Shown here: positions 1 through 64,000 of the stretch, piece by piece | Position numbering within the stretch: the first letter of the stretch is position 1 | Layout: each line of letters begins with the position of its first letter | Origin: Candidatus Acidiferrales bacterium | GTDB lineage: Bacteria; Acidobacteriota; Terriglobia; Acidiferrales; UBA7541 | DNA length: 64,000 nucleotides | Assembly (NCBI GenBank): GCA_035934015.1 | Contig: DASYYH010000016.1 | Coordinates: forward strand, 310,001 to 374,000 | Reading direction: 5' to 3' | Program-made: the position numbers and the translations under genes | The notes under the pieces: model-generated | Told to the model about the DNA's origin: nothing | The model's database searches: none | The model's input: only the letters and a program-made list of their open reading frames with translations

Positions 1-576
1 CGCTGCGGGCTGCGTCGCCGCCGTTTGCTGCGCCGGAGAAGCTGCCGGAGGCGCGGCATTGGAAGGAGCGCTCACCGGAGCCGTGCTGCTCGGCGCGCTC
101 TCCATATTCGAAGTCGTGCTGGTCTGCGCCGGCATCGCCGGTGCTCCTGTCGACACGCGCGCGTTGATTGATTGCAGCGTTGATTCCATGTCGCTCATCT
201 GCTGCGCGAGTTTTGCGACGCGCGCTTGCAGGTCTTGCAAGTTGTCGGAGACGCCCTGCACCTGCTGCGCGACGTTGCTGTTATTCGCGCCGCTGTTTGC
301 TTGCGCATCCTGCACTGTTTTCTGCAGCGCTCCCATCGTCTGGCTCAGCCGGCCCGAGGCGTCGAGCGACTGCTGCACCAGCGTCTGCATCGACGCCAGT
401 TTCGAATCGACGTCGCTGCGAGCGTCCTGCTGGTTTTGCAGGATCTGGCTGATGCTCTGCTGAATCTGGATAATCTCGCGCGAAACGGCGTTCGCCGGCG
501 CCGGCGTCAGCATCGCCGTCACGAGCGCCCCGGCGAGAAAAATCCCAAGTGATATCAAAATCGTTCTTGCGCGCAT
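1..576 (-). CDS. CpoB/YbgF-like periplasmic coiled-coil protein (partial, 3' end off window)
   Basis: The frame is open from an ATG at 576 to the window edge (192 codons), so the C-terminus is missing. Residues 1 to about 29 read as a signal peptide (MRARTILISLGIFLAGALVT, then APANA). They are followed by a Gln-rich amphipathic helix region with heptad-like spacing (IIQIQQSISQILQNQQ, later LQDLQARVAKLAQQMSDMES), typical of a trimerising coiled coil. The last visible part is an Ala/Pro/Thr/Gln-rich linker. This order of signal peptide, coiled coil and low-complexity linker matches the N-terminal part of the Tol-Pal associated CpoB/YbgF family, where TPR repeats would follow. The TPR part cannot be seen, so the assignment is by architecture only. 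A GGAGGAAGGGAA run just upstream of the ATG is a good ribosome binding site. Confidence 0.6.
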   Translation of the reverse strand, partial: MRARTILISLGIFLAGALVTAMLTPAPANAVSREIIQIQQSISQILQNQQDARSDVDSKLASMQTLVQQSLDASGRLSQTMGALQKTVQDAQANSGANNSNVAQQVQGVSDNLQDLQARVAKLAQQMSDMESTLQSINARVSTGAPAMPAQTSTTSNMESAPSSTAPVSAPSNAAPPAASPAQQTAATQPAA

Positions 577-1019
577 TTCCCTTCCTCCTCAATCCTCCGC
601 GCCTGTATTTTTCCGAAACAAGCGGCCTCTGCGTAACCCTTGCTTATAACAAAATCCCGCTGCGGATTCTGCATTCGTGCATTTTGCTGTGCCCTGTGAA
701 CCACGGCTGGTCCGCAACCACTCGCGTGAGCCGCGCATTGTGCGCAGCTCGCATATTCTCTCACTCATTCTTCTCAAAAAGCTGCTACGCCCCTCGCGCA
801 GCCCGCCCTCTTCAAGTTTGGATGCGTCAATCCTCCCCCGCGTCATGCTCCAGCGGCTCGCGGGGGCTTGGCTCGCCTCTGGCCTCTCGCGCCTCACTCT
901 GGTATCCTATCGCTCGTCTGACACGGCGCCCCAGCCGGCCGGAATTCACTCCGAGCACACCAGTTCCCGCTCTGTGAATACCGCCCGACATCTGCACGAG
1001 GGCCGGCAGGAGTCCGTCC
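577..1019. other. Intergenic region between divergent genes
   Basis: About 440 bases separate the minus-strand CpoB-like gene from plus-strand mqnD. Short frames here do not look like protein: they are rich in Arg, Ser and Cys and have no recognisable motif. The interval must hold both divergent promoters. A TATAAC hexamer near 643-648 is a possible -10, but I see no convincing matching -35. No riboswitch or RNA gene was recognised. Confidence 0.4.
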
Positions 1020-1907
1020 ATGGCTGCTGGAGAGGTAAATCCGATGTCTGCTCACATGGCAACGACGCAAACATCCGAAGTCCGCATCGCCCATTCGCCC
1101 GATAGCGACGATGCTTTCATGTTCTATGCGCTTGCCACGGGCAAGCTCCGCGTCCCGGGCATCAAATTCACGCACATCCTCTCCGACATCGAATCGCTCA
1201 ATCGCGCCGCGCAATCCGAGACGTACGACGTCACCGCCGTCAGCGTTTACGCCTATCCATTTCTCACGGACAAATACATTTTGCTCGATTGCGGCGCCAG
1301 TTTCGGCGAAGGCTATGGCCCGATCGTCGTTTCTTCACGCGCCATGAAGAAAAACGAACTGAAGGGCTGCCGCGTGGCCATTCCCGGCACGCGCACGACG
1401 TCTTATCTCGTTCTGAAACTCTTCGAGCCCGGCGTCGAAACCGTCACCATGCCTTTCGACAAAATTCTCGACGCCGTGAACAACAAAGAAGTCGAAGCCG
1501 GCCTGCTGATTCACGAAGGCCAGTTGCTCTACGCGCAATCCGGCGCGCACAAAGTCGTCGATCTCGGCCTCTGGTGGCAGGAGCAGACCGGCCTGCCGCT
1601 TCCGCTCGGCGCCAACGCCATTCGCCGTGCGCTGGGGGAGGATCTTGCTCGACAGGTCGCTGGCGCGATTCGCGGCAGCGTCGCCTACGCGCTCGATCAT
1701 CGCGAAGAAGCGCTCAATTACGCGCTGCAATTCGCTCGCGACATGGATCCTGCGCTCGCCGACAAATTCGTCGGCATGTACGTCAATCGCTGGACGCTCA
1801 ATTTCGGCGACGAAGGCCGCAAAGCCGTTGACGAACTCATCGCCCGCGCCAAATCCGCTGGCCTTATGCCCCCCTCCGCCCGCATCGAATTCCTGCGCGA
1901 AAACTAG
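1020..1907 (+). CDS. mqnD: 1,4-dihydroxy-6-naphthoate synthase (futalosine menaquinone pathway)
   Basis: This is the periplasmic-binding-protein-like enzyme MqnD. It converts cyclic dehypoxanthine futalosine to 1,4-dihydroxy-6-naphthoate in the alternative (futalosine) route to menaquinone. The N-terminal signature SPDSDDAFMFYALATGK is diagnostic. AVSVYAYPF, GYGPIVVS, PGTRTTSYL and the IHEGQLLY segment follow in family order, and the length is normal. Two starts are credible. The ATG at 1020 follows AGGAG at 1010-1014. The ATG at 1044 follows GGAGAGG at 1029-1035, and since family members start close to the HSPDSDD motif, 1044 may be the true start. No other mqn genes lie in this window, so the pathway is scattered. 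The presence of mqnD implies menaquinone-based respiration. Confidence 0.92.
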   Translation: MAAGEVNPMSAHMATTQTSEVRIAHSPDSDDAFMFYALATGKLRVPGIKFTHILSDIESLNRAAQSETYDVTAVSVYAYPFLTDKYILLDCGASFGEGYGPIVVSSRAMKKNELKGCRVAIPGTRTTSYLVLKLFEPGVETVTMPFDKILDAVNNKEVEAGLLIHEGQLLYAQSGAHKVVDLGLWWQEQTGLPLPLGANAIRRALGEDLARQVAGAIRGSVAYALDHREEALNYALQFARDMDPALADKFVGMYVNRWTLNFGDEGRKAVDELIARAKSAGLMPPSARIEFLREN

Positions 1908-2031
1908 CGCGGCCTTTTGTCTGGTCGGATTTCGAAGCCGCGAATCGCATCACCGCCTCACATCGCGAATAAAATCGCTAATCTTGCTTTCGGTGAGCCC
2001 TCGACCTACCATCTCGAAACAAGGAGGCACC

Positions 2032-3195
2032 ATGAAGAAACACCTTTTTACCCTTGCTTACGCAGTATCGTTTGTAATTGCCTCTGTGGGGCTCGCTGCC
2101 GTCAATTGCCTCGCTCAAACCAATAACCCTGTGCCTCAGCCGGAGAAATCTTCTGACCCAGCTGTCCGGTGGCAATTCAATACCCACGGTTGAGTCTTTT
2201 CCTCTCCCACAGTTGCGGGAGACACGCTTTACATCGGTTCCTGCTCTGGAAATTTCTATGCTCTCGACAAACAGACCGGTCAAGTCCGCTGGAGCTACAA
2301 CATCCATCAGGACGGCGACCAAACCAGCTTTCATGGCGACCCGCTTATCACGGATGATTTAGTCGTCATTGGCACAGACATTGGCAAGCAAGGCCACATC
2401 TACGCATTTGACCGCACCACGGGCAAAGTCCGCTGGAAATACCTGGTTACAACCTCGGCTTACCTTGACTGTGGCGTAGCCACAAACATTGTACGAAAAG
2501 ATGAATTCCTTTATACCGTCGCACAGGGCGATGACCTTCTCTGTCTTGACATTGCTACCGGCCAGCTCCGTTGGCATTTCGCCAGCAATTATGACCGAAC
2601 AAAACCTGAGTGGGCCAATGCGCCCATACTCGCAGGCAACACGGTCATATTCGACGGCCACGACGGCGTTGTCTACGCACTCGACTCCGATTCAGGGAAG
2701 CTGCTTTGGAAAACGAATCTCGACTCGCCGGTCACGACCTCACCCATCGTTATGGGTGACAGCATTTATGCCGCCACCGCAGGCCATTTCTACCGCTTGC
2801 GGATCAAGGACGGCACAAACTTAGGCTCAATTGCCTTTTCGGGTGAACCGTGGAGAAATGTCACTACGGCGGGAAACAATCTATTCGCAATGCCGGACCT
2901 GGGCCCAAACAGTGGCGAAGACCTTGTCTCGCTGAACCTGACATCGCAGCGTATCAACTGGAAGGTCAGCGACGAACACGGATGGGGAACGGCTTGGCCG
3001 TATCTCTGGCACGGCGAAGTTCTTGCCAGCGACAGCGGCCATCTCTACGCTTACCGACAGTCCGATGGCTCTCTTGCGTGGTCGCACGACTTTCCAAAGC
3101 AGATGGTCCGCGGCATCGGCGTCACTCCAAACATGCTCTACCTCGGCACCATGCAAGGCATGATCTATGCCTTCAGCCCGCCCGAACAACCCTAA
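2032..3195 (+). pseudogene. PQQ-type beta-propeller repeat protein interrupted by an in-frame TGA
   Basis: A strong ribosome site (AAGGAGG) precedes the ATG at 2032. Residues 1-29 form a signal peptide ending in CLAQ, so the product would be exported. The same frame continues to 3195 with repeated blades of the PQQ-like propeller type: FYALDKQTGQVRW, IYAFDRTTGKVRW, LCLDIATGQLRW, VYALDSDSGKLLW and LYAYRQSDGSLAW. One TGA at 2191-2193 (codon 54) breaks it between WQFNTHG and VFSSPTVAGDTLYIG, in the middle of a normal blade start where a small residue is expected. Frame and repeat pattern are otherwise perfect, so this is a recent nonsense mutation, a base-call error, or readthrough. An internal ATG at 2752 could produce only the last blades. 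The substrate, if any, is unknown. These proteins often act as scaffolds or as quinoprotein-like domains. Confidence 0.75.
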
Positions 3196-3215
3196 CGTGT
3201 CCTGTTTTATTGCGT

Positions 3216-3244
3216 GGCGGAGCCTCCGTTTTTGAGGCTCTGCC
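3216..3244 (+). terminator. Hairpin downstream of the PQQ-repeat gene
   Basis: GGCGGAGCCTC and GAGGCTCTGCC pair over 10 of 11 positions around a T-rich loop, 20 bases after the stop codon. The following tract (CTTTCCTCAC) is only weakly T-rich, so termination is plausible but not certain. Confidence 0.4.
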
Positions 3245-3353
3245 CTTTCCTCACTATCCCGGTTAGTTTTTTCTCCTTGACTTTCCGTTAACCTTATAGT
3301 ACATAGGTATTTGCGGGCCGAATTTTGGTCTGCACACAATTGAACGTGAGGTC

Positions 3354-3382
3354 AGCCGCGGAGACGCGGCTTTTCGCTTTTT
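3354..3382 (+). terminator. Probable rho-independent terminator
   Basis: AGCCGCG (3354-3360) and CGCGGCT (3365-3371) form a perfect 7-bp stem around a GAGA tetraloop. TTTCGCTTTTT follows directly. It lies between the PQQ-repeat gene and ggt and would stop plus-strand transcription. Confidence 0.55.
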
Positions 3383-3618
3383 ATACGCTTTGGAGGATTC
3401 TAATCGCTAGTGATATGAATTATTAGAACTCGATGCAACTCACACAAAACAAACAACGGGAGGTCGTTCTAATCGCTGATTCTTTCGATTTTTTGAAAAA
3501 CTTTGCGATTTCGGACACTCGCGCCAAAACGGCTGTTCCCAAATTGGGAAAGAGGCTCGCGGAGATCGCGAAGGCAAGCGCCGCCGGTGCGGCAGCGGTC
3601 ATACACGTCGAACGGGCG

Positions 3619-3641
3619 GGGGCGGGGCTGAAGCCCGCCCC
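3619..3641. repeat. REP-like palindromic element upstream of ggt
   Basis: GGGGCGGG pairs with CCCGCCCC around GCTGAAG, followed by CTAC. A related copy with the same TGAAGCCC core and CCCCTAC end occurs near 38888-38907. The element falls in a frame open with ggt, so a start chosen too far upstream would translate it as AGAGLKPAPTG. That peptide is unlikely to be real coding sequence. Confidence 0.5.
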
Positions 3642-3699
3642 TACAGGGGCTTCCCGCGGCTTGACGGCTTGTCTCCAATCGCATAGATTCGATCTCGCC

Positions 3700-5601
3700 A
3701 TGCGAACACTGATGAAGTCACTCGTTTTTGCGGCAATTTCATGCGCCGCTGCCGCAATTTTTTGCCTGACCATTTTCTGCCTCACGGGGGCGATTGCCTC
3801 CGCGCAGGCGCAACAGCAAACGCAGCCGCAGCCGCGCGAATTTTCGCCCGCGGGCGAAATTCAGAATCCCAGCTGGCCTCCCACCGCCGTGCGCGGCGCG
3901 CACGCCATGGTCGTCAGCGACGAAGCGCTTGGCTCCGAGGCGGGCGTGGAAATTTTGAAGAAAGGCGGCAACGCCGTGGACGCGGCGGTCGCCGTGGGCT
4001 TCGCTCTCGCGGTCGTTGAGCCGGAAGCGGGCAATATCGGCGGCGGTGGATTCATGCTCGTGCGCATGGCCGATGGACGCACGAAATTCGTCGACTATCG
4101 CGAAGAAGCACCGAAGCGCGCCACGCGGGATATGTACCTTGGCGCTGACGGCAATATCGTTCCCGGCCGCTCGACCACCGGATATCTCTCCGTCGGCGTT
4201 CCGGGCACGGTCGCGGGCATGGCGCTCGCGGTGAAAACTTTCGGCAAGTTGACGCTCGCGGAAGATATGGCGCCGGCGATTCGGCTGGCGCGGGAAGGCT
4301 TTCCGCTCGGCGAGAAACTCGCGGGTTCGCTCAGCCGCTCCGCCGACCGCCTCGGACAATTTCCCGAGAGCAAGAAAATTTTCCTGAATGGCGGGCAGCT
4401 CTGTCATGCGGGCGATATTTTCCGCCAGCCCGTGCTTGCCGCGACGCTCGAGCGCATCGCGAAAAACGGCCCGAGCGAATTTTACGAAGGCAAGACGGCG
4501 AAAGATCTGACGGCGCAAATGGCTGAGAACGGCGGCTTGATCAGCACGGCCGATCTCGCCAGCTATCACGCGAAATTGCGCGATCCGCTTGTCGGCTCCT
4601 ATCACGAGCGCGGAAATCAGTGGACGGTCATCACCAGTCCGCCGCCAAGCTCCGGCGGGATCGCCATTCTCGAAGCGCTGAATATTCTCGCGCCCTATGA
4701 GCTGAAGTCGTGGGATGACGCGCAGTCCGTGCATCTGGTCGTCGAGGCCATGCGCCGCGTTTTCGCAGATCGCGCGACGTTTCTCGGCGATTCCGATTTC
4801 ACGCACGTCCCCATCGCCGGACTTTTGAACGAGAAATACGCCGCCGAGCGCCGCGCGACAATCGATCCCGAAGAAGCGACATCGAGCGCGCAAATCGGCG
4901 CCGGAAATCCCGCGCCGTTTGACAGCGCTGCGAGTACGCCGGCGGGAAGCGCGAACCTCGAGCCGATCGAACAACTTTCGCGCGAAGATGCCGCCGCGTG
5001 GATTACTGCCGAAGCAAAGAAAAATCACACGACGCATTATTCCGTCGTCGACGCGGACGGCAACGCGGCCTCCAATACGTATACGCTGAATGACAGCTAC
5101 GGCTCGGCCGTGACTTCGACGGACGGCTTTCTGCTCAACGATGAAATGGACGATTTCACCAGCGCGCCGGGCAAGCCGAATATGTTCGGCCTGCTGCAAT
5201 CGGAAGCCAACGCCATCGCGCCCGGTCATCGCCCGCTGAGTTCCATGGTGCCGACCATCGTGTTGCGCAATGGCCAGCTCAGCTTCGTCACTGGCTCTCC
5301 GGGCGGCCCGCGCATTATTTCCGCGACGCTGCTCAGCGTTCTCAACTGGGGCTGGCTGGGCATGGACGCGCAGCAGGCTATCAACGCGCCGCGCTTCCAT
5401 CAGCAATGGATGCCGGACGTCGTTCTGATCGAGCCGACATTTCCGGACGCTGTCGCGCAGCAACTGGTGCAGCACGGCTATCATCTGGCGCCGCGGCGCG
5501 GATGGATCGGCGAAGTTGAAGCGATTGGCGTTGATCCGAAAACGGGCGAGCGCCTTGGCGCGCCCGACCCGCGCAGGCAGGGCGCTGCGCGCGGCTATTG
5601 A
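3700..5601 (+). CDS. ggt: Gamma-glutamyltransferase
   Basis: This is an exported Ntn-hydrolase that cleaves the gamma-glutamyl bond of glutathione and transfers or hydrolyses the glutamyl group. From the ATG at 3700 the product has 633 residues. Residues 1-37 form a signal peptide (MRTLMKSLVFAAISCAAAA, ending ASAQA). The self-processing site is N-H-T-T-H-Y-S-V-V-D. The first Thr, about residue 444, should become the N-terminal nucleophile of a small subunit of about 190 residues. GNIGGGGFML, PPSSGGIAILEALNIL, LNDEMDDF and RPLSSMVPT are conserved active-site segments. The frame is open back to 3433, but that stretch crosses a REP-like hairpin and lacks a signal peptide in the right place, so I prefer 3700 (or 3712). 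It appears monocistronic. Confidence 0.93.
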   Translation: MRTLMKSLVFAAISCAAAAIFCLTIFCLTGAIASAQAQQQTQPQPREFSPAGEIQNPSWPPTAVRGAHAMVVSDEALGSEAGVEILKKGGNAVDAAVAVGFALAVVEPEAGNIGGGGFMLVRMADGRTKFVDYREEAPKRATRDMYLGADGNIVPGRSTTGYLSVGVPGTVAGMALAVKTFGKLTLAEDMAPAIRLAREGFPLGEKLAGSLSRSADRLGQFPESKKIFLNGGQLCHAGDIFRQPVLAATLERIAKNGPSEFYEGKTAKDLTAQMAENGGLISTADLASYHAKLRDPLVGSYHERGNQWTVITSPPPSSGGIAILEALNILAPYELKSWDDAQSVHLVVEAMRRVFADRATFLGDSDFTHVPIAGLLNEKYAAERRATIDPEEATSSAQIGAGNPAPFDSAASTPAGSANLEPIEQLSREDAAAWITAEAKKNHTTHYSVVDADGNAASNTYTLNDSYGSAVTSTDGFLLNDEMDDFTSAPGKPNMFGLLQSEANAIAPGHRPLSSMVPTIVLRNGQLSFVTGSPGGPRIISATLLSVLNWGWLGMDAQQAINAPRFHQQWMPDVVLIEPTFPDAVAQQLVQHGYHLAPRRGWIGEVEAIGVDPKTGERLGAPDPRRQGAARGY

Positions 5602-5701
5602 CGCCGGAGAGTTTTCCAAAGACCATAGAGATTCGGCCCTTTGATTTTGTAAAGCGCGGATGGCGCTGAAGTATTTTTGCGAGAAAAAATAAATCCTGGC
5701 C

Positions 5702-6553
5702 ATGCAACGCGTCCTCTCAACGTATCGCTATTGCACGCAGCCGCTGACCTCCGCGCTGCTCGCTGAGATTGGGCAGGCGGGGATCAGCCAGGTCGAAATC
5801 TATTGCACGCCCGTGCACCTGAATTACCGCTCGACGCAGGCGATTCGCACTTTATCGGAATGGATTGGCGAGCACGGATTGACGATTCACTCTCTGCATT
5901 CGCCGACGGAACGCGATTTGCTTCCCGGCAAGCGCGAGAGCGGAATTCCGATTTCGATTTCCGATCCAGAACGCGTCCGGCGGCTCGATGCGGTGGATGA
6001 AGTGAAGCGCACGCTGGAAATCGCGGAGCAAATTCCGTTCAAATATCTGGTGCAGCACATCGGCGGCGGACGCGAAGCGCACGACCCGCGAAAACTCGAC
6101 GCGGCGTTCAATTCGCTGGAGCATCTGACGATTTTTGCGAAGCAGCGCGGCGTGGCGATTTTGCTGGAAAACACGCTGGGCGAATTGAGCGCGCCGGCGA
6201 CGCTGCGGCATTTTGTCGCCGACACGCGATTGGATTTGAAATTCTGTTTCGACATTGGCCATGCGCACATCGAAGATGGCGTTGAGCTCAGCTTCGAAAC
6301 GATGCGCGATCTGGTGGCCACGATTCACGTGCACGACAATCACGGCGAAAAGGACGAGCATCTCGCGCCCTATAGCGGAAACATCGACTGGGACGCGGCG
6401 CTTGGGGCTGTCGCTTCGCCGGAAAATTCTTTGCCGTTTGTCTTGGAACTCCGCGAGCAGTCCGCGCAAGCACCGTCGCTTGCTGACGCGACGGCGGCCT
6501 TCGAAAAACTCGAACAAGCTCTCGCGGCAAAACGCTCCGCCGCGCATAATTGA
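5702..6553 (+). CDS. Sugar phosphate isomerase/epimerase family TIM-barrel protein
   Basis: The 283-residue product has the xylose isomerase-like TIM-barrel pattern: an early strand [58 protein letters not shown] and FVLELR. The His, Glu and Asp residues on these strands are the usual divalent-metal ligands of this fold (AP endonuclease 2-like). The exact substrate cannot be told from sequence, since the family includes epimerases, isomerases and dehydratases. It ends about 40 bases before asnS and may be cotranscribed with it. Confidence 0.8.
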
Positions 6554-6591
6554 ATTTCCGGCGGAGTGAAACGAGAAAGGCAGGGGTGTTT

Positions 6592-7893
6592 ATGCCGGTT
6601 GTGGCAATCGAACATGCGGGACAGCACGTGGGACAGGAAATTACCGTCCGCGGCTGGCTCTACAATCTGCGCGAATCCGGCAAACTGCTTTTCCCCATTT
6701 TTCGCGACGGCACAGGAATCATTCAGGGTGTCATTTCACTGAAGGAACATGCGGACGCGTTCAACGCAGCGAAAGGCTTGACGCAGGAATCGAGCGTCAT
6801 CGTGACGGGCAAAGTTGCCGCGGAGCCGCGCGCGCCGGGCGGATACGAATTGCACGTCAGTGCAGTGGAAATTTTGCAGCGTGTGCCGGAAGCGAATCCG
6901 TATCCGATTCAGCTCAAAGAGCACGGCGTCGATTTTCTGCTCGACCAGCGTCATTTGTGGATTCGCACGCCTCGTCAGGCGTCCATTTTGCGCATTCGTG
7001 CGGAGGCGGAGCGCGCGGCGCGGAATTTCATGGACTCGCAAGGCTACACGCTCACGGATGCGCCGATTTTTACGCCGGCGGCATGCGAAGGAACGACGAC
7101 GCTTTTCGAAGTGGATTACATTGACGATCAGAAAGCGTATCTCACGCAGTCCGGCCAGCTTTACGTGGAAGCGACGGCGGCGGCGCTTGGGAAAGTCTAT
7201 TGCTTTGGGCCGACCTTTCGTGCGGAGAAATCGAAGACGCGCCGACACCTGACGGAATTCTGGATGCTCGAACCGGAAGCGGCTTATGCGCATCTGGATG
7301 ATATGATGATTCTGGGCGAAGGGCTTGTGAGCGCGATGGTGCAGGCGTGCGTGAAAAATCGCGCGCGCGAACTGGAAATGCTGAAGCGCGACGTCGCCAA
7401 ACTTGAAAAAATCGAGCCGCCCTTTCCGCGCATCCTGTATGAAGAGGCGATCAAAGTTCTGAACGAAAACGGGAATGCAGCGAAATTTGGCGACGACTTC
7501 GGCGGCGACGAAGAAACGATCATTTCGAGAAACTTCGACAAGCCGGTCATCATTCACCGTTATCCCGCAGCGATGAAAGCCTTCTACATGGCGACGGACG
7601 CCGCGCGGCCGGAGCTTTCGCTAAGCTTCGACATGATTGCGCCGGAAGGCTACGGCGAAATCATTGGCGGCGGCGAGCGCCTGTCGAGCTACGAGACGGT
7701 GATCGAGCGGCTGCGCCAGCACAATCTGCCGGAGGAATCGTTCCAGTGGTATCTGGACCTGCGGCGCTACGGGAGCGTTCCGCACGCGGGATTTGGGCTG
7801 GGCCTGGAACGCACAGTGGCGTGGATTTGCGGAACGGAACACATTCGCGAAGTAATTCCGTTCCCTCGCATGTTGTACCGGGTCTATCCTTAG
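6592..7893 (+). CDS. asnS: Asparaginyl-tRNA synthetase
   Basis: This is a class IIb aminoacyl-tRNA synthetase of 433 residues, much shorter than bacterial AspRS. The N-terminal OB-fold anticodon-binding domain occupies residues 1 to about 110 ([20 protein letters not shown]). The catalytic domain shows motif 2, [20 protein letters not shown], and motif 3, [15 protein letters not shown]. The [13 protein letters not shown] form is typical of AsnRS. The ATG at 6592 follows AAGGCAGGGG. An in-frame TTG at 6550 would add 14 unlikely residues. The last seven codons including the stop are duplicated at 11138-11159 by integration of a mobile element. The element rebuilt the 3' end exactly, so the protein is unchanged. 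Before insertion asnS would have been about 42 bases from the arginase gene. Confidence 0.95.
7872..7893 (+). repeat. attL: left copy of the 22-bp direct repeat (end of asnS)
   Basis: This copy is identical to 11138-11159. It encodes the last residues LYRVYP and the stop of asnS. The flanking bases differ on both sides (T before and C after here; A before and G after on the right), so the identity block is exactly 22 bases. Confidence 0.88.
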
Positions 7894-7916
7894 CGCTTCC
7901 CGTTGTGGCTGCGGCT

Positions 7917-8005
7917 GGTGTCCGCCCCTTTCCGTGGTGGTGTCTATCATGGTTTGCGCTCCGGTGTCCAGCGAAATCGGACACCGTGGTGTCCGGCTGG
8001 TGTCC
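7917..8005. repeat. Cluster of six GGTGTCC-type motifs near attL
   Basis: GGTGTCC or its complement occurs at 7917-7923, 7963-7969, 7979-7985 (complement), 7988-7994 and 7999-8005, with a one-base variant GGTGTCT at 7939-7945. The copies at 7979 and 7988 face each other as CGGACACC-GT-GGTGTCCG. Two further copies lie near the other end at 11074-11080 and 11086-11092. The position just inside both ends suggests arm-type integrase or excisionase sites. Confidence 0.6.
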
Positions 8006-8016
8006 GGCGCAGACCG

Positions 8017-8501
8017 GCGGGTGGCCTGCGCGGAGCGTGTCGCGCGGCGGCGACAGCCCGCGTTTTTTGCGGGCGGCATGCGACGAGCATGCGAGCGCCG
8101 CGCCCACGCGGGAGCAGGCCACCCGCTGGGCGATGACCCACCCCTCAACCGGCGCAGGGGCGCATCGACCGGCCGTTCTTGCGGCACGAGGCTGCGGACG
8201 ATTTTCGCCGCAGCCGTTCGATGGGTTTGCTGGATTTTCTTTACTGAAGATGCTGCGGATTAACCCCTGCCCGGGAAGGCGCTTTACAGCCTGCACGGGC
8301 GGGGGTGCTGCGGGCGATGGGCCAGCCAGCGGGCTGGCACGCCTAGCCCGCAGCGGGGGCCGAGGATTTGACGCGGTGGTGCGCTGGCGCGGAGACGCGA
8401 CGGATATACCGGCGCGGCGAGCCCCTGCTGCACCACCGCAACCGATTTTTGTGAGCAGGGGCAAGCGCATCGGTCTTTGCCGCTCATGCGCTTGCCCCTG
8501 C
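8017..8501. other. Noncoding segment with four long inverted repeats
   Basis: No credible gene lies between 7894 and 8630. Perfect inverted repeats are at 8017-8029 with 8114-8126 (13 bp), 8307-8315 with 8346-8354 (9 bp, enclosing a 7-bp stem 8321-8327/8332-8338), 8373-8382 with 8430-8439 (10 bp), and 8455-8470 with 8486-8501 (16 bp, GCAGGGGCAAGCGCAT, 15-base loop). Inside the first lies GCCCGC-GTTTTTT-GCGGGC (8056-8074). Such density suggests a structured RNA, a replication or transfer origin, or strong terminators. The sequence alone does not decide which. Confidence 0.6.
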
Positions 8502-8543
8502 GAATGTTTTGCGGGCTGGCCGATTGGCGACCGCCCGAAGGGG

Positions 8544-8572
8544 CGCGGTGACGCGCCCGCGCGGTGACGCGC
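8544..8572. repeat. Tandem 16-base-period repeat
   Basis: CGCGGTGACGCGC occurs at 8544-8556 and again at 8560-8572. It sits between the inverted-repeat region and the last small gene of the integrated element. Confidence 0.6.
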
Positions 8573-8603
8573 GGCGGCCGCGAAGCGGGAGGGGCCAGCC
8601 CGT

Positions 8604-8627
8604 GCTTTTGCTTTTGCTTTTGCTTTT
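8604..8627. repeat. Hexanucleotide repeat (GCTTTT)x4
   Basis: Four perfect GCTTTT units are followed by a partial GCTT. On the minus strand they read AGCAAA and begin a few bases after the stop codon of the last small gene of the element. Such a tract is prone to slippage and could vary in length between strains. Confidence 0.8.
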
Positions 8628-8630
8628 GCT

Positions 8631-8819
8631 TCAGCCGTTCAGCAACGCGTCGTCGCCGCCTTCGGCTTGATTGCGCTCGTTCTGATGACGCTGCTCGAGC
8701 TTCACGTTCTCGAGATCGTGACGCTCGGCCATGGCACTGTGTTCCTCGCGATGACGCTTGCTCTGCTCTCTTCTTTCCTTTCTGTGCTTCTCGTGCAGAC
8801 GCTCGTGCTTTTCACTCAT
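8631..8819 (-). CDS. Small highly charged protein of the integrated element (62 aa)
   Basis: I do not recognise this protein. It starts at ATG 8819, overlapping the stop of the upstream gene by 8 bases. It is almost entirely Glu, Lys, Arg, His and Gln in helical runs (EKHERLHEKHRKERREQ), as in a coiled coil or nucleic-acid-binding helix, with a softer tail ending GGDDALLNG. The tight overlap with the upstream gene supports translation, but composition alone could be fortuitous. The AGCAAA repeat follows directly after the stop. Confidence 0.5.
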   Translation of the reverse strand: MSEKHERLHEKHRKERREQSKRHREEHSAMAERHDLENVKLEQRHQNERNQAEGGDDALLNG

Positions 8820-9087
8820 CGGACAACCTCACTTTTCTTCCGTTCACGTTGAACAACGGGTTTTTGAGTTCGCGTTCATTCACGATGGAGATTCCGGCAT
8901 CGGCAAGAATTCCATGGATCTTGCGCTGCGCTTTCTTCAGCGCGCGGTAATAGCCTTCGAGCATCCTGCGATGCGTTGCTTGTTGTGCGCGCACATGACA
9001 CTGGTTCCTTCGGTACCACGCGCGCTTTGCTTTCTTGGACGCTTCTACGCGAGCGAGTTCGTCGACGTGCTTCTTGCCGCGCGTCAA
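8812..9087 (-). CDS. Small basic protein of the integrated element (91 aa)
   Basis: The family is unrecognised. The frame begins with TTG at 9087, inside a TTGA overlap with the stop of the upstream gene, which suggests translational coupling. The product is rich in Lys and Arg (MTRGKKHVDELARVEASKKA, RAWYRRNQCHVRAQQATHRR), has a long helical middle, and ends with a more ordered looking segment (GILADAGISIVNERELKNP, then VNGRKVRLSDE). A DNA- or RNA-binding role is possible from charge only. The downstream neighbour overlaps its 3' end by 8 bases. Confidence 0.55.
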   Translation of the reverse strand: MTRGKKHVDELARVEASKKAKRAWYRRNQCHVRAQQATHRRMLEGYYRALKKAQRKIHGILADAGISIVNERELKNPLFNVNGRKVRLSDE

Positions 9088-9566
9088 TCAAGTTTGTCTT
9101 CGTGCTCGTCGATTTTCGACGCGACTCCAGCAACGGCCGTCGTGAGTCCATCGACTTGTTCGATGATGCTTTTGGTTTGCGACGGACGCGGAAGTTTCGA
9201 GAGCCACTGCGCAGCCATCTGATACTGCTCTTCCGCGGAAAATTCTTTGTGCGCTAATTTGATTCTTGTTGATTCGCTGGCCAGCAAAATATTTCCGACG
9301 ACATTGAGCAGGCGCGAGCGTCCCGCTCGCGCCTGCTTGGCGGCATCGCCGATTAGTTCTCTGGCGAGGCTCTTGAGCATTACCTGTGCAGCCCACTCGT
9401 TTCTTCTTTCTTCCATGCGCATCAGCATTCGGAATTCGCTTTCGCTGATCACTCCGGTGTCCAATCTTTGACGGAGCTTGCGGATGGTGGTGGCAGCCGA
9501 AGGTGGCGGCTGCCGGGAAGCTTTGTGTGCGCTGGCGCGCACACGCTGACGCTTGGGGGTCCCCAT
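9084..9566 (-). CDS. Unrecognised helical protein of the integrated element (160 aa)
   Basis: The start at ATG 9566 follows GAGGAGGG with reasonable spacing. The basic N-terminus (MGTPKRQRVRASAHKASRQ) leads into helices: IRKLRQRLDTGVISESEFRM, LMRMEERRNEWAAQVMLKSL and LLNVVGNILLASESTRIKLA. The acidic C-terminus IIEQVDGLTTAVAGVASKID has heptad spacing and could form a coiled coil. I recognise no family. Coding quality is good, and the TTGA overlap with the next gene supports a real operon. A regulatory, packaging or nucleoid role would be guesswork. Confidence 0.6.
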   Translation of the reverse strand: MGTPKRQRVRASAHKASRQPPPSAATTIRKLRQRLDTGVISESEFRMLMRMEERRNEWAAQVMLKSLARELIGDAAKQARAGRSRLLNVVGNILLASESTRIKLAHKEFSAEEQYQMAAQWLSKLPRPSQTKSIIEQVDGLTTAVAGVASKIDEHEDKLD

Positions 9567-9659
9567 GATTTTAGCCCTCCTCTCGGAGGGATACAATATC
9601 TGGGGGTGCCCTGGATTTCAACCCCCACCTGTGGTAGATTTCGCGCACTCTGCTTCTCC

Positions 9660-9845
9660 CTAGTTATAGCGTTCCCGTGGCGGCTCGCAGCGTTCCGCGC
9701 ATCGAGCCGCCATGATTCTGGCGACCATGTCGACGAGCGCGTAGGGTTCCCAACCGTTGGTCTCCTCGACTTTGAGGCACTCGCTTTCGAGATCGTCCAC
9801 GATGCTGCGAGCGAGCTTTGCGAGCACGATGCTCGACCCGCTCAT
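9660..9845 (-). CDS. Small acidic protein of the integrated element (61 aa)
   Basis: It starts at ATG 9845 in an ATGA overlap with the stop of the upstream gene. The product (MSGSSIVLAKLARSIVDDLE, then VEETNGWEPYALVDMVARIM) looks like two or three helices with conserved-looking aromatic and acidic positions. It ends with a Cys- and Arg-containing tail. No family was recognised. The next gene begins about 90 bases further left, past a small hairpin (TGGGGGT at 9601-9607 with ACCCCCA at 9621-9627). Confidence 0.55.
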   Translation of the reverse strand: MSGSSIVLAKLARSIVDDLESECLKVEETNGWEPYALVDMVARIMAARCAERCEPPRERYN

Positions 9846-10111
9846 TTGCCCCTCACGATTTGTTCCTCGGTGACCGGCTTGCGCGGGATGATGCCTGCGT
9901 TTTCGAGGTCTCGCTCCGTGATGCCGTAGCCTTGGCCGAGAGCGATGGCGATGGCGCGCCAGCGGGCCGGTGCGGGCATTGTGTTGCGGCTGAACCAGAG
10001 CAATTCGTTCCAGAGCTGGGCGGGGATTTGCTTTGGCCTCGGGGGAAACATGCTCCTGAGAACTTTCCCGAAGTGCCGCACGTGGCCGGTTACTTTCGTT
10101 GGGACTCTCAC
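9842..10111 (-). CDS. Unrecognised small protein directly downstream of the integrase (89 aa)
   Basis: The best start is GTG at 10111, inside the GTGA overlap with the integrase stop and preceded by AAAGGAG, so it is translationally coupled to the integrase. The frame is open further upstream but only as integrase shadow. The product contains KQIPAQLWNELLWFSRNTMP, then PARWRAIAIALGQGYGITER and DLENAGIIPRKPVTEEQIV. It is compact and well ordered, with a possible helix-turn-helix feel around ALGQGYGITERDLENAG. The position next to an integrase would suit an excisionase or recombination regulator, but this is inference only. Confidence 0.65.
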   Translation of the reverse strand: MRVPTKVTGHVRHFGKVLRSMFPPRPKQIPAQLWNELLWFSRNTMPAPARWRAIAIALGQGYGITERDLENAGIIPRKPVTEEQIVRGK

Positions 10112-11072
10112 TTGTTTTCTCCTTTCGGTTTGAAGGGCGCTTTCAGATCCTCCATGAGGCCCCGCAGATTGGCGGGGTCGAATGGAGCGATGTACCGCAG
10201 AGTTGAGGTGAGGTTCTGATGGCCGAGCGCCGCTTGCGCGGCGCGAAGGTCTTTGGTGGCTTCGTAGAGTTTGGTGGCGAGCCTTCTGCGGAAGTCGTGC
10301 ATGCGCAGCCCGCTGTTCAGGCCGAGGACTTTCTGCAAGGCTCGCCACCGGCTATGCATCACGGCTTCGGAGAATTTCTGCTTCTCTCCGAAATAGAGCT
10401 GGGCGTACGGCACGGTGCGGTCGCCGACGTCGGGCGCCTCGCGCAACATTTGCGCGAGACGCGCGGTGACCGGCGTGCTTCTTGTGCTGTGGCCCTTCTG
10501 CCGGAAGGTGATGTTCGCGCCATCGAAATGTTCCGGCGCGATGGCGCGCGCTTCCCCCGTTCTTAAACCGCAGTCGGCGCAGAGCAGAAGAATCACACGC
10601 ATAGCCGGTTCGGCCCGCGCGAGGATGCTTTGCACTTCGTCCTCGGCGGGCCGCGTGATTCTCTGCTCGGGCCTTCTTTCGGTGGGCAGAGGGATTCGCT
10701 TCTCGCCCAACTCCCCGGCGATTTGCGATTGAATGCGCTGCATGGCGCTGGCGTAGTGGCTTCGCGTGGCTTGCGCGAAACGCTTCTCCGCAAAGCGCAG
10801 CAGCGTGCGCGACGCTTCCGGCTCGGCGATTTGCCGGAAGCTATCGCGCGGATTGATTTCGCGCTGAAGATATTTCAGCACGCGGCGGCGCGGGTCTTGC
10901 GGCTTCCACGCCGCCCGATGCTCTTCGAGCCATGCTGCGAGCGTGAGCGGCGCTGCGCTTTTTTTCTTGCTTCTTCGTAGGCTTTCGCTTCTTCGCGCTT
11001 CTCGAACGTCTTGCGCTTGCGCTTCCCTTCTTCATACCAATCGGCAAACCACTTGCCTGCTTTTTTGAACAT
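10108..11072 (-). CDS. Tyrosine recombinase (integrase) in two frames joined at an A7 slippery site
   Basis: Two overlapping frames together make a complete integrase of about 321 residues. The first starts at ATG 11072 (MFKKAGKWFADWYEEGKRKR) and gives an AP2-like arm-binding strand region to about residue 38. The second contains the core-binding domain (from SAAPLTLAAWLEEHRAAWKP) and the catalytic domain. Catalytic motifs are present: Arg in CGLRTGEARAI, the beta-hairpin Lys in FRQKGHSTRSTPV, HDFR, LGHQNLTSTLRY with the nucleophile Tyr. The frames meet at A-AAA-AAA-G (10965 to 10959, minus strand), where a -1 slip joins them exactly. It could be programmed frameshifting, transcript slippage, or an inactivating indel. 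The gene sits beside attR, as usual for such enzymes. Confidence 0.85.
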
Positions 11073-11073
11073 T

Positions 11074-11092
11074 GGACACCGCGACGGACACC
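11074..11092. repeat. Two GGACACC motifs between integrase start and attR
   Basis: GGACACC (complement of GGTGTCC) occurs at 11074-11080 and 11086-11092, immediately upstream of the integrase ATG and 46 bases inside attR. The same motif clusters near attL. The sites could serve integrase binding and also autoregulation of the integrase gene. Confidence 0.55.
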
Positions 11093-11137
11093 TGTTTTGC
11101 TTTTCGCCTTTGCCCTTGGGATTGGATTTGCGCTCGA

Positions 11138-11159
11138 GTTGTACCGGGTCTATCCTTAG
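11138..11159 (+). repeat. attR: right copy of the 22-bp direct repeat
   Basis: It is identical to the last 22 bases of asnS at 7872-7893. It is not part of any gene here and is the remnant of the original asnS end. The arginase start codon follows 42 bases later. Confidence 0.88.
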
Positions 11160-11201
11160 GTTTGCTTCGCCTGCCCGTTTTTTCCGGGGGACAAGCGACA
11201 C

Positions 11202-12113
11202 ATGGCGCAAAAAATACGGATTCTCGGTGTGCCGATGGACCTCGGCGCCAGCCGCCGCGGCGTCGATATGGGTCCGTCCGCGCTGCGTGTGGCGGGACTG
11301 CAAGCGCGGCTCAAGCAGCTCGGCTATCAGGTGGAAGACATCGGCAATATTGCCGTCAAGCAGCCGGAAGAGCAGCATTACGGCGACAAGCGCGCGAAAT
11401 ACCTGAAGGAAATTTCGGAGACTTGCCAGGGATTGGCGGAAGCCGTGGAGCGCGCGCTCGCCGACGAGATGATGCCGATGATTCTGGGCGGCGATCATTC
11501 GATTGCCGCAGGATCAGTCGCCGGAGTTTCTTCTTTTTACAAAAAACAATCGAAGCGCGTGGGCTTCATCTGGCTGGACGCGCATGGCGATATGAACACG
11601 CCGGAGACGAGCCCATCGGGAAACGTTCACGGCATGCCGCTCGCGTCGATCATGGGCTACGGAGCGCCGGAACTGACGGAGATCTGCGGATTCAAACCGA
11701 AAATCGAGCCGCGCAATATCGCGATGGTCGGCATCCGCGAACTGGATTCGAAAGAACGGCAACTGGTGAAAAAATCGGGCGTGCACATTTTCACGATGCG
11801 CGAAATCGACGAGCGCGGGATGCGCGACGTGATGGCCGAAGCGCTGCGGTTTGCGACGGACGATACGAATGGCGTGGCGGTGAGCCTGGATATGGATTTT
11901 CTCGATCCTTCGGAAGCTCCAGGCGTTGGGACGCCCGTGCGCGGCGGCGTGACGTACCGCGAAGCGCATCTGGCGCTAGAGATGATCGCGGACAGCCGCG
12001 CGCTGGTTTCGTTTGAACTGGTGGAAATCAATCCGGTGGTGGATTTACATAACAAAACCGCGATTCTGGGAGTTGAACTGACGCTTTCGGGATTGGGCAA
12101 AAAAATCCTCTGA
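11202..12113 (+). CDS. rocF: Arginase
   Basis: The 303-residue ureohydrolase cleaves arginine to ornithine and urea with a dinuclear Mn centre. All metal-binding motifs are present: GGDHS (His about residue 99), DAHGDMN (Asp126, His128, Asp130) and SLDMDFLDP (Asp230, Asp232). The early segment GVPMDLGASRRGVDMGPSAL and the later EINPVVDLHNKTA fit arginase rather than agmatinase. It overlaps the start of ddl by one base (TGATG), so the two are translationally linked. Before insertion of the element at 7872-11159 it probably followed asnS directly, and the element may now separate it from its original promoter. Confidence 0.92.
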   Translation: MAQKIRILGVPMDLGASRRGVDMGPSALRVAGLQARLKQLGYQVEDIGNIAVKQPEEQHYGDKRAKYLKEISETCQGLAEAVERALADEMMPMILGGDHSIAAGSVAGVSSFYKKQSKRVGFIWLDAHGDMNTPETSPSGNVHGMPLASIMGYGAPELTEICGFKPKIEPRNIAMVGIRELDSKERQLVKKSGVHIFTMREIDERGMRDVMAEALRFATDDTNGVAVSLDMDFLDPSEAPGVGTPVRGGVTYREAHLALEMIADSRALVSFELVEINPVVDLHNKTAILGVELTLSGLGKKIL

Positions 12114-13258
12114 TGGAAAACAAAAAACGTTTGCGCGTGGGAATTTTGTTTGGCGGACGCTCGGGCGAGCACGAAGTTTCGGTGGCGTCGGCGGCATCCG
12201 TGATGCGCGCGCTGGATACGGAAAAATACGAAGCAGTTCCTATCGGCATCGCGAAGGATGGGCGCTGGCTTGTGGGAGCCGCGGCGCAAAAGATGACGGA
12301 CCAGAAAATTCTGCCGGAATTGCTGAAGACGGGCGAGCGCGTCGTGCTGCCGCCGGATCCGAGCGCAGCGGCACTTGTGCCTTTGACAGGGCAATCGCAG
12401 CCGAGCGTGAAGATCGATGTGATTTTTCCCGTGCTGCACGGGACGTTTGGCGAAGACGGGACGGTGCAAGGACTGCTGGATCTTGCCGGCGTTCCGTACG
12501 TTGGCGCGGGCGTGATTGGCTCAGCCGTGGGCATGGACAAGGACATGCAGAAGCGAATTTTCCGCGACGCGAAGCTGCCCATCGTGCCGTTTCTGGCGAT
12601 TTCGCGGCATGAATGGGAAAAGAACCGCGGGAAAACGCTTGTGGCGATCAAAAAGAAATTTCGGTTTCCGCTGTTCGTCAAGCCAGCGACGCTCGGTTCG
12701 TCGGTCGGGATGACGCGCGTGCACAATGCGGCGGAGCTGCCCGCGGCGATGGACCTGGCGGCGGAATTCGCGCTGAAAATCATCGTGGAGCGCGCGATTC
12801 GCGGACGGGAAATCGAGGTTGCGGTGCTGGGAAACGCAGAACCAAAGGCGGCGATTCCGGGAGAAATCATTCCGCACCGCGAATTTTACGATTATCAGGC
12901 GAAATACCTGGAATCAGGGACACGACTGGAAATTCCGGCAAAGCTCAACAAGAAACAAGCGGCGCAATTTCAGGATTACGCGGTGCGTGCGTTTCAGTCA
13001 ATCGAATGCACGGGGATGGCGCGCGTGGATTTTTTCCTGGAACGCGGCACGGGAAAAATTTATCTGAACGAAGTGAATACGATTCCCGGATTCACGAGCA
13101 TCAGCATGTATCCGAAGATGTGGGAAGCGACAGGCCTGCCTTACACCGAACTCATTTCGCGCCTGATCGAGCTGGCCATCGAGCAACACGGCGAAAAGGC
13201 GCGCACGAAATACTCCATCGAACTGCCCGCCGGGGCCGGCGGGGCGCTCGAAGGTTAA
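12113..13258 (+). CDS. ddl: D-alanine--D-alanine ligase
   Basis: This is an ATP-grasp enzyme of 381 residues that makes the D-Ala-D-Ala dipeptide for peptidoglycan in the cytoplasm. Motifs in order: GILFGGRSGEHEVSVASAAS at the N-terminus, PVLHGTFGEDGTVQGLLDLA, the ATP-grasp strands FPLFVKPATLGSSVGM, then FYDYQAKYLESG and the metal-binding LNEVNTIPGFTSISMYPKMW. The YDYQAKY form of the omega-loop region fits D-Ala-D-Ala rather than VanA-type D-Ala-D-Lac ligases. It overlaps the arginase stop by one base. Confidence 0.94.
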   Translation: MENKKRLRVGILFGGRSGEHEVSVASAASVMRALDTEKYEAVPIGIAKDGRWLVGAAAQKMTDQKILPELLKTGERVVLPPDPSAAALVPLTGQSQPSVKIDVIFPVLHGTFGEDGTVQGLLDLAGVPYVGAGVIGSAVGMDKDMQKRIFRDAKLPIVPFLAISRHEWEKNRGKTLVAIKKKFRFPLFVKPATLGSSVGMTRVHNAAELPAAMDLAAEFALKIIVERAIRGREIEVAVLGNAEPKAAIPGEIIPHREFYDYQAKYLESGTRLEIPAKLNKKQAAQFQDYAVRAFQSIECTGMARVDFFLERGTGKIYLNEVNTIPGFTSISMYPKMWEATGLPYTELISRLIELAIEQHGEKARTKYSIELPAGAGGALEG

Positions 13259-13279
13259 ATTCTTTTCACAACTCCAGGC

Positions 13280-13320
13280 TTGACTTTTTCACCGCGATTT
13301 AATTAGACTAACCGGTTAGT
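13280..13320 (+). promoter_or_regulatory. Promoter with perfect palindromic operator (TetR-type)
   Basis: TTGACT (13280-13285) and TAGACT (13304-13309) are 18 bases apart and form a reasonable sigma70-type promoter. The perfect 14-bp palindrome ACTAACCGGTTAGT (13307-13320) overlaps the -10 end. It lies 60 bases before the aldo/keto reductase, the first gene of an operon that includes a TetR regulator. Repression by that TetR protein is the natural inference. Confidence 0.6.
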
Positions 13321-13380
13321 TAAATAAATACGAGAGAGCGACCGAGGCGAAACCAGCCTGCCCGCATTTCGAGGAGCAAC

Positions 13381-14367
<987 letters not shown>

Positions 14368-14374
14368 AACGCAA

Positions 14375-15073
14375 ATGCACCGAGGACGAAAAAAAGTCGA
14401 CAATCCGGAAACGGCGCGGCGGATTTTGTCCGCGGCAGAGCGAATTTTCGCGGCGGAAGGACTGGCCGGCGCACGAACGGAAGAGATCGCGCGGGCGGCG
14501 CACGTCAACAAGGCCATGCTCTACTACTATTTTGACAGCAAGGAAAAACTGTACCGCGCCGTCTTCGAAAATCTGTTCGGGCAGGCGGGGCGAACGATTG
14601 AGATGGCGACGCGGGCCGGAGCGTCAGGGCGGCAGGCGATTCTGGCGTTCATGGAAGGATATTTTCGGTTTCGTATCGAACATCCGAACTATGCGCGGCT
14701 CATGCAGCATATGGTGATGGAAGATCCGAAGCAGTATCGCTGGGTGGCGCGCGAATATTTCGAGCCGAGATTCAAACAACTGTCGAAGCTAATCCAGCAA
14801 GGCGTCGCCAACGGCGAATTTGAGGCGATTGACGCGAACCACACGGTGATCAACATCCTCGCCATGATCGTCTTTTATTTCTCGGGTGCGCCAATGCACA
14901 GCGAGCTCCTGGGGCGCGATGCGCTGGACCCGCGCGCCATCGCGGAACACAAACGGGCGGTGATGGATTTGCTGGAGCACGGACTGTTCCGGCGAACGGC
15001 GAGGATGCGGCCGGCGAAAAAGCGGCCCGTGAGGATTGTTTCCGTAAGAACTTCTGATGCGAGGACTTCATGA
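14375..15073 (+). CDS. TetR/AcrR family transcriptional regulator
   Basis: The 232-residue protein has an N-terminal helix-turn-helix (ARRILSAAERIFAAEGLAGA, then TEEIARAAHVNKAMLYYYF, then DSKEKLYRAVFENL), the classic TetR DNA-binding pattern. It is followed by a helical ligand-binding and dimerisation domain. The C-terminal 30 residues are basic and look disordered. It overlaps the HlyD gene by 4 bases (ATGA). It probably represses the whole AKR-TetR-HlyD-ABC operon from the palindrome at 13307-13320 and responds to an exported compound. Confidence 0.9.
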   Translation: MHRGRKKVDNPETARRILSAAERIFAAEGLAGARTEEIARAAHVNKAMLYYYFDSKEKLYRAVFENLFGQAGRTIEMATRAGASGRQAILAFMEGYFRFRIEHPNYARLMQHMVMEDPKQYRWVAREYFEPRFKQLSKLIQQGVANGEFEAIDANHTVINILAMIVFYFSGAPMHSELLGRDALDPRAIAEHKRAVMDLLEHGLFRRTARMRPAKKRPVRIVSVRTSDARTS

Positions 15074-16146
15074 CCGGCAAGAAATTTTTCGGAATGCTCG
15101 GCGTGCTTTTCATGATTGCGGTGGTGATTTACGTGACAACCACGCCGCACGGGAGCGCGTATCCGCTGATCGGCGTGGTGGATGGGAACGACGTAGTGGT
15201 CAGCCCGCAGATCAGCGACCGCATCATCAAGCTGTACGTCGACGAAGGAACGGAAGTGAAAAAAGGCGACCTGATCGCGGATCTCGATCCGGCGGAACTG
15301 CAAGCCCAAGTGGCGGCGCAGGACGCGGCCATCAACAGCCTGCGCGCGCAAGTGGTGCAGGCACAGGCGAACTTGAGCCTCACCGACAGCCAGACTGCGG
15401 CGGCGCTGAACGTCGCGCAGGCGAACTACACCGCGAGCCAGGCGCAATTGCAGCAAGCACAGGCAACGAATGAACTAAATGACATCAATATGAAACGCGA
15501 AGTCAGCCTGTACACCTCCGGCGTGGTGGCGGCGCAAGATCGCGACAGCGCCGTGGCGACGTTTAAGGCGTCGGATGCCAATGTTCGTTCGCTGACGGAC
15601 CAAGTGAAATCACAGCGCGCGGCGCTGGAAGTGGCGACCGCGAATCGCAAGCAAGTCGCCGTTCTGCGGAGCCAGATCGCTTCGATTCAGGCGCAATTGA
15701 AGCAGGCCATCGCGGTGCGGGATCAGGACGAGACACAGCTGGGCTATACGAAGGTCTATGCGCCGATCAACGCGATTGTGTCTGTGCGCGTGGCGAAACA
15801 GGGCGAAATGGTGCAGGAAGGAAGCCCGATTGTTGTGCTCGTCGATATGGACGATCTGTGGGTGCGAGCGGATGTGCCGGAGACGTATATCGACTCTGTG
15901 CAGTTTGGGCAGATGATGTCCGTTCTGCTGCCTTCGGGGAGGACGGTACAAGGAAAAGTTTTCTTCAAAGGCGTGGAGGGGGATTTTGCGACGCAACGCG
16001 ACGTCAGCCGGACAAAACGCGACATTCAGACATTTGCGATCAAGGTCCGGCTGCCGAATCCGGAGCACCGATTCTTTACGGGAATGACCGCGACGGTGCT
16101 GCTCGAACCGCCGAACAGCGCAAAACACTGGTGGGAGCGCCTCTAG
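15070..16146 (+). CDS. HlyD-family periplasmic adaptor (membrane fusion) protein
   Basis: The 358-residue product has a single N-terminal membrane anchor (GMLGVLFMIAVVIYVTT) and a first biotinyl-lipoyl half (ISDRIIKLYVDEGTEVKKGD). A long Ala/Gln-rich alpha-helical hairpin covers roughly residues 75-215. The second lipoyl half follows (KVYAPINAIVSVRVAKQGEM), then beta-barrel segments (WVRADVPETYIDSVQFGQ). It links the inner-membrane ABC exporter encoded downstream to the outer membrane. No outer-membrane TolC gene is present here. The gene starts in an ATGA overlap with tetR. Confidence 0.9.
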   Translation: MTGKKFFGMLGVLFMIAVVIYVTTTPHGSAYPLIGVVDGNDVVVSPQISDRIIKLYVDEGTEVKKGDLIADLDPAELQAQVAAQDAAINSLRAQVVQAQANLSLTDSQTAAALNVAQANYTASQAQLQQAQATNELNDINMKREVSLYTSGVVAAQDRDSAVATFKASDANVRSLTDQVKSQRAALEVATANRKQVAVLRSQIASIQAQLKQAIAVRDQDETQLGYTKVYAPINAIVSVRVAKQGEMVQEGSPIVVLVDMDDLWVRADVPETYIDSVQFGQMMSVLLPSGRTVQGKVFFKGVEGDFATQRDVSRTKRDIQTFAIKVRLPNPEHRFFTGMTATVLLEPPNSAKHWWERL

Positions 16147-16164
16147 GCGAAAGAGCGAACCATA

Positions 16165-17148
16165 ATGCATGCGATTGAAGTCGAAAAACTGACGAAGCAA
16201 TTCGGCGACCTAACCGCCGTGAATGCCATTTCGTTTTTTGTGGAAGAAGACGAGATTTTTGGATTGCTAGGGCCGAACGGCGCAGGGAAAACGACGCTGA
16301 TTCGCATGCTGACGACGCTCACGCCGCCGACTTCTGGGACGGCGATCGTGGGCGGGCACGATATCGTCAAGGACGCCGACGGAGTGCGGCATACGCTGGG
16401 CGTGATTCCACAGGCGTTCACGTCCGATCCGGAATTGACGGCGCATGAAAACATGCTGATCCACGCGAAGCTCTACGGCATTCCGCCGAAAGAGCGCGGC
16501 CCGTTGATTGACCGGCTGCTCGAATCCGTGGATCTGCTGAAATTCAAAGACAAACTGGTGCGGACTTTTTCCGGCGGCATGCGGCGCCGGCTGGAAATCG
16601 CGCGAGGGCTGGTTCATTCGCCAAAGATCATGTTCCTGGACGAGCCGACGACCGGGCTCGATCCAGTTTCGCGGACGAACGTCTGGGAGATGATTCGGCG
16701 GATGCGAGACGAAGGGCATCTGACAATCCTGCTGACCACGCATTACATGGACGAGGCGGATAAACTCTGCGACCGCATTGCAATTGTGGACCACGGAAAG
16801 CTCGCGGCGCTCGATTCGCCGACGCAGCTGAAGGACAGCATCCCCGGCACGGACGTGGTGGAAGCAGAATTCGCCGGCGCACCAGCGGACTGGGAAGAGC
16901 AACTTCGGAAACTGACGCATGCGCAAAGCGTGCAGACGCGCGATGGCGCTGCGCATATCACATCCAACGATGGCCCAGCGACAGTGGCGGCGCTGATGGA
17001 ACTGGCGAAGGCGCGCAGCGTGACGGTGAAACGCGTGAGCGTGCAGGGAACGACGCTCGACGATGTGTTCCTGCACTATACAGGCAGCGATCTGCGCGAC
17101 AGCGCGAATGAGGGCGCGAAATACAGCATCGGGCATTTGTACCGCTGA
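16165..17148 (+). CDS. ABC transporter ATP-binding protein (DrrA type)
   Basis: The 327-residue ATPase carries Walker A GPNGAGKTT, Q-loop PQAF, signature FSGGMRRRLEIARGL, Walker B IMFLDEPTTGLDP and the H-loop LLTTHYMDEADKL. The extra 90-residue C-terminal domain, ending TTLDDVFLHYTG, is typical of the DrrA/CcmA drug and lipid exporter class. It energises the ABC-2 permease encoded 31 bases downstream. Confidence 0.93.
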   Translation: MHAIEVEKLTKQFGDLTAVNAISFFVEEDEIFGLLGPNGAGKTTLIRMLTTLTPPTSGTAIVGGHDIVKDADGVRHTLGVIPQAFTSDPELTAHENMLIHAKLYGIPPKERGPLIDRLLESVDLLKFKDKLVRTFSGGMRRRLEIARGLVHSPKIMFLDEPTTGLDPVSRTNVWEMIRRMRDEGHLTILLTTHYMDEADKLCDRIAIVDHGKLAALDSPTQLKDSIPGTDVVEAEFAGAPADWEEQLRKLTHAQSVQTRDGAAHITSNDGPATVAALMELAKARSVTVKRVSVQGTTLDDVFLHYTGSDLRDSANEGAKYSIGHLYR

Positions 17149-17179
17149 TGATTGAGGTTCACGGTAAGGAGCAGAGTTC

Positions 17180-18352
17180 TTGAACATCAAGTTCTATCGC
17201 ATGTGGGCGCTGGTGGAACGCGACCTGCGGAAATTTTTCCGCAGCCCGGCGCTGATGATGAGCTCGATGATTTTTCCGATGATGCAGCTCATCGTGCTGG
17301 GATACGCCTTCGGCGGAAAAATCAGAGATGTGACCGTGGGGATCGTGGACCAAGACCACACGGAAATGTCGTGGCAAGTGGAGGAAGCGTTTGCGGGCGT
17401 GGCAACAGGGCCGAAGATGTTTCACATCATCCATTATCCCGCGATGCCGGAAGCGATGAAGGATCTGCGCACGGGTGGCATCGGCGCGATCGTGAATATT
17501 CCTGAGAACTTTTCGCGGCGTGCCTACAATGAAAACCGGCCACGGCTGGGACTCGTCGTGGACAACTCCGATCAGATCACTTCGAGTTCACTGGAAAGCG
17601 AATTGCAGAGCGTCGTCGATCAACTGAATGTGAACATGGCGGCGCAACTGAATTTGGGGTCCAATCCGATGATCACTTCGGGGCCGCTGGCGTCGCGACT
17701 GCCCGGTGCGATCGCGCTCGATACGGTGGAGGTGTATCCGTACGTCGAGTACATCAAATATCTGCTGCCGGGCTCGATCGCGATGGCGGTGTTCATCGTG
17801 GCGATGATCGGGGGCGGCATCACGTTCATTGACGACAAATCGCGCGGACTGCACGAAGGCTATCTGGTGACGCCGATTCACAAAGCCGAGCTGGTGATGG
17901 GGCTCGACCTGGCGGGCACGGCGAAAGGGCTGATGGCCGGATTGGTCATCACGTTCATCGGCGGAATGATCGCGGGAATTCCGCAACTCTGGAATCCCGT
18001 GCGACTTTTTTATCTGATCATCGTTGTCTCGGTGGCTTCACTATGCATGATCAGCTTCATGTTTTTGATCATGGTGCGCATCGACGACCCGCTGGTGCCG
18101 CGCGCGATCTTCGGCGTGCTGAATACGCTGCTCTTTTTCCCGTCGGGGTCGATCTATCCGACGTACGGATTTCCCTTCTGGCTGCGATGGATCTCTGTGG
18201 TTGATCCCTTCACATACACGGTTGACGCGCTGCGCAACCTTTTGCTGCGTGGCAGCGGTATTGAAGGCATCTATCAAGACGTGCTAATTTTGGCAGGGTT
18301 CTCGGCAGTGATGATCGCCGGCAGCATTGCGCTCTTCAAGCGCCAGATTTAA
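17180..18352 (+). CDS. ABC-2 type transporter permease
   Basis: The 390-residue permease starts with TTG at 17180, 8 bases after AAGGAG. One membrane helix near the N-terminus (MMSSMIFPMMQLIVLGYAFG) is followed by a large extracytoplasmic domain (about residues 45-190). Five more helices follow in the C-terminal half (IAMAVFIVAMIGGGITFI, GLMAGLVITFIGGMIAGI, LIIVVSVASLCMISFMFLIM and others). This is the YhhJ/DrrB-like arrangement. Together with the HlyD protein and ATPase it forms an efflux or secretion pump whose substrate is not evident. Confidence 0.9.
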   Translation: MNIKFYRMWALVERDLRKFFRSPALMMSSMIFPMMQLIVLGYAFGGKIRDVTVGIVDQDHTEMSWQVEEAFAGVATGPKMFHIIHYPAMPEAMKDLRTGGIGAIVNIPENFSRRAYNENRPRLGLVVDNSDQITSSSLESELQSVVDQLNVNMAAQLNLGSNPMITSGPLASRLPGAIALDTVEVYPYVEYIKYLLPGSIAMAVFIVAMIGGGITFIDDKSRGLHEGYLVTPIHKAELVMGLDLAGTAKGLMAGLVITFIGGMIAGIPQLWNPVRLFYLIIVVSVASLCMISFMFLIMVRIDDPLVPRAIFGVLNTLLFFPSGSIYPTYGFPFWLRWISVVDPFTYTVDALRNLLLRGSGIEGIYQDVLILAGFSAVMIAGSIALFKRQI

Positions 18353-18363
18353 GGGGGAACACG

Positions 18364-18816
18364 GTGACGCTCCTCGACGCAGCAAATTACAAGCCTCCTT
18401 CCAAAACTCCACGGTATGTTTTTCTTGGCGCGCTCGCCATTTTCGCCATCGCATTTCTGATCTGGCGCGGGGTACGTTACGATTCCGAAGAAAAAGCGGT
18501 GGAGACGTTCCTCAACGCCGTCGTGGCGGGCAATCTGCAACAGGCTTACGAACTGTGGAAGCCGATGCCGGGATATTCATTCCACGATTTCCAGCAGGAT
18601 TGGGGTCCGGGCGGATTTTACGGGGTGACGAAAAGCTATCGCATGGATGGAGCGTATGGCCCGAAAAACAGCACCAGCATCAGCGTACGAATCTTGCTGA
18701 GTCCCGTGGCGCCGTTTCCGAAGGACGATTCGGACGCCAAGTTCAAGACGCACGAAGTGGAGATTTGGGTCAACGCACAGACACACGCGCTGAGTTTTCC
18801 GCCGCCCGTTATGTAG
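18364..18816 (+). CDS. Small membrane-anchored protein at the end of the efflux operon
   Basis: The family is unrecognised. The GTG start at 18364 follows AAGGGGGAAC. The 150-residue product has one membrane helix (YVFLGALAIFAIAFLIWRGV) and then an extracytoplasmic domain beginning EEKAVETFLNAVVAGNLQQA, which resembles the small NTF2-like or DUF4878-like folds with an Ala/Tyr helix followed by strands. It follows the permease by 11 bases and is probably cotranscribed. Its stop overlaps the convergent HldA-like gene by 8 bases. Confidence 0.7.
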   Translation: MTLLDAANYKPPSKTPRYVFLGALAIFAIAFLIWRGVRYDSEEKAVETFLNAVVAGNLQQAYELWKPMPGYSFHDFQQDWGPGGFYGVTKSYRMDGAYGPKNSTSISVRILLSPVAPFPKDDSDAKFKTHEVEIWVNAQTHALSFPPPVM

Positions 18817-19858
18817 CGGCTTCGCGCAGAATAGCCGCCAATTCTTCGCGCGTCAGCGTCGCCGTTCCCAGCTTGGCGACGACAACTCCCGCGGCAGCAT
18901 TTCCGAGTATGGCAGCTTCACGCAGCGATGCACCGCTGGCGCTGGCGAGAGCCATGGTGGCGAGCACTGTGTCACCCGCGCCGGTGACGTCGAAAACCTG
19001 GCGTCCGCTTTTCGCGCCGGGGCGCTTGCCGATGACGATTTGCATTTCCTGATTGATGGCCGGAACGCGGAATCCAGCGGAGTCATCGCGCTCGAATAAT
19101 TGCAGACCTTGCGCGCCGAGCGTAATCACGACAGCGGCGCAGCCAAAATGCTCGAGGAGTTTGCGGCCGGCGTCGTGCACGGATTCCTTGCTATCGAGCG
19201 CGTGAGCGACGAGAAAGCCAGCTTCGGCGCGATTGCAGATGACGACTGTCGCGCCGCGATAGACCGGAAGACGCGACCATTTCGGCTTGACGAATGAAGG
19301 AATTTTTCGCTTCGCGCATGAGCTGAGAATTTTTTCCGCGAGCGTGTCGCTGACGACGCCTTTGTCGTAATCCGAGATCACAAGGGCATCGAGACCGCTG
19401 AGACTCGCCAGGATGCGCTTGACGAGTTGGTCTTCGGCCTGCTCGGGTAAATGCGCGCGCACTTCACGATCCACGCGGACGACTTGCTGCTGGCGCGCGA
19501 TGATGCGCGTCTTCAGCGTCGTGGGACGGCCGGCGACCTCGACAATTCCCTTCTCCGGGAGCCGCAGGTCACGCAGGCAGCGACGCAGGCCGGCACCGGC
19601 TTCGTCTTTGCCAACGGCGCCGAAAATTTCAACGCGTGCGCCGAGAGCCGCGAGATTCGCCGCGACATTGCCCGCGCCGCCGAGGCATTCGCTCTGCTCG
19701 GTGAAATCCACGACAGGGACAGGAGCTTCGGGCGAGATGCGGCTGGTGGTGCCCCAGACGTAGCGATCGAGCATCCAATCGCCGACAACGGCCAGGCGGC
19801 GGCCACGCATACGACTTACGATCTGGAGCGCGCGTTTGCGGGAGATGTCATGGGTCAT
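18809..19858 (-). CDS. hldA: D-glycero-beta-D-manno-heptose-7-phosphate kinase (HldA/RfaE1-like)
   Basis: This is a PfkB-family sugar kinase of about 350 residues without the cytidylyltransferase half of HldE. The N-terminus AVVGDWMLDRYVWGTTSRIS with EAPVPVVDF and LGGAGNVAANLAALGA is the RfaE domain I signature. The ribokinase-type catalytic motif VTGAGDTVLA lies near the C-terminus, and SDYDKGVV is conserved. It should phosphorylate heptose-7-phosphate at C1 in ADP-heptose synthesis for LPS core. The ATG at 19858 follows a GAGG ribosome site. A GTG at 19891 would overlap the upstream glycosyltransferase by 11 bases. The neighbour is a heptosyltransferase-like GT9 enzyme, which supports the role. 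Confidence 0.85.
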   Translation of the reverse strand: MTHDISRKRALQIVSRMRGRRLAVVGDWMLDRYVWGTTSRISPEAPVPVVDFTEQSECLGGAGNVAANLAALGARVEIFGAVGKDEAGAGLRRCLRDLRLPEKGIVEVAGRPTTLKTRIIARQQQVVRVDREVRAHLPEQAEDQLVKRILASLSGLDALVISDYDKGVVSDTLAEKILSSCAKRKIPSFVKPKWSRLPVYRGATVVICNRAEAGFLVAHALDSKESVHDAGRKLLEHFGCAAVVITLGAQGLQLFERDDSAGFRVPAINQEMQIVIGKRPGAKSGRQVFDVTGAGDTVLATMALASASGASLREAAILGNAAAGVVVAKLGTATLTREELAAILREAAT

Positions 19859-19880
19859 TCGTTCTGCCTCGATTCTTGCT

Positions 19881-21008
19881 TCAATTGTCACCGCGTTCCG
19901 CGATTTTCGGCTGCCGCGATTCTGCTGTGCTTGCCACGCTCGGCTTTTCGTTCACAGTCTCCGCGAGCAGCGCCGCGCAGGCTTCCTTCACCTCTCCCGG
20001 CGTGAGGGACAAGATACAGCGCGGCTCGGAAAATGCATAGCAGCGATCGCCTTTGCAAGGATTGCAGGCGAAATCACGCTGCACGACGCGGTTTGGCGTT
20101 TGCCACGGACGCCAATGCACGGAGTTGCTGGAACTGAAAATGGCCACAGTGGGACGAGCAAGAGCAGCGGCGATGTGCGTGGGACCGCTATCGTTGCCGA
20201 TGAAAATGCGCGCGCCAGCGATGAGCGCGATCAATTCGCGCAAATCGAGGGCGTCGAGGAGGACGAATTTATTGGCGCAAGCGCGGCGCGTCTCAGCAGC
20301 GATTTCTTCATCGCCGCGGCCGATATTGAACACAGGCTCGATGCCATGCTTTTCGCGGAGCCAAGCGGCGAGACCGGCGAAATGGTCTATGGCCCAGCGC
20401 TTGGTGAAATATTTCGCGCCCGGGCGAATCACCGCGTATGGCACGCCGGCGGCGATTCCGCGCTGCGACAATTGAGCGGCCAGTGCAGCGCGAGCATTTG
20501 GCGACGGATAAAGGCGAGCGGGCGGAATCGGAGCGCGAGGCAAGCCCGTCGCATAGAATTGCCCCATGCGATGCTCGACGGTGTGGATGTTCTGGCGCGG
20601 ATCTTCGATGAGTACGTTGTAAACGAACGAGAATTGGCGATGCGTCCAGCAAACGCGATGTGGCGCGCCGATGGCGGCCGTGAGGAATGCGCTCGTCGGG
20701 CCGGCATGCTGGTTATAGACGATCGGGAAATGACGGCGGCGCAAGGCGCGGGCGGCTGCGAAAAAATTGCGCATCAGCAAAATGTCCGATACGGCGGGAT
20801 TCCCTTCGAGCAACGGAGCCCACACGGGCTCGACGAGTACGGAGAGGCGCAGATCCGCGCGCCAATCATGAAGCGCGGCGAGCGCAGGCGTCAGCAGGAC
20901 AACATCGCCCAGCGAGCGCAGCCGGATAATGAGAACTTCGGCGCCAGAAGGCAAGGCGGGCAAGAGAGAAGAAATGTCACGAGGGCTCAACGCGAGCTTC
21001 GTCCACAA
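19881..21008 (-). CDS. Glycosyltransferase family 9 (heptosyltransferase-like)
   Basis: The product of about 375 residues has the GT-B fold marks of ADP-heptose:LPS heptosyltransferases: VLIIRLRSLGDVVLLTPALA at the N-terminus, YNQHAG, and the C-terminal donor-binding FIGNDSGPTHIAAAL. It would add heptose to the LPS inner core at the cytoplasmic face. The start is uncertain. TTG at 21008 overlaps the end of the Trm112-like gene by 32 bases, and several TTG codons further in are possible. It forms an operon with the HldA-like kinase. Confidence 0.87.
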   Translation of the reverse strand: MWTKLALSPRDISSLLPALPSGAEVLIIRLRSLGDVVLLTPALAALHDWRADLRLSVLVEPVWAPLLEGNPAVSDILLMRNFFAAARALRRRHFPIVYNQHAGPTSAFLTAAIGAPHRVCWTHRQFSFVYNVLIEDPRQNIHTVEHRMGQFYATGLPRAPIPPARLYPSPNARAALAAQLSQRGIAAGVPYAVIRPGAKYFTKRWAIDHFAGLAAWLREKHGIEPVFNIGRGDEEIAAETRRACANKFVLLDALDLRELIALIAGARIFIGNDSGPTHIAAALARPTVAIFSSSNSVHWRPWQTPNRVVQRDFACNPCKGDRCYAFSEPRCILSLTPGEVKEACAALLAETVNEKPSVASTAESRQPKIAERGDN

Positions 21009-21150
21009 GCATTACGGGAATGTCGTCGCGAATCGGATAGACGCGATGGCACTTTGAGCACTTCAGGCCCTTCTGATCGGACGTCAGCTTGACATCGACT
21101 TTGCAAACCGGGCAAACCAGAATATCCAGCAATTCCTTGGAGACCGCCAT
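20977..21150 (-). CDS. Trm112-like zinc-ribbon protein (57 aa)
   Basis: This short gene encodes MAVSKELLDILVCPVCKVDV, then a second pair in GLKCSKCHRVYPIRDDIPVM. The CPVC and CSKC pairs form a zinc ribbon, and the YPIRDDIPVML segment is the signature of the Trm112/YcaR (UPF0434) family. An AGGAGG sits 7 bases before the ATG at 21150. Bacterial members are small proteins of uncertain partner, often near LPS or lipid A genes, as here. Its 3' end overlaps the probable start of the GT9 gene. Confidence 0.88.
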   Translation of the reverse strand: MAVSKELLDILVCPVCKVDVKLTSDQKGLKCSKCHRVYPIRDDIPVMLVDEARVEPS

Positions 21151-21217
21151 TCGTTCCTCCTACTACGAGCAACTTTATCAGAGCGGCACGGCGAGGGGCA
21201 ACCGCGCGTATTCAAAT

Positions 21218-23326
21218 TTACCGGCGCGGCGAGACGGTGAGGACTAGACGACCTCTCCAAAGCGCGCCGGGCTGAAATTCCACCGGCCAGACAGCGAGCG
21301 CTTGTGTGCCTTGAAAAACGCGCTCGAATCCTTCTTCGGAATCGGAGATGGTTTCAATGGGTGCGAGCCAAAACGCTGAGGCGCCTTCGGCGAGCAACTG
21401 CACTTCGACTTTTTGCCACTCATCCACGAAGCAGAGCTGCGGCCCGGGCACGACACCTGAATGGCGCAGAGGATAGCGTCGGTTGGCAGCGGCGATATAA
21501 CGGTTCGGTTCATCGGCAGCAAGGAGATTGAGGACCGACTCGATTCCGACGTCCATTGTAACCGGCATTTTTCCGGCATAACGCAGCGCCAGATCGCAGG
21601 CGATGGAGAATCCTTCTGGCGTCGCAGAAAATGAAAACGATTTTTCCGCTTTCCATTGGCCGTCACTTGTCGCGGCTTCCAAGGCCAATTTTGCGGCGGT
21701 AGCGGCCTTTACATGATAGGCGCCACCAGCAAGGCCAGCGTCTTCACCCAGGCGCAGATTTTCGTAATCCTCCTGCGATCTTTGCGGCGGAAACAGCATG
21801 GTGCGAAACGAATGGCGGGGCCAGCGGTCGTACTTCAATTTTTTTTCGAGGCCGGGCTCCTTGACGCGCACCTGATCGTGAATCGATTCGACGCGGCCGC
21901 TTGCGGCGCTCGCCTGCGCGAGGCGCGTGTGATAGGCCTCAGGACGGCGCATCATAGAATTGATGAGGGTGACGCCACGCGGGCGAAAATCAATGGCTTC
22001 GACGGTGGCTCCGTCGGCGGGCGAAATCAGGACGGCGGCACGGTTCGTCGTGATGTAAAACTCGTCACGGCCATCGCAATCGAGATCGAAATGCTCAAGC
22101 TCCGCAAAATCGCCACTGGGACGCGCAGCTGCATCGGCAAAAGTTTCCGAGCGAACGAGCGGCTGCCACACGGCGGTACGCAGATGCGGCGCGTAAAGGC
22201 CACCGAAAACGCCGTGCCAGTAAGCGTCATTGGCTTGCGCGCGAAGCAAATCGGTCTTCGCGTCCTGGAGCTGAATCGATGATTTAGCGGCTGCTCCGAG
22301 CTTCGCTTCCGCTTGTTTCAACTTGCGCGACGCGAGGATGACTTTTTTTTGCATCAGATTGGCTTCGGCATATTTCGTCAGAAAGCCCCGCCAAAAGCCG
22401 CCGCGCAAGAAGGCGCTGACGTCGGGGCGCGAGGCGAATTCGCGCTCGACGGCCTGATAACGAAGGCGCGCAGAAGTCGGCAAAGCCCATTCCATCATTT
22501 CGGCGTAGGAACATGTGGGCAAATCGGCGCGACCGATGGGCTCATGCGCGGAAAGCGCTTCGCCCGGCGGCACGGTGGCGAGCCAATCGTGATTCGCTTC
22601 GAGAGCGTTGAAAAACCGAACGAGCCAGCCGTTTTTATAACAATGATCGTGCGTGCCGGGCCAGACTCCGAATTTTTCCATGTCGTCGCCCATGGCGGCA
22701 AAACCGCCGGGGCGTTCGCTGGCAGCCTGGCGGAAGAAGCCGATGACCTCTTCGGGATCGCGATACGGAATGAGATAACGGAGCGCTTTCAGACCGGGAA
22801 TCAATTGCACGGAGTGGCCCTGATCTTCGGCGATAAAACTTCCAAACAACTGGCCGGGATCGAACCCGGCGCTGAGGAAGTGATTATCGTCAACGAGTGT
22901 GTATTTCACCCCCGCAGAGGCGAGCAAAGAAGGCAACTGCGGCTCCCAAACGCGTTCGGCGAGCCACGCTCCGCGCGGACGTTTGCCGAAATGCTGCGCG
23001 AGATACGCTGCCAGACGCTCCAACTGTTCGCGCGCGTCTTCCGCCGGAACAGCGATGAGGATGGGTTCGTAAAAGCCGCCGCCGATCATTTCGACCTGAC
23101 CGCGCGCGACGAGCTTGTTCAAGTCGGCGAAATATTCGGGATGCTTCGCTTCGATCCATTCGAGCAAGCCGCCGGAAAAATGCAAACCAACGCGAATCAG
23201 GGGATGCTGGGACAACAATTGCACGAAGGGAAGATAAGAGGATTGATACGCGCGCTCGATGACGTCATCGAAATTTCCGACGGGCTGATGTGCATGGATG
23301 AGAAGAACGACACTGAAACGGGACAC
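21218..23326 (-). CDS. Glycoside hydrolase family 57 (alpha-amylase/4-alpha-glucanotransferase type)
   Basis: The product is about 702 residues from a GTG at 23326 preceded by GGAG. GH57 conserved regions are visible: LLIHAHQPVGNF, GGGFYEPIL, RGAWLAERVWEP with the probable nucleophile Glu, and MGDDMEKFGVWP with the probable acid/base Asp. The C-terminal half has a DUF1925/DUF1926-like beta-rich layout (NDAYWHGVFGGLYAPHLRT, later FSIACDLALRYAGKMPVTMD), as in Thermococcus 4-alpha-glucanotransferase. It probably remodels glycogen or maltodextrins. No signal peptide is seen, so it is probably cytoplasmic. No other glycogen gene is adjacent. Confidence 0.88.
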   Translation of the reverse strand: MSRFSVVLLIHAHQPVGNFDDVIERAYQSSYLPFVQLLSQHPLIRVGLHFSGGLLEWIEAKHPEYFADLNKLVARGQVEMIGGGFYEPILIAVPAEDAREQLERLAAYLAQHFGKRPRGAWLAERVWEPQLPSLLASAGVKYTLVDDNHFLSAGFDPGQLFGSFIAEDQGHSVQLIPGLKALRYLIPYRDPEEVIGFFRQAASERPGGFAAMGDDMEKFGVWPGTHDHCYKNGWLVRFFNALEANHDWLATVPPGEALSAHEPIGRADLPTCSYAEMMEWALPTSARLRYQAVEREFASRPDVSAFLRGGFWRGFLTKYAEANLMQKKVILASRKLKQAEAKLGAAAKSSIQLQDAKTDLLRAQANDAYWHGVFGGLYAPHLRTAVWQPLVRSETFADAAARPSGDFAELEHFDLDCDGRDEFYITTNRAAVLISPADGATVEAIDFRPRGVTLINSMMRRPEAYHTRLAQASAASGRVESIHDQVRVKEPGLEKKLKYDRWPRHSFRTMLFPPQRSQEDYENLRLGEDAGLAGGAYHVKAATAAKLALEAATSDGQWKAEKSFSFSATPEGFSIACDLALRYAGKMPVTMDVGIESVLNLLAADEPNRYIAAANRRYPLRHSGVVPGPQLCFVDEWQKVEVQLLAEGASAFWLAPIETISDSEEGFERVFQGTQALAVWPVEFQPGALWRGRLVLTVSPRR

Positions 23327-23437
23327 GAAGACGCTCCACAAAGAACTTTCAGGATACACAGCTTGCGCGGCTCTTTCCACCGACCGTGCGATGAACCATG
23401 AGCGCTAAGATTGCGACTGCCTCGCCACGTACAAAAG

Positions 23438-24091
23438 TCAGCCGGCGCGACCCGACCGCGTCTCGCGCGCGCCCGCGTAAAGCTTCAGACGCTGCGCCTG
23501 CTTCGCGACGGCCTCGGAAATTGCAGCGTCCGAGGCAGTGGCCGGCGCGTAGATTACCGTGAGCATTTCGCTCACTCCTTCGATGACTTGAGTGCGCGTT
23601 GAGTCACTGATGGGGCTGCCGAATGGCCCCACCGCATCGGCGAGCACAGGACGTCCGGCGAGATGCCAAACGCGGCGGCCAATGCCTTCGTACGTTTCGC
23701 CATTTGCGCCGAGGCGCAAACATACAGGCGGCTGAATGGCTATGCGGTTATAGACGCTATAGGGCCAGCCCGTTTCGATGGAGCCCAGATTGCTGAGATC
23801 CACGATATTGGAAACGTTGTAGAGCCCCTTGCCCTGCACGACGCGGCGCAGCAATGCTTCCGCAGACGGACGATATTTGGATGCATCGACGCCCCAGCGA
23901 CGAAACATGGCGCGCACGGCAACGACGGATTCCGATTCGGCGAGCGATTCGAGCGTGAATTTGCGGCGGAGGCTTTCGCAAACGGCGCCGATTTCGCGAA
24001 CGAGCTCGGGGCCAGCGGGGCTGACTGCGGCGCCATCCGCTTCCACGATGCCGAGCTTCACGGCGGGAATTTGAATTTCGATGTCCGTCAT
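23438..24091 (-). CDS. B3/B4 tRNA-binding domain protein
   Basis: The 217-residue protein resembles the free-standing B3/B4 editing-like domain of phenylalanyl-tRNA synthetase beta. Characteristic segments are RAMFRRWGVDASKYRPSAEA, LLRRVVQGKGLYNVSNIVDL, the following SNLGSIETGWPYSVYN, and GPFGSPISDSTRTQV. Stand-alone copies are thought to act on mischarged tRNA or related substrates, but the function here is unproven. It is a single gene, with a short gap to the GH57 gene and a divergent start relative to the DUF309 gene. Confidence 0.82.
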   Translation of the reverse strand: MTDIEIQIPAVKLGIVEADGAAVSPAGPELVREIGAVCESLRRKFTLESLAESESVVAVRAMFRRWGVDASKYRPSAEALLRRVVQGKGLYNVSNIVDLSNLGSIETGWPYSVYNRIAIQPPVCLRLGANGETYEGIGRRVWHLAGRPVLADAVGPFGSPISDSTRTQVIEGVSEMLTVIYAPATASDAAISEAVAKQAQRLKLYAGARETRSGRAG

Positions 24092-24151
24092 TTTTCCTGG
24101 AAACCACCTTCGGGAGAAAACGATTTGCTACTATAAGCGCGCCAGCACTTC

Positions 24152-24595
24152 ATGCCAGGTATTTTCACAATTTCACGCGCAATCGAATTCGAAAAGTTCC
24201 AGCGAGGAATTGCCCTGTTCAATTCCGGCGAATTTTTCCAGGCGCACGAAGCCTGGGAGGAAATCTGGCTGGTCTCCGCTGAACCTGAAAAAACATTCCT
24301 TCAGGGGCTCATTCAGCTCGCGGCGGCATTTCATCACTGCCATCGCGGGAACTTCACAGGGATGAAGTCGCTGCTTGAAGCCGGACTCGCCAAACTCGAA
24401 ACATTTCCTGCCGCCTGCCAGGGGATTTGCCTTGCTGCATTGCGGCGCGACGCAAGAAACTGGAGCGCCAGCCTGCAACGAGGCGAGAAGAAAACGCGGC
24501 GCGGATTTCCTCAAATCCAACTGGCGCGCGAAACAAAACGAGCCGGACGCCATAGCCGCAAATCAACAAGCGGAGCGGAGCGGCGCGGGCGTTAG
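24152..24595 (+). CDS. DUF309 family protein
   Basis: The 147-residue protein contains the DUF309 signature: FNSGEFFQAHEAWEEIWLVS followed by FLQGLIQLAAAFHHCHRGN. The HE pair and the later helices resemble a small metal-binding helical bundle. The C-terminal 50 residues are basic and low in complexity (EKKTRRGFPQIQLARETKRA), longer than usual. The biochemical function of the family is not established. It converges with the cupredoxin gene and overlaps its stop by 4 bases. Confidence 0.82.
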   Translation: MPGIFTISRAIEFEKFQRGIALFNSGEFFQAHEAWEEIWLVSAEPEKTFLQGLIQLAAAFHHCHRGNFTGMKSLLEAGLAKLETFPAACQGICLAALRRDARNWSASLQRGEKKTRRGFPQIQLARETKRAGRHSRKSTSGAERRGR

Positions 24596-25023
24596 TCGTC
24601 GACGATCAACTCGCCCTTCATGCCCATGTGTCCGAGACCACAAAAAACACAACATTTGAAGGAATAACTGCCCGCGGTGTGGGCGACAAACTCGATAGTG
24701 GTCACCTGGCCTTTCGGCAAGCGGTAGCAATCCTCCGGGTCGGAGAATTCCAGGCCGGGTGCGCCCTTTGCTTCGGCGCCGTCAGGATAGACGTTGATCT
24801 TAAATCCGTGAATGTGATCGAGCGCCTTGATGCGCAATTGGACCTTCATTCCCCTTTTCACGTGTATCGTCGACGGCGTGTATTTGTATTTCCTCGCCGT
24901 CATGTCGATGACCTGGACGTTAGGCGCCTGCGCGGGAGCAGGTTGCTGCTCGTTTGAAACGGCTCCGGCGGCGAAGATACCTACGGCCGCCGCGCACAGA
25001 AATAAGCGAGAGAGTATGCTCAA
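24592..25023 (-). CDS. Exported CuA-type cupredoxin (COX2-like domain)
   Basis: A hydrophobic signal segment (LSRLFLCAAAVGIFAAGAVS) is followed by a single cupredoxin domain: QVIDMTARKYKYTPSTIHVK, HIHGFKINVYPDG, and a C-terminal CCVFCGLGHMGM. The C-x3-C-x3-H-x2-M spacing plus the upstream His is the dinuclear CuA ligand set of cytochrome oxidase subunit II and nitrous oxide reductase. There is no COX2 membrane hairpin or oxidase gene nearby. The start is uncertain: TTG at 25023 after AGGGGGCGGG gives 143 residues, while ATG at 25107 gives 171. It is divergent from an Rrf2 regulator. A periplasmic electron carrier or copper carrier is most likely. Confidence 0.8.
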   Translation of the reverse strand: MSILSRLFLCAAAVGIFAAGAVSNEQQPAPAQAPNVQVIDMTARKYKYTPSTIHVKRGMKVQLRIKALDHIHGFKINVYPDGAEAKGAPGLEFSDPEDCYRLPKGQVTTIEFVAHTAGSYSFKCCVFCGLGHMGMKGELIVDD

Positions 25024-25245
25024 TGCCCGCCCCCTATCCTCACACCTAAAAGCATCCCATACGATGCCGCATCCGCCTGCGGCGCGCAAGAGAATTTCCG
25101 TTAACATAAAGCAGACAGGAGGGTTGGAGAATATCGAGCCGGAGCGAACCGGCCGCGACGGAAAAGTTTTACGAACCGCCACCCGAAGCCGGGTAAGTTG
25201 ACAGCCGCGGATGCGCTGTGGAATCCTTTCGAACGGGCATTTGCG

Positions 25246-25704
25246 ATGCGAATCAGCGCCAAGGGCGAGTATGCAGCGAAGGCTGTGCTCTACCTCAGCT
25301 TGAAACGTCCTAAGGTTGTCACCATCCACGAGATCGCGGAGAACCACGACATTCCGCTGAAATATCTGGAACAAATCCTGCTGATTCTAAAGCGAGCGCA
25401 ACTGCTGGAAAGCCATCGCGGCGTGCACGGCGGTTACACACTGGCTCGGAGGCCCGAGGAAATTTCCATCGGCGAAGTGCTGCGCGCGGTGGACGGCAAA
25501 TTTTCGCGGTCGAGCTGCCTGAAAATCGATTTGCAGAACCACCATTCCTGCCCGGAAGTGAATTCGTGCGGGCTAAAACAAGTGTGGCAGGACGTGCACT
25601 CGGCCGTGGAAAAAATTCTTTTCGAAACGACGTTCGATGAGCTCCGCAAGCGCACGCTCGGTGGAGTGGCGCGCGAAGGCGAATACGTGGCGTTCGAGAT
25701 TTAG
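25246..25704 (+). CDS. Rrf2 family transcriptional regulator
   Basis: The 152-residue winged-helix protein starts MRISAKGEYAAKAVLYLSLK, the classic Rrf2 N-terminus. The recognition region is TIHEIAENHDIPLKYLEQIL with the wing HRGVHGGYTLARRPEEISIG. Three Cys residues (SSC, then SC after ten residues, then SC after five more) sit where IscR and NsrR bind an iron-sulfur cluster, so redox, iron or NO sensing is plausible. TTG at 25198 is also in frame but would add a non-family extension. It is divergent from the CuA protein and could control it. Its 3' end overlaps the convergent methyltransferase by 4 bases. Confidence 0.9.
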   Translation: MRISAKGEYAAKAVLYLSLKRPKVVTIHEIAENHDIPLKYLEQILLILKRAQLLESHRGVHGGYTLARRPEEISIGEVLRAVDGKFSRSSCLKIDLQNHHSCPEVNSCGLKQVWQDVHSAVEKILFETTFDELRKRTLGGVAREGEYVAFEI

Positions 25705-26423
25705 GCAACCGGCTGCGATGGCGGCTTCACGCCCTCTACACAAATTCCCCCGCCATTTAGAATCCGGCTCGGGTTCTCCACTTTCCCGATATCATCAATT
25801 CGGCTGTTGTGACAGTCCTTAGATTGAACTTCCACGAATCCTTCCGTTTGAAACAGAGCGACGAGCGAATCGGTGTCATACATCCACTTGTGTGAATGGA
25901 AATCCTGCCAGGAGCTGTAAATCCGATATAGCAAACCGTTCTTGCCCGGCGTCGGCCAACGCATCAATAACCGTTGGTTGAGCCGATCCGCAGGATTCAG
26001 AGATGCGAGATCGTCCGACAGTTGTCCAAACGGACGTTCTCCCAGATACTCCCGCACGATTGCATTCAGGTCCGGTACCACCACACGCAATATCCCCGAG
26101 CTGGCAAGAACTCGGAAAGACTCCCTAATCAAGCTTCTGCCCTCTTCAACATAGAGATGCTCAAGAACATGGGAAGCATATACGGCACTTACCGAATCAT
26201 CCGGGAACGGCAGAGGCTTCCGAATATCGTGTATGAAGATTTTCGAGTCCCACGGAATCTCGGACTTATCTCTCGCGATGATATGCAACGAGGAAAGCAA
26301 GCGTCGGAGCGCCGGATATCTGGCGAGCCTCGCATTCCACGACCCGTCCACATTGACCCATTCATCCGCAACCTGCAGCCCACAGCCCAAGTTAAGTCGA
26401 AGAAGGTCTTTCGGGCGTGGCAT
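25701..26423 (-). CDS. Class I SAM-dependent methyltransferase
   Basis: The 240-residue protein has the Rossmann SAM-binding motif LRLNLGCGLQVADEWVNVDG, acidic residues after strand 2, and motif IV/post-I segments SAVYASHVLEHL, SFRVLASSGILRVVVPDL. This form is common in sugar- or glycan-modifying methyltransferases found in cell-surface gene clusters, but no such cluster surrounds it. Substrate unknown. It looks like an isolated gene, possibly acquired. Confidence 0.85.
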   Translation of the reverse strand: MPRPKDLLRLNLGCGLQVADEWVNVDGSWNARLARYPALRRLLSSLHIIARDKSEIPWDSKIFIHDIRKPLPFPDDSVSAVYASHVLEHLYVEEGRSLIRESFRVLASSGILRVVVPDLNAIVREYLGERPFGQLSDDLASLNPADRLNQRLLMRWPTPGKNGLLYRIYSSWQDFHSHKWMYDTDSLVALFQTEGFVEVQSKDCHNSRIDDIGKVENPSRILNGGGICVEGVKPPSQPVA

Positions 26424-26780
26424 TCAATTCTCGCTTAGTCATTAAGAAGAATTTGCCTTGGAGATGGGCAATGTCGGATAACCAGCGAAGAAATTAACCG
26501 GAATTTTCTCATTTCCTTCAAAAGCGGCTCTGACTATACGCCTGTTCCACTCGCGCGCATAGAGTGAAAAAATCTTCCTGGAAAAACTCGGCGAAGCGCG
26601 AAAAATATGAGGCCGATTAAGATTCGCGGGATGTGCGAGCTTTCTTGCGATACAGTGTTCGAGGGCGGTGTGGATGCTATCTGTGGTCACCAGTTTGTTG
26701 CTATTTTGGGGCATCGGCCCAATTCAGCATTTAGCGCAAAAGGCGCACCGATTCTTGCATTCACTGGGGCGAATCTCGTG
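26424..26780. other. Intergenic region, no convincing gene
   Basis: About 357 bases lie between the methyltransferase and the DCC protein. A 90-codon minus-strand frame (26442-26714) and an upstream extension of the DCC gene frame exist, but neither has a ribosome site or family pattern. The region is lower in G+C than its surroundings. I see no clear terminator or RNA. Confidence 0.4.
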
Positions 26781-27188
26781 ATGCAATCGAATCTAAGATC
26801 CGTTTCAACGGTTCCTGAATCCGGCTGGATTCTTTATGACGGCGATTGCGGATTTTGCTACTGGTGGGTTCACGTTTGGGAGAAGACAATCGCCAAGCGC
26901 GGATTCGCGCTGAAAGATCTGCAAAGCGCAGCGGCCGATGGCACGCTGAAGATTTCGGACGAAAAACTGCTTGACGATATTCGCGTGCAGACGCGCGACG
27001 GGCATGTGGAATCGGGCGCGGATGCGTATCTTTACGTGACGCGGCGAATCTGGTGGGCGTGGCCATTCTATGCGATCTTTAGCCTACCGGGATTCCACTG
27101 GGTGCTGTGGCGAGGCTACCGGTGGTTCAACCGCAATCGCTACCGATTTTCGCGGCAGTGTCCGCTACCGCCAACGGCGCAGAAATGA
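26781..27188 (+). CDS. DCC family (DUF393) thiol-disulfide oxidoreductase-like protein
   Basis: The 135-residue product contains the family-defining YDGDCGFCYWW (Cys23 and Cys26 from ATG 26781), followed by thioredoxin-like elements and the C-terminal WWAWPFYAIFSLPGFHWVLW and YRWFNRNRYRFS. The protein is small, probably cytoplasmic or membrane associated, and may act in disulfide exchange, though the family is poorly characterised. The frame is open upstream to 26607, but 26781 matches family lengths. Confidence 0.85.
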   Translation: MQSNLRSVSTVPESGWILYDGDCGFCYWWVHVWEKTIAKRGFALKDLQSAAADGTLKISDEKLLDDIRVQTRDGHVESGADAYLYVTRRIWWAWPFYAIFSLPGFHWVLWRGYRWFNRNRYRFSRQCPLPPTAQK

Positions 27189-27197
27189 ACGCGTGGC

Positions 27198-27728
27198 TTA
27201 GGCTCGCCGCTTCGCGCGGCCGCCGCCCTTGGCGAGAATCGCTTCGATTTGCTTCATGTGGTTGATGTCGTGACAGGCGAAATGCCTGGCTATGGTGCGA
27301 ATTCCCTCTTCGCCACGCTCCGAGTGCACGCCATAGAGATCCCACTGCGCGCTATCGAGATGCTTCAGCAGGCCGAGGTTCGCTTCGCGAATGGTGCAAA
27401 ATAATTCGAGCGATTTCTTGGCATCGCGCCTGGCGTACTTGCCTGTTTCGGCCCACTTGTCTTGATCGAATGCTTCGATGGGCGTACCGGGCCGCTCGAG
27501 GATCTTGCGCATGCGATAGGCACCGACAAGCTCGTCATCAGCCAAATGAGCGATGATTTCCGCGATGCTCCACTTGCCGGGCGCAGGGCGATGCATCAAT
27601 GTTTTCCTTGGGATGCCGCGAATGAGGCCGGCGATCTTTTGCGCCGTGGCTCGCTGGACTTTGATTGGGTCCTGATCGCCCAAGTAGTTGCTTAGGCGCT
27701 TCAAATACTCCTGCGGAGTTTCCGGCAT
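27198..27728 (-). CDS. DinB-like family protein
   Basis: The 176-residue four-helix bundle has the DinB/YfiT pattern: GKWSIAEIIAHLADDELVGA with the first His, and RHFACHDINHMKQIEAIL with the second His pair. These His residues usually hold a divalent metal, and several family members are thiol transferases. ATG at 27728 follows AGGGA. A GTG at 27743 is also possible. The DCC gene converges with it, 9 bases apart. Confidence 0.85.
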   Translation of the reverse strand: MPETPQEYLKRLSNYLGDQDPIKVQRATAQKIAGLIRGIPRKTLMHRPAPGKWSIAEIIAHLADDELVGAYRMRKILERPGTPIEAFDQDKWAETGKYARRDAKKSLELFCTIREANLGLLKHLDSAQWDLYGVHSERGEEGIRTIARHFACHDINHMKQIEAILAKGGGRAKRRA

Positions 27729-27773
27729 TCGTTTTCCCTTCACGGATCGAATTTCTTTGCCGCCTCTTCGAAT

Positions 27774-29570
27774 TTAATGGACTGCGACCGCGTCCGTCTG
27801 GGCAAGTAGCTCGCCTTTCACACTTTCGCGCATGACCAAGCGCAGGCGGTACGTGCCGGGCGATGCGGGCAGAACCATGGAGGCTTTTATGCCCGTCTTC
27901 GACAGGTCCGCAAACGTATTGGCCTTGAGCGCGAGAGACATCTGCGCTTCCTTGCCTTCGACGAACGCGCCATTCGAATCAAATAGCGCGGCGACAAACA
28001 CCATATCGCCCATCGTGCGATCCTGCTGCTGCACGACGGGAAGATTTTTGAGATCCACGTGGAATTCGGCGACGAGTTCCTGCGATCCGGAGGCAGCGCG
28101 CTGAAGCCTGTAGGTCACTGTAGCGGGAGCGGTAGCCACGTCAGCAGCGGCCTTGACCTGCTGATCGATGATTTCCTGCGTTGTCGGCGCGGCAGGAATT
28201 GGTTTTTCTCTTTTCACGGCAAAATAGCCCGGGCGCGTTTCGACATCAAACTTTCCGGGAAGATTGACTTCCACTTTCAACTTATGAAACGCACCATTCA
28301 ATTTCGCTTCTTCCGGCGCAAAACCCAGCAGGTATTCGATGTGCGGAGCCGCGGCGAGAGAATAATATCCGGCGGTCAGGTCATTTCGATTGTGAAAAAA
28401 ACGGCCGCCGGTGCCGACGGCGAAATCCACCATGGCTCCGGTCAGGCTGGTCAGCCTTGGCGCGAGGCTTTCTGTTTCATGCGCTGCCACAGCGTCGGCC
28501 ATATCCACGGATTGGCTTTCCATCTCAGACTGGTTTGGGACCTCCGTATAGAGGCCCTTGGCGTCGAGCGCGTTGATGACCACGCCGGCGCGGAGCGCGT
28601 TATCCACCATTGTGTCCACTTCGGTTTCCAGTGTCTGAGTCATGAAACCAGAGGAAGCCAGCACCAAAACACGATCACCCGGCCTTTTCGTCAAGTAATT
28701 GACGACCGCCTGGATACTATTCAGCGTGTCTTGCGACATCTCACGGATGGAACTCCACATTTGTTTCGATTCTGTCTGAACCAACTGCTCTTGCTGGCTC
28801 ACACACATGGGCTCAAGGTTTGTCTCGTCGTAGCAATTGCACTGATAGGCCTCGCCAACAATTGTCACATAGGTAGGAGAGCCCATTGGCGGGTTTTGAT
28901 CGCTAATTGGAGGAAGCGGTTCATTGGCAATCTCATAGGCATCGTAGGGCGAAATATGCGGACAGCCGGGGCTTGCGATGCTGCGCCCGCGAAACTTCAG
29001 ATTCTCGATTGCACTGATGACTTCGGGCGCATTCGGCGTGAAGTCAACCGTCTGCGAACCGGAGGAAGTAAACAAGGCGACTTTGTCGCTCGGGCCAACG
29101 CCCGTTTTGACAAAGTTCTCGGCGGCGAGCTGCACGTGGCGCATATCGCCGAACGTGGTGTTCAGATCGTCGAAAAACAAGGCAACGAAACGCGGGCGCG
29201 GCGGAGGAGTCTCAGCGGGTGCGCTCTTTGCGGATGCGGCTGCGTGGCGCACCTCCGCCAACGTGAGGTGAGTTTCTACGGAAAACGCGGAGATGGACTG
29301 CTCCTTGCCCTCGTCGTAGATTTTGAAATCGGACTGCTTCAGACCAGGCACAATCTGGCCTTTGCTATCGCGCACCACAGTGCCGACTTCGACGGTGTTG
29401 CTCTCGACTTTCAGAATGGGCGCCGGCGGCTTGTAAGGCCAGCTATGCACGGTGACTTCACCCGGAGAAATTGCCTGCGCGAAAAGAGGAGTGCGGGAGA
29501 ACATCGCCCCCAAGGACAAACTGAAAATCAAGGATGCGGCAAAAGCCAAGACTCGGAAGGCACGGGGCAT
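27774..29570 (-). CDS. VWFA domain protein of the acidobacterial type (exported)
   Basis: The 598-residue product starts with a signal peptide (MPRAFRVLAFAASLIFSLSL, cleaved near LFAQ). The domain that follows, TVVRDSKGQIVPGLKQSDFK and IYDEGKEQSISAFSV, then FVALFFDDLNTTFGDMRHV, is the VWFA-related form recognised mainly in Acidobacteria. Later segments include VLVLASSGFM and AAPHIEYLLGFAPEE. The usual MIDAS DxSxS is replaced by DDLNT. The C-terminal 150 residues form a beta-rich domain. It is probably periplasmic or surface exposed, and its partner is unknown. Confidence 0.87.
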   Translation of the reverse strand: MPRAFRVLAFAASLIFSLSLGAMFSRTPLFAQAISPGEVTVHSWPYKPPAPILKVESNTVEVGTVVRDSKGQIVPGLKQSDFKIYDEGKEQSISAFSVETHLTLAEVRHAAASAKSAPAETPPPRPRFVALFFDDLNTTFGDMRHVQLAAENFVKTGVGPSDKVALFTSSGSQTVDFTPNAPEVISAIENLKFRGRSIASPGCPHISPYDAYEIANEPLPPISDQNPPMGSPTYVTIVGEAYQCNCYDETNLEPMCVSQQEQLVQTESKQMWSSIREMSQDTLNSIQAVVNYLTKRPGDRVLVLASSGFMTQTLETEVDTMVDNALRAGVVINALDAKGLYTEVPNQSEMESQSVDMADAVAAHETESLAPRLTSLTGAMVDFAVGTGGRFFHNRNDLTAGYYSLAAAPHIEYLLGFAPEEAKLNGAFHKLKVEVNLPGKFDVETRPGYFAVKREKPIPAAPTTQEIIDQQVKAAADVATAPATVTYRLQRAASGSQELVAEFHVDLKNLPVVQQQDRTMGDMVFVAALFDSNGAFVEGKEAQMSLALKANTFADLSKTGIKASMVLPASPGTYRLRLVMRESVKGELLAQTDAVAVH

Positions 29571-29677
29571 TGGGTAGCCGTAAGAGACGTCACTAACTTA
29601 CCACCAATCCGCATGTATTGCAGCCCCTTCGCGGGCGCCGCGAATTTCCATTGCGGTGAAATCCCGTGCGAAAGAGG

Positions 29678-29947
29678 TTATGCCTTCTTAGCTTTGTACC
29701 AGTCGGCGTTGGCTGCGGCGTAGCTGGACCACTTCTCGGGCAAATCTTCCATGGCGAAGATGGCCGTCACCGGACATACGGGAACGCAGGCGCCGCAATC
29801 GATGCACTCGTCGGGATTGATGTAGAGCTGCTTTTCGGCTTCGAAACTGGCTTCGTCTTTGCGCGGGTGGATGCAATCGACCGGGCAAACGTCCACGCAT
29901 GCCGAATCCTTCGTTCCGATGCAAGGCTCTGCAATCACATACGCCAT
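29678..29947 (-). CDS. 7Fe ferredoxin (3Fe-4S/4Fe-4S)
   Basis: The 89-residue FdxA-like ferredoxin begins MAYVIAEPCIGTKDSACVDV. The first Cys set, C-x7-C-x3-CP, fits a 3Fe-4S cluster with a further Cys in VDCIHP. The second, CIDCGACVPVCP, binds a 4Fe-4S cluster. A C-terminal extension (WSSYAAANADWYKAKKA) is common in this class. It is a cytoplasmic electron carrier with unknown partner. A ribosome site AGGGAGAG precedes the ATG. Confidence 0.92.
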   Translation of the reverse strand: MAYVIAEPCIGTKDSACVDVCPVDCIHPRKDEASFEAEKQLYINPDECIDCGACVPVCPVTAIFAMEDLPEKWSSYAAANADWYKAKKA

Positions 29948-30113
29948 TGAACTCTCCCTGTAATTGCGATCGTCGCTTCCGATGAATCAGTGTCAATTCT
30001 GCCAAATAATCCGCGCTGAGTAAATCCCATCCGAAAGAAATTCCATCTTGCGTTGCGGCGAGAGGCACGCGCGGGCAGTTCCGTGGCCTTCCGGCGTACG
30101 ACGAAAGTTCTCC

Positions 30114-30160
30114 TTGACAGTCTAGGAGAATCGTCGTAGCTTCCTAGTTTATCTAGGAGA
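30114..30160 (+). promoter_or_regulatory. padR-ADOP promoter with repeated operator half-sites
   Basis: TTGACA (30114-30119) is followed at 17 bases by TAGCTT (30137-30142). TCTAGGAGA occurs at 30121-30129 and again at 30152-30160, with the inverted half TCCTAG at 30142-30147 between them, so the operator surrounds the -10. The second TCTAGGAGA also supplies the padR ribosome site. Autoregulation by PadR is likely. Confidence 0.6.
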
Positions 30161-30168
30161 AGAAGCCC

Positions 30169-30510
30169 GTGAGCAAACAAATCGACCTGCTGCAAGGAAC
30201 TCTGGACCTGCTGATTCTGAAGGCTGTTTCGCTGGGGCCGCTGCACGGGTATGGCGTTCTGCTACGCATCCAGCAGATTTCGCAGAACCGTCTGGAGATT
30301 CTGCAAGGCTCTCTTTATCCCGCGCTTTATCGGCTCGAACAACAGGGCTGGATTGCCAGCGAATGGGGCGAATCGGAAAACAAACGCAAGGCGAAATATT
30401 ACCGCCTGACGGCCGCCGGCAAACGACAATTGCTGAGCGAAGCGGAAAAATGGAACCGCATGGCCGACGTGATTGCGGGCATTTTGCATACGTCACCCGG
30501 GGAAGTATGA
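30169..30510 (+). CDS. PadR family transcriptional regulator
   Basis: The 113-residue winged-helix protein has the full PadR pattern: [32 protein letters not shown], the recognition segment [20 protein letters not shown] and the wing [18 protein letters not shown]. It lacks a long C-terminal domain and belongs to the short type found before ADOP permeases. GTG at 30169 lies just after the operator repeat. Its stop overlaps the first ADOP permease start (ATGA), so regulator and permease are coupled. Confidence 0.93.
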
Positions 30511-33170
30511 AAACGCTGAAACGATTGCGATTCTGGCTGCGGGCTATCGCGCATCGCTCGCGCACCGAAGGCGATATGGATACGGAACTGCGTTTTCATA
30601 TCGAAGCGCGCGCCGAGGATTTGATACGTGCGGGCGTTTCGAGCGAAGAGGCCCTTCGCCGCGCACGGATGGAGTTCGGCGGCGTGGATAAAACGAAGGA
30701 AGAATGCCGCGAAGCGCGGGGCATCAACTTGCTCGAATCGCTCATGCAGGACTCGCGCTATGCCTTGCGCATGCTGCGCAAATCGCCGGGGTTTACGGCG
30801 GTCGCGGTGCTGACGCTCGCGCTGGGCATCGGCGCGAACACAGCGATTTTTTCGGTTGTTGATGCTGTTCTGCTCCATCCGTTGCCATATAAAGCTCCGG
30901 ATCGGCTGGTATGGTTCACGGAATCAATACTCGATGTACCCGACAACAATGTTTCCTGGCTGGATATGCAGGACTGGAAAAGCCAAAACAATGTGTTCAC
31001 GGGAATAGCTGGATATAGCGACTACAAAATTGCCTTTGGCGAGAGAGATTCCAGCAACCCACATCTCCTTGCGGCGCGCTTTGTTTCCGACGGTTATTTC
31101 GACATTATGGGTGTAGACCCACTCCTTGGCCGGACGTTCGATCAGAAAGAAAACAGCGTGGGAGGGCCGCCAGTCGCCGTGCTTTCCCACAGTCTTTGGA
31201 TGGATGACTTTGCCGGTAATCCTGCTGCGATTGGCCAGACACTCGAGCGCAATAACAAAAGCTGGACAATTGTCGGAGTAATGCCCGCAGGATTCGGTGC
31301 AATTACGCATACCCAGATCTGGCTGCCGTTTGAACAGGTCGTTTCAAAGCAAAATTTGACCGAGCGGCAGTTCAGCTGGGGAATGTATGCGGTTGGCCGT
31401 TTGAAAGCCGGCGTCACTTTCGAAAAAGCCCGCGTCAATATGTCCGCCATTTCTCTGCGCTTGGAACACCAATATCCGAAGACCACAGGCGGCATTGCCG
31501 TTATGGTTCCACTGGAGCGACGCATCGTCGGGAATATCCGGCCCGCACTTTTGATTCTCTCCGCGGCCGTGCTTTTCCTCTTGCTGATCGCTTGCGCCAA
31601 TATCGCGAGTCTCCTGCTAGTGAAAGCCGCAGGACGTCAAAAGGAAATCGCCGTTCGACTTGCACTTGGCGCGGGCAAATGGAGGGTTTTCCGTCAGCTT
31701 ATTGTTGAAAGCTTGGTCCTCAGCCTTGGCGGTGCGATTCTGGGGCTATTGCTGGCAGTGTGGGGAACAAAACTGGTTGCCGCGCTCATGCCGGCGAATT
31801 CTCCTTTCGCCAAAGTTATTTCCCTCAATAGCAGTGCGTTGCTCTTCACACTGGCACTGACATTGCTCACGGGATTGCTCTTCGGCCTCGCTCCCGCGCT
31901 GATGAGCTTGAAAATGAATCTCCAGAACTCCCTGAAGTCAGGCGTTCATCAAGTTCACGGCGGCCGGAATCGCGCTCATAGAGTTCTGGTCATCACGGAG
32001 GTGGGCCTTGCGGCTGCACTCTTGATTGGCGCGGGATTGATGATGCGTAGCATGGTGCAATTGTTCCGCGTCGCTCCCGGATTTGATACTCATCAATTGC
32101 TCACCATGGATGCCATCTTGGGACGGGCTTCCATTCTTCCTCGCCCGCAGGTTGCCCTGCTGTTCGACCAGGCAGTCGCTCGTATTCAGCAACTTCCTGG
32201 CGTTGAGTCTGTTGCATGTGCATCTCCCGCTCCCTTCTCCGACATCGCCCTGCTCCCGTCCTGGAATTTGACGTTTTTTGCCATCAAAGGCCGGCCACCC
32301 GCGTCGGGAACTCCTTGGGTGGTGCACACCGTATCTGTCAGCCCGGATTACTTTCGCACTCTACGCGTTCCGCTGATTGCGGGCCGAACCTTCACGCCGG
32401 CAGACAATGACAATTCGCTGCCCGTAGCTGTGATCGATCAAGAGATCGCGCAGCGTTATTGGCCGGGCCAAAACCCCATCGGCAGCCAAATCAAGCTTGC
32501 CGTACGGGATTTCAATGATCCCTCGGTAAAGGCTGTGACAATCGTCGGCGTAGTGGGTACGGTGAAGGCTGGCGGCCTCGACGCTGCCTTCGGAGATGAT
32601 ATTTATCAGCCGCAAGACCAGCAGCCGACTGGCGGTGCGACGTTTCTCGTTCGTTCGAGTGTCGCTCCGCTCAGCCTCGCGCATTCCGTGGAATCCGCCA
32701 TTCATGGAGCCATGCCGGACTCTCCCGTATATCACGTGCAAACCATGGACGAGATGGTTCAAGCCTCTCAAGCAACGCGGAGCCTTTCCTTGCGACTTTT
32801 GGCTGCTTTTTCTTTAGGCGCTCTTTTGCTGGCGGCGCTGGGGTTGTATGGAGTCATATCCTACGTCGTCAGCCAGAGCACTAATGAGATTGGTGTTCGC
32901 ATGGCGCTGGGCGCGCAGCGAACGAATATTCTTCGACTCGTATTGGGGCAAGGCATGCGGATGGCGTTGTGGGGGATCGGCGCTGGCATTGTCGCGGCGT
33001 TAGCGCTCACCTGGCTTATGGCAAGCCTGCTGTTTGGCGTCGCCGCCAAAGATCCGCTCACATTCGTTGGCGTAACAATTTTGCTGGCGATTGTCGCCTT
33101 GCTCGCCTGCTACGTTCCCGCACGCCGCGCCATGCGCGTCGACCCCATGGTGGCGCTGAGGTACGAATGA
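30507..33170 (+). CDS. ADOP-type MacB/FtsX-like permease 1
   Basis: The 887-residue protein has an acidobacterial N-terminal module ([20 protein letters not shown], then [14 protein letters not shown]), then a MacB_PCD-type periplasmic domain beginning after [20 protein letters not shown]. Two FtsX permease domains follow (about residues 395-510 and 770-885), ending [15 protein letters not shown]. It has no ATPase domain and no ATPase gene is adjacent, hence duplicated orphan permease. The ATG at 30507 overlaps the padR stop. Function is unknown; related MacB proteins drive export by mechanotransmission with a separate ATPase. Confidence 0.93.
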
Positions 33171-33186
33171 TTTTCACGGAGGCTGT

Positions 33187-35892
33187 ATGAAGACGTTGAA
33201 GCGGTTGCGGTTTTGGCTGCGCACTGTCCTGCATCGCTCACGCACGGAAGGCGATATGGATACGGAGCTGCGTTTTCATATCGAAGCGCGCGCCGAGGAT
33301 TTGATTCGCACGGGCATTTCCCGCGAGGAAGCGCTGCGGCGAGCACGGATGGAGTTTGGCGGCATGGATAAAGCGAAGGAAGAATGCCGCGAGGCGCGCG
33401 GGATCAGCATCTTCGAATCGCTGCTACAGGATTTGCGTTACGGCGTGCGCATGCTGCGCAAATCGCCGGGATTTACGGCAATTGCTGTTCTCACGCTGGC
33501 GCTGGGCATTGGCGCCAACACGGCGATTTTCAGCATCGTCGATTCGCTGCTTCTGCGGCCGCTTCCCGTTGCTCAGCCTGGCCAGCTTGTGGTTCTGGCG
33601 TATCAACAAAAGAGCGGACCACTGCAAAATCAGATGTCGTATCCGAATCTTCAGGATATACAGAATCAGGGGACGAACGCTTTCTCCGGTGTGGTTGGGT
33701 CCGAAATTGGACTCGACTCGCTGGCGGTGAATGGCAAAGGCGAAAGGATTCTGACGAATTACGTTACGGGAAATTTCTTTTCGATGCTGGGGCTGAAACC
33801 CGCACTGGGGCGGCTGATTCTTCCTTCCGAAGGGCAGGTTGTGGACGCAGATCCTGTTCTCGTGCTCAGTTATTCCTACTGGCAATCGAGATTTGGCGGC
33901 GATCCTAGCGTCGTGCATGAAAAAGTATCGATCAACAGCCATCCGTTCACGATCGTCGGCGTTGCGCCCCAAGGGTTTCATGGAGTGCAAGCACTCTTAG
34001 ATGTACAGGGTTACATCCCCTACGGGATGCTGGCCGTCTCCGGCCGCAACCCCGGCTTTATGACCGATCGTGCGCGGAATGGAGGGTTCGCAGTGGCTCG
34101 GCTCCGACCGGGAGTTTCCCTGAAGCGAGCCAATGCGGAACTTGCCGTGATCGGGCAACGGCTCTCGGCCCAATATCCCACAGTGGACGATGGCATTCGA
34201 TTCAGCGCATTTCCTGAGCTTCGTTCGCGCCCTGACCCAGAGTCCGGCTCGCAGATCGTGCAAGTGGGAACAATATTTCTGGCACTGACACTGCTTGTTC
34301 TCCTGCTCGCGTGCGTGAATGTGGCAAACATACTGCTCGTGCGCGCCTCGACGAGGCAGCACGAGATGGCCATGCGCGCGGCGTTGGGAGCTTCGCGAAA
34401 GCGGCTCATCAGCCAACTGCTGACAGAGAGCGTTCTGCTGGCCCTGCTTGGCGGCGCAGCAGGCATTCTCCTGGGAATCTGGGCCAGCGGCGCCGTGGCG
34501 GGCATCAATTTGAAGTCCACCATCCCGGTCTTTCTCAATTTCGGTTTTGACTGGCGCGTTTTCGCATTCTCTCTGTGCGTCGCATTATTCGCGGGCGTAA
34601 TTGTCGGAATCATTCCGGCGTTGCGAGCTTCCCGTTCGGATATCAGCCAAATTCTGCGCGAGGGCGGCCGCGGAATTGCGTCCGGCAAACAACGGCTGCG
34701 CAGCGCGCTGGTCATCGCGCAAGTCAGCGGCTCGCTGGCGCTGCTGGTCATCGCCGCGCTTTTCGCGCGCAGCCTGGGAGCGGTGCAGAAGACCGATTTC
34801 GGGTTTGATCCAAATCACGTCATGAATTTCAGTATGGACCCCCACAACTTGGATTACACAGATGACCAGGCGGTGACGTTCTACAAGAACCTGCTGGACC
34901 GCGTCCGCGCGATGCCGGGCGTGCAGTCCGCAAGCGTGGCGTTCGCGGTTCCGTTCGGCTATATCACCACGGCTGGGACGCTGAGCGTCGAGGGTTATCA
35001 GCCGCCGCCGAACCAACCAGCTCCACAGGTCAACGAGAGCATGATTTCGCCGAGCTACTTTCAAACGATGCACATCCCGATGCTGCGGGGCCGCGACTTC
35101 AATGAGTCCGACACGAAAACATCACTGCGCGTCGCCATTGTCAACGAAGCGATGGCGAAAAAGTTCTGGCCGCATGAGGACCCGATCGGCCGGAAATTTC
35201 AGTCGTCCAGCGAAACAACAAAATCTGCGAGCGGAGCAAAGGAAGTGCCGCTGGAGGTGGTTGGCATCGCGAAAGACGCGCGGTTTATAAATCTTACGGG
35301 ACCGGTCGATCCTTATTTCTTCGTGCCGATAACGCAGGATGTCTGTCCGTTTGGGACGCTGCAGGTGCGCACCGCCGTGGCGCCGGAACCGATGGTTTCT
35401 GCAATCGAAGGCGTGACTGATTCGCTGGCGCCGGGTCTTCCCTTGTTCGACGTGCAGACAATGGAGGAAGCGCTGGATACGCTGAACGGCATCCTGCTCT
35501 TCCAGTTCGGAGCTGTGCTGGCTGGGGTTCTCGGCTTGCTTGGAATGACGCTTGCAATTGTCGGGGTCTATGGCGTCATCTCGTATTCGGCGAGCCAGCG
35601 CACCCACGAAATCGGCATTCGCATGGCGCTCGGCGCGCAGCCGGGCGACATCCTGAAAATGGTCTTGCGACAAGGCATCGTCATTATCCTCGCGGGCGTG
35701 AGCATCGGATTGCTGCTCGCGTTCGTGGTTGCGCGAGCGCTCGGAGATGTTTTTGTGGGCGTGAGCGCGACGGATCCGCCGACGTATGCCGGCGTGTCAC
35801 TTCTCCTGATGGCTGTGGCGTTGACTGCATGCTGGATTCCTGCGCGGCGCGCGATGCGGGTCGAGCCCATGGTGGCGCTGCGATACGAGTAA
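33187..35892 (+). CDS. ADOP-type MacB/FtsX-like permease 2
   Basis: The 901-residue paralogue lies 16 bases after permease 1. The first 120 residues are almost the same as in its neighbours ([20 protein letters not shown] and the [20 protein letters not shown] helix), while the periplasmic domain (after [14 protein letters not shown]) is clearly different. FtsX segments such as [20 protein letters not shown] and the C-terminal [20 protein letters not shown] are intact, and it ends [15 protein letters not shown]. Different periplasmic parts on a shared frame suggest different ligands or partners. Confidence 0.93.
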
Positions 35893-35908
35893 CGCGCAGA
35901 GAGGAAAC

Positions 35909-38569
35909 ATGAAGACGCTGATGCGGTTGCGATTCTGGCTGCGGGCCGTCGTGCATCGGTCACGCACTGAGGGCGATATGGAGACGGAGCTGCGTTTTCA
36001 TATCGAAGCGCGCGCCGAGGATTTGATTCGCACAGGCATTTCGCGCGAAGAGGCGCTGCGCCGCGCGCGCATGGAGTTCGGCGGCGTGGACAAAACGAAA
36101 GAAGAATGCCGCGAAGCGCGGGGCATCAACTTGCTCGAATCGCTCTTGCAGGATTTGCGCTATGGCGTGCGCATGCTGCGGAAGTCGCCGGGGTTTACGG
36201 CTGTGGCAGTGTTGACGCTGGCGCTAGGCATCGGCGCGAACACGGCGATTTTCAGCATCGTGGACGCCGTGCTCTTGCGAGCGTTTCCGTATCCCGACGC
36301 CGATCAGCTCGTTTTCGTGTTCAACGCGCCAGTGAAACAGCCGGATGCGCTTTCGGCGCTGTCGTACAGAGATTTGCGCGAGTGCCGGGAGCAGAACCGC
36401 GTGTTCAGCGAGATGGCGGGCAATGCGTTTCATGATCTCACGCTGACCGGAGCGGGTGAGCCTTCGATTGTAAACGCAGCGGATGTGACGCCGGAGATTT
36501 TTTCTCTGCTTGGCGCAAAGCCTCTCGCGGGCCGGACGCTCGCGCCCGAAGATGGCAAGCCAGGCGCGGCGCCAGTGGCGATGGTGAGCGAAAATCTCTG
36601 GCGCAGCCGGTTCGGCGCAAATCCTGGCGTCATCGGCAAGTCCATCAATCTCGACATGCGTTCGTTCGTGGTGGTCGGAATTTTGCCGGCGAGCTTTCAC
36701 TATCCCGACGGTGCAGCGCGGCAGGATGTATGGATTGCCGCCGCGCAGGACCCGCTTATCGGACCTTTTCTGAAGCAGCCGGGCGTGCGCGCGCTGGGCG
36801 GGATTGCGCGGCTTAAACCTGGGATTAGCATGGAACAAGCGCAGGCCGAAATGACGACCGCCGCGGAGCGGCTGGCCAAAGAATTTCCCCCGCAAGATTC
36901 CGGACTCACGATTCGAGTTCAGCCGTACCGGCAGGCGGTCGTCGGAAATATGAAATCCGCGCTGCTGATCTTGCTGGGTGCGGTCGGGCTGGTGCTGCTG
37001 ATCGCCTGCGCGAATATCGCGAACCTGCTGCTATCGCGAGCGACTTCGCGGAGCCGAGAGATTGCCGTGCGCATTGCGCTTGGCGCAGGGCGAGCGCGGA
37101 TTGTCCGGCAATTGCTGACGGAGAGTGCTTTGCTGGGATTGCTTGGCGGAATCGCCGGCGTGCTGCTTGCTCTGTGGAGCGTCTGGATCCTGCGGCCTTT
37201 CTTGCCACCGGAAGTTATGCAGATCAATTCGATTCATATTGGCGAACCCGTTCTGGCGTTTGCGCTGGTGCTGTCGCTTGCTGCGGCGATGGCGTTTGGG
37301 CTCGCGCCTGCACTGCTGGCGACGCCGTCCAATTTGCAGACGAAGATCAAACAAGGCGGCGAACGCGGCGGGCAGCGTGGCGGACAGCGCGTGCGGAGCT
37401 TCCTGGCCGTCGCGGAAATTTCTCTGGCGATGGTGCTGCTGGTCGCAGGCGGATTACTGATTCGCAGCTTTGCGCTGGTCACAGCTGTGAATCCGGGCTT
37501 CGATCCGAACCATGTCATCGAAGCGGAGATTTCGCTTCCGCAATTCCAATACTCGACTCCACAACAATGGAGCGCTTTCGCGAACGAACTGCTGGCGCGG
37601 CTTCATGCACTGCCCGGCATGGAGGATTCCGCGCTGGCGGCACCGCTGCCGATGGATCGCCAGGGCGAAGCTACTTTCCCGTTCACCATTGCGGGGAATC
37701 CGTCGCTGCCGCCGGGAAAATCGAACACTGCGGATTATGCGACGGTGAGTCCGGATTATTTTCGCGTGATGCGAATCCCGCTGCTGCGCGGGCGATTTTT
37801 TACGGACCAAGATTCGCCATCCAATCCGAAAATCGCGATCATCAGCGAAACACTGGCGCAGCGCTATTTCCCGAATGAAGATCCCGTCGGACGGCAAATG
37901 AAATTCGGATTTCCGCCAAACGGCGACGTGTCGCGCGAAATCGTGGGCATCGCCGGCGACGTGCGCGACGAATCGCTTGGAAAGAAACCGGGGCCGATGA
38001 TGTACGTGCCTTTCGCGCAGGCACCTCTTTACGGAGGCGAAATCGTGGTGCGAAGCTCGCTGAACGCAACGAGCGTGGCGGCGGGAATTCGGCAGGCAAC
38101 GCACGCTATTGACGAAGACCTGCCGATCACGGACATCGCGTCGTTCCCGGACATGATCGGCAAATCGATTGCGCAGGAGCGATTTCGCACGTTGCTGCTC
38201 GGTTCGTTCAGCGCGATTGCGCTTGTGCTTGCGGCAGTTGGAATTTTTGGCGTGATTTCCTATTCGGCGGCACAGCGCACACACGAAATTGGAGTCCGAA
38301 TGGCGCTCGGCGCGCAGCCGCGCGACGTGCTGTGCTTGATTCTGGGGCAAGGAGCAAAGCTCGCGCTTTTCGGCTTATGCATTGGCATCGTCGCGGCACT
38401 TCTGCTCACACGACTGATGGCGAGTATGCTCTATCGCATTTCCGCTACGGACCCGCTGACCTTCTTTGTGGTGGCAATTCTCTTGCTTGGCGTTGCGCTG
38501 CTGGCTTGCTATATCCCCGCGCGGCGCGCGATGAGAGTCGATCCGATGGTTGCGCTGCGGTACGAATAG
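35909..38569 (+). CDS. ADOP-type MacB/FtsX-like permease 3
   Basis: The 886-residue paralogue lies 16 bases after permease 2 and closes the operon. The N-terminal module is again nearly the same ([20 protein letters not shown]) and so is the block [20 protein letters not shown]. The periplasmic domain starts [20 protein letters not shown]. FtsX segments include [20 protein letters not shown] and [20 protein letters not shown], and it ends [16 protein letters not shown] shared 16-base spacing before each copy supports tandem duplication of a whole unit. Confidence 0.93.
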
Positions 38570-38680
38570 GCTCCGGCACGCGCGATGCGACGCGCGAAGG
38601 CTGATTTCCTTCCATTCTTTCTGGAATCCTAGCTCAAGCTGGCAAACGGATAAAATCAATTCGATACGAGGGAGATTTCA

Positions 38681-38782
38681 ATGCAGGTGGTCACACAATC
38701 CCAGAATAATCTTTCTATTCTAAGCGCAAGCCGGAAATTGGCGCAAGTCTTTTCTTGTGTACGTGAAAATCGTCTACGGTGA
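38681..38782 (+). CDS. Possible 33-residue microprotein
   Basis: ATG at 38681 follows GAGGGAGATTTCA, a strong ribosome site. The product begins MQVVTQSQNNLSILSASRKL and ends with a Cys and basic residues. I recognise no family, and so short a frame could be fortuitous. A TAAAAT hexamer 25 bases upstream could be a -10. Confidence 0.25.
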   Translation: MQVVTQSQNNLSILSASRKLAQVFSCVRENRLR

Positions 38783-38866
38783 CATTGCAGCGAAGAATGG
38801 CTAACGGCCAGCGGAATGCCATCGCCGCGATCTGCGAATTGGATGAGCGCGAACCAAGCTGAGGCG

Positions 38867-38907
38867 AGACGGAGCCTCGCCCGGACGGGTTTGAAGCCCC
38901 TCCCCTA
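38867..38907. repeat. Second REP-like palindromic element
   Basis: GGCGAG and CTCGCC pair around ACGGAGC at the left. Then CGGGTTTGAAGCCC continues to CCCCTAC. The TGAAGCCC core and CCCCTAC end match the element at 3619-3645, so the two belong to one dispersed family with drifted stems. Confidence 0.45.
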
Positions 38908-39049
38908 CGAGAAAAGGCAAAGGCTACGCCCTTTGCTGTGTGCGCCAGTGCGCACACGAAACGCAAAAAATGGACCACACGGAAAGGCATCACGGCAGGA
39001 ATTCGAGCACGGTTGCGCGCAGAGCGCGGGCGAGAGAAAATGATGCGCG

Positions 39050-39637
39050 ATGAATGCGAAGCAAATGCGCGTGATGGGAATTTGGCTTGGGCGCGGCGCG
39101 CTTGCAATCGCGCTAGGTCTTATGTGCGCGGTGTGCATCGCGCCCAGAGATGCGACGGCGAAAACGGCGACGAAAAAAGGGCCACTGCCGCTGATTGACG
39201 CCGCCGGGTATCAAAGGCTGGTCGCGAGGCACAAAGGCAAATTACTGGTGGTGAATTTCTGGGCGACGTGGTGCGTTCCCTGCCGGAAGGAATATCCGCT
39301 GCTGATCGAAGTGGCGAAGGAATATCAGCCGAAGGGCGTGGTGTTCGAAGGGATCAGCTTCGACGAAGCCTCGACGACGGGCGCGATTGCGGATTTTCTG
39401 ACGATTTACCGACCGGTGTTTCCAAATTACCAGAAAGATCCCAAGACGCCGGCGGGAACACTCGATGCAGTGATCGATCGCGCGTGGAGCGGCGGGCTGC
39501 CTTCAACGATTTTCTACCGGCGGGACGGCGTGATGGACGCGCAGTTTTACGGGCCGCAGACGCGCGCGAATTTCGAAAAGGAAATCGAGAGTTTGCTGAA
39601 AAACGCGAATCCGTTCGCAACGAAGAGCGGCAAATAA
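39050..39637 (+). CDS. TlpA-like thioredoxin family protein (exported)
   Basis: The 195-residue product has an N-terminal signal or anchor segment (LGRGALAIALGLMCAVCIA) and a thioredoxin fold: KLLVVNFWATWCVPCRKEYP with the redox pair Cys75 and Cys78, then VVFEGISFDEASTTGAIADF and the cis-Pro loop GGLPSTIFY. TlpA/ResA-like proteins reduce periplasmic disulfides, for example in cytochrome maturation. No ccm gene is adjacent. It lies 39 bases before the UPF0173 hydrolase. Confidence 0.9.
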   Translation: MNAKQMRVMGIWLGRGALAIALGLMCAVCIAPRDATAKTATKKGPLPLIDAAGYQRLVARHKGKLLVVNFWATWCVPCRKEYPLLIEVAKEYQPKGVVFEGISFDEASTTGAIADFLTIYRPVFPNYQKDPKTPAGTLDAVIDRAWSGGLPSTIFYRRDGVMDAQFYGPQTRANFEKEIESLLKNANPFATKSGK

Positions 39638-39676
39638 TCCAGATCATTTCACACGAGGACATTCCAGGAGGCCATC

Positions 39677-40408
39677 ATGCTGAAGACTCGCGGAAATAGA
39701 CTGACCTGGCTGGGACATGCGGCGTTCAAGATCACGACGGCGAGCGGGAAAGTGATTCTGGTCGATCCGTGGATCGCGACGAATCCAGGGTGCCCGGCGG
39801 AACTGAAGAAACTCGACCGCGTCGATACAATGCTGATCACGCACGGGCATTTCGACCACATCGCGGACGCGGTGGAACTTGGGAAAAAGTTTTCGCCGCA
39901 GATTGTGGGAATTTACGAGACATGCGCGTGGCTGGAGTCGAAGGGCGTGAAGAATACGTCGGGCATGAACAAGGGCGGGACGCAGAAGGCGGGCGAAATC
40001 GAAGTGACGATGACGCACGCGGTACATTCGTGCGGAATCGAGGACGATGGCAAGATTATTTACGGGGGCGAAGCGTGCGGATATGTGATCCGGCTGCCGG
40101 GAGGAATGACGATTTATCACGCGGGCGATACGGCGGTCTTCAGCGACATGAAATTGATCGGCGAACTTTACAAGCCGGAGCTGGCGCTGCTGCCGATCGG
40201 GGATTTTTATACGATGGGGCCGCGCGAGGCGGCGCTGGCGATTCGACTGCTCGGAGCGATGCACGTTATTCCGATGCACTTCGCGACGTTTCCGGCGCTG
40301 ACAGGATCGCCGGAAGAGTTGAAGAGATTGACGCAGGACATTTCAGGGCTGGAGATTCACGCACTGAAGCCGGGAGAGAGCGTCGGGCAAGAGACGCAGC
40401 GCAAATAA
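39677..40408 (+). CDS. Metal-dependent hydrolase, UPF0173 (metallo-beta-lactamase fold)
   Basis: The 243-residue protein carries the metallo-hydrolase motif ITHGHFDHIADAVELGKK. Further ligands are in MTHAVHS and IYHAGDTAVFSDM and the final His in IPMHFATFP. The start LTWLGHAAFKITTASGKVIL is typical of UPF0173. The in vivo substrate is not established. AGGAGG stands before the ATG, and the gene is probably cotranscribed with the TlpA-like gene. Confidence 0.9.
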   Translation: MLKTRGNRLTWLGHAAFKITTASGKVILVDPWIATNPGCPAELKKLDRVDTMLITHGHFDHIADAVELGKKFSPQIVGIYETCAWLESKGVKNTSGMNKGGTQKAGEIEVTMTHAVHSCGIEDDGKIIYGGEACGYVIRLPGGMTIYHAGDTAVFSDMKLIGELYKPELALLPIGDFYTMGPREAALAIRLLGAMHVIPMHFATFPALTGSPEELKRLTQDISGLEIHALKPGESVGQETQRK

Positions 40409-40409
40409 A

Positions 40410-40952
40410 TCAAGATGCGCTATGGCCGGAACATTGGAGTACGCCGAGGAACTTCGCCCACGGGCCGACGGCATCGCGATATTGATGCGAGAGAATGCGC
40501 GAGATTTGGTGCAGGTGCGTCAAGTCGTGAACGACCCAGGCAGCGAGCAACTGCGACATGGTGACCGTGCCGAGCGCGGGATGGCGGCCGCGGCGCGCAA
40601 AATCCTCCGGCTGAAGATTCATCGCGCGAAGCTCGGCTAGATTCTCGGCGCGCAGACGCGAAAATTCGTCCAAGAGCTGCGCGAGCGATTTTCCCTGGCT
40701 TTCACGTGACTGTGCGAAACGATCAAAGGGAACGAATGTCTGCGTCTCGGCATATTTCAGAATCATGCGCGCACGCGGCATCCAGTCCGTACGCTCGCCA
40801 TGGATAAGATGGCCGACGACGCCGTAAGCGCTCCAGGTATTTTCGCCTTCATTTTGCGACGTCCATTCCGCCGACAGGCCACGGAGAAGCGCGTCGAGAG
40901 AAGCGGGAGTACGTTCAAGAAGCGATAGAGTACGAGTCAAGTTTTGTTCCAT
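40410..40952 (-). CDS. DinB-like family protein (second copy)
   Basis: The 180-residue protein has the DinB helical bundle pattern with metal-type His residues in SAYGVVGHLIHGERTDWMPR and AAWVVHDLTHLHQISRIL. It is only distantly similar to the DinB protein at 27198-27728. The stop nearly abuts that of the UPF0173 gene. It is divergent from the O-methyltransferase gene across 159 bases. Confidence 0.85.
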   Translation of the reverse strand: MEQNLTRTLSLLERTPASLDALLRGLSAEWTSQNEGENTWSAYGVVGHLIHGERTDWMPRARMILKYAETQTFVPFDRFAQSRESQGKSLAQLLDEFSRLRAENLAELRAMNLQPEDFARRGRHPALGTVTMSQLLAAWVVHDLTHLHQISRILSHQYRDAVGPWAKFLGVLQCSGHSAS

Positions 40953-41111
40953 GCGATCATCTTACACGAAGGCGGACGACGTATACGTCAAACTGGAGAG
41001 TCAGTGCGAAGAAATGGAACGCGGCAAAGCGAAAAGAACATGTCGGGACGAAGCGCGGAGGCGTGATATCACGCAAGAAGCGAAGACGGACATTCGGAGG
41101 AGGAGAAGCGA

Positions 41112-41741
41112 ATGGCAGGGATAACGAATCCGGCAGTGGAGAAATATTTGTATGGGATTTTGCCGAAGCGCGATGCGGTGATCGCAGAAATGGAGCGTTA
41201 TGCGGAGAAGCATAGCGTGCCGATCATCGGGCCGGCGGTGGCGCGAATGATTTATCTGCTGGCGCAGATTTCCGGCGCGCGGCGGATCTTCGAGATGGGG
41301 TCGGCGATCGGTTATTCGACGATCTGGCTGGCGCGCGCGGCGGGGCCGAAGGCGGAGATTTACTACACGGACGGCGATCCGGCGAATGCGAAGCGGGCGA
41401 AGGAGTATTTCCGGCGAGCGGGCGTCGAGCGGCGAATTACAGTGATGACCGGCGACGCGCTGAAGATGATTGACCGGACGAAAGGACTGTTCGATTTGAT
41501 TTTCATCGACGTAAACAAGGACCAGTATCCGGCGGCACTGCGGAAGGCGCTGCCGCGGCTGAAATCGAAGGGGCTGCTGGTGACGGATAACACGCTATGG
41601 TCAGGGCGCGTGACGCGGCGCGCAAAGGACGCGGCGACGCGCGGCGTGCAGGAATTCAATCGCGCAGTATACGCGTCGAAACAATTGTTTCCGGTGATGA
41701 TTCCGCTGCGCGACGGCGTGACGGTATGCCGGAAGGCATGA
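41112..41741 (+). CDS. Class I O-methyltransferase (COMT-like)
   Basis: The 209-residue protein has the SAM-binding motif ARRIFEMGSAIGYSTIWLAR, the acidic residue in IYYTDGDPANAKRA, and the metal-binding region LFDLIFIDVNKDQYPAAL with TDNTLWSGRV. This is the pattern of the Mg-dependent catechol/caffeoyl-CoA O-methyltransferase family. The natural substrate is unknown. A GGAGGAGGAG ribosome site precedes the ATG at 41112. Confidence 0.9.
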   Translation: MAGITNPAVEKYLYGILPKRDAVIAEMERYAEKHSVPIIGPAVARMIYLLAQISGARRIFEMGSAIGYSTIWLARAAGPKAEIYYTDGDPANAKRAKEYFRRAGVERRITVMTGDALKMIDRTKGLFDLIFIDVNKDQYPAALRKALPRLKSKGLLVTDNTLWSGRVTRRAKDAATRGVQEFNRAVYASKQLFPVMIPLRDGVTVCRKA

Positions 41742-41783
41742 CGAGACAGCAGAAAATGAAAGATACACAGAGCCGACGAGAAA

Positions 41784-42698
41784 TCAGCTGCGGCGGAAGA
41801 GATTGGAGAGGAAAAACCAGAGGTTGGCGGGACGCTCGGCGAGGCGGCGCATGAAATACGGGAACCAGTCGGAGCCATAGGGAACGTAGACGCGCAAGCG
41901 ATAGTCTTCGCGGACGAGCTGCTCCTGCAAATCGGTGCGGATGCCATAGAGCATCTGAAATTCGAATTGATCGTTGCGAATTCCCTTCTGCACAGCAAAT
42001 TTCTTGGTGGCGTCGAGCAAACGCTCATCGTGTGTGGCGATAGCGTGATAAATGCCGCTCGGAAGCAGCAACTGCATGACGCGGGCGTAGTTGGCATCGA
42101 CATCGGATTTTTTCGGATTGGCGACCGAGGGCGGCTCCTTGTAGGCACCCTTGACGAGGCGGATGCGGCAGCGCGCGGCGATGAGATCGCGCGCGTCTTG
42201 CTCGGTGCGGAAAAGATAAGACTGGAGAACTGTGCCGACGGAATCGCTTTTTGCGCGGGTACGCTTGCAGATTTCGATGGTACGCGCAGTGTAAGCGGAA
42301 GCTTCCATATCAATGCGAACGAAATTGCCCTGCGCCGCAGCATGCTGAACGATTTGAGCGAGGAGGTCTTCGCAGAGTGATTCGCTGAGGTCAAGGCCAA
42401 GCTGCGTGAGCTTGAGCGAGACATTGGCGTTGAGTTTTTCTGCGGCGATGCGGTCGAACATTCCGATATAAGTTTCGGAGGCGCGGCGCGCTTCGGCTTC
42501 GGTGGAAACGCTTTCGCCGAGGCAGTCCAGCGTGACGAGGCGGCCAGCCTGATTCAGCGCGCGAGCGGCGGAGACGGCGTCGTCGAGCGTTTCTCCGGCG
42601 ACGAAGCGGCGGGCCATGCGGCGGCTGGTGGCGTTGTGAATGACGAAGCGGGCGAGGCGCGGACTCTGCGAGAGCTTGAGGAGAATCGAGCGGAGCAT
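41784..42698 (-). CDS. Proline dehydrogenase (monofunctional PRODH)
   Basis: The 304-residue FAD-dependent TIM barrel oxidises proline to pyrroline-5-carboxylate at the membrane. Recognisable segments: VSLKLTQLGLDLSESLCEDL, FVRIDMEASAYTARTIEI, VLQSYLFRTEQDA, RLVKGAYKEPPSVAN, ATHDERLLD, FQMLYGIRTDLQ and the C-terminal substrate-binding YVPYGSDWFPYFMRRLAERP. It is the short single-domain type, so the partner P5C dehydrogenase must be encoded elsewhere. It lies 81 bases downstream of trxB on the same strand. Confidence 0.92.
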   Translation of the reverse strand: MLRSILLKLSQSPRLARFVIHNATSRRMARRFVAGETLDDAVSAARALNQAGRLVTLDCLGESVSTEAEARRASETYIGMFDRIAAEKLNANVSLKLTQLGLDLSESLCEDLLAQIVQHAAAQGNFVRIDMEASAYTARTIEICKRTRAKSDSVGTVLQSYLFRTEQDARDLIAARCRIRLVKGAYKEPPSVANPKKSDVDANYARVMQLLLPSGIYHAIATHDERLLDATKKFAVQKGIRNDQFEFQMLYGIRTDLQEQLVREDYRLRVYVPYGSDWFPYFMRRLAERPANLWFFLSNLFRRS

Positions 42699-42779
42699 CA
42701 GTGACAGCTCCGAGGCAAGGGCGCGAAGTGGAAGCAGGAGCGAGCGTCAGGCATTAGCCACGAGTTGGGCCGATGGAAA

Positions 42780-43721
42780 TCAGTGGGATTGGGCCTCGAG
42801 GAATTTTTCCGCGTCTATCGCTGCCATGCAACCGGAACCTGCGGCCGTGACGGCCTGACGGTAAACCTTGTCCTGAACGTCACCGGCGGCGAAAACGCCC
42901 TCGATGTTGGTGCGGCTGCCGTGATGCGTCTTGAGATAACCGTTTTCGTCCATGTCGAGGAGGCCGCGAAAGATTTTTGTATTGGGTTCGTGGCCGATGC
43001 CGACGAAGAGGCCGCTGATCGGAAGAACGGACTTCTCTTTCGTTTCGGTGTTGCGGAGAGCGACAGCCTCGACATTTTGTTTGGCAGGATCGGAGATGTC
43101 TTCGATGGCGACGGGCGTCAGGAATTGGATTTTGGGATTGGCTCGAGCGCGATCGAGCATGATTTTCGAAGCGCGAAAATCCTTGCGGCGGTGAAGAATG
43201 GTGACCTTCCTGGCAAAACGCGTGAGGAAATTCGCTTCCTCCATAGCCGTGTCGCCGCCGCCAACGACGGCGATATCCTTGTCGCGGAAAAAATAGCCGT
43301 CGCACGTGGCGCAAGTGGAAACACCGTGGCCGATGAGCTGGCGTTCGGATTCGAGGCCGAGGAGTCGCGCGGAAGCTCCGGCAGCAACGATGAGTGTCTC
43401 GGTTTCAAAAACTTCCTTGCCCGCTTCAATTTTGAACGGATGCTTCTTCAACGCGACGGCCGAGACGGCACCGGAATGAAAATGTGCACCGAAACGCTGA
43501 GACTGCTTGCGCATTGCTTCGACGAGTTCGGGCCCGAGAATGCCGTCGGGGAAGCCGGGGAAATTTTCCACCATGGTCGTAAGAGTGAGCTGGCCGCCGG
43601 GCTCGAAACCGTCGATGATGACGGGCTTCAAATTGGCGCGCGCGGCGTAAATGGCAGCGGTGAGCCCTGCACAGCCGCTTCCGATGATGACAACTTTGTG
43701 CACTCGAAACTCCTCAGCCAT
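42780..43721 (-). CDS. trxB: Thioredoxin reductase
   Basis: This is a low-molecular-weight flavoprotein of 313 residues. The N-terminal FAD motif is VVIIGSGCAGLTAAIYAARA, the redox-active pair Cys137 and Cys140 sits in CATC within STCATCDGYFF, the NADPH motif is IAVVGGGDTAMEEANFL, and the C-terminal FAD motif is NIEGVFAAGDVQDKVYRQAV. It reduces thioredoxin with NADPH. The ATG at 43721 (MAEEFRVHK) is preferred. An in-frame ATG at 43739 also exists. Confidence 0.93.
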   Translation of the reverse strand: MAEEFRVHKVVIIGSGCAGLTAAIYAARANLKPVIIDGFEPGGQLTLTTMVENFPGFPDGILGPELVEAMRKQSQRFGAHFHSGAVSAVALKKHPFKIEAGKEVFETETLIVAAGASARLLGLESERQLIGHGVSTCATCDGYFFRDKDIAVVGGGDTAMEEANFLTRFARKVTILHRRKDFRASKIMLDRARANPKIQFLTPVAIEDISDPAKQNVEAVALRNTETKEKSVLPISGLFVGIGHEPNTKIFRGLLDMDENGYLKTHHGSRTNIEGVFAAGDVQDKVYRQAVTAAGSGCMAAIDAEKFLEAQSH

Positions 43722-43930
43722 TGGATTACGCCACGGCATGCCGCGACTCAAAACAAAGAAAGGTATTTTAGCACGGCGGCGGTTGGAGGACAGAGTTTAG
43801 AACTCGCGAAAAAACTGCCAGCCTGGAACAGTCGAAACAGGAGACACCGATGTTATGCATGCGGCAAAGGCAGCAATGTGGAACTTGAATGACGAACGCG
43901 AGGCCAGGAAGATTAAGGCGGAGTTCGCAC

Positions 43931-44980
43931 ATGCCTCGCATCGTGATTCACAAGAGCGGACACAGCTCGCAAGTGTTTGAGCTCGCCGGCGACCGACCAG
44001 TGACGATCGGGCGGGCGAAATCGAGCAATATCATGCTCGATGATCCGAGCGTTTCACGGATCCACGCCGTGATGCGCACGACAATCGATGGGAAATGGCA
44101 AATCGTTGACCGCGAGAGCTCAAACGGCGTGAAAGTGAACGGCGTGCTGACAAAGGAAGCGAACCTGCGCGGAAATGACGAAATTACGGTGGGTATTTTC
44201 CGGCTGCGGTTCGAGGATTCGGCGGAAAGAAAACTGACCACCTACGGAACGGCGAAACTGCCGGAACGAGTAGCGAAAGCGCTCAGCGAGCAGGCACGAT
44301 CGGCATATACGGGATCGAATCTGATGGTAGAGGCAGTAGGCGATGCGCGTATCGCGGAGAGCGCACGGCGGATGGGCGGCGGAGCGCGCGCGAACGCATC
44401 CGATAAGGAAAATCGATTGCTAAAGCTGCTGGAGCGCGTGAAAAACGAACTGGCGGAATTGAACTCTGTCGAACGGGTGACACGGCGGGCGCTGGAGTTT
44501 GCGCTGGAAATCGAGGGCGCGGAGCGCGGGTACGTGATGCTACTGCAAGAGGAACCCGGGAAGCACATTGATTTCAGCCAAGGCGGATACACTTTCCAGC
44601 CAGCGCAAATCCGCTACCGAATGAAGCCGAAGGACGCAGGCGAAGAGCTCGTGCCGCAGCTCACGATTTCACAGAGCGTCATCCGGCAGGCGATGCAAGC
44701 GAGTTTGCCGATGCTGGTTTCCGACGGACAAGCAGATCCGCGATTTGCCGCGAGCAAGAGCATCGTGCGCGCGGGAATCCAGTCAGCGATGTGCGCACCG
44801 CTGGGAATCGGGAAGAAACTGCGCGGGCTGCTGTATGTGGACAATCTTTCGCGGCGGGGAATGTTCACGGTGGATGATTTGAACGCGTTCGCCGTGATTG
44901 CCGTGCAGGCAGGCCTGGCGATTGACCGTAGCCGAGGGCACAACAGCCAAACAACGGAAAAAAACACGAGCAAAAGCTGA
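43931..44980 (+). CDS. FHA and GAF domain protein
   Basis: The 349-residue protein starts with an FHA domain (RPVTIGRAKSSNIMLDDPSV, SRIHAVM, then SSNGVKVNGVL; residues about 20-90), which binds phosphothreonine. A linker (about 95-165) follows, then a GAF domain (about 175-340; ERVTRRALEFALEIEGAERG, MLVSDGQADPRFAASKSI, CAPLGIGKKLRGLLYVDNLS). It is therefore a sensor or adaptor in Ser/Thr kinase signalling. No kinase or output domain is attached. ATG at 43931 follows GCGGAG. The frame is open from 43889, but the extra residues are outside the FHA fold. Confidence 0.88.
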   Translation: MPRIVIHKSGHSSQVFELAGDRPVTIGRAKSSNIMLDDPSVSRIHAVMRTTIDGKWQIVDRESSNGVKVNGVLTKEANLRGNDEITVGIFRLRFEDSAERKLTTYGTAKLPERVAKALSEQARSAYTGSNLMVEAVGDARIAESARRMGGGARANASDKENRLLKLLERVKNELAELNSVERVTRRALEFALEIEGAERGYVMLLQEEPGKHIDFSQGGYTFQPAQIRYRMKPKDAGEELVPQLTISQSVIRQAMQASLPMLVSDGQADPRFAASKSIVRAGIQSAMCAPLGIGKKLRGLLYVDNLSRRGMFTVDDLNAFAVIAVQAGLAIDRSRGHNSQTTEKNTSKS

Positions 44981-45083
44981 AATATTTTTATCCATAGCAA
45001 GGTCCTCTCAGAAGAAGTTCGCGAACGAAATAAGCTCCAGATGCACGCCTTCGCTTTGAGTGGTGCGCGGGGAGTGGAGTCTG

Positions 45084-45089
45084 TATAAT
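45084..45089 (+). promoter_or_regulatory. Candidate -10 element of the mscL promoter
   Basis: A perfect TATAAT stands 93 bases before the mscL start codon. The hexamer at the ideal -35 position (TGGTGC) is poor, so promoter strength may depend on an activator or another sigma factor. Confidence 0.4.
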
Positions 45090-45181
45090 GCGCGCGCAAA
45101 GGATGCTCCCGGGCGCTCAGCCCGCAAAAGGAAACAAATTTCGCGGTGCGAATCGCTGCGAAGAATAGCAGAGGAGGCAGC

Positions 45182-45619
45182 ATGCTGAAAGAATTCAAAG
45201 AATTCGCGATGAAGGGGAACGTGCTGGACATGGCCATCGGTATCATCATCGGCGCGGCGTTTGGGAGGATTGTGACATCGCTGGTGAGTGACGTAATCAT
45301 GCCGCCGATCGGGCTGATCCTGGGCAAAGTGGATTTCAACAGCCTGTTCCTGAACATTTCAGGGACGAGTTATCCGACGCTGACTGCTGCGAGGGCCGCA
45401 GGCGCGGCGACGATCAATTATGGGATGTTCTTGAATACGGTGATCGATTTTCTGGTCGTCGCATTCGTGATTTTCCTCTTAGTGCGGCAAGTGAACCGCT
45501 GGACGAAGAAGCCAGAGCCCGCTGCGGCGCCAACGACGAAGGATTGCCCGTACTGCCTGTCGAAGATTCCCGTGAAAGCATCGAAATGCGCGTATTGCAC
45601 GGCGCAAGTGGCGGCATGA
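45182..45619 (+). CDS. mscL: Large-conductance mechanosensitive channel with C-terminal zinc ribbon
   Basis: The 145-residue channel protein protects cells from hypo-osmotic shock. The pore helix [20 protein letters not shown], the [13 protein letters not shown] segment and the second helix [20 protein letters not shown] are typical MscL. After the second helix the usual cytoplasmic bundle is replaced or extended by a linker and a zinc ribbon [20 protein letters not shown] (two CxxC pairs). ATG at 45182 follows GAGGAGG. The zinc-ribbon tail is a variant whose role, perhaps assembly or redox/metal gating, is not known. Confidence 0.93.
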
Positions 45620-45629
45620 GGTTATCGCG

Positions 45630-47897
45630 CTAGGAGATGGTGGAACGGCGGTCCTTGATTTCCTGAAGATGCTGGCGAAGACGCTCGAGGACCGCTTCGC
45701 CCTGACCTTCGGCGACTTCGCGCTCGAGTTCCGTGAGGGCGAAATGAACGATGTCGTGATGGTGGATTTCCTGGCCTTTCAGTTCGTCACTTAGGCGCAA
45801 CCATATATCGTGGAGAAGATCGATTTCCTTGGGGGTGAGGTGAGGCGCGTGCGGACCAAGGTAGAAAACATGCTCGTCTCCAGCGGCGGTAACGATGTCG
45901 AGAGAGAGCCGTGGGCGCGGCTCGGGCATGTGCTCCCAGGCGAGGCCGACTTCGCGCGCTTGCTCGGCCAGAGTCATCTTCGAAGAACTGCCGACCACGA
46001 TTGAAGAGGATTGCAGGTTTGAAGCGCTGCGCAGGATGCCTTCCCACAAATCATTGGCAGCGGCAACAGCGAGACGCACCGGCTTGCCTTCCTTTTCGGC
46101 GATCGCCAGCACTTTGGTGAAGAGCAACTGCTCGATGGTGCTGAAAAGCTGATCGGGTTTGAGGTCATATTCGCCGGAAGCTGCGCGACGCAACAGGCGA
46201 ATATGCAGGACGACGACATCCTGCTCATCGGTTTTCAGGCGCGTAAGAAGAGAATGAAGATGGTACAGAGCGTAATAGTTGCTGACGGGGACAAGGACGT
46301 TGGTGGGACGGACGCCGAGGTTGGCGGGAGTGAGATCATTTTCCTGAGCGAGATTGAACTGGTCGAGTTCGGCGGCGTGGGTAGTTCCCTGCCGCTTGCG
46401 GACGCTGCGTTCGGAAAGCACAAAAGCAACATAGAGGATCACTGAGAAAATGACGCCGGCGATGGTCGCTTCAGGCTTGGTGAAGAGATTGATGAACGCG
46501 ATGAGGAAAAGGATGAGAGTGATAACACCGAGACCGAGAGGGATTTCTTTTCCGGCAATGGTGAAGTTGAGAGGGACGCGATATTCGCGATCTTGAGGAT
46601 GGGTGTAGCGGAGGACGAGAACGGCCAAGCCTTTCATGGCGAAACTCCACGTGACGCCGAAAGCATAAAGGTTGCCGAGAAAAGCGAAATCTCCGCGACT
46701 GATGAGAATGGTGATGATCTGAAGAACGGCGACACTGGTGATGATGCGATGGGTGGTTCCGTAACGGCGATGCGGCGCGCGAAACCAATCGGTAAGGACA
46801 CCGTCCTCAGAAACTCGGCTGAGCACGCCGTTGGAGCCGACAATCGCGGTGTTGACCGCACCGGAAAGAATCAACATGCCGACGATGACGACGAACGCAT
46901 GGAACGCGAGGCGCAAGGCGAATGGACCCTGCAAATTCATGGCAAGGCCGCCAATCAAATTTTCGAAAAAGTGCGGGCGGACGGAATCGGGAATGATCAT
47001 TACCGCGAAGATGGAAACGAGCGCGGTAAAGAACAAGCTATACACGACGATGAGCAGCGCGGTTTTCTTGAGATTGGCAAGCTTGGGATGCTCGATTTCG
47101 CGATAGACCTGCGCGAGCGTTTCCTCACCGCTCATGGCCAAAACGGAGTGGCCCAAGCCGACGAAGATGGCGATGAGAGTCACGGTGTGGGCGAAACGCC
47201 AATTCGCAAGCCAGCCCAACGCATCCTTGCCAAGAATCATATTTTGCGGCAACGGGGCAGGCGGAAAATGCACCCCGCGAACCCAGATCGTATAGCAGCA
47301 CCACGCAATGAGGACCACAACCATGACCGTGGTCAGATACATGATGCGCAGAGCTTTTTCGCTCGATTCGGGAATGCCCTTGATGTTCTGCCACCAGAAA
47401 TAGAACGTTACGATGATGCCGATGAGCATGGATGTGGCGTTGGCGGGCAGAAAGATGTGCATGTGGCGGTACTGAAAGAAATCGTTGGCAAGACCGACGA
47501 TGTATTGTCCCGCTGCGACAGCGCTGACCGGGCCTGTGAGGACGTAATCGAACATTAGCGCGGAGACAGAGAACTTGGCCAGCGTGCCACCCATCGCTTC
47601 CTTGACGACACGATACACGCCGCCACGGACGAACATGCTGCAACTTTCGACATAGATGAGCGAAACGCAGTAGGAAAGCAGCATTACGGCAAGTATGAAC
47701 CAGGGAGCGGACTTGCCGATGACCTGCTCGGCGTCACCGCCGGCGTAATATGCGGAGGAAGCGAGGTCGTTGAGGACGATGGCACCAGCACGCCAAAAGG
47801 AGATGAAACTGAGCATCGCCGTGGTGGCGACGAGCACGTTGACGACCGGCCGCGCAGAGGTTCTAGGCGCTCCGGGGGCTGTTGGACTCGAAGACAT
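45630..47897 (-). CDS. APC-family amino acid permease with stress-protein-like C-terminal domain
   Basis: The 755-residue protein has about 12 membrane helices in residues 20-500, beginning NVLVATTAMLSFISFWRAGA, with the conserved helix-1/2 region and the MSGEETLAQVYREIEHPK segment seen in APC transporters. The remaining 250 residues are soluble and begin TNVLVPVSNYYALYHLHSLL, followed by VVVLHIRLLRR and SSSIVVGSSSKMTLAEQARE. This resembles a universal-stress-protein fold, which could bind nucleotide and regulate transport. Substrate is unknown. The stop almost abuts the mscL stop from the opposite strand. Confidence 0.85.
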   Translation of the reverse strand: MSSSPTAPGAPRTSARPVVNVLVATTAMLSFISFWRAGAIVLNDLASSAYYAGGDAEQVIGKSAPWFILAVMLLSYCVSLIYVESCSMFVRGGVYRVVKEAMGGTLAKFSVSALMFDYVLTGPVSAVAAGQYIVGLANDFFQYRHMHIFLPANATSMLIGIIVTFYFWWQNIKGIPESSEKALRIMYLTTVMVVVLIAWCCYTIWVRGVHFPPAPLPQNMILGKDALGWLANWRFAHTVTLIAIFVGLGHSVLAMSGEETLAQVYREIEHPKLANLKKTALLIVVYSLFFTALVSIFAVMIIPDSVRPHFFENLIGGLAMNLQGPFALRLAFHAFVVIVGMLILSGAVNTAIVGSNGVLSRVSEDGVLTDWFRAPHRRYGTTHRIITSVAVLQIITILISRGDFAFLGNLYAFGVTWSFAMKGLAVLVLRYTHPQDREYRVPLNFTIAGKEIPLGLGVITLILFLIAFINLFTKPEATIAGVIFSVILYVAFVLSERSVRKRQGTTHAAELDQFNLAQENDLTPANLGVRPTNVLVPVSNYYALYHLHSLLTRLKTDEQDVVVLHIRLLRRAASGEYDLKPDQLFSTIEQLLFTKVLAIAEKEGKPVRLAVAAANDLWEGILRSASNLQSSSIVVGSSSKMTLAEQAREVGLAWEHMPEPRPRLSLDIVTAAGDEHVFYLGPHAPHLTPKEIDLLHDIWLRLSDELKGQEIHHHDIVHFALTELEREVAEGQGEAVLERLRQHLQEIKDRRSTIS

Positions 47898-48002
47898 GAA
47901 CGAAAGAAATGTGGAAAACGACTATACGTCGAGTGGTGCGAAAAATAAAGACGGATGCGAGCGATGAGATTGCGAAATGTGCACTAGGAGCAACTCCAAG
48001 AA

Positions 48003-48389
48003 TCACGCGCGCTGTCCGGCGCGGAATTCGTGGCCGCAGACATCGCACGGGCAAATCTCGCGGAGATGCTCAAAGCTGAAGATGCCTGTAGCGTGGCCGT
48101 CGGTGAATTCGATTTGCACGGCGTAACTGCCCACGGCGGCGGCAGACCGTGCAGAAACCTTAGGCTTAAACATGGGCAGGGCGGACGAGACAGAGTCCGT
48201 ACCCGAGCCGCCCCGGGCATGTTCGCCGTGGCCTTCCTTGCATGTGGCGCAGGGACAGTGCTCCCTGAGATAGGCAAAAGCGTAGTGACTTGAATGGGCG
48301 TCGGACCAAGTGATGTCTATTCCGGTGCCTGTGGAAACATGAACTTTCACATCGATTGGTTTCTTGCGAATGTCGAGAGGAATGGGCAT
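48003..48389 (-). CDS. DUF971 family protein
   Basis: The 128-residue protein has two DUF971-like halves: GIDITWSDAHSSHYAFAYLR, EHCPCATC, and then YAVQIEFTDGHATGIFSFEH, LREICPCDVCG. The CPCATC and CPCDVC pairs may bind metal. DUF971 occurs alone and fused to enzymes of iron-sulfur and Mrp-type proteins, and its role is unclear. ATG at 48389 overlaps the stop of the ATPase-DtxR gene by one base, so it belongs to the iron operon. Confidence 0.82.
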   Translation of the reverse strand: MPIPLDIRKKPIDVKVHVSTGTGIDITWSDAHSSHYAFAYLREHCPCATCKEGHGEHARGGSGTDSVSSALPMFKPKVSARSAAAVGSYAVQIEFTDGHATGIFSFEHLREICPCDVCGHEFRAGQRA

Positions 48390-49480
48390 CAAGAGCTTTT
48401 GTTTACGGTGGATCCCGCCGAAGCACAGCAGGGGCCGGGGGGGATTGGGCGACCGTGAGGGCACGTCTTCGGATGGCCGAGGAAGGAGCAGATCCGCTCG
48501 TCGAGCTCCGGACTGATAATGTGCTCGAATTTGCAGGCTTGTGAATCGGCTTCTGCATTGGCGATGGAAAATGTATCGGTGAAGAGGCGCTCTGCGAGAC
48601 GACGGCGACGGACGACATCGCGGGCGCGGCGAGTGCCACGATCGGTCAAATCAACTTCAGAATCTTGTACGGTGACGAGACCAAGAACGGCGAGGCGCTG
48701 AATCGTGCGCTCGGGGTCGGCATCCAGCGAATGGAAACGGGTGAGTTTGGCACGCCTACCAATCTCCGCACAAAGCCACAGCTCTTCGAGGACATGATCG
48801 AAACGCGCTTCATCTTCCGAGGAATATACGGTGATTTGCGCGAGGCGGCCATGAGCGAGTTCGATGCGGCGATCGGCAAGACCGCCGATGGACGGATCAT
48901 GGGTGACCATGAGAATCGTATGGCCCTCACTGTGGAGATCTCGCAAGAGGCGAATGACCGTTTCTTCGTTCGTTTCATCAAGATTACCAGTGGGTTCATC
49001 CGCGAGAATCAATTTGGGATGATTGATGAGCGCGCGAGCAACGGCGACGCGCTGCTGTTCACCTCCAGAGAGCTGGGATGGAAGATGCGCGAGGCGCTCG
49101 CCGAGGCCAACGCGGCGGAGAGCCTCGGCGGCTTCAGTTTCATCCGTCGTGCTGTGAAAATACTGTGCCAGCATGACATTCTCGACGGCCGTAAGATAGG
49201 GGACGAGGTGGAATTGCTGAAAGACGAATCCAATTTTTTCGGAGCGGAATCGAGTTAGGGCAGCCTCATCGAGGCGACCGACGTCAACTGTATCAACAAC
49301 GGCGCGGCCCTCGGTAGGAGTATCGAGGCCACCGAGAATGTTGATTAGCGTGGTCTTACCAGAGCCGGATGGGCCCATAATGGCAATCCACTCGCCGGAC
49401 TCGATGGTGAAAGAAATGTCGTCAAGCGCACGTACGTCGCCAAAGCGTTTTTTCAGGTTTGCGACTTCGACGAGTGCCAC
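48389..49480 (-). CDS. ABC transporter ATPase fused to a DtxR-type metalloregulator domain
   Basis: Residues 1 to about 225 are a LolD/MacB-class ATPase: Walker A GPSGSGKTT, Q-loop VFQQFH, signature LSGGEQQRVAVARALI, Walker B LILADEPTGNLD, H-loop MVTHD. From about 230 to the end there is a winged-helix-like segment (FDHVLEELWLCAEIGRRAKL, then RTIQRLAVLGLV) followed by the DtxR dimerisation and metal site RRRRLAERLFTDTF, ACKFEHIISPELDERICSFL and CPHGRPIPPG. The DtxR site-2 ligands Cys, Glu and His (C-x-x-E-H) are kept, while the first His of site 1 is Arg. The gene sits 4 bases after the second permease. One polypeptide may therefore both energise the transporter and sense metal or regulate. 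Confidence 0.88.
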   Translation of the reverse strand: MALVEVANLKKRFGDVRALDDISFTIESGEWIAIMGPSGSGKTTLINILGGLDTPTEGRAVVDTVDVGRLDEAALTRFRSEKIGFVFQQFHLVPYLTAVENVMLAQYFHSTTDETEAAEALRRVGLGERLAHLPSQLSGGEQQRVAVARALINHPKLILADEPTGNLDETNEETVIRLLRDLHSEGHTILMVTHDPSIGGLADRRIELAHGRLAQITVYSSEDEARFDHVLEELWLCAEIGRRAKLTRFHSLDADPERTIQRLAVLGLVTVQDSEVDLTDRGTRRARDVVRRRRLAERLFTDTFSIANAEADSQACKFEHIISPELDERICSFLGHPKTCPHGRPIPPGPCCASAGSTVNKSS

Positions 49481-49484
49481 GGAA

Positions 49485-50621
49485 TCAGTCTCCTCTTAAG
49501 ATTACGGCCGGACGAACATTGCCGAGCAAGCGCAGAGGCAGCGCGCCAGCGAGAGCGACAAACAACATCAAGATAACGGTTACGGGCAAAACTTCCCAGC
49601 GCGGCGAAATACTTGCACCAAAAACGCGATGCCCCATCCAAACGGAGAGCGCCATTCCGAGCGCGTAACCGGCCACTCCGCCGATGGACGCAAGGACGCC
49701 GACTTCGGCAAGAAACAAACGCACCACTCTTTGAATCGAGCCCCCAAGGGCTTTCATCAGGCCGACATCCTTGCGGCGTTCCATCGCCAAAGCGGCCATC
49801 GTAGCCAGCACACAGAGCGCGGTGAGGACGAGAATGAGCAAGCCGGTGGAGAAAATTAGAAAGCGAATGCGTGCAAGAAGCCTGCCCTCGGCCTCTGTGA
49901 TTTGCGGAATGGGCTTAACCTCAAGCGACGAAAAGGCCGATTGAAGACGCAAGGCGGCGGCACGAACCTGACTTGCAGAGCCAGGAACGCTTAACTGAAT
50001 CAGTTGGATTTTATTGTCCAGCGAAGCAAGCTGCTGCGCGACGGAAAGATTGACAAAAATCTGGCTGTCTTCCGACCCTCCTGCGTCAATGACACCAGCG
50101 ACAGTGAACCGCGCGCTGCGGCCTTGATAGAACAGTTGAACTGAGCTTCCTGGAGTAAGACCGAGGCTCCGGCTGGCATTACGCCCAACGAAGCAGTCCG
50201 TAAGATCGCCGCGCGAAAGCGACGAATCGCCCGCGATTTTCCACCACGGCTCGATCCGCGTGACAGCGTCGAGCCATGTGCCGGCGACGACGACATTTTG
50301 GCCGGTCTTCGAATTTGCATTTGCGACAAGATAGAGATACGGAGAAGCGACGAGGCCCGGCAATTTCGTCTGTGCAACCGTTTGCATGGCAGATTCGCCG
50401 AAAAGAACGGAACTATCGAGGGTGGACGCGCCAGCGTTCGATGCAGATATGATGAGATTCGCACCGAGGGAACGGAATTCCTGAGATAGTTTACGATTGA
50501 TGTCGAGATCGAGATTCAGGAGCGCGGAAATAACCGCACCGCCACTGGTGAGCGCGAGAAGCGCAACAATGAAACGAACTCGATTGCCGCGGAGGAGATG
50601 AAATAAAAGCCGCTTGAACAC
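49485..50621 (-). CDS. FtsX-like ABC permease 2 of the iron operon
   Basis: The 378-residue permease starts with GTG at 50621, overlapping the upstream stop by one base. It has an N-terminal helix (RFIVALLALTSGGAVISALL), a MacB-like periplasmic domain (about residues 40-240), and three C-terminal helices (FSTGLLILVLTALCVLATMA, LAEVGVLASIGGVAGYALGM, VTVILMLFVALAGALPLRLL). With the partner permease and ATPase-DtxR it forms an ABC complex of the type found beside FTR1/DUF2318 iron systems in Campylobacter-like p19 loci. The role there is thought to support ferrous iron uptake. Confidence 0.88.
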   Translation of the reverse strand: MFKRLLFHLLRGNRVRFIVALLALTSGGAVISALLNLDLDINRKLSQEFRSLGANLIISASNAGASTLDSSVLFGESAMQTVAQTKLPGLVASPYLYLVANANSKTGQNVVVAGTWLDAVTRIEPWWKIAGDSSLSRGDLTDCFVGRNASRSLGLTPGSSVQLFYQGRSARFTVAGVIDAGGSEDSQIFVNLSVAQQLASLDNKIQLIQLSVPGSASQVRAAALRLQSAFSSLEVKPIPQITEAEGRLLARIRFLIFSTGLLILVLTALCVLATMAALAMERRKDVGLMKALGGSIQRVVRLFLAEVGVLASIGGVAGYALGMALSVWMGHRVFGASISPRWEVLPVTVILMLFVALAGALPLRLLGNVRPAVILRGD

Positions 50622-51913
50622 TATTCGCCTCTCAGAATCGGCGCAGGAGAAACGTTCGCGGCGCGATGAAGGGGAATCCAGCTCCCGATCAAGGCAACCA
50701 GAGCGGCGGCGATGAGGATTACGGGCAATACAACCAAGCGCGGAGATGTAGCGACACCGAAGACGGTTTCGCCGAGTTGACGCGCGAGCCCCGCACCGAA
50801 CAAAAAACCGATGCCTCCGCCGACAATCGCAAGAAGCAACTGTTCACTCACAAAAAGACCGCTGACGAGAAAATTGGTCGCGCCGAGGGCTTTCATCAAT
50901 GCGACTTCCGCGCGGCGCTCAATCGCCGTGGTCGCGGAAGTGGCCCCAACTGCCAAAGCGACGGCAATCAACGCAGCAATGGTCACGATCCAGAGGAGCA
51001 GGCTAACACGAGAGAGAATGCGGCCCTCGGTTTCGGCAACACGGCGAATCGTTTGCACCTGCGTTCCAGGGAGAACCTGCTGAATCTGATGGCCAATCGA
51101 GGAGATATAAGGCGAACAATACCAGCGGTCAAACTCTGTCGGCGTCATCGAATTGGGATCTTTGATGGCGAGCGCGTCGGCGGGCTTTGTGAGGGCGCTG
51201 ACAAGGACCTGGCGAAACTCATCGGGCTTGGCGGCCAAATCCTGCGCAACCACGAGCGGGCAAACGATAGCGTTGTCTTCCGCGTCGCCAGTCGTGATGA
51301 TTCCGGTAACGGTGGAAGCCGACGCGCGGCCCGAAGCACTGAGATTAAGAACGTCACCGATGGAGATTTCTTCCGTCTTCGCGAGTAAAGCGCCAACAAC
51401 GCAATTCTTTGAACCGTCGGCGAACCACTGACCGCTGATCTTCCACCATGGATGTGTGAAGCTTGCGCCAGTGGTGAAGGTTGTGCCGTCTGCGAGGGGC
51501 ACAGCGTGGCTGTACCACGTGCCAACGAGCATGGCGGGAAAATTCTGCGGAGGCCCGGCGTTGTGCGCGATAGCGCCCGTAACGGGCACGTCCAGAAACG
51601 GTGTGAAACCGAGAATATTGTGCCGCCAAAAAATTTCCTTGAGTTTGGGCAAATCTGACACGGGAAGGTACGCGCCTTGATCGACCGGGCGATAGTCGAC
51701 TCCTCCAATCTCAACGGGAAGTGTGTCTGCCTGTGGTGTGATGAGCAGGTTCGCGCCGAGACTACGGAATTCCCGCGCGAGCTGATCGCCAACGTCCACG
51801 GCAACAGTGAACGTAGCGGTGGCGACAGTCATGCCAAGGACGAGCGCAATCCCCGTGAGGAGCTTACGGCGAGGATTGCGCGTGAAGGATTCGCGGAGCA
51901 GGCGCACGAACAT
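50621..51913 (-). CDS. FtsX-like ABC permease 1 of the iron operon
   Basis: The 430-residue permease has an N-terminal helix (LLTGIALVLGMTVATATFTV), a periplasmic domain of about 240 residues, then helices LLLWIVTIAALIAVALAVGA, QLLLAIVGGGIGFLFGAGLA and LPVILIAAALVALIGSWIPL. It ends NVSPAPILRGE, the usual FtsX terminus. It is paralogous to the next gene. ATG at 51913 is 12 bases after the stop of the FTR1 fusion gene. Confidence 0.88.
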   Translation of the reverse strand: MFVRLLRESFTRNPRRKLLTGIALVLGMTVATATFTVAVDVGDQLAREFRSLGANLLITPQADTLPVEIGGVDYRPVDQGAYLPVSDLPKLKEIFWRHNILGFTPFLDVPVTGAIAHNAGPPQNFPAMLVGTWYSHAVPLADGTTFTTGASFTHPWWKISGQWFADGSKNCVVGALLAKTEEISIGDVLNLSASGRASASTVTGIITTGDAEDNAIVCPLVVAQDLAAKPDEFRQVLVSALTKPADALAIKDPNSMTPTEFDRWYCSPYISSIGHQIQQVLPGTQVQTIRRVAETEGRILSRVSLLLWIVTIAALIAVALAVGATSATTAIERRAEVALMKALGATNFLVSGLFVSEQLLLAIVGGGIGFLFGAGLARQLGETVFGVATSPRLVVLPVILIAAALVALIGSWIPLHRAANVSPAPILRGE

Positions 51914-51925
51914 GGCGGTTTTAGC

Positions 51926-53188
51926 CTATTTGCCTATCTCGGAGGCAGCTTCCGAGATGGCGGAGAGATTCACGACGATGTTTGCGCCCTCGATCAGAGA
52001 TTTGAAGGCAATCGGATTGCAGCCGCCGGGCTGGCCGATTTCCGACGCGTTAATGGGCGCACCGCAATTGCGGCAAATCAACATTGATCCCTGCTGGCGA
52101 TAACCGATCGCGCCACAAATCTGGCAGGCATCGAGAGCAGCGACGTAATCTCCGTTAGGCTTGCGGACGACGATGAAACGGAACGAAACGCCTTGCACAT
52201 CGACGGAAAAAAAACGTACGCTGACGCCACTCATGTCCGCAAGCGAAATGCGAACGGCGCTGTTCGCGGCAAGCAGCTTTTCCGCTTCCGGCGGCGCGGC
52301 AGATGCGCGCGTATAAACGAATTCCGCGGTAAGCGAGAGAATTACAACAACGCAAACAAATGCGGCGGCCAGGCTCCAAATTCGCCGGCGGCGATGCTCA
52401 TACTGGCGCAAGCGTTTTTCGGCTGAATTAGCGGCCTGCTCCACAGCGGCGCCGCGAAGCGCAAACCATTCGCGCAAGACCACGACTGCGGCGACACCTA
52501 GGATGACAACGAAGAAGAAATATTCGTTGCGGACAATCGGGCCGACGGTGGCCATTTCCTGCTTGCTGGAAGGAATCCATCTTCCCTCGCTCAGCTCGTG
52601 AAGGCCAGTCAGGACGAGCTGAAAAGCGACGACCATTAGGATGGCGCTGGTGGCGGCGAAAAATCGCCCCAGGGGAATCTTCAATGTTCCCTCGAAGAAG
52701 AAAAGACCGACGGCCACGGCCAGAGCGATGCCCAACCCTGCGCCGATCCAAACCTGGACTCCTGCGACGGAAAGCTCCACGGCGCGAAGAATGACGACCA
52801 GCTCGGCGCCCTCGCGAAGAACCATCAAAAAAACGAAAAGGCCGATCCCGAGGCCCGCGGCCAGCTCACTTTTTTGCGTGAAGGAATCAACGCGTTGTTC
52901 GATTTCCTTGCGCAAGCGGCGGGCGATGCGGTTCATCCAAATGATCATCGTCACGACAAAAACGGCAGCGAGAAGCATCAAGAGGCCTTCGAAACCATCT
53001 TCGCTGATCTGCCAGTGCTGAAGCATAACGGCAGCGACGACGCTGCAAGCGACGGCAGCAACGACGCCGGTCCAAACATAACGAGTCAGCTCGCGACGAC
53101 CGATACGATTGAGGTAGACTAGGACGATGCCGACGACGAGAGCGGCTTCGACACCTTCGCGAAGCGCAAGTAAAAGAGCAGGAATCAT
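51926..53188 (-). CDS. FTR1-type iron permease fused to FtrD-like (DUF2318) iron-binding domain
   Basis: From ATG 53188 the product has about 420 residues. The N-terminal membrane part (about residues 1-270) has both REGxE-type motifs of FTR1 permeases, ALREGVEAALVVGIVLVYLN and FLMVLREGAELVVIL, which carry iron through the membrane. After another helix (WSLAAAFVCVVVILSLTAEF) a C-terminal DUF2318/FtrD domain contains FFSVDVQGVSFRFIVVRKPN and the pairs CQICG and CRNCG with the tail GGCNPI. Both parts exist as separate genes in Bordetella FtrABCD and Campylobacter p19 loci. It heads the five-gene iron operon. The frame is open to 53257 but MIPALLLALREG is the normal N-terminus. Confidence 0.9.
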   Translation of the reverse strand: MIPALLLALREGVEAALVVGIVLVYLNRIGRRELTRYVWTGVVAAVACSVVAAVMLQHWQISEDGFEGLLMLLAAVFVVTMIIWMNRIARRLRKEIEQRVDSFTQKSELAAGLGIGLFVFLMVLREGAELVVILRAVELSVAGVQVWIGAGLGIALAVAVGLFFFEGTLKIPLGRFFAATSAILMVVAFQLVLTGLHELSEGRWIPSSKQEMATVGPIVRNEYFFFVVILGVAAVVVLREWFALRGAAVEQAANSAEKRLRQYEHRRRRIWSLAAAFVCVVVILSLTAEFVYTRASAAPPEAEKLLAANSAVRISLADMSGVSVRFFSVDVQGVSFRFIVVRKPNGDYVAALDACQICGAIGYRQQGSMLICRNCGAPINASEIGQPGGCNPIAFKSLIEGANIVVNLSAISEAASEIGK

Positions 53189-53198
53189 AAGGAATCCC

Positions 53199-53257
53199 AG
53201 TTGAGACCTTGTTTCAACTAGAAATTCGAGTGTATCTCTCTTCTTAGCAATCGTCAA
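53199..53257 (-). promoter_or_regulatory. Promoter and inverted-repeat operator of the iron operon
   Basis: On the minus strand TTGACG (53257-53252) and TACACT (53234-53229) are separated by exactly 17 bases. Just downstream, covering the expected transcription start, is the inverted repeat AGTTGAGA-CCTTG-TTTCAACT (53199-53219, 7 of 8 positions paired). This is a good position for repression, possibly by the DtxR-type domain encoded in the operon. The repeat does not resemble the known DtxR or Fur consensus. Confidence 0.6.
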
Positions 53258-53361
53258 GAGAAATACCCTACATTCGATAGACTTTCGTTCCGTCGTTGCA
53301 GCGATTGCCTAGCGAGGGCAGTAAAGTGGCGCTGGTGACTTGTGATTTGCGGAGGTTGGGC

Positions 53362-54129
53362 ATGACGAAAGCAAGCAAGCGGACGCTCGCGGTCGCAGCA
53401 GCAATTGCCATTTGGATGGGTTTGCCAGCGAGGAGCAGAGCACAATCTTCGACGCAAGTGCAATACCAAAGCGGAAATACGACAGTGACCGCCTACCTGG
53501 CGCTCCCCCGTTCGCAGGGAGAGCATCCAGCAATCATCGTGATTCACGAATGGTGGGGATTGAATGATTGGGTGCGGCAGCAAGCAGGCAAGTTCGCAGA
53601 CCAGGGATATATAGCTCTGGCTGTGGACCTTTACCGAGGCCAAATAGCAACGGATCCGGAGACGGCGCATGAATTGTCGCGCGGCATGCCGCAAGATCGC
53701 GCCGTTGCTGATTTGAAAGCTGCCTTCGATTACTTAGTCTCGCGGCACGACGTGGAGGCGGACAAAATTGGCGTGGTAGGGTGGTGCATGGGGGGCGGGT
53801 ATGCGATTCTGCTTGCGGAGAATGAGCCCAAACTTGCGGCGTGCGCGGTGAATTACGGAGCGCTGCCGACTGACCCCACGAACATCGCGAGGATCAAGGC
53901 GCCGGTGCTCGGAAACTTTGGCGCGGAAGACCACGGAATTCCGCAGTCCGCCGTAAATGCCTTCGTGGCAGAGATGAAGGCGCAAGGGAAGTCTGTGGAC
54001 GTGAAGATTTACGATGGCGCGGGACATGCGTTTGAGAACCCGGATGATGTGGCCGGATACCGTCCTGAGGCGGCAAAGGATGCGTGGAGCCGCATGCTAG
54101 CATTTTTCAATTCTATGCTGGAGCAATAA
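53362..54129 (+). CDS. Dienelactone hydrolase family protein (exported)
   Basis: The 255-residue alpha/beta hydrolase has a signal peptide (LAVAAAIAIWMGLPARSRAQ). The dienelactone hydrolase motifs are IVIHEWWGLNDWVRQQAGKF, the nucleophile elbow GVVGWCMGGGYA with Cys in place of Ser, FGAEDHGIP with the Asp, and GAGHAFENPDD with the His, which make the Cys-Asp-His triad. Natural substrate is unknown. An export signal is unusual compared with catabolic cytoplasmic enzymes. ATG at 53362 follows GGAGG. Confidence 0.9.
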   Translation: MTKASKRTLAVAAAIAIWMGLPARSRAQSSTQVQYQSGNTTVTAYLALPRSQGEHPAIIVIHEWWGLNDWVRQQAGKFADQGYIALAVDLYRGQIATDPETAHELSRGMPQDRAVADLKAAFDYLVSRHDVEADKIGVVGWCMGGGYAILLAENEPKLAACAVNYGALPTDPTNIARIKAPVLGNFGAEDHGIPQSAVNAFVAEMKAQGKSVDVKIYDGAGHAFENPDDVAGYRPEAAKDAWSRMLAFFNSMLEQ

Positions 54130-54376
54130 GACTGGTTGGCTAAGTCAAATTTACGCAGACGTGGCAACTTTCTTCCGATACCCCGCTCGTACCGAAGTTT
54201 TAACATAAGCTGAAAATGCGGGGCAATCGCGTTGTCAAGCTGACCGATTCAGAATTCGATTTGCGCGCCGCTTCAATACATTTGGACCACACCACAACGT
54301 AGCATTCGCGGCACACGGCGAGGCAACGCCTCGAACCGGGAGCTAATCTCTGTAGAATGGCAAGAAGGGACATCCA

Positions 54377-57376
54377 TTGCACGTAAAGGCTCCCATAGGA
54401 CTCGTCATTTGCGCTCTGCTGGGCGCCGCGCTGGCGGAAGGGCAATCGTCCGTGAACACGGTTCCTGCTCAAGTCTCAAAGCAAGAATCGGCACAAACGG
54501 GATCGGATAAACAAACATCCGGAACGACGGCGCAAAAAGCGCATAGCCAAGTGCAAAATCCGAAACTTGCACGAGAGGCCTTTCAGCGCGGCCTGAAAAC
54601 AGAAAAGGCCAAAGACTGGGACAGCGCGTTCGCGGCATATACGGAAGCCACCAGACAGGATCCGGCGAACCAAGAGTATCTGCTGCGGCGCGAAATCGCA
54701 CGGAGCCGGTTGGTTGGCGAGGCAGTGGATCGGGCCGAACGTGACGCCCTAATGGGCAATTTGGCCGAAGCGCGAAAAGAGCTGCGAATGGCGCTCATTC
54801 TGGACCCCAGCGACACAATGGTGCGGGAGCGGCTGACGCAACTTTCTCCATCATCCGCGAATTCGCTGCGCCAACTGATGATCGAACCAGCCGGCGTTGT
54901 GAGGCTCGCGCCGTTCCGTGGCGTGTTAAATTTTGATTATCGCGGCGATACGCAGGGCGCCTACGAAGAAGTTGCACAAAGGTTCGGAGTGGATGCATCG
55001 TTCGATGGGGGACTGCGCCAGATACAAGTGCACCTTCAGCTGAACAATGTGGACTTTTACACCGCTATGCGCGCGCTCGGCGACATGACCGGAACGTTCT
55101 GGCGGCCGCTGACACAGCGACTTTTTTTCGTGGCCGAGGACACTCCTGCCAAACGGCGGGAGTACGACCTTTCCGTTGTGCGCACCGTGCAACTGCCCGA
55201 TGACGAGACTCCGAACGATATGACGGAAGTCCTGCGCGTGTTGCGTGAAATCGCTGGGATCACACGAGCGCAGCTGAATCTTGCCTCACATACGATCACG
55301 ATGCACGCGTCGCCACAGGCCACGTCCGTGGCGGCGCAATTGCTCGATCAATTGGAGCAAGCCCACGGTCAGCTGGTGATCGAAATGGAGATACTCGAAG
55401 TCGATCGCACAACGGCGACACAATTCGGAGTGACACCGCCGACGACGGCACAGGCCTTCGCGCTGACACCGCAGGAAATTCAAGAGGCCCAGGCTGGAGG
55501 CTCGTCGCTGATCAGCGCGATCGAGCAGGTTTTCGGTTCGTCGAGCGCGCTCGGAGCCCTGAGCACAGGGCAGATTTCCTCGCTGGTGGGGTCGGGAGCT
55601 GTTGGGCTTGGTTCGCTCATACCACCGCTGGTGGCATTCGGCGGTGGCAAGACGACATTTCTGGCTACCTTACCGGGCGCTGCGGCAGCGTTCTCCGACA
55701 CACTGAGCACAGTGAAGAGCGGCCAGAGGATTGTGTTGCGTGCAGAGGACGACCAGCCGGTATCGTTCTTCGTGGGAGACCGCGTGCCAATTACGCTGGC
55801 ACAATATTCCTCAAGTGTGGTCCCTTCGGGGCTGGTTCCTGGCGTGTCGTCGAATATGTTTCCGGAGTCGACAATCGCCACGGGGAACGATCCGGTTGCC
55901 GTGGTAACCGCGGATTTCAACGGAGACGGAAATCTGGATATGGCCGTCGCGAATTTCAAGGACAACACGGTTTCCATCTACCTGGGTAATGGCGACGGAA
56001 CATTCAGTTCGAATGGGACGCTTGCGACAGGCAACGGGCCAATCACGCTTGCCACAGCTGATTTCAACGGCGACGGTTTCGTGGATCTGGCGGTCCTCAA
56101 CGAGACGGATAACACTGTCTCGATTTTTCTGGGAAATGGAGACGGAACGTTTGCGCTGAAAGGAACTTATGCGACAGGTGCAAATCCGGTGGCGATGGTC
56201 ACCGGAGATTTCAATAACGATGGGCATACGGACCTAGCCGTCGCAAATCAAAACGACAGCACAGTGTCGATTCTGCTTGGAAATGGAGATGGAACATTTC
56301 AGCCGCAAAGCACTTTCGCGACCGGGAAAACACCCTCAGCGATTACGACGGCAGATTTCAGCAATAATGGCAATTTGGATCTCGCGGTGACCAATCAGGC
56401 GGCCAACACGCTCTCGACCTTCATGGGCAATGGAAACGGAACGTTTACTGCCAACGGGATCCTAACCACAGGCAACGCGCCCGTGGCGGTTGTATCCGGA
56501 GAATTTGATCTGAACAACAACACAAATATCGACCTGGTCGTGTTGAATCAAACGGACAACACGATATCGGTCTACCTTGGAGCGGGAGACGGGACATTCA
56601 CGCTGACCACGACCTTCGGACTGAATGATGCATCTTCTTCGGGCAACAAACCAGTAGCGATCACCACGGGCGATTTTAATGTCGATGGCCTGACGGACTT
56701 GGCGGTGACGGATGAAGATGCCAACACGGTTGGTGTCTTCATCGGCAATGGCGACGGGACGTTTCAGCTACCGCTGCTTTTTGCGACAGGAACATCGCCG
56801 GTTGGCTTGACGGCTGGCACGTTCGAGGGCACAGCGCACGCACCGGGCCTGGCGATTGCGGATTCGGGCGCAAACACGTTGACGATTATCCTAGACAACG
56901 CGACCTTTGGCTCGACGGGACCCGGCGCCGCGCCGATACCCTACCCAAACTCGCAATACCAGGATATCGGATTGAAAGTGAAGGCGACTCCGCACATGCA
57001 CGCAGGAGGCGAGGTGACGCTCGATATGCAATTCGAGTCGACGAGTCTGACTGGCACAACAGTGAATCAGATTCCAATCATCGGCAATGAATCCGTTAGC
57101 CAGACAATTACTGCAAAGGATGGCCAGACGACTGCGCTGGCAGGGATTATCGAATCCAGTGTGATGCGAGCGATCAGCGGGACACCGGGGGCGGAGTTGC
57201 TGGGACCGCTTGGACTGTCCGCGAGCGCGCAAAACGATCAAAATCAAAGCACCGAGTTGCTGATCCTGGTGACGCCGAGGCTTATCCAGCCCCCACCCAG
57301 GATGGGCAAGCCAATTTTTGCAGGACGCGAACCAGTCGAAGGCGGATCTGCGCCCGTGCCCGCGCAGCCACAATAA
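54377..57376 (+). CDS. Secretin-like protein with a seven-repeat FG-GAP propeller inserted in the secretin domain
   Basis: The 999-residue exported protein starts with TTG at 54377 after AGAAGGGA. A signal peptide is followed by a TPR-like region (about 60-150; FQRGLKTEKAKDWDSAFAAY). Next come an STN/N0-like domain (about 180-255; FDYRGDTQGAYEEVAQRFGV) and N1-type and early secretin segments (VRTVQLPDDETPNDMTEVLR, QLVIEMEILEVDRTTATQFG). At about residue 499-843 seven repeats of about 49 residues interrupt the domain (typical unit VAVVTADFNGDGNLDMAV and VSIYLGNGDGTF). The secretin pattern then resumes: YQDIGLKVKATPHMHAGGEV, TLDMQFESTSLTG, IPIIGNESVSQTI and TELLILVTPRLI. FG-GAP repeats usually bind calcium. 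No other secretion gene is adjacent. Confidence 0.88.
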   Translation: MHVKAPIGLVICALLGAALAEGQSSVNTVPAQVSKQESAQTGSDKQTSGTTAQKAHSQVQNPKLAREAFQRGLKTEKAKDWDSAFAAYTEATRQDPANQEYLLRREIARSRLVGEAVDRAERDALMGNLAEARKELRMALILDPSDTMVRERLTQLSPSSANSLRQLMIEPAGVVRLAPFRGVLNFDYRGDTQGAYEEVAQRFGVDASFDGGLRQIQVHLQLNNVDFYTAMRALGDMTGTFWRPLTQRLFFVAEDTPAKRREYDLSVVRTVQLPDDETPNDMTEVLRVLREIAGITRAQLNLASHTITMHASPQATSVAAQLLDQLEQAHGQLVIEMEILEVDRTTATQFGVTPPTTAQAFALTPQEIQEAQAGGSSLISAIEQVFGSSSALGALSTGQISSLVGSGAVGLGSLIPPLVAFGGGKTTFLATLPGAAAAFSDTLSTVKSGQRIVLRAEDDQPVSFFVGDRVPITLAQYSSSVVPSGLVPGVSSNMFPESTIATGNDPVAVVTADFNGDGNLDMAVANFKDNTVSIYLGNGDGTFSSNGTLATGNGPITLATADFNGDGFVDLAVLNETDNTVSIFLGNGDGTFALKGTYATGANPVAMVTGDFNNDGHTDLAVANQNDSTVSILLGNGDGTFQPQSTFATGKTPSAITTADFSNNGNLDLAVTNQAANTLSTFMGNGNGTFTANGILTTGNAPVAVVSGEFDLNNNTNIDLVVLNQTDNTISVYLGAGDGTFTLTTTFGLNDASSSGNKPVAITTGDFNVDGLTDLAVTDEDANTVGVFIGNGDGTFQLPLLFATGTSPVGLTAGTFEGTAHAPGLAIADSGANTLTIILDNATFGSTGPGAAPIPYPNSQYQDIGLKVKATPHMHAGGEVTLDMQFESTSLTGTTVNQIPIIGNESVSQTITAKDGQTTALAGIIESSVMRAISGTPGAELLGPLGLSASAQNDQNQSTELLILVTPRLIQPPPRMGKPIFAGREPVEGGSAPVPAQPQ

Positions 57377-57427
57377 GCAAAGCTCTGGAAACTCAGAAAA
57401 TTTCCATCGCCACGATTGCGGGCAAAT

Positions 57428-58402
57428 TTATCGCGCGACTTCGAGGACGACGACAGGTTGGTAGGTTTGTGGAACAACGGCTTGCGCAATTGCAATGAGC
57501 TGTCCCTGCGCATTGAGGACGCGAAGTCGCGACGGCTTCCAGTCACCCGAATCGAGCTCAGCGGGAGCGCCCTGCGCCAGGGTCGCGTGCCCCGGTCGAA
57601 TTTGCGAGATTGGGACATTGAATTTAGCGCCGTTGCGGATGCGCCGCTCGACGATCGGCAAAACCGTGGCGCACGGAAGATCGGGCAGCAAACCTTCGAG
57701 ACGGATCACGCGTTCGGCAAGACGGCCCGTGCGGGCGGTTTCCGCCAACTCTTCGAGCGAGATGGCCTGATCCAAAGTAAATTCACCGACGGCCGTGCGA
57801 ACGATTTCCGCGAGATGCGCGCCAGAACCCTGAAGTTTGCCAAGATCGTGAGCGAGAGCGCGGATATAAGTTCCTGAGCCGCATTCGACCGTAAACCGTG
57901 CCAGCGAACCTTCAATACCAGTCAAACGAAATTCGTAGACGTCGACTTCAACAGGTTTCAATTCCACAAGCTTTTTCTTGCGCGCCAATTCATGCGCCGC
58001 ATGGCCCCGAATTTTCTTGGCGGAAAACGCGGGAGGGGTCTGTTGAATGTGGCCAACAAAGCCGGCAGCGAGGCGTTCGACTTCTTGCGCATCGAGTCGA
58101 GGAGCGAGATCGGGACCTTGTGACTCGCCGTCAGAGTCGTAGGTGTCCGTCGCAAAGCCAAAACGCACCCCGCAGTTGTAGCGCTTGCGCCGGCCTGCAT
58201 AAAACTGAGCGAGACGGGTCGCCCGGCCAAGGAGCAGCACCAAAACACCAGTAGCCAAGGGATCGAGCGTGCCCAGATGGCCGATCTGACGAAATCCGAC
58301 GAGATGGCGGACGGCTTCGACAACGTCATGCGACGTCTTGCCGCGCGGCTTGTCAATGACAAGCGCGCCGTCGAGGTGCGGTGGTTTTACGGTTCGGGGC
58401 AT
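57428..58402 (-). CDS. truB: tRNA pseudouridine(55) synthase
   Basis: The 324-residue enzyme makes pseudouridine 55 in the T arm of tRNA. Conserved parts: GALVIDKPRGKTSHDVVEAV, the catalytic motif GHLGTLDPLATGVL with Asp47, RRKRYNCGVRFGFATDTYDS, PPAFSAKKIRGHAAHELAR and VECGSGTYIRALAHDLG. The C-terminal PUA-like domain carries the PRTV-proximal tail VVVLEVAR. It lies 53 bases after rbfA in the rimP-nusA-infB-DUF503-rbfA-truB operon. ATG at 58402 is preferred over TTG at 58426. Confidence 0.94.
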   Translation of the reverse strand: MPRTVKPPHLDGALVIDKPRGKTSHDVVEAVRHLVGFRQIGHLGTLDPLATGVLVLLLGRATRLAQFYAGRRKRYNCGVRFGFATDTYDSDGESQGPDLAPRLDAQEVERLAAGFVGHIQQTPPAFSAKKIRGHAAHELARKKKLVELKPVEVDVYEFRLTGIEGSLARFTVECGSGTYIRALAHDLGKLQGSGAHLAEIVRTAVGEFTLDQAISLEELAETARTGRLAERVIRLEGLLPDLPCATVLPIVERRIRNGAKFNVPISQIRPGHATLAQGAPAELDSGDWKPSRLRVLNAQGQLIAIAQAVVPQTYQPVVVLEVAR

Positions 58403-58455
58403 TGTTTTGATCTCGCGTGCTCGCAAAGAAATACGCGGAAGTCCGCAGCGGAACT

Positions 58456-58818
58456 CTACGCTTCGCCGTGCTCTTTTGTTTTCTTCAAAAGATCTTCAAT
58501 GCGATGGCCGTATTCCTCAGAGCGATCTGGAATGAAAAAAATCTCCGGCGCGCGGCGTAGCTGAAGGCGTTCGACCAACTCATGACGAATGAAGCCGGAG
58601 GCGCCAGCGAGCCCCTTCAGTGTTGCTTCACGCTCAGAATCGGAGCCAAGAACCTCGACGTACACGCGCACGGTACGCAAATCCGGCGAAATACGGACTT
58701 CGGTCACATTGATGGCTGCAGAGAGCCGCGGATCTTTCAGTTCGCCAGCCAGCATGAGAGTGACTTCATGCCGAATCTCTTCCGCGATGCGTTCCGGGCG
58801 ATGCCCTGCGATGGTCAT
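58456..58818 (-). CDS. rbfA: 30S ribosome-binding factor A
   Basis: The 120-residue KH-like protein needed for 16S rRNA 5' end maturation and cold adaptation. Family pattern: RPERIAEEIRHEVTLMLAGE, DPRLSAAINVTEVRISPDLR, VRVYVEVLG, GFIRHELVERLQLRRAPEIF and the tail IPDRSEEYGHRIEDLL. The start is ATG 58818, after AGGAAG. It belongs to the translation operon. Confidence 0.94.
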   Translation of the reverse strand: MTIAGHRPERIAEEIRHEVTLMLAGELKDPRLSAAINVTEVRISPDLRTVRVYVEVLGSDSEREATLKGLAGASGFIRHELVERLQLRRAPEIFFIPDRSEEYGHRIEDLLKKTKEHGEA

Positions 58819-58842
58819 GGACAACTTCCTGAATGAATTTCT

Positions 58843-59124
58843 CTAAAAATATTCGATTTCGTGCGAAATCAAATTGCGCCCGAGAATGCGCTCGGATTCC
58901 TCGAGCGCAGCCTGCATGGATTCAGCCAGATGGCTGTCGTCGGCCGAAATGCTTACGACTCCGACGAGCGCGCGCTGCCACAAATCCTGATGATCCAATT
59001 CGGCGACTGCGACGTTGAAATGCGCGCGCAACCGGTCTTTCAAGCTACGCAGCACCTGCCGTTTGTCCTTGAGGGAGCGTGCGTCCGGAATATGAATTTC
59101 CAGAGTAACGAGGCCGACTGGCAT
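58843..59124 (-). CDS. DUF503 (YlxP-like) protein
   Basis: The 93-residue protein matches DUF503: MPVGLVTLEIHIPDARSLKD followed by KRQVLRSLKDRLRAHFNVAV and the C-terminal EESERILGRNLISHEIEYF. The family lies between infB and rbfA in many bacteria, as here, and is thought to assist ribosome or RNA maturation, without a settled function. Confidence 0.9.
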   Translation of the reverse strand: MPVGLVTLEIHIPDARSLKDKRQVLRSLKDRLRAHFNVAVAELDHQDLWQRALVGVVSISADDSHLAESMQAALEESERILGRNLISHEIEYF

Positions 59125-59165
59125 TACCTGCCCTCCCTACCGTGGAGGACTCAGAACAAATCCAA

Positions 59166-61961
59166 TTAACCAGATGCTCCCGCAGGGGTCTGCTTCTCCA
59201 TCGCGAAGCACTCGAGGATGTCGCCAATTTTGACGTCGGCAAAATTCGAAATACCGATACCGCACTCGAAGCCGGCGCGAACTTCATTGACGTCGTCCTT
59301 AAATCGCCGTAGCGAACTGACGCGCCCGGTGTAAATCACAACGTTGTCGCGCAGGACGCGTACGCTGGCATCGCGCTTGATGATGCCATCTTGAACCGAA
59401 CAGCCGGCAATCACCCCGACGCCCTTCACGCGGAACGTGTCGCGAACCTCGGCGCGGCCCAGGTATTGCTCCTTGATGACAGGCGCGAGCAAGCCGGCCA
59501 TGGCCTTCTTAATTTCGTCCACGACTTCGTAAATGATTGTGTGCAAGCGAATCTCTACGTTTTCCTGTTGCGCCAGGTCAGATGCCTTGCGTTCTGGCCT
59601 GACATTAAAAGCAATGATGATGGCATTCGACGCAGAGGCAAGCAGTACGTCGGTTTCAGAAACCGCGCCGACGCTGGCGTGAATGATTTTCAGCTTCACC
59701 TGATCGGTGGAAAGTTTAGGCAGCATCTCGCTTAGGACTTCGACCGAACCTTGTACGTCGGCCTTGATGACGATGGGTAAATCCTTGACTTCACCGGCCA
59801 AAAGCTGTTCATGCAACTGATCGAGCGTGAGACGCGAAGTGCTCGACTTCGCAAGGGAGGCTTCGCGGGCCTTCGACTGGCGATACTCAACGATGTGGCG
59901 CGCCTTGGCTTCGTCGGCAACCTGAAACTGATCTCCCGCAGCGGGCACACTTTGCAGGCCGAGAACCTCAACCGGAGAGGAAGGACCGGCATTTTTCACC
60001 GGATTACCGCGATCATCAAAGAGAGCGCGGACTTTGCCATAAACCGCGCCGCAGATGAAAACATCGCCGACGTGGAGCGTTCCGTTCTGCACAAGAACGG
60101 TGGCAACGGGACCGCGCCCCTTGTCCACGCGCGATTCCAAAACTGTCCCGCTGGCAGAGGCCGCCGGGTTAGCCTTGAGTTCACGCAGATCCCCAACGAG
60201 CAAAATCATTTCCAGCAGTCGCTCGACGTTTTTATGCGTCTTGGCGGAAACCTCGACCATGACGGTGTCGCCGCCCCATTCTTCGGGCATCAGGCCGCGA
60301 TCGGAGAGCTGCCGCTTGACGCGCTCAGGTTGCGCATCGGGGATATCAATCTTGTTGATGGCGACGACGATGGGCACTTTCGCCGCGCGCGCATGATCAA
60401 TGGCCTCTTCCGTCTGCGGCATGACGCCATCATCGGCGGCAACAACGAGAACGACGATATCGGTAACCTTGGCACCGCGCGCGCGCATGCGCGTAAAGGC
60501 CTCGTGGCCAGGCGTGTCGATGAACACGATGCGGCGGCCATTGATTTCCACGTGGCTTGCGCCGATGTGCTGGGTGATGCCGCCGAACTCACCGGCGGCA
60601 ACGTCGGTGGAACGAATGGCGTCGAGCAAGCTCGTTTTCCCGTGATCAACGTGGCCCATGACAGTGACAACCGGCGCGCGCGGGACGAGCTTTTCCGATT
60701 TGTCGACCTCGGGGCCGACTTCCTCCTTCGCCATCTGTTCTTCGAAGGAAACGACCTGAACAATGCCATTAAAGGCTTCGGCGAGGCTCGTGGCCGTATT
60801 CACGTCGAGGGCCTGATTGATGCTGGCGAAAACTCCGCGGTCGAGGAGTGTCTTTAGCAATTCCTTGGCACGCACGTCGAGCTTCTCAGAAAGTTCACGG
60901 ACGGTGATTCCTTCTGTAATCGTGACCGGACGCGGCTCGCGAACCACCGGTGCGATGGCGGGTTCGGCATGCGCAACGCCACGGCCAGCCGCAGCTCCAG
61001 CGCGCGCACGCACGGGATGCAGCTTGCGTTCGCCTTCGGCGAAGCGCTTTTCGATGGTCGGCTTGGCGCGCGGGGAAGGCTTGCGGGCATAGATCGGTTT
61101 GCCTGGTTCAGCTTTAGGAGCGCCTACCGCGGAGGCCGGACTCGGCCGTCCCAAAGGCTGTACGGGACGCCCGCCAGGGCGCTGCCCGGGACGCATCGGG
61201 GCACCACCGGGGCGCGGGGCACCTTGAGCGGCAGGACGCGCTCCTGCCGGAGCACCCATTCTCTGACCGATTGGCGCGCCACCAGGCCGCGGGGCGACTC
61301 CCGGCCGCTGCGCTTGGGAAGGGGCGCCACCAGGGCGCACGGGCATCCCACCCTGACGCACAGGTGAACTTCCCAGGGCCGCTGCTGCGGGCCGAGTTAC
61401 AAGAGGAGCCTTCTGGGGAGGCGTAGGTGCAGCCGTTTTGGGCGCAGAAGGCACGGATGAAGCCGCTGCAGACGCAGGTGCCTGCGCAACCGCAGGTCGC
61501 GCTGCGATAGGTGCCGCGGGATGCGCAGGGGTGCCAGATGGTGCAGTCGTGGCACCGGACGGAGCGCTCGGTCGAACTGGCGGAGCCGGGGCAGCGCCCG
61601 GACGCGCTGGAGGCTTCACTCCCGGTGCACCGGCAACTCCCGCCGGAGGCCCTGCCACGGCAGGACGAGATGCCGCTGTTGGTGCATGAACAGTTGGTGC
61701 AAGAGGTGCGGCTGGACGAGCCGCGGGCTTGGCCTTTGCTGCGGCGGCTCTTGCCGTTTTCTCCGCTTCTGCGGCTGCTTCCGCGGCAGCAAGGTCGCGG
61801 AAATGTTTGCGCACGCGTTCGGCCTGATCATGCTCAAGTGAACTGGAGTGCGTCTTTTTTTCCGTGACGCCAAGTTGGGGCAGATGCTCGATCAAGACCT
61901 TAGCCTTGATTTCGAGTTCCCTGGCGAGCTCGTTAATGCGAATTTGGCCCGATTCAGACAT
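59166..61961 (-). CDS. infB: Translation initiation factor IF-2
   Basis: The 931-residue GTPase delivers initiator tRNA to the 30S subunit. Domains: N-terminal IF2N (residues 1-55; [20 protein letters not shown]), a very long Ala/Pro/Gly/Arg-rich linker (about 60-340, with repeated GGAP and RPGG type units), and a second IF2N at about 355-405 ([19 protein letters not shown]). The G domain begins about 430 (G1 [10 protein letters not shown]3 DTPGHEAF, G4 NKID), followed by domains II to IV, ending [23 protein letters not shown] 61961 is 4 bases after the nusA stop, so the two are coupled. Confidence 0.95.
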
Positions 61962-61965
61962 TGAA

Positions 61966-63540
61966 TTAGGAGTTGTCCTCCCGCGAAGCAGGTCCGGGAG
62001 TCCCTGCCGTTTCACCTTTTTCTTCTTTTAAGGGCTCATTTGCATTGACGGGTGAATCCGTGGCCGACCCCGAGGCATCTGCAGATGCCTCCACGAGAGG
62101 CTCTTCAAAGTGCTGTGACTCTGAAGATATTTCTGCGCTGAGCTGTGCATCTGCTTCCGCTTCCGCTATGTTTTCGACAGCGCCTTCACCCTCCATCGGA
62201 GTTTCGGCGCCAGGCGAAGTTTCCGCGAATTCGCCACTGGCCTCAACGGCCGCACCCTCCCCCGCGGGTTGCTGCGATTCGAGAGCCTGGAAATATTGTT
62301 CGACCGAGACGCGAATCTTCTCGACCATCTTTTCGCCGATGCCGGGAATCTCCAGTAACTGCTCTGGAGTCATATCCGCAAGTTTCTCGATGGAAGTGAC
62401 GCCGTGCGCTTCGAGCTTTTCGATGGTCTTCGGTCCGATACCCGCGAGTTCCACGAGAGGCGTGGAAGCGACCGTCATTTCGGCCATCTGAGCTTCGATT
62501 TCACGGCGCTTCTCTTCTTCGCTCTTGATATCGATATTCCAGCCAATCAGCTTGCTGGCAAGGCGAACATTCTGGCCCTTTTTGCCAATCGCCAGGGAGA
62601 GTTGTGTATCTTCGACGATGACTTCGAGCCGCTTCTCTTCAAGATCCGCGGCCTGAACACGAGTCACCTTCGCGGGACTGAGCGCCTTCTGCGCGAACGT
62701 CAGAATGTCTTCGTTGTAAGGAATAATGTCGATCTTCTCGCCACGCAGCTCGCGAATGATCGACTGTACACGCATGCCTTTCATGCCCACGCAAGCGCCA
62801 ACCGGATCGACATCCTTGTCGCGGCTCTCGACAGCAATCTTTGTGCGCTCGCCAGCCTCACGAGCCACGGCGCGAATCTGCACGGTACCGTCGTAAATCT
62901 CAGGGACTTCCATTTCGAACAGCCGTTGCACCAATACAGGGTCAGCACGCGAAACGATCACCTGAGGACCCTTGGCCGCGCGTTCGACAGCGCGGATAGC
63001 AACGCGCAGGCGATCGCCAACGTTATAAGTTTCCAGCCGGGACTGCTCGCGCTTTGGGAGACGCGCTTCCGTGCGGCCCAAATCAACGATGACGTCAGGA
63101 CCATCGAGTCGTTTGACGATGCAGTTCACCAACTCGCCGACACGCGTGTGGAATTCGTTGTAAATCGTATCGCGTTCCGCCTCGCGTACTTTCTGCAAGA
63201 TGACCTGCTTGGCCGTTTGCGCTTGAATGCGGCCAAGAACATCGGTCGCACGGGCCTGAAGGATCTCGCCTCCCGCCTCAATGCCGGGCTGCAGCTTGTG
63301 AGCATCTGTGACGCTGATCTCGCGGACCGGATCTGTGACCTCTTCCACAACCTTGCGGACAGCATAGAGCTCGACGTTGCCGGTGTCGGAATTGAAGTTT
63401 GCTCTTAGATCCTCGTCGGTCTTATAAAATTTGCGCGCAGCGACAACAATAGCTTCTTCGATGGCCGCGACAATAACCTCGGGCTCGATATGCTTGTCCC
63501 GGCTGATTTGCTCGATTGTCTGGTAGAGCAAACTTGCCAT
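61966..63540 (-). CDS. nusA: Transcription termination/antitermination factor NusA
   Basis: The 524-residue protein has an N-terminal RNA polymerase-binding domain (residues 1-130), then S1 (GELVNCIVKRLDGPDVIVDL), KH1 and KH2 (VGACVGMKGMRVQSIIRELR, SLAIGKKGQNVRLASKLIGW). A helix-hairpin-helix pair follows (LVELAGIGPKTIEKLEAHGV, LLEIPGIGEKMVEKIRVSVE; about 365-430), and then an acidic disordered tail of about 90 residues. The HhH-plus-acidic-tail ending differs from the E. coli type. It lies 14 bases after rimP and 4 bases before infB. Confidence 0.95.
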   Translation of the reverse strand: MASLLYQTIEQISRDKHIEPEVIVAAIEEAIVVAARKFYKTDEDLRANFNSDTGNVELYAVRKVVEEVTDPVREISVTDAHKLQPGIEAGGEILQARATDVLGRIQAQTAKQVILQKVREAERDTIYNEFHTRVGELVNCIVKRLDGPDVIVDLGRTEARLPKREQSRLETYNVGDRLRVAIRAVERAAKGPQVIVSRADPVLVQRLFEMEVPEIYDGTVQIRAVAREAGERTKIAVESRDKDVDPVGACVGMKGMRVQSIIRELRGEKIDIIPYNEDILTFAQKALSPAKVTRVQAADLEEKRLEVIVEDTQLSLAIGKKGQNVRLASKLIGWNIDIKSEEEKRREIEAQMAEMTVASTPLVELAGIGPKTIEKLEAHGVTSIEKLADMTPEQLLEIPGIGEKMVEKIRVSVEQYFQALESQQPAGEGAAVEASGEFAETSPGAETPMEGEGAVENIAEAEADAQLSAEISSESQHFEEPLVEASADASGSATDSPVNANEPLKEEKGETAGTPGPASREDNS

Positions 63541-63553
63541 GCGTCACTTCTCC

Positions 63554-64000
63554 CTAAAATTCGACAACTAAATGCGCGTTGCGAATGTTCGCAAAGGGCA
63601 GCGCGACAGTATGATCGCGAAGCAATAACTGAACCATGCCATCGGTGCAACCCGCCAATCGGCCTTCAAAGTACTTCGAATTCTCGACCGGGTCGTTCAA
63701 CCAAATGCGGGCCAAACGACCGGTGAAACGCTCGTAATCACCAAGCTTCACCAACTTGCGATCCAAGCCCGGCGAACTGACCTCCAGCACGTAGCTGGGG
63801 CCGGGCACCAATTCCTCGACATCGAGGATGACGCTTAACTGCTCACTGAGCGCTTCGCAATCCTTGTGGCTGACGCCTGATCCGATTCGCTGCTCCGGCG
63901 AGGGCGGCCTGTCGATATAAACCCTTAGCAGACGCTGCTTTCCGACTTTCCATTCAATGTCAACAATTTCAACGCCCACGGAGCGCGCAACGCGCTCGGC
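63554..64000 (-). CDS. rimP: Ribosome maturation factor RimP (partial, 5' end off window)
   Basis: The frame is open through the window edge (AERVARSVGVEIVDIEWKVG), so the N-terminus is missing. RimP marks: LLRVYIDRPP, HKDCEALSEQLSVILDVEEL, YVLEVSSPGLDRKLVKLGDY and FTGRLARIWLN. It assists 30S subunit maturation and is the usual first gene of the nusA-infB operon. The visible part is 148 residues. Confidence 0.92.
   Translation of the reverse strand, partial: AERVARSVGVEIVDIEWKVGKQRLLRVYIDRPPSPEQRIGSGVSHKDCEALSEQLSVILDVEELVPGPSYVLEVSSPGLDRKLVKLGDYERFTGRLARIWLNDPVENSKYFEGRLAGCTDGMVQLLLRDHTVALPFANIRNAHLVVEF

Follow-up and report, generated by a model that had tools for sequence, protein, structure and literature searches.

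The gene at positions 54377..57376 (+ strand) of the window, by which we mean the whole 64,000-nucleotide stretch of DNA analyzed here, encodes a 999-amino-acid secretin whose central gate bears a seven-bladed FG-GAP propeller. What is new is the exact insertion site, which is the central gate rather than the apical top gate, and among the matches listed for the open-access literature searched, we found no description of a propeller in a secretin gate. We propose, at about even chances, that the protein is an orphan outer-membrane secretin whose gate propellers project outwards as a crown or lid that seals the pore, binds ligands or does both.

Domain layout and propeller fold

The open reading frame begins with TTG, and an AAGGG sequence can be seen by eye ~7 bases 5' of this start. 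Along the protein, with all features on the + strand, a putative signal peptide (approximately residues 1-22, 54377..54442, judged by eye from the sequence) is followed by a TPR-type helical domain (residues 62-167, 54560..54877), an N0-type domain (residues ~184-254, 54926..55138), one ring-building, Secretin_N-like domain (residues ~267-327, 55175..55357), the first half of the secretin domain (residues 332-473, 55370..55795), seven FG-GAP repeats forming the propeller (residues 497-838, 55865..56890) and the second half of the secretin domain (residues 859-971, 56951..57289). Linkers join the gate strand to blade 1 (residues 474-496, 55796..55864) and blade 7 to the next gate strand (residues 839-858, 56891..56950); both are taken from the AlphaFold2 model, in which pLDDT drops below 50 over residues 474-490 and 845-858.

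Built from 44 sequences, the whole-protein model has a mean pLDDT of 75.7 and is weak in its barrel part (pTM 0.44; 179 of 999 residues below a pLDDT of 50). It contains helices over residues 62-167, secretin strands over 446-473 and long closing strands over 859-971, and the limits of the first secretin half come from alignments as well as from the model. By profile, the protein belongs to the Secretin superfamily: PF00263 matches residues 859-970 at E 5.7e-19 (68.8 bits against a cut-off of 27.5), covering only profile positions 52-168 because the secretin domain is split, and FG-GAP_3 matches seven stretches at E 3e-50. Pfam and the model both recover the closing secretin segment, with its LVTPRLI end, that the original prediction had placed after the repeats. 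That prediction had also placed TPR-like, N0 and N1-like regions ahead of the secretin strands. Here, the N0 region held up, on the strength of the model and of a structure match of L120, a propeller-less relative of 615 amino acids; the TPR region is backed by the model helices and by TPR folds matched by L120, with TPR_2 and TPR_14 matches in the window protein that are weak and under the Pfam cut-off. As for the N1-like region, one ring-building domain is seen between N0 and the barrel (model, Secretin_N in relatives and a structure match), rather than demonstrable separate N1 and N3 domains. The L120 model (mean pLDDT 71.4) is itself secretin-like: the protein matches PF00263 over profile positions 16-167 of 169, and the monomer aligns with the GspD, pIV and InvG secretins at Z ~11-12 and rmsd 4 to 18 (6i1y, Z 12.2, rmsd 7.8; 7ofh, Z 12.0, rmsd 4.1), as well as with PilQ (N0) and EscC periplasmic domains and with TPR and BamD folds.

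A closed seven-bladed propeller splitting the secretin, as had been anticipated, is borne out by the monomer model, which places 28 strands, or seven times four, within residues 497-838 at a mean pLDDT of ~93 (65-98 as means over 10-residue blocks). Among Foldseek-ranked solved structures the best match is integrin alpha (Z 35.4, rmsd 2.4, 325 residues aligned), and when the complete model was used to search for similar folds, the best 50 matches all fell on the propeller. The predicted model therefore has the seven four-stranded blades of an integrin-alpha-type FG-GAP propeller, at Z ~34-35 over some 325 residues; in contrast to integrin alpha, with which it shares only 10-14% identity, the window propeller lies inside a bacterial channel gate. 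Repeat-profile matches in the near-identical relative L075 run from residues 495-542 to 796-843, and together with the window model they place the predicted limits of the seven units, ~499-843, within a few residues of the right ones.

By sequence motif alone, the strict D.[DN].[DN]G..D calcium motif is found in four of the seven window blades (1, 2, 3 and 6). Across 38 proteins it occurs in one to seven blades per protein, each blade carrying it in 18-26 of the 38, and calcium dependence of the propeller is a prediction from these blade motifs. The blades appear only loosely position-specific, because the best match to a blade had the same number in 30% of cases as compared with 14% by chance (150 random pairs from the 38 proteins).

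The insertion site in the central gate

Alignment places the insert between the pivot glycines G467 and G865, that is, in the central-gate loop (Gate 1). The reference here is XcpD, for which passages of PMC10550240 give the central gate as residues 466-496, in which G466 is a pivot and the tip includes T477 and S480. The profile of the propeller-less relatives aligns with XcpD across the whole gate, and the letters of the XcpD chain agree at G466, T477, S480 and G496 once the numbering is shifted by a constant 34. By these alignments and the XcpD comparison, G467 (FFVGDRVPI; 55775..55777, +) is the equivalent of XcpD G466 and G865 (QDIGLKV; 56969..56971, +) that of G496; both match glycines of the propeller-less relatives, are invariant in 44 aligned sequences and bound a central gate in the window protein. 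From pivot to pivot there are 29 residues in XcpD and 397 in the window protein, with 35-39 in propeller-less relatives whose locus is partly shared with the window (35 in L068 and L069, 39 in L120 and equally in L065). The linkers flanking the window propeller measure about 27 and 21 residues, and in 35 of 38 proteins tried they measure 22-35 and 14-27 residues. Since the two linkers together approximate one full gate, the propeller sits at the gate's tip, and in the alignment the short loop is cleanly replaced by the propeller.

An apical reading of the insertion loop was also considered. It was ruled out by the XcpD gate residues and by the published definition of the top gate, given in section 9 of PMC10550240, as the apical region between the [QN]W and [AVMG]LI motifs; the insert lies between the gate pivots and is thus not the apical insert of a top-gated secretin. 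The "barrel or gate region" of the original prediction can thus be narrowed to the central-gate loop between the pivot glycines, which is distinct from the apical loop that forms the known cap.

The window protein shares N0, a ring-building domain, the secretin domain, pivot glycines and closing strands with T2SS GspD/XcpD (5wln, 5wq7, 5wq8), and differs in the span between its pivots, in its TPR domain before N0 and in the single ring-building domain seen. It resembles Vibrio-type top-gated GspD in that a loop of each subunit supplies an extra channel element, but here the insert is a globular domain of 36 kDa placed in the central-gate loop.

Distribution, origin and genomic setting

FG-GAP matches are plentiful in these genomes, with repeat sequence up to ~57% identical to the window (e.g. 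G012:C32), and could have given rise to an assembly chimera or an accidental fusion of a secretin with an FG-GAP gene. The FG-GAP proteins of related genomes (PF13517/PF01839) share the repeat sequence and probably differ in having no secretin halves, because the junction of blade 7 and secretin (query residues 1-180), searched against 297 genomes of the phylum, was matched end-to-end only in its own genome among the matches listed. Those matches include the window's family by its own genome only, and four of them start at query residues 11-16, in frames of 640-718 amino acids.

Against a chimera stand, first, the relatives of the full protein, one of which, from another genome of the genus, is 88% identical over nearly its full length; relatives in ten genomes of the family are 41-48% identical along most of the protein. 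A protein search gave some match in 61 of 61 genomes, often to the repeats alone, and near-full-length matches at 41-88% identity were found in the window's family. Second, a contig scan that used the N-terminal-half alignment only, so that repeats were not favored, yielded 63 loci, and repeats follow the same N-terminal half in 61 of them, the exceptions being L122, where a contig edge precedes the site, and L120, which has no insert. Both secretin halves are at least partly present in 55 of the 63, all with repeats except L120; the other eight comprise seven with repeats before a contig end or broken frame, and L122. Clean empty-site relatives also speak against a chimera, which we regard as exceedingly improbable. 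No assembly break at the insert borders turned up in the relatives across the 63 loci, and neither did homologues with secretin and repeats in two genes, except for three relatives with broken frames.

The family is essentially one of Acidobacteriota, with 62 of the 63 loci so titled (Acidobacteria, Terriglobia, Candidatus Acidiferrales, Acidiferrum, Acidipila). The one titled Betaproteobacteria, L129:6479-9604, groups inside the propeller secretins of Acidobacteria and is probably a mislabelled metagenome bin. Seven repeats were detected in 46 of the 54 loci with both halves and repeats, six in seven and five in one. The set used for the tree, which has 59 propeller rows and nine rows without and includes the window and four further loci (two of them identical to others in the tree columns), gave seven repeats in 51 of the propeller rows, six in seven and five in one. 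At least in L113, where six were detected, 68 residues are left before the closing half, enough room for a seventh blade.

A scan of 250 genomes of the class matched the N-terminal half at no less than 41% identity in 54 of the 56 listed genomes of the family, 50 of them in frames of 819-1530 amino acids, a length that by itself is no proof of repeats. The four shorter frames (616, 620, 698 and 755 amino acids) include those of propeller-less G013 (620) and broken G022 (755). Three genomes from other families of the same order are among the matches listed, with frames of 520-643 amino acids, and matches at 25-34% in other families of the class include frames of up to 1130 amino acids; the three class-level relatives L072, L073 and L074 had no repeat motif. 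A plasmid search returned 65 records, all below 60% identity, and the best 8 of the 65 were GspD, a T2/T3SS-family protein, a TPR protein or no named feature.

The propeller is absent in the lineage of L120/G013 and G024. A quick tree nests this propeller-less lineage and needs two changes, but the AU test does not reject a topology that groups every propeller protein (p-AU 0.156), making a single gain of the propeller likely, perhaps followed by a loss. Pfam identifies two conserved neighbors, a divergent FTR1-FtrD iron permease fusion (51926..53257, -), with FTR1 upstream in 46 of the 53 loci with enough sequence, and a convergent truB (57428..58426, -), followed by rbfA, infB and nusA and present downstream in 43 of 55 loci. 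Propeller-less secretins share parts of this locus: L068 has both FTR1 and truB, L069 has FTR1 alone, and L070, L071, L065 and L066 have the truB side alone. The FTR1 linkage is therefore either older than the propeller or independent of it. The FTR1-FtrD fusion belongs to an iron-transport-type operon (48389-53257, -) with two FtsX-type permeases and an ABC ATPase, the end of which matches an iron-dependent repressor metal-binding domain (PF02742, E 6e-26). Between this operon and the secretin lies a dienelactone hydrolase gene (53296-54129, +), found in the flanks of one of the 63 loci (L075).

Proposed placement and role of the propeller

By score, the window protein is a secretin that is neither GspD nor PilQ: it reaches 64.6 bits for NCBIfam GspD (TIGR02517), far under the cut-off of 351.35, and 49.3 bits for PilQ (TIGR02515; cut-off 284.35). 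Unlike GspD it has no adjoining T2SS genes, and Pfam analysis of the neighboring genes found neither T2SS nor pilus genes beside the open reading frame, in agreement with the original prediction. Three secretins of this genome score above the Pfam cut-off, and one further, weak match falls short of it. The second secretin, which has an AMIN domain, adjoins pilM, pilN and pilO, and the third full one, GspD-like, lies on contig C11 beside two prepilin-like genes (N_methyl match just below the cut-off in one and over it in the other), making the window secretin the orphan of the three. With no obvious machine of its own, it could borrow one; T2SSE and T2SSF genes are found on contig C3, apart from it. 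The GspD-like secretin (L139:8022-10358, G000:C11) has a C-terminal Cohesin domain (PF00963, E 3.1e-6) and is a second secretin of this genome with an added binding-type domain; among the literature matches listed, nothing on a Cohesin-ended secretin appeared by title.

For the orphan secretin, we infer the usual ring of 12-15 subunits, the side taken by the propellers and their function. The gate loops would be held raised, with the propellers passing through the pore and forming a lid or crown outside it. This crown may seal the pore, bind an outside ligand (a polymer, a cell surface or a secreted partner) or both, and ligand binding or release would then move the gate about its glycine pivots. 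The outward facing of the propeller, like the cap, adhesin or receptor role raised by the original prediction, is hypothetical. The placement follows mainly from bulk. With each propeller of 36 kDa, 12-15 copies would take up 526,000-658,000 Å3 as compared with 382,000-611,000 Å3 for lumen-size cylinders, an estimate that assumes a propeller size and uses the barrel dimensions of another secretin, pIV, from PMC8563730, and an edge-on ring of 12-15 propellers needs a radius of 57-84 Å. Packed inside, the propellers would leave next to no space in the lumen or exceed it, and they therefore probably stick out on one side, most likely the outer one. The argument is tight, not absolute, with 12 copies amounting to 86% of the largest lumen volume estimate.

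The pattern of selection bears on the crown in two ways. In the eight close pairs for which each of the three parts gave a value, omega is 0.05-0.21 for the propeller and 0.03-0.16 for the secretin halves, with the qualification that four of the eight (L130-L133, L117-L121, L123-L125 and L117-L123) carry Ig-like domains within the stretch counted as propeller; L076-L077 has no value for the C half, and the window-L076 and window-L083 pairs have none in two of the three parts. Mean identity over 38 proteins is 0.52 for the N half, 0.45 for the propeller and 0.46 for the C half. The propeller is thus under purifying selection like the secretin halves, which speaks for its being a conserved part of the gate, but this regime, with no excess change, does not look like that of a fast-evolving surface receptor. 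The incomplete set of strict calcium motifs in the window blades also weighs against a crown, as does the lineage of L120/G013 and G024, which manages without a propeller.

Purifying selection would suit an internal part, such as a periplasmic plug in which the propellers extend downwards from the gate into the vestibule, close or gate the channel from inside and perhaps dock a periplasmic partner. Such a plug gains weight because, by the volume estimate, a lumen with 12 copies inside is not strictly impossible, and passages of PMC10550240 place the gate loops inside the lumen in closed secretins. It has to contend with the same tight bulk, made worse by the 150-280 further residues that nine relatives carry between blades, and with the upward pivoting of gate loops on opening described in PMC8563730, which speaks for the crown, and we judge it a genuine possibility, though on the unlikely side.

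Those further residues contain Ig-like domains (He_PIG or Big_2), found between blades in at least nine of the 59 propeller proteins by a Pfam scan of 17 of the 59, mostly those with long inserts, and absent from eight of the 17, window included. He_PIG occurs in seven (L101, L114, L117, L121, L123, L125 and L135), in six of them in the gap from the third to the fourth detected repeat and in L114 in that from the second to the third; two others (L130 and L133) have three Big_2 between the first and second detected repeats. Extra domains between blades are a further likeness to integrin alpha, since the I domain sits between propeller blades in some integrins. Ig-like modules of these types are typical of surface proteins and in this way suit an outer crown. 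Their presence in some relatives would fit a secretin ring that transports no substrate and only anchors displayed propellers, as an adhesin or binding scaffold, and so would the lack of adjoining T2SS or pilus genes and the position of the genome's two other full secretins beside pilMNO and two prepilin-like genes. Yet N0 and the ring-building domain, normal docks for inner-membrane partners, are kept along with both pivot glycines, and parts of the locus are also retained by relatives without a propeller, making a mere anchor unlikely. If the propellers do form an outer crown, an integrin-like receptor, extended by Ig-like domains in some relatives, would sit on a moving gate at the cell surface, where an outside ligand could directly open or lock the channel, an idea that we advance tentatively and consider doubtful.

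In conclusion, it is still debated how secretins, giant channels of the outer membrane, remain closed and yet let big cargo pass. The central gate is the closing element common to them, and a natural family with a 36 kDa ligand-binding-type domain in this gate would show that it tolerates huge insertions. With the propeller-less relatives serving as natural controls, these proteins would allow gating and outward display to be tested directly and provide a possible engineering site for display or nanopore lids, and the gate of this family may also serve to bind or to seal.
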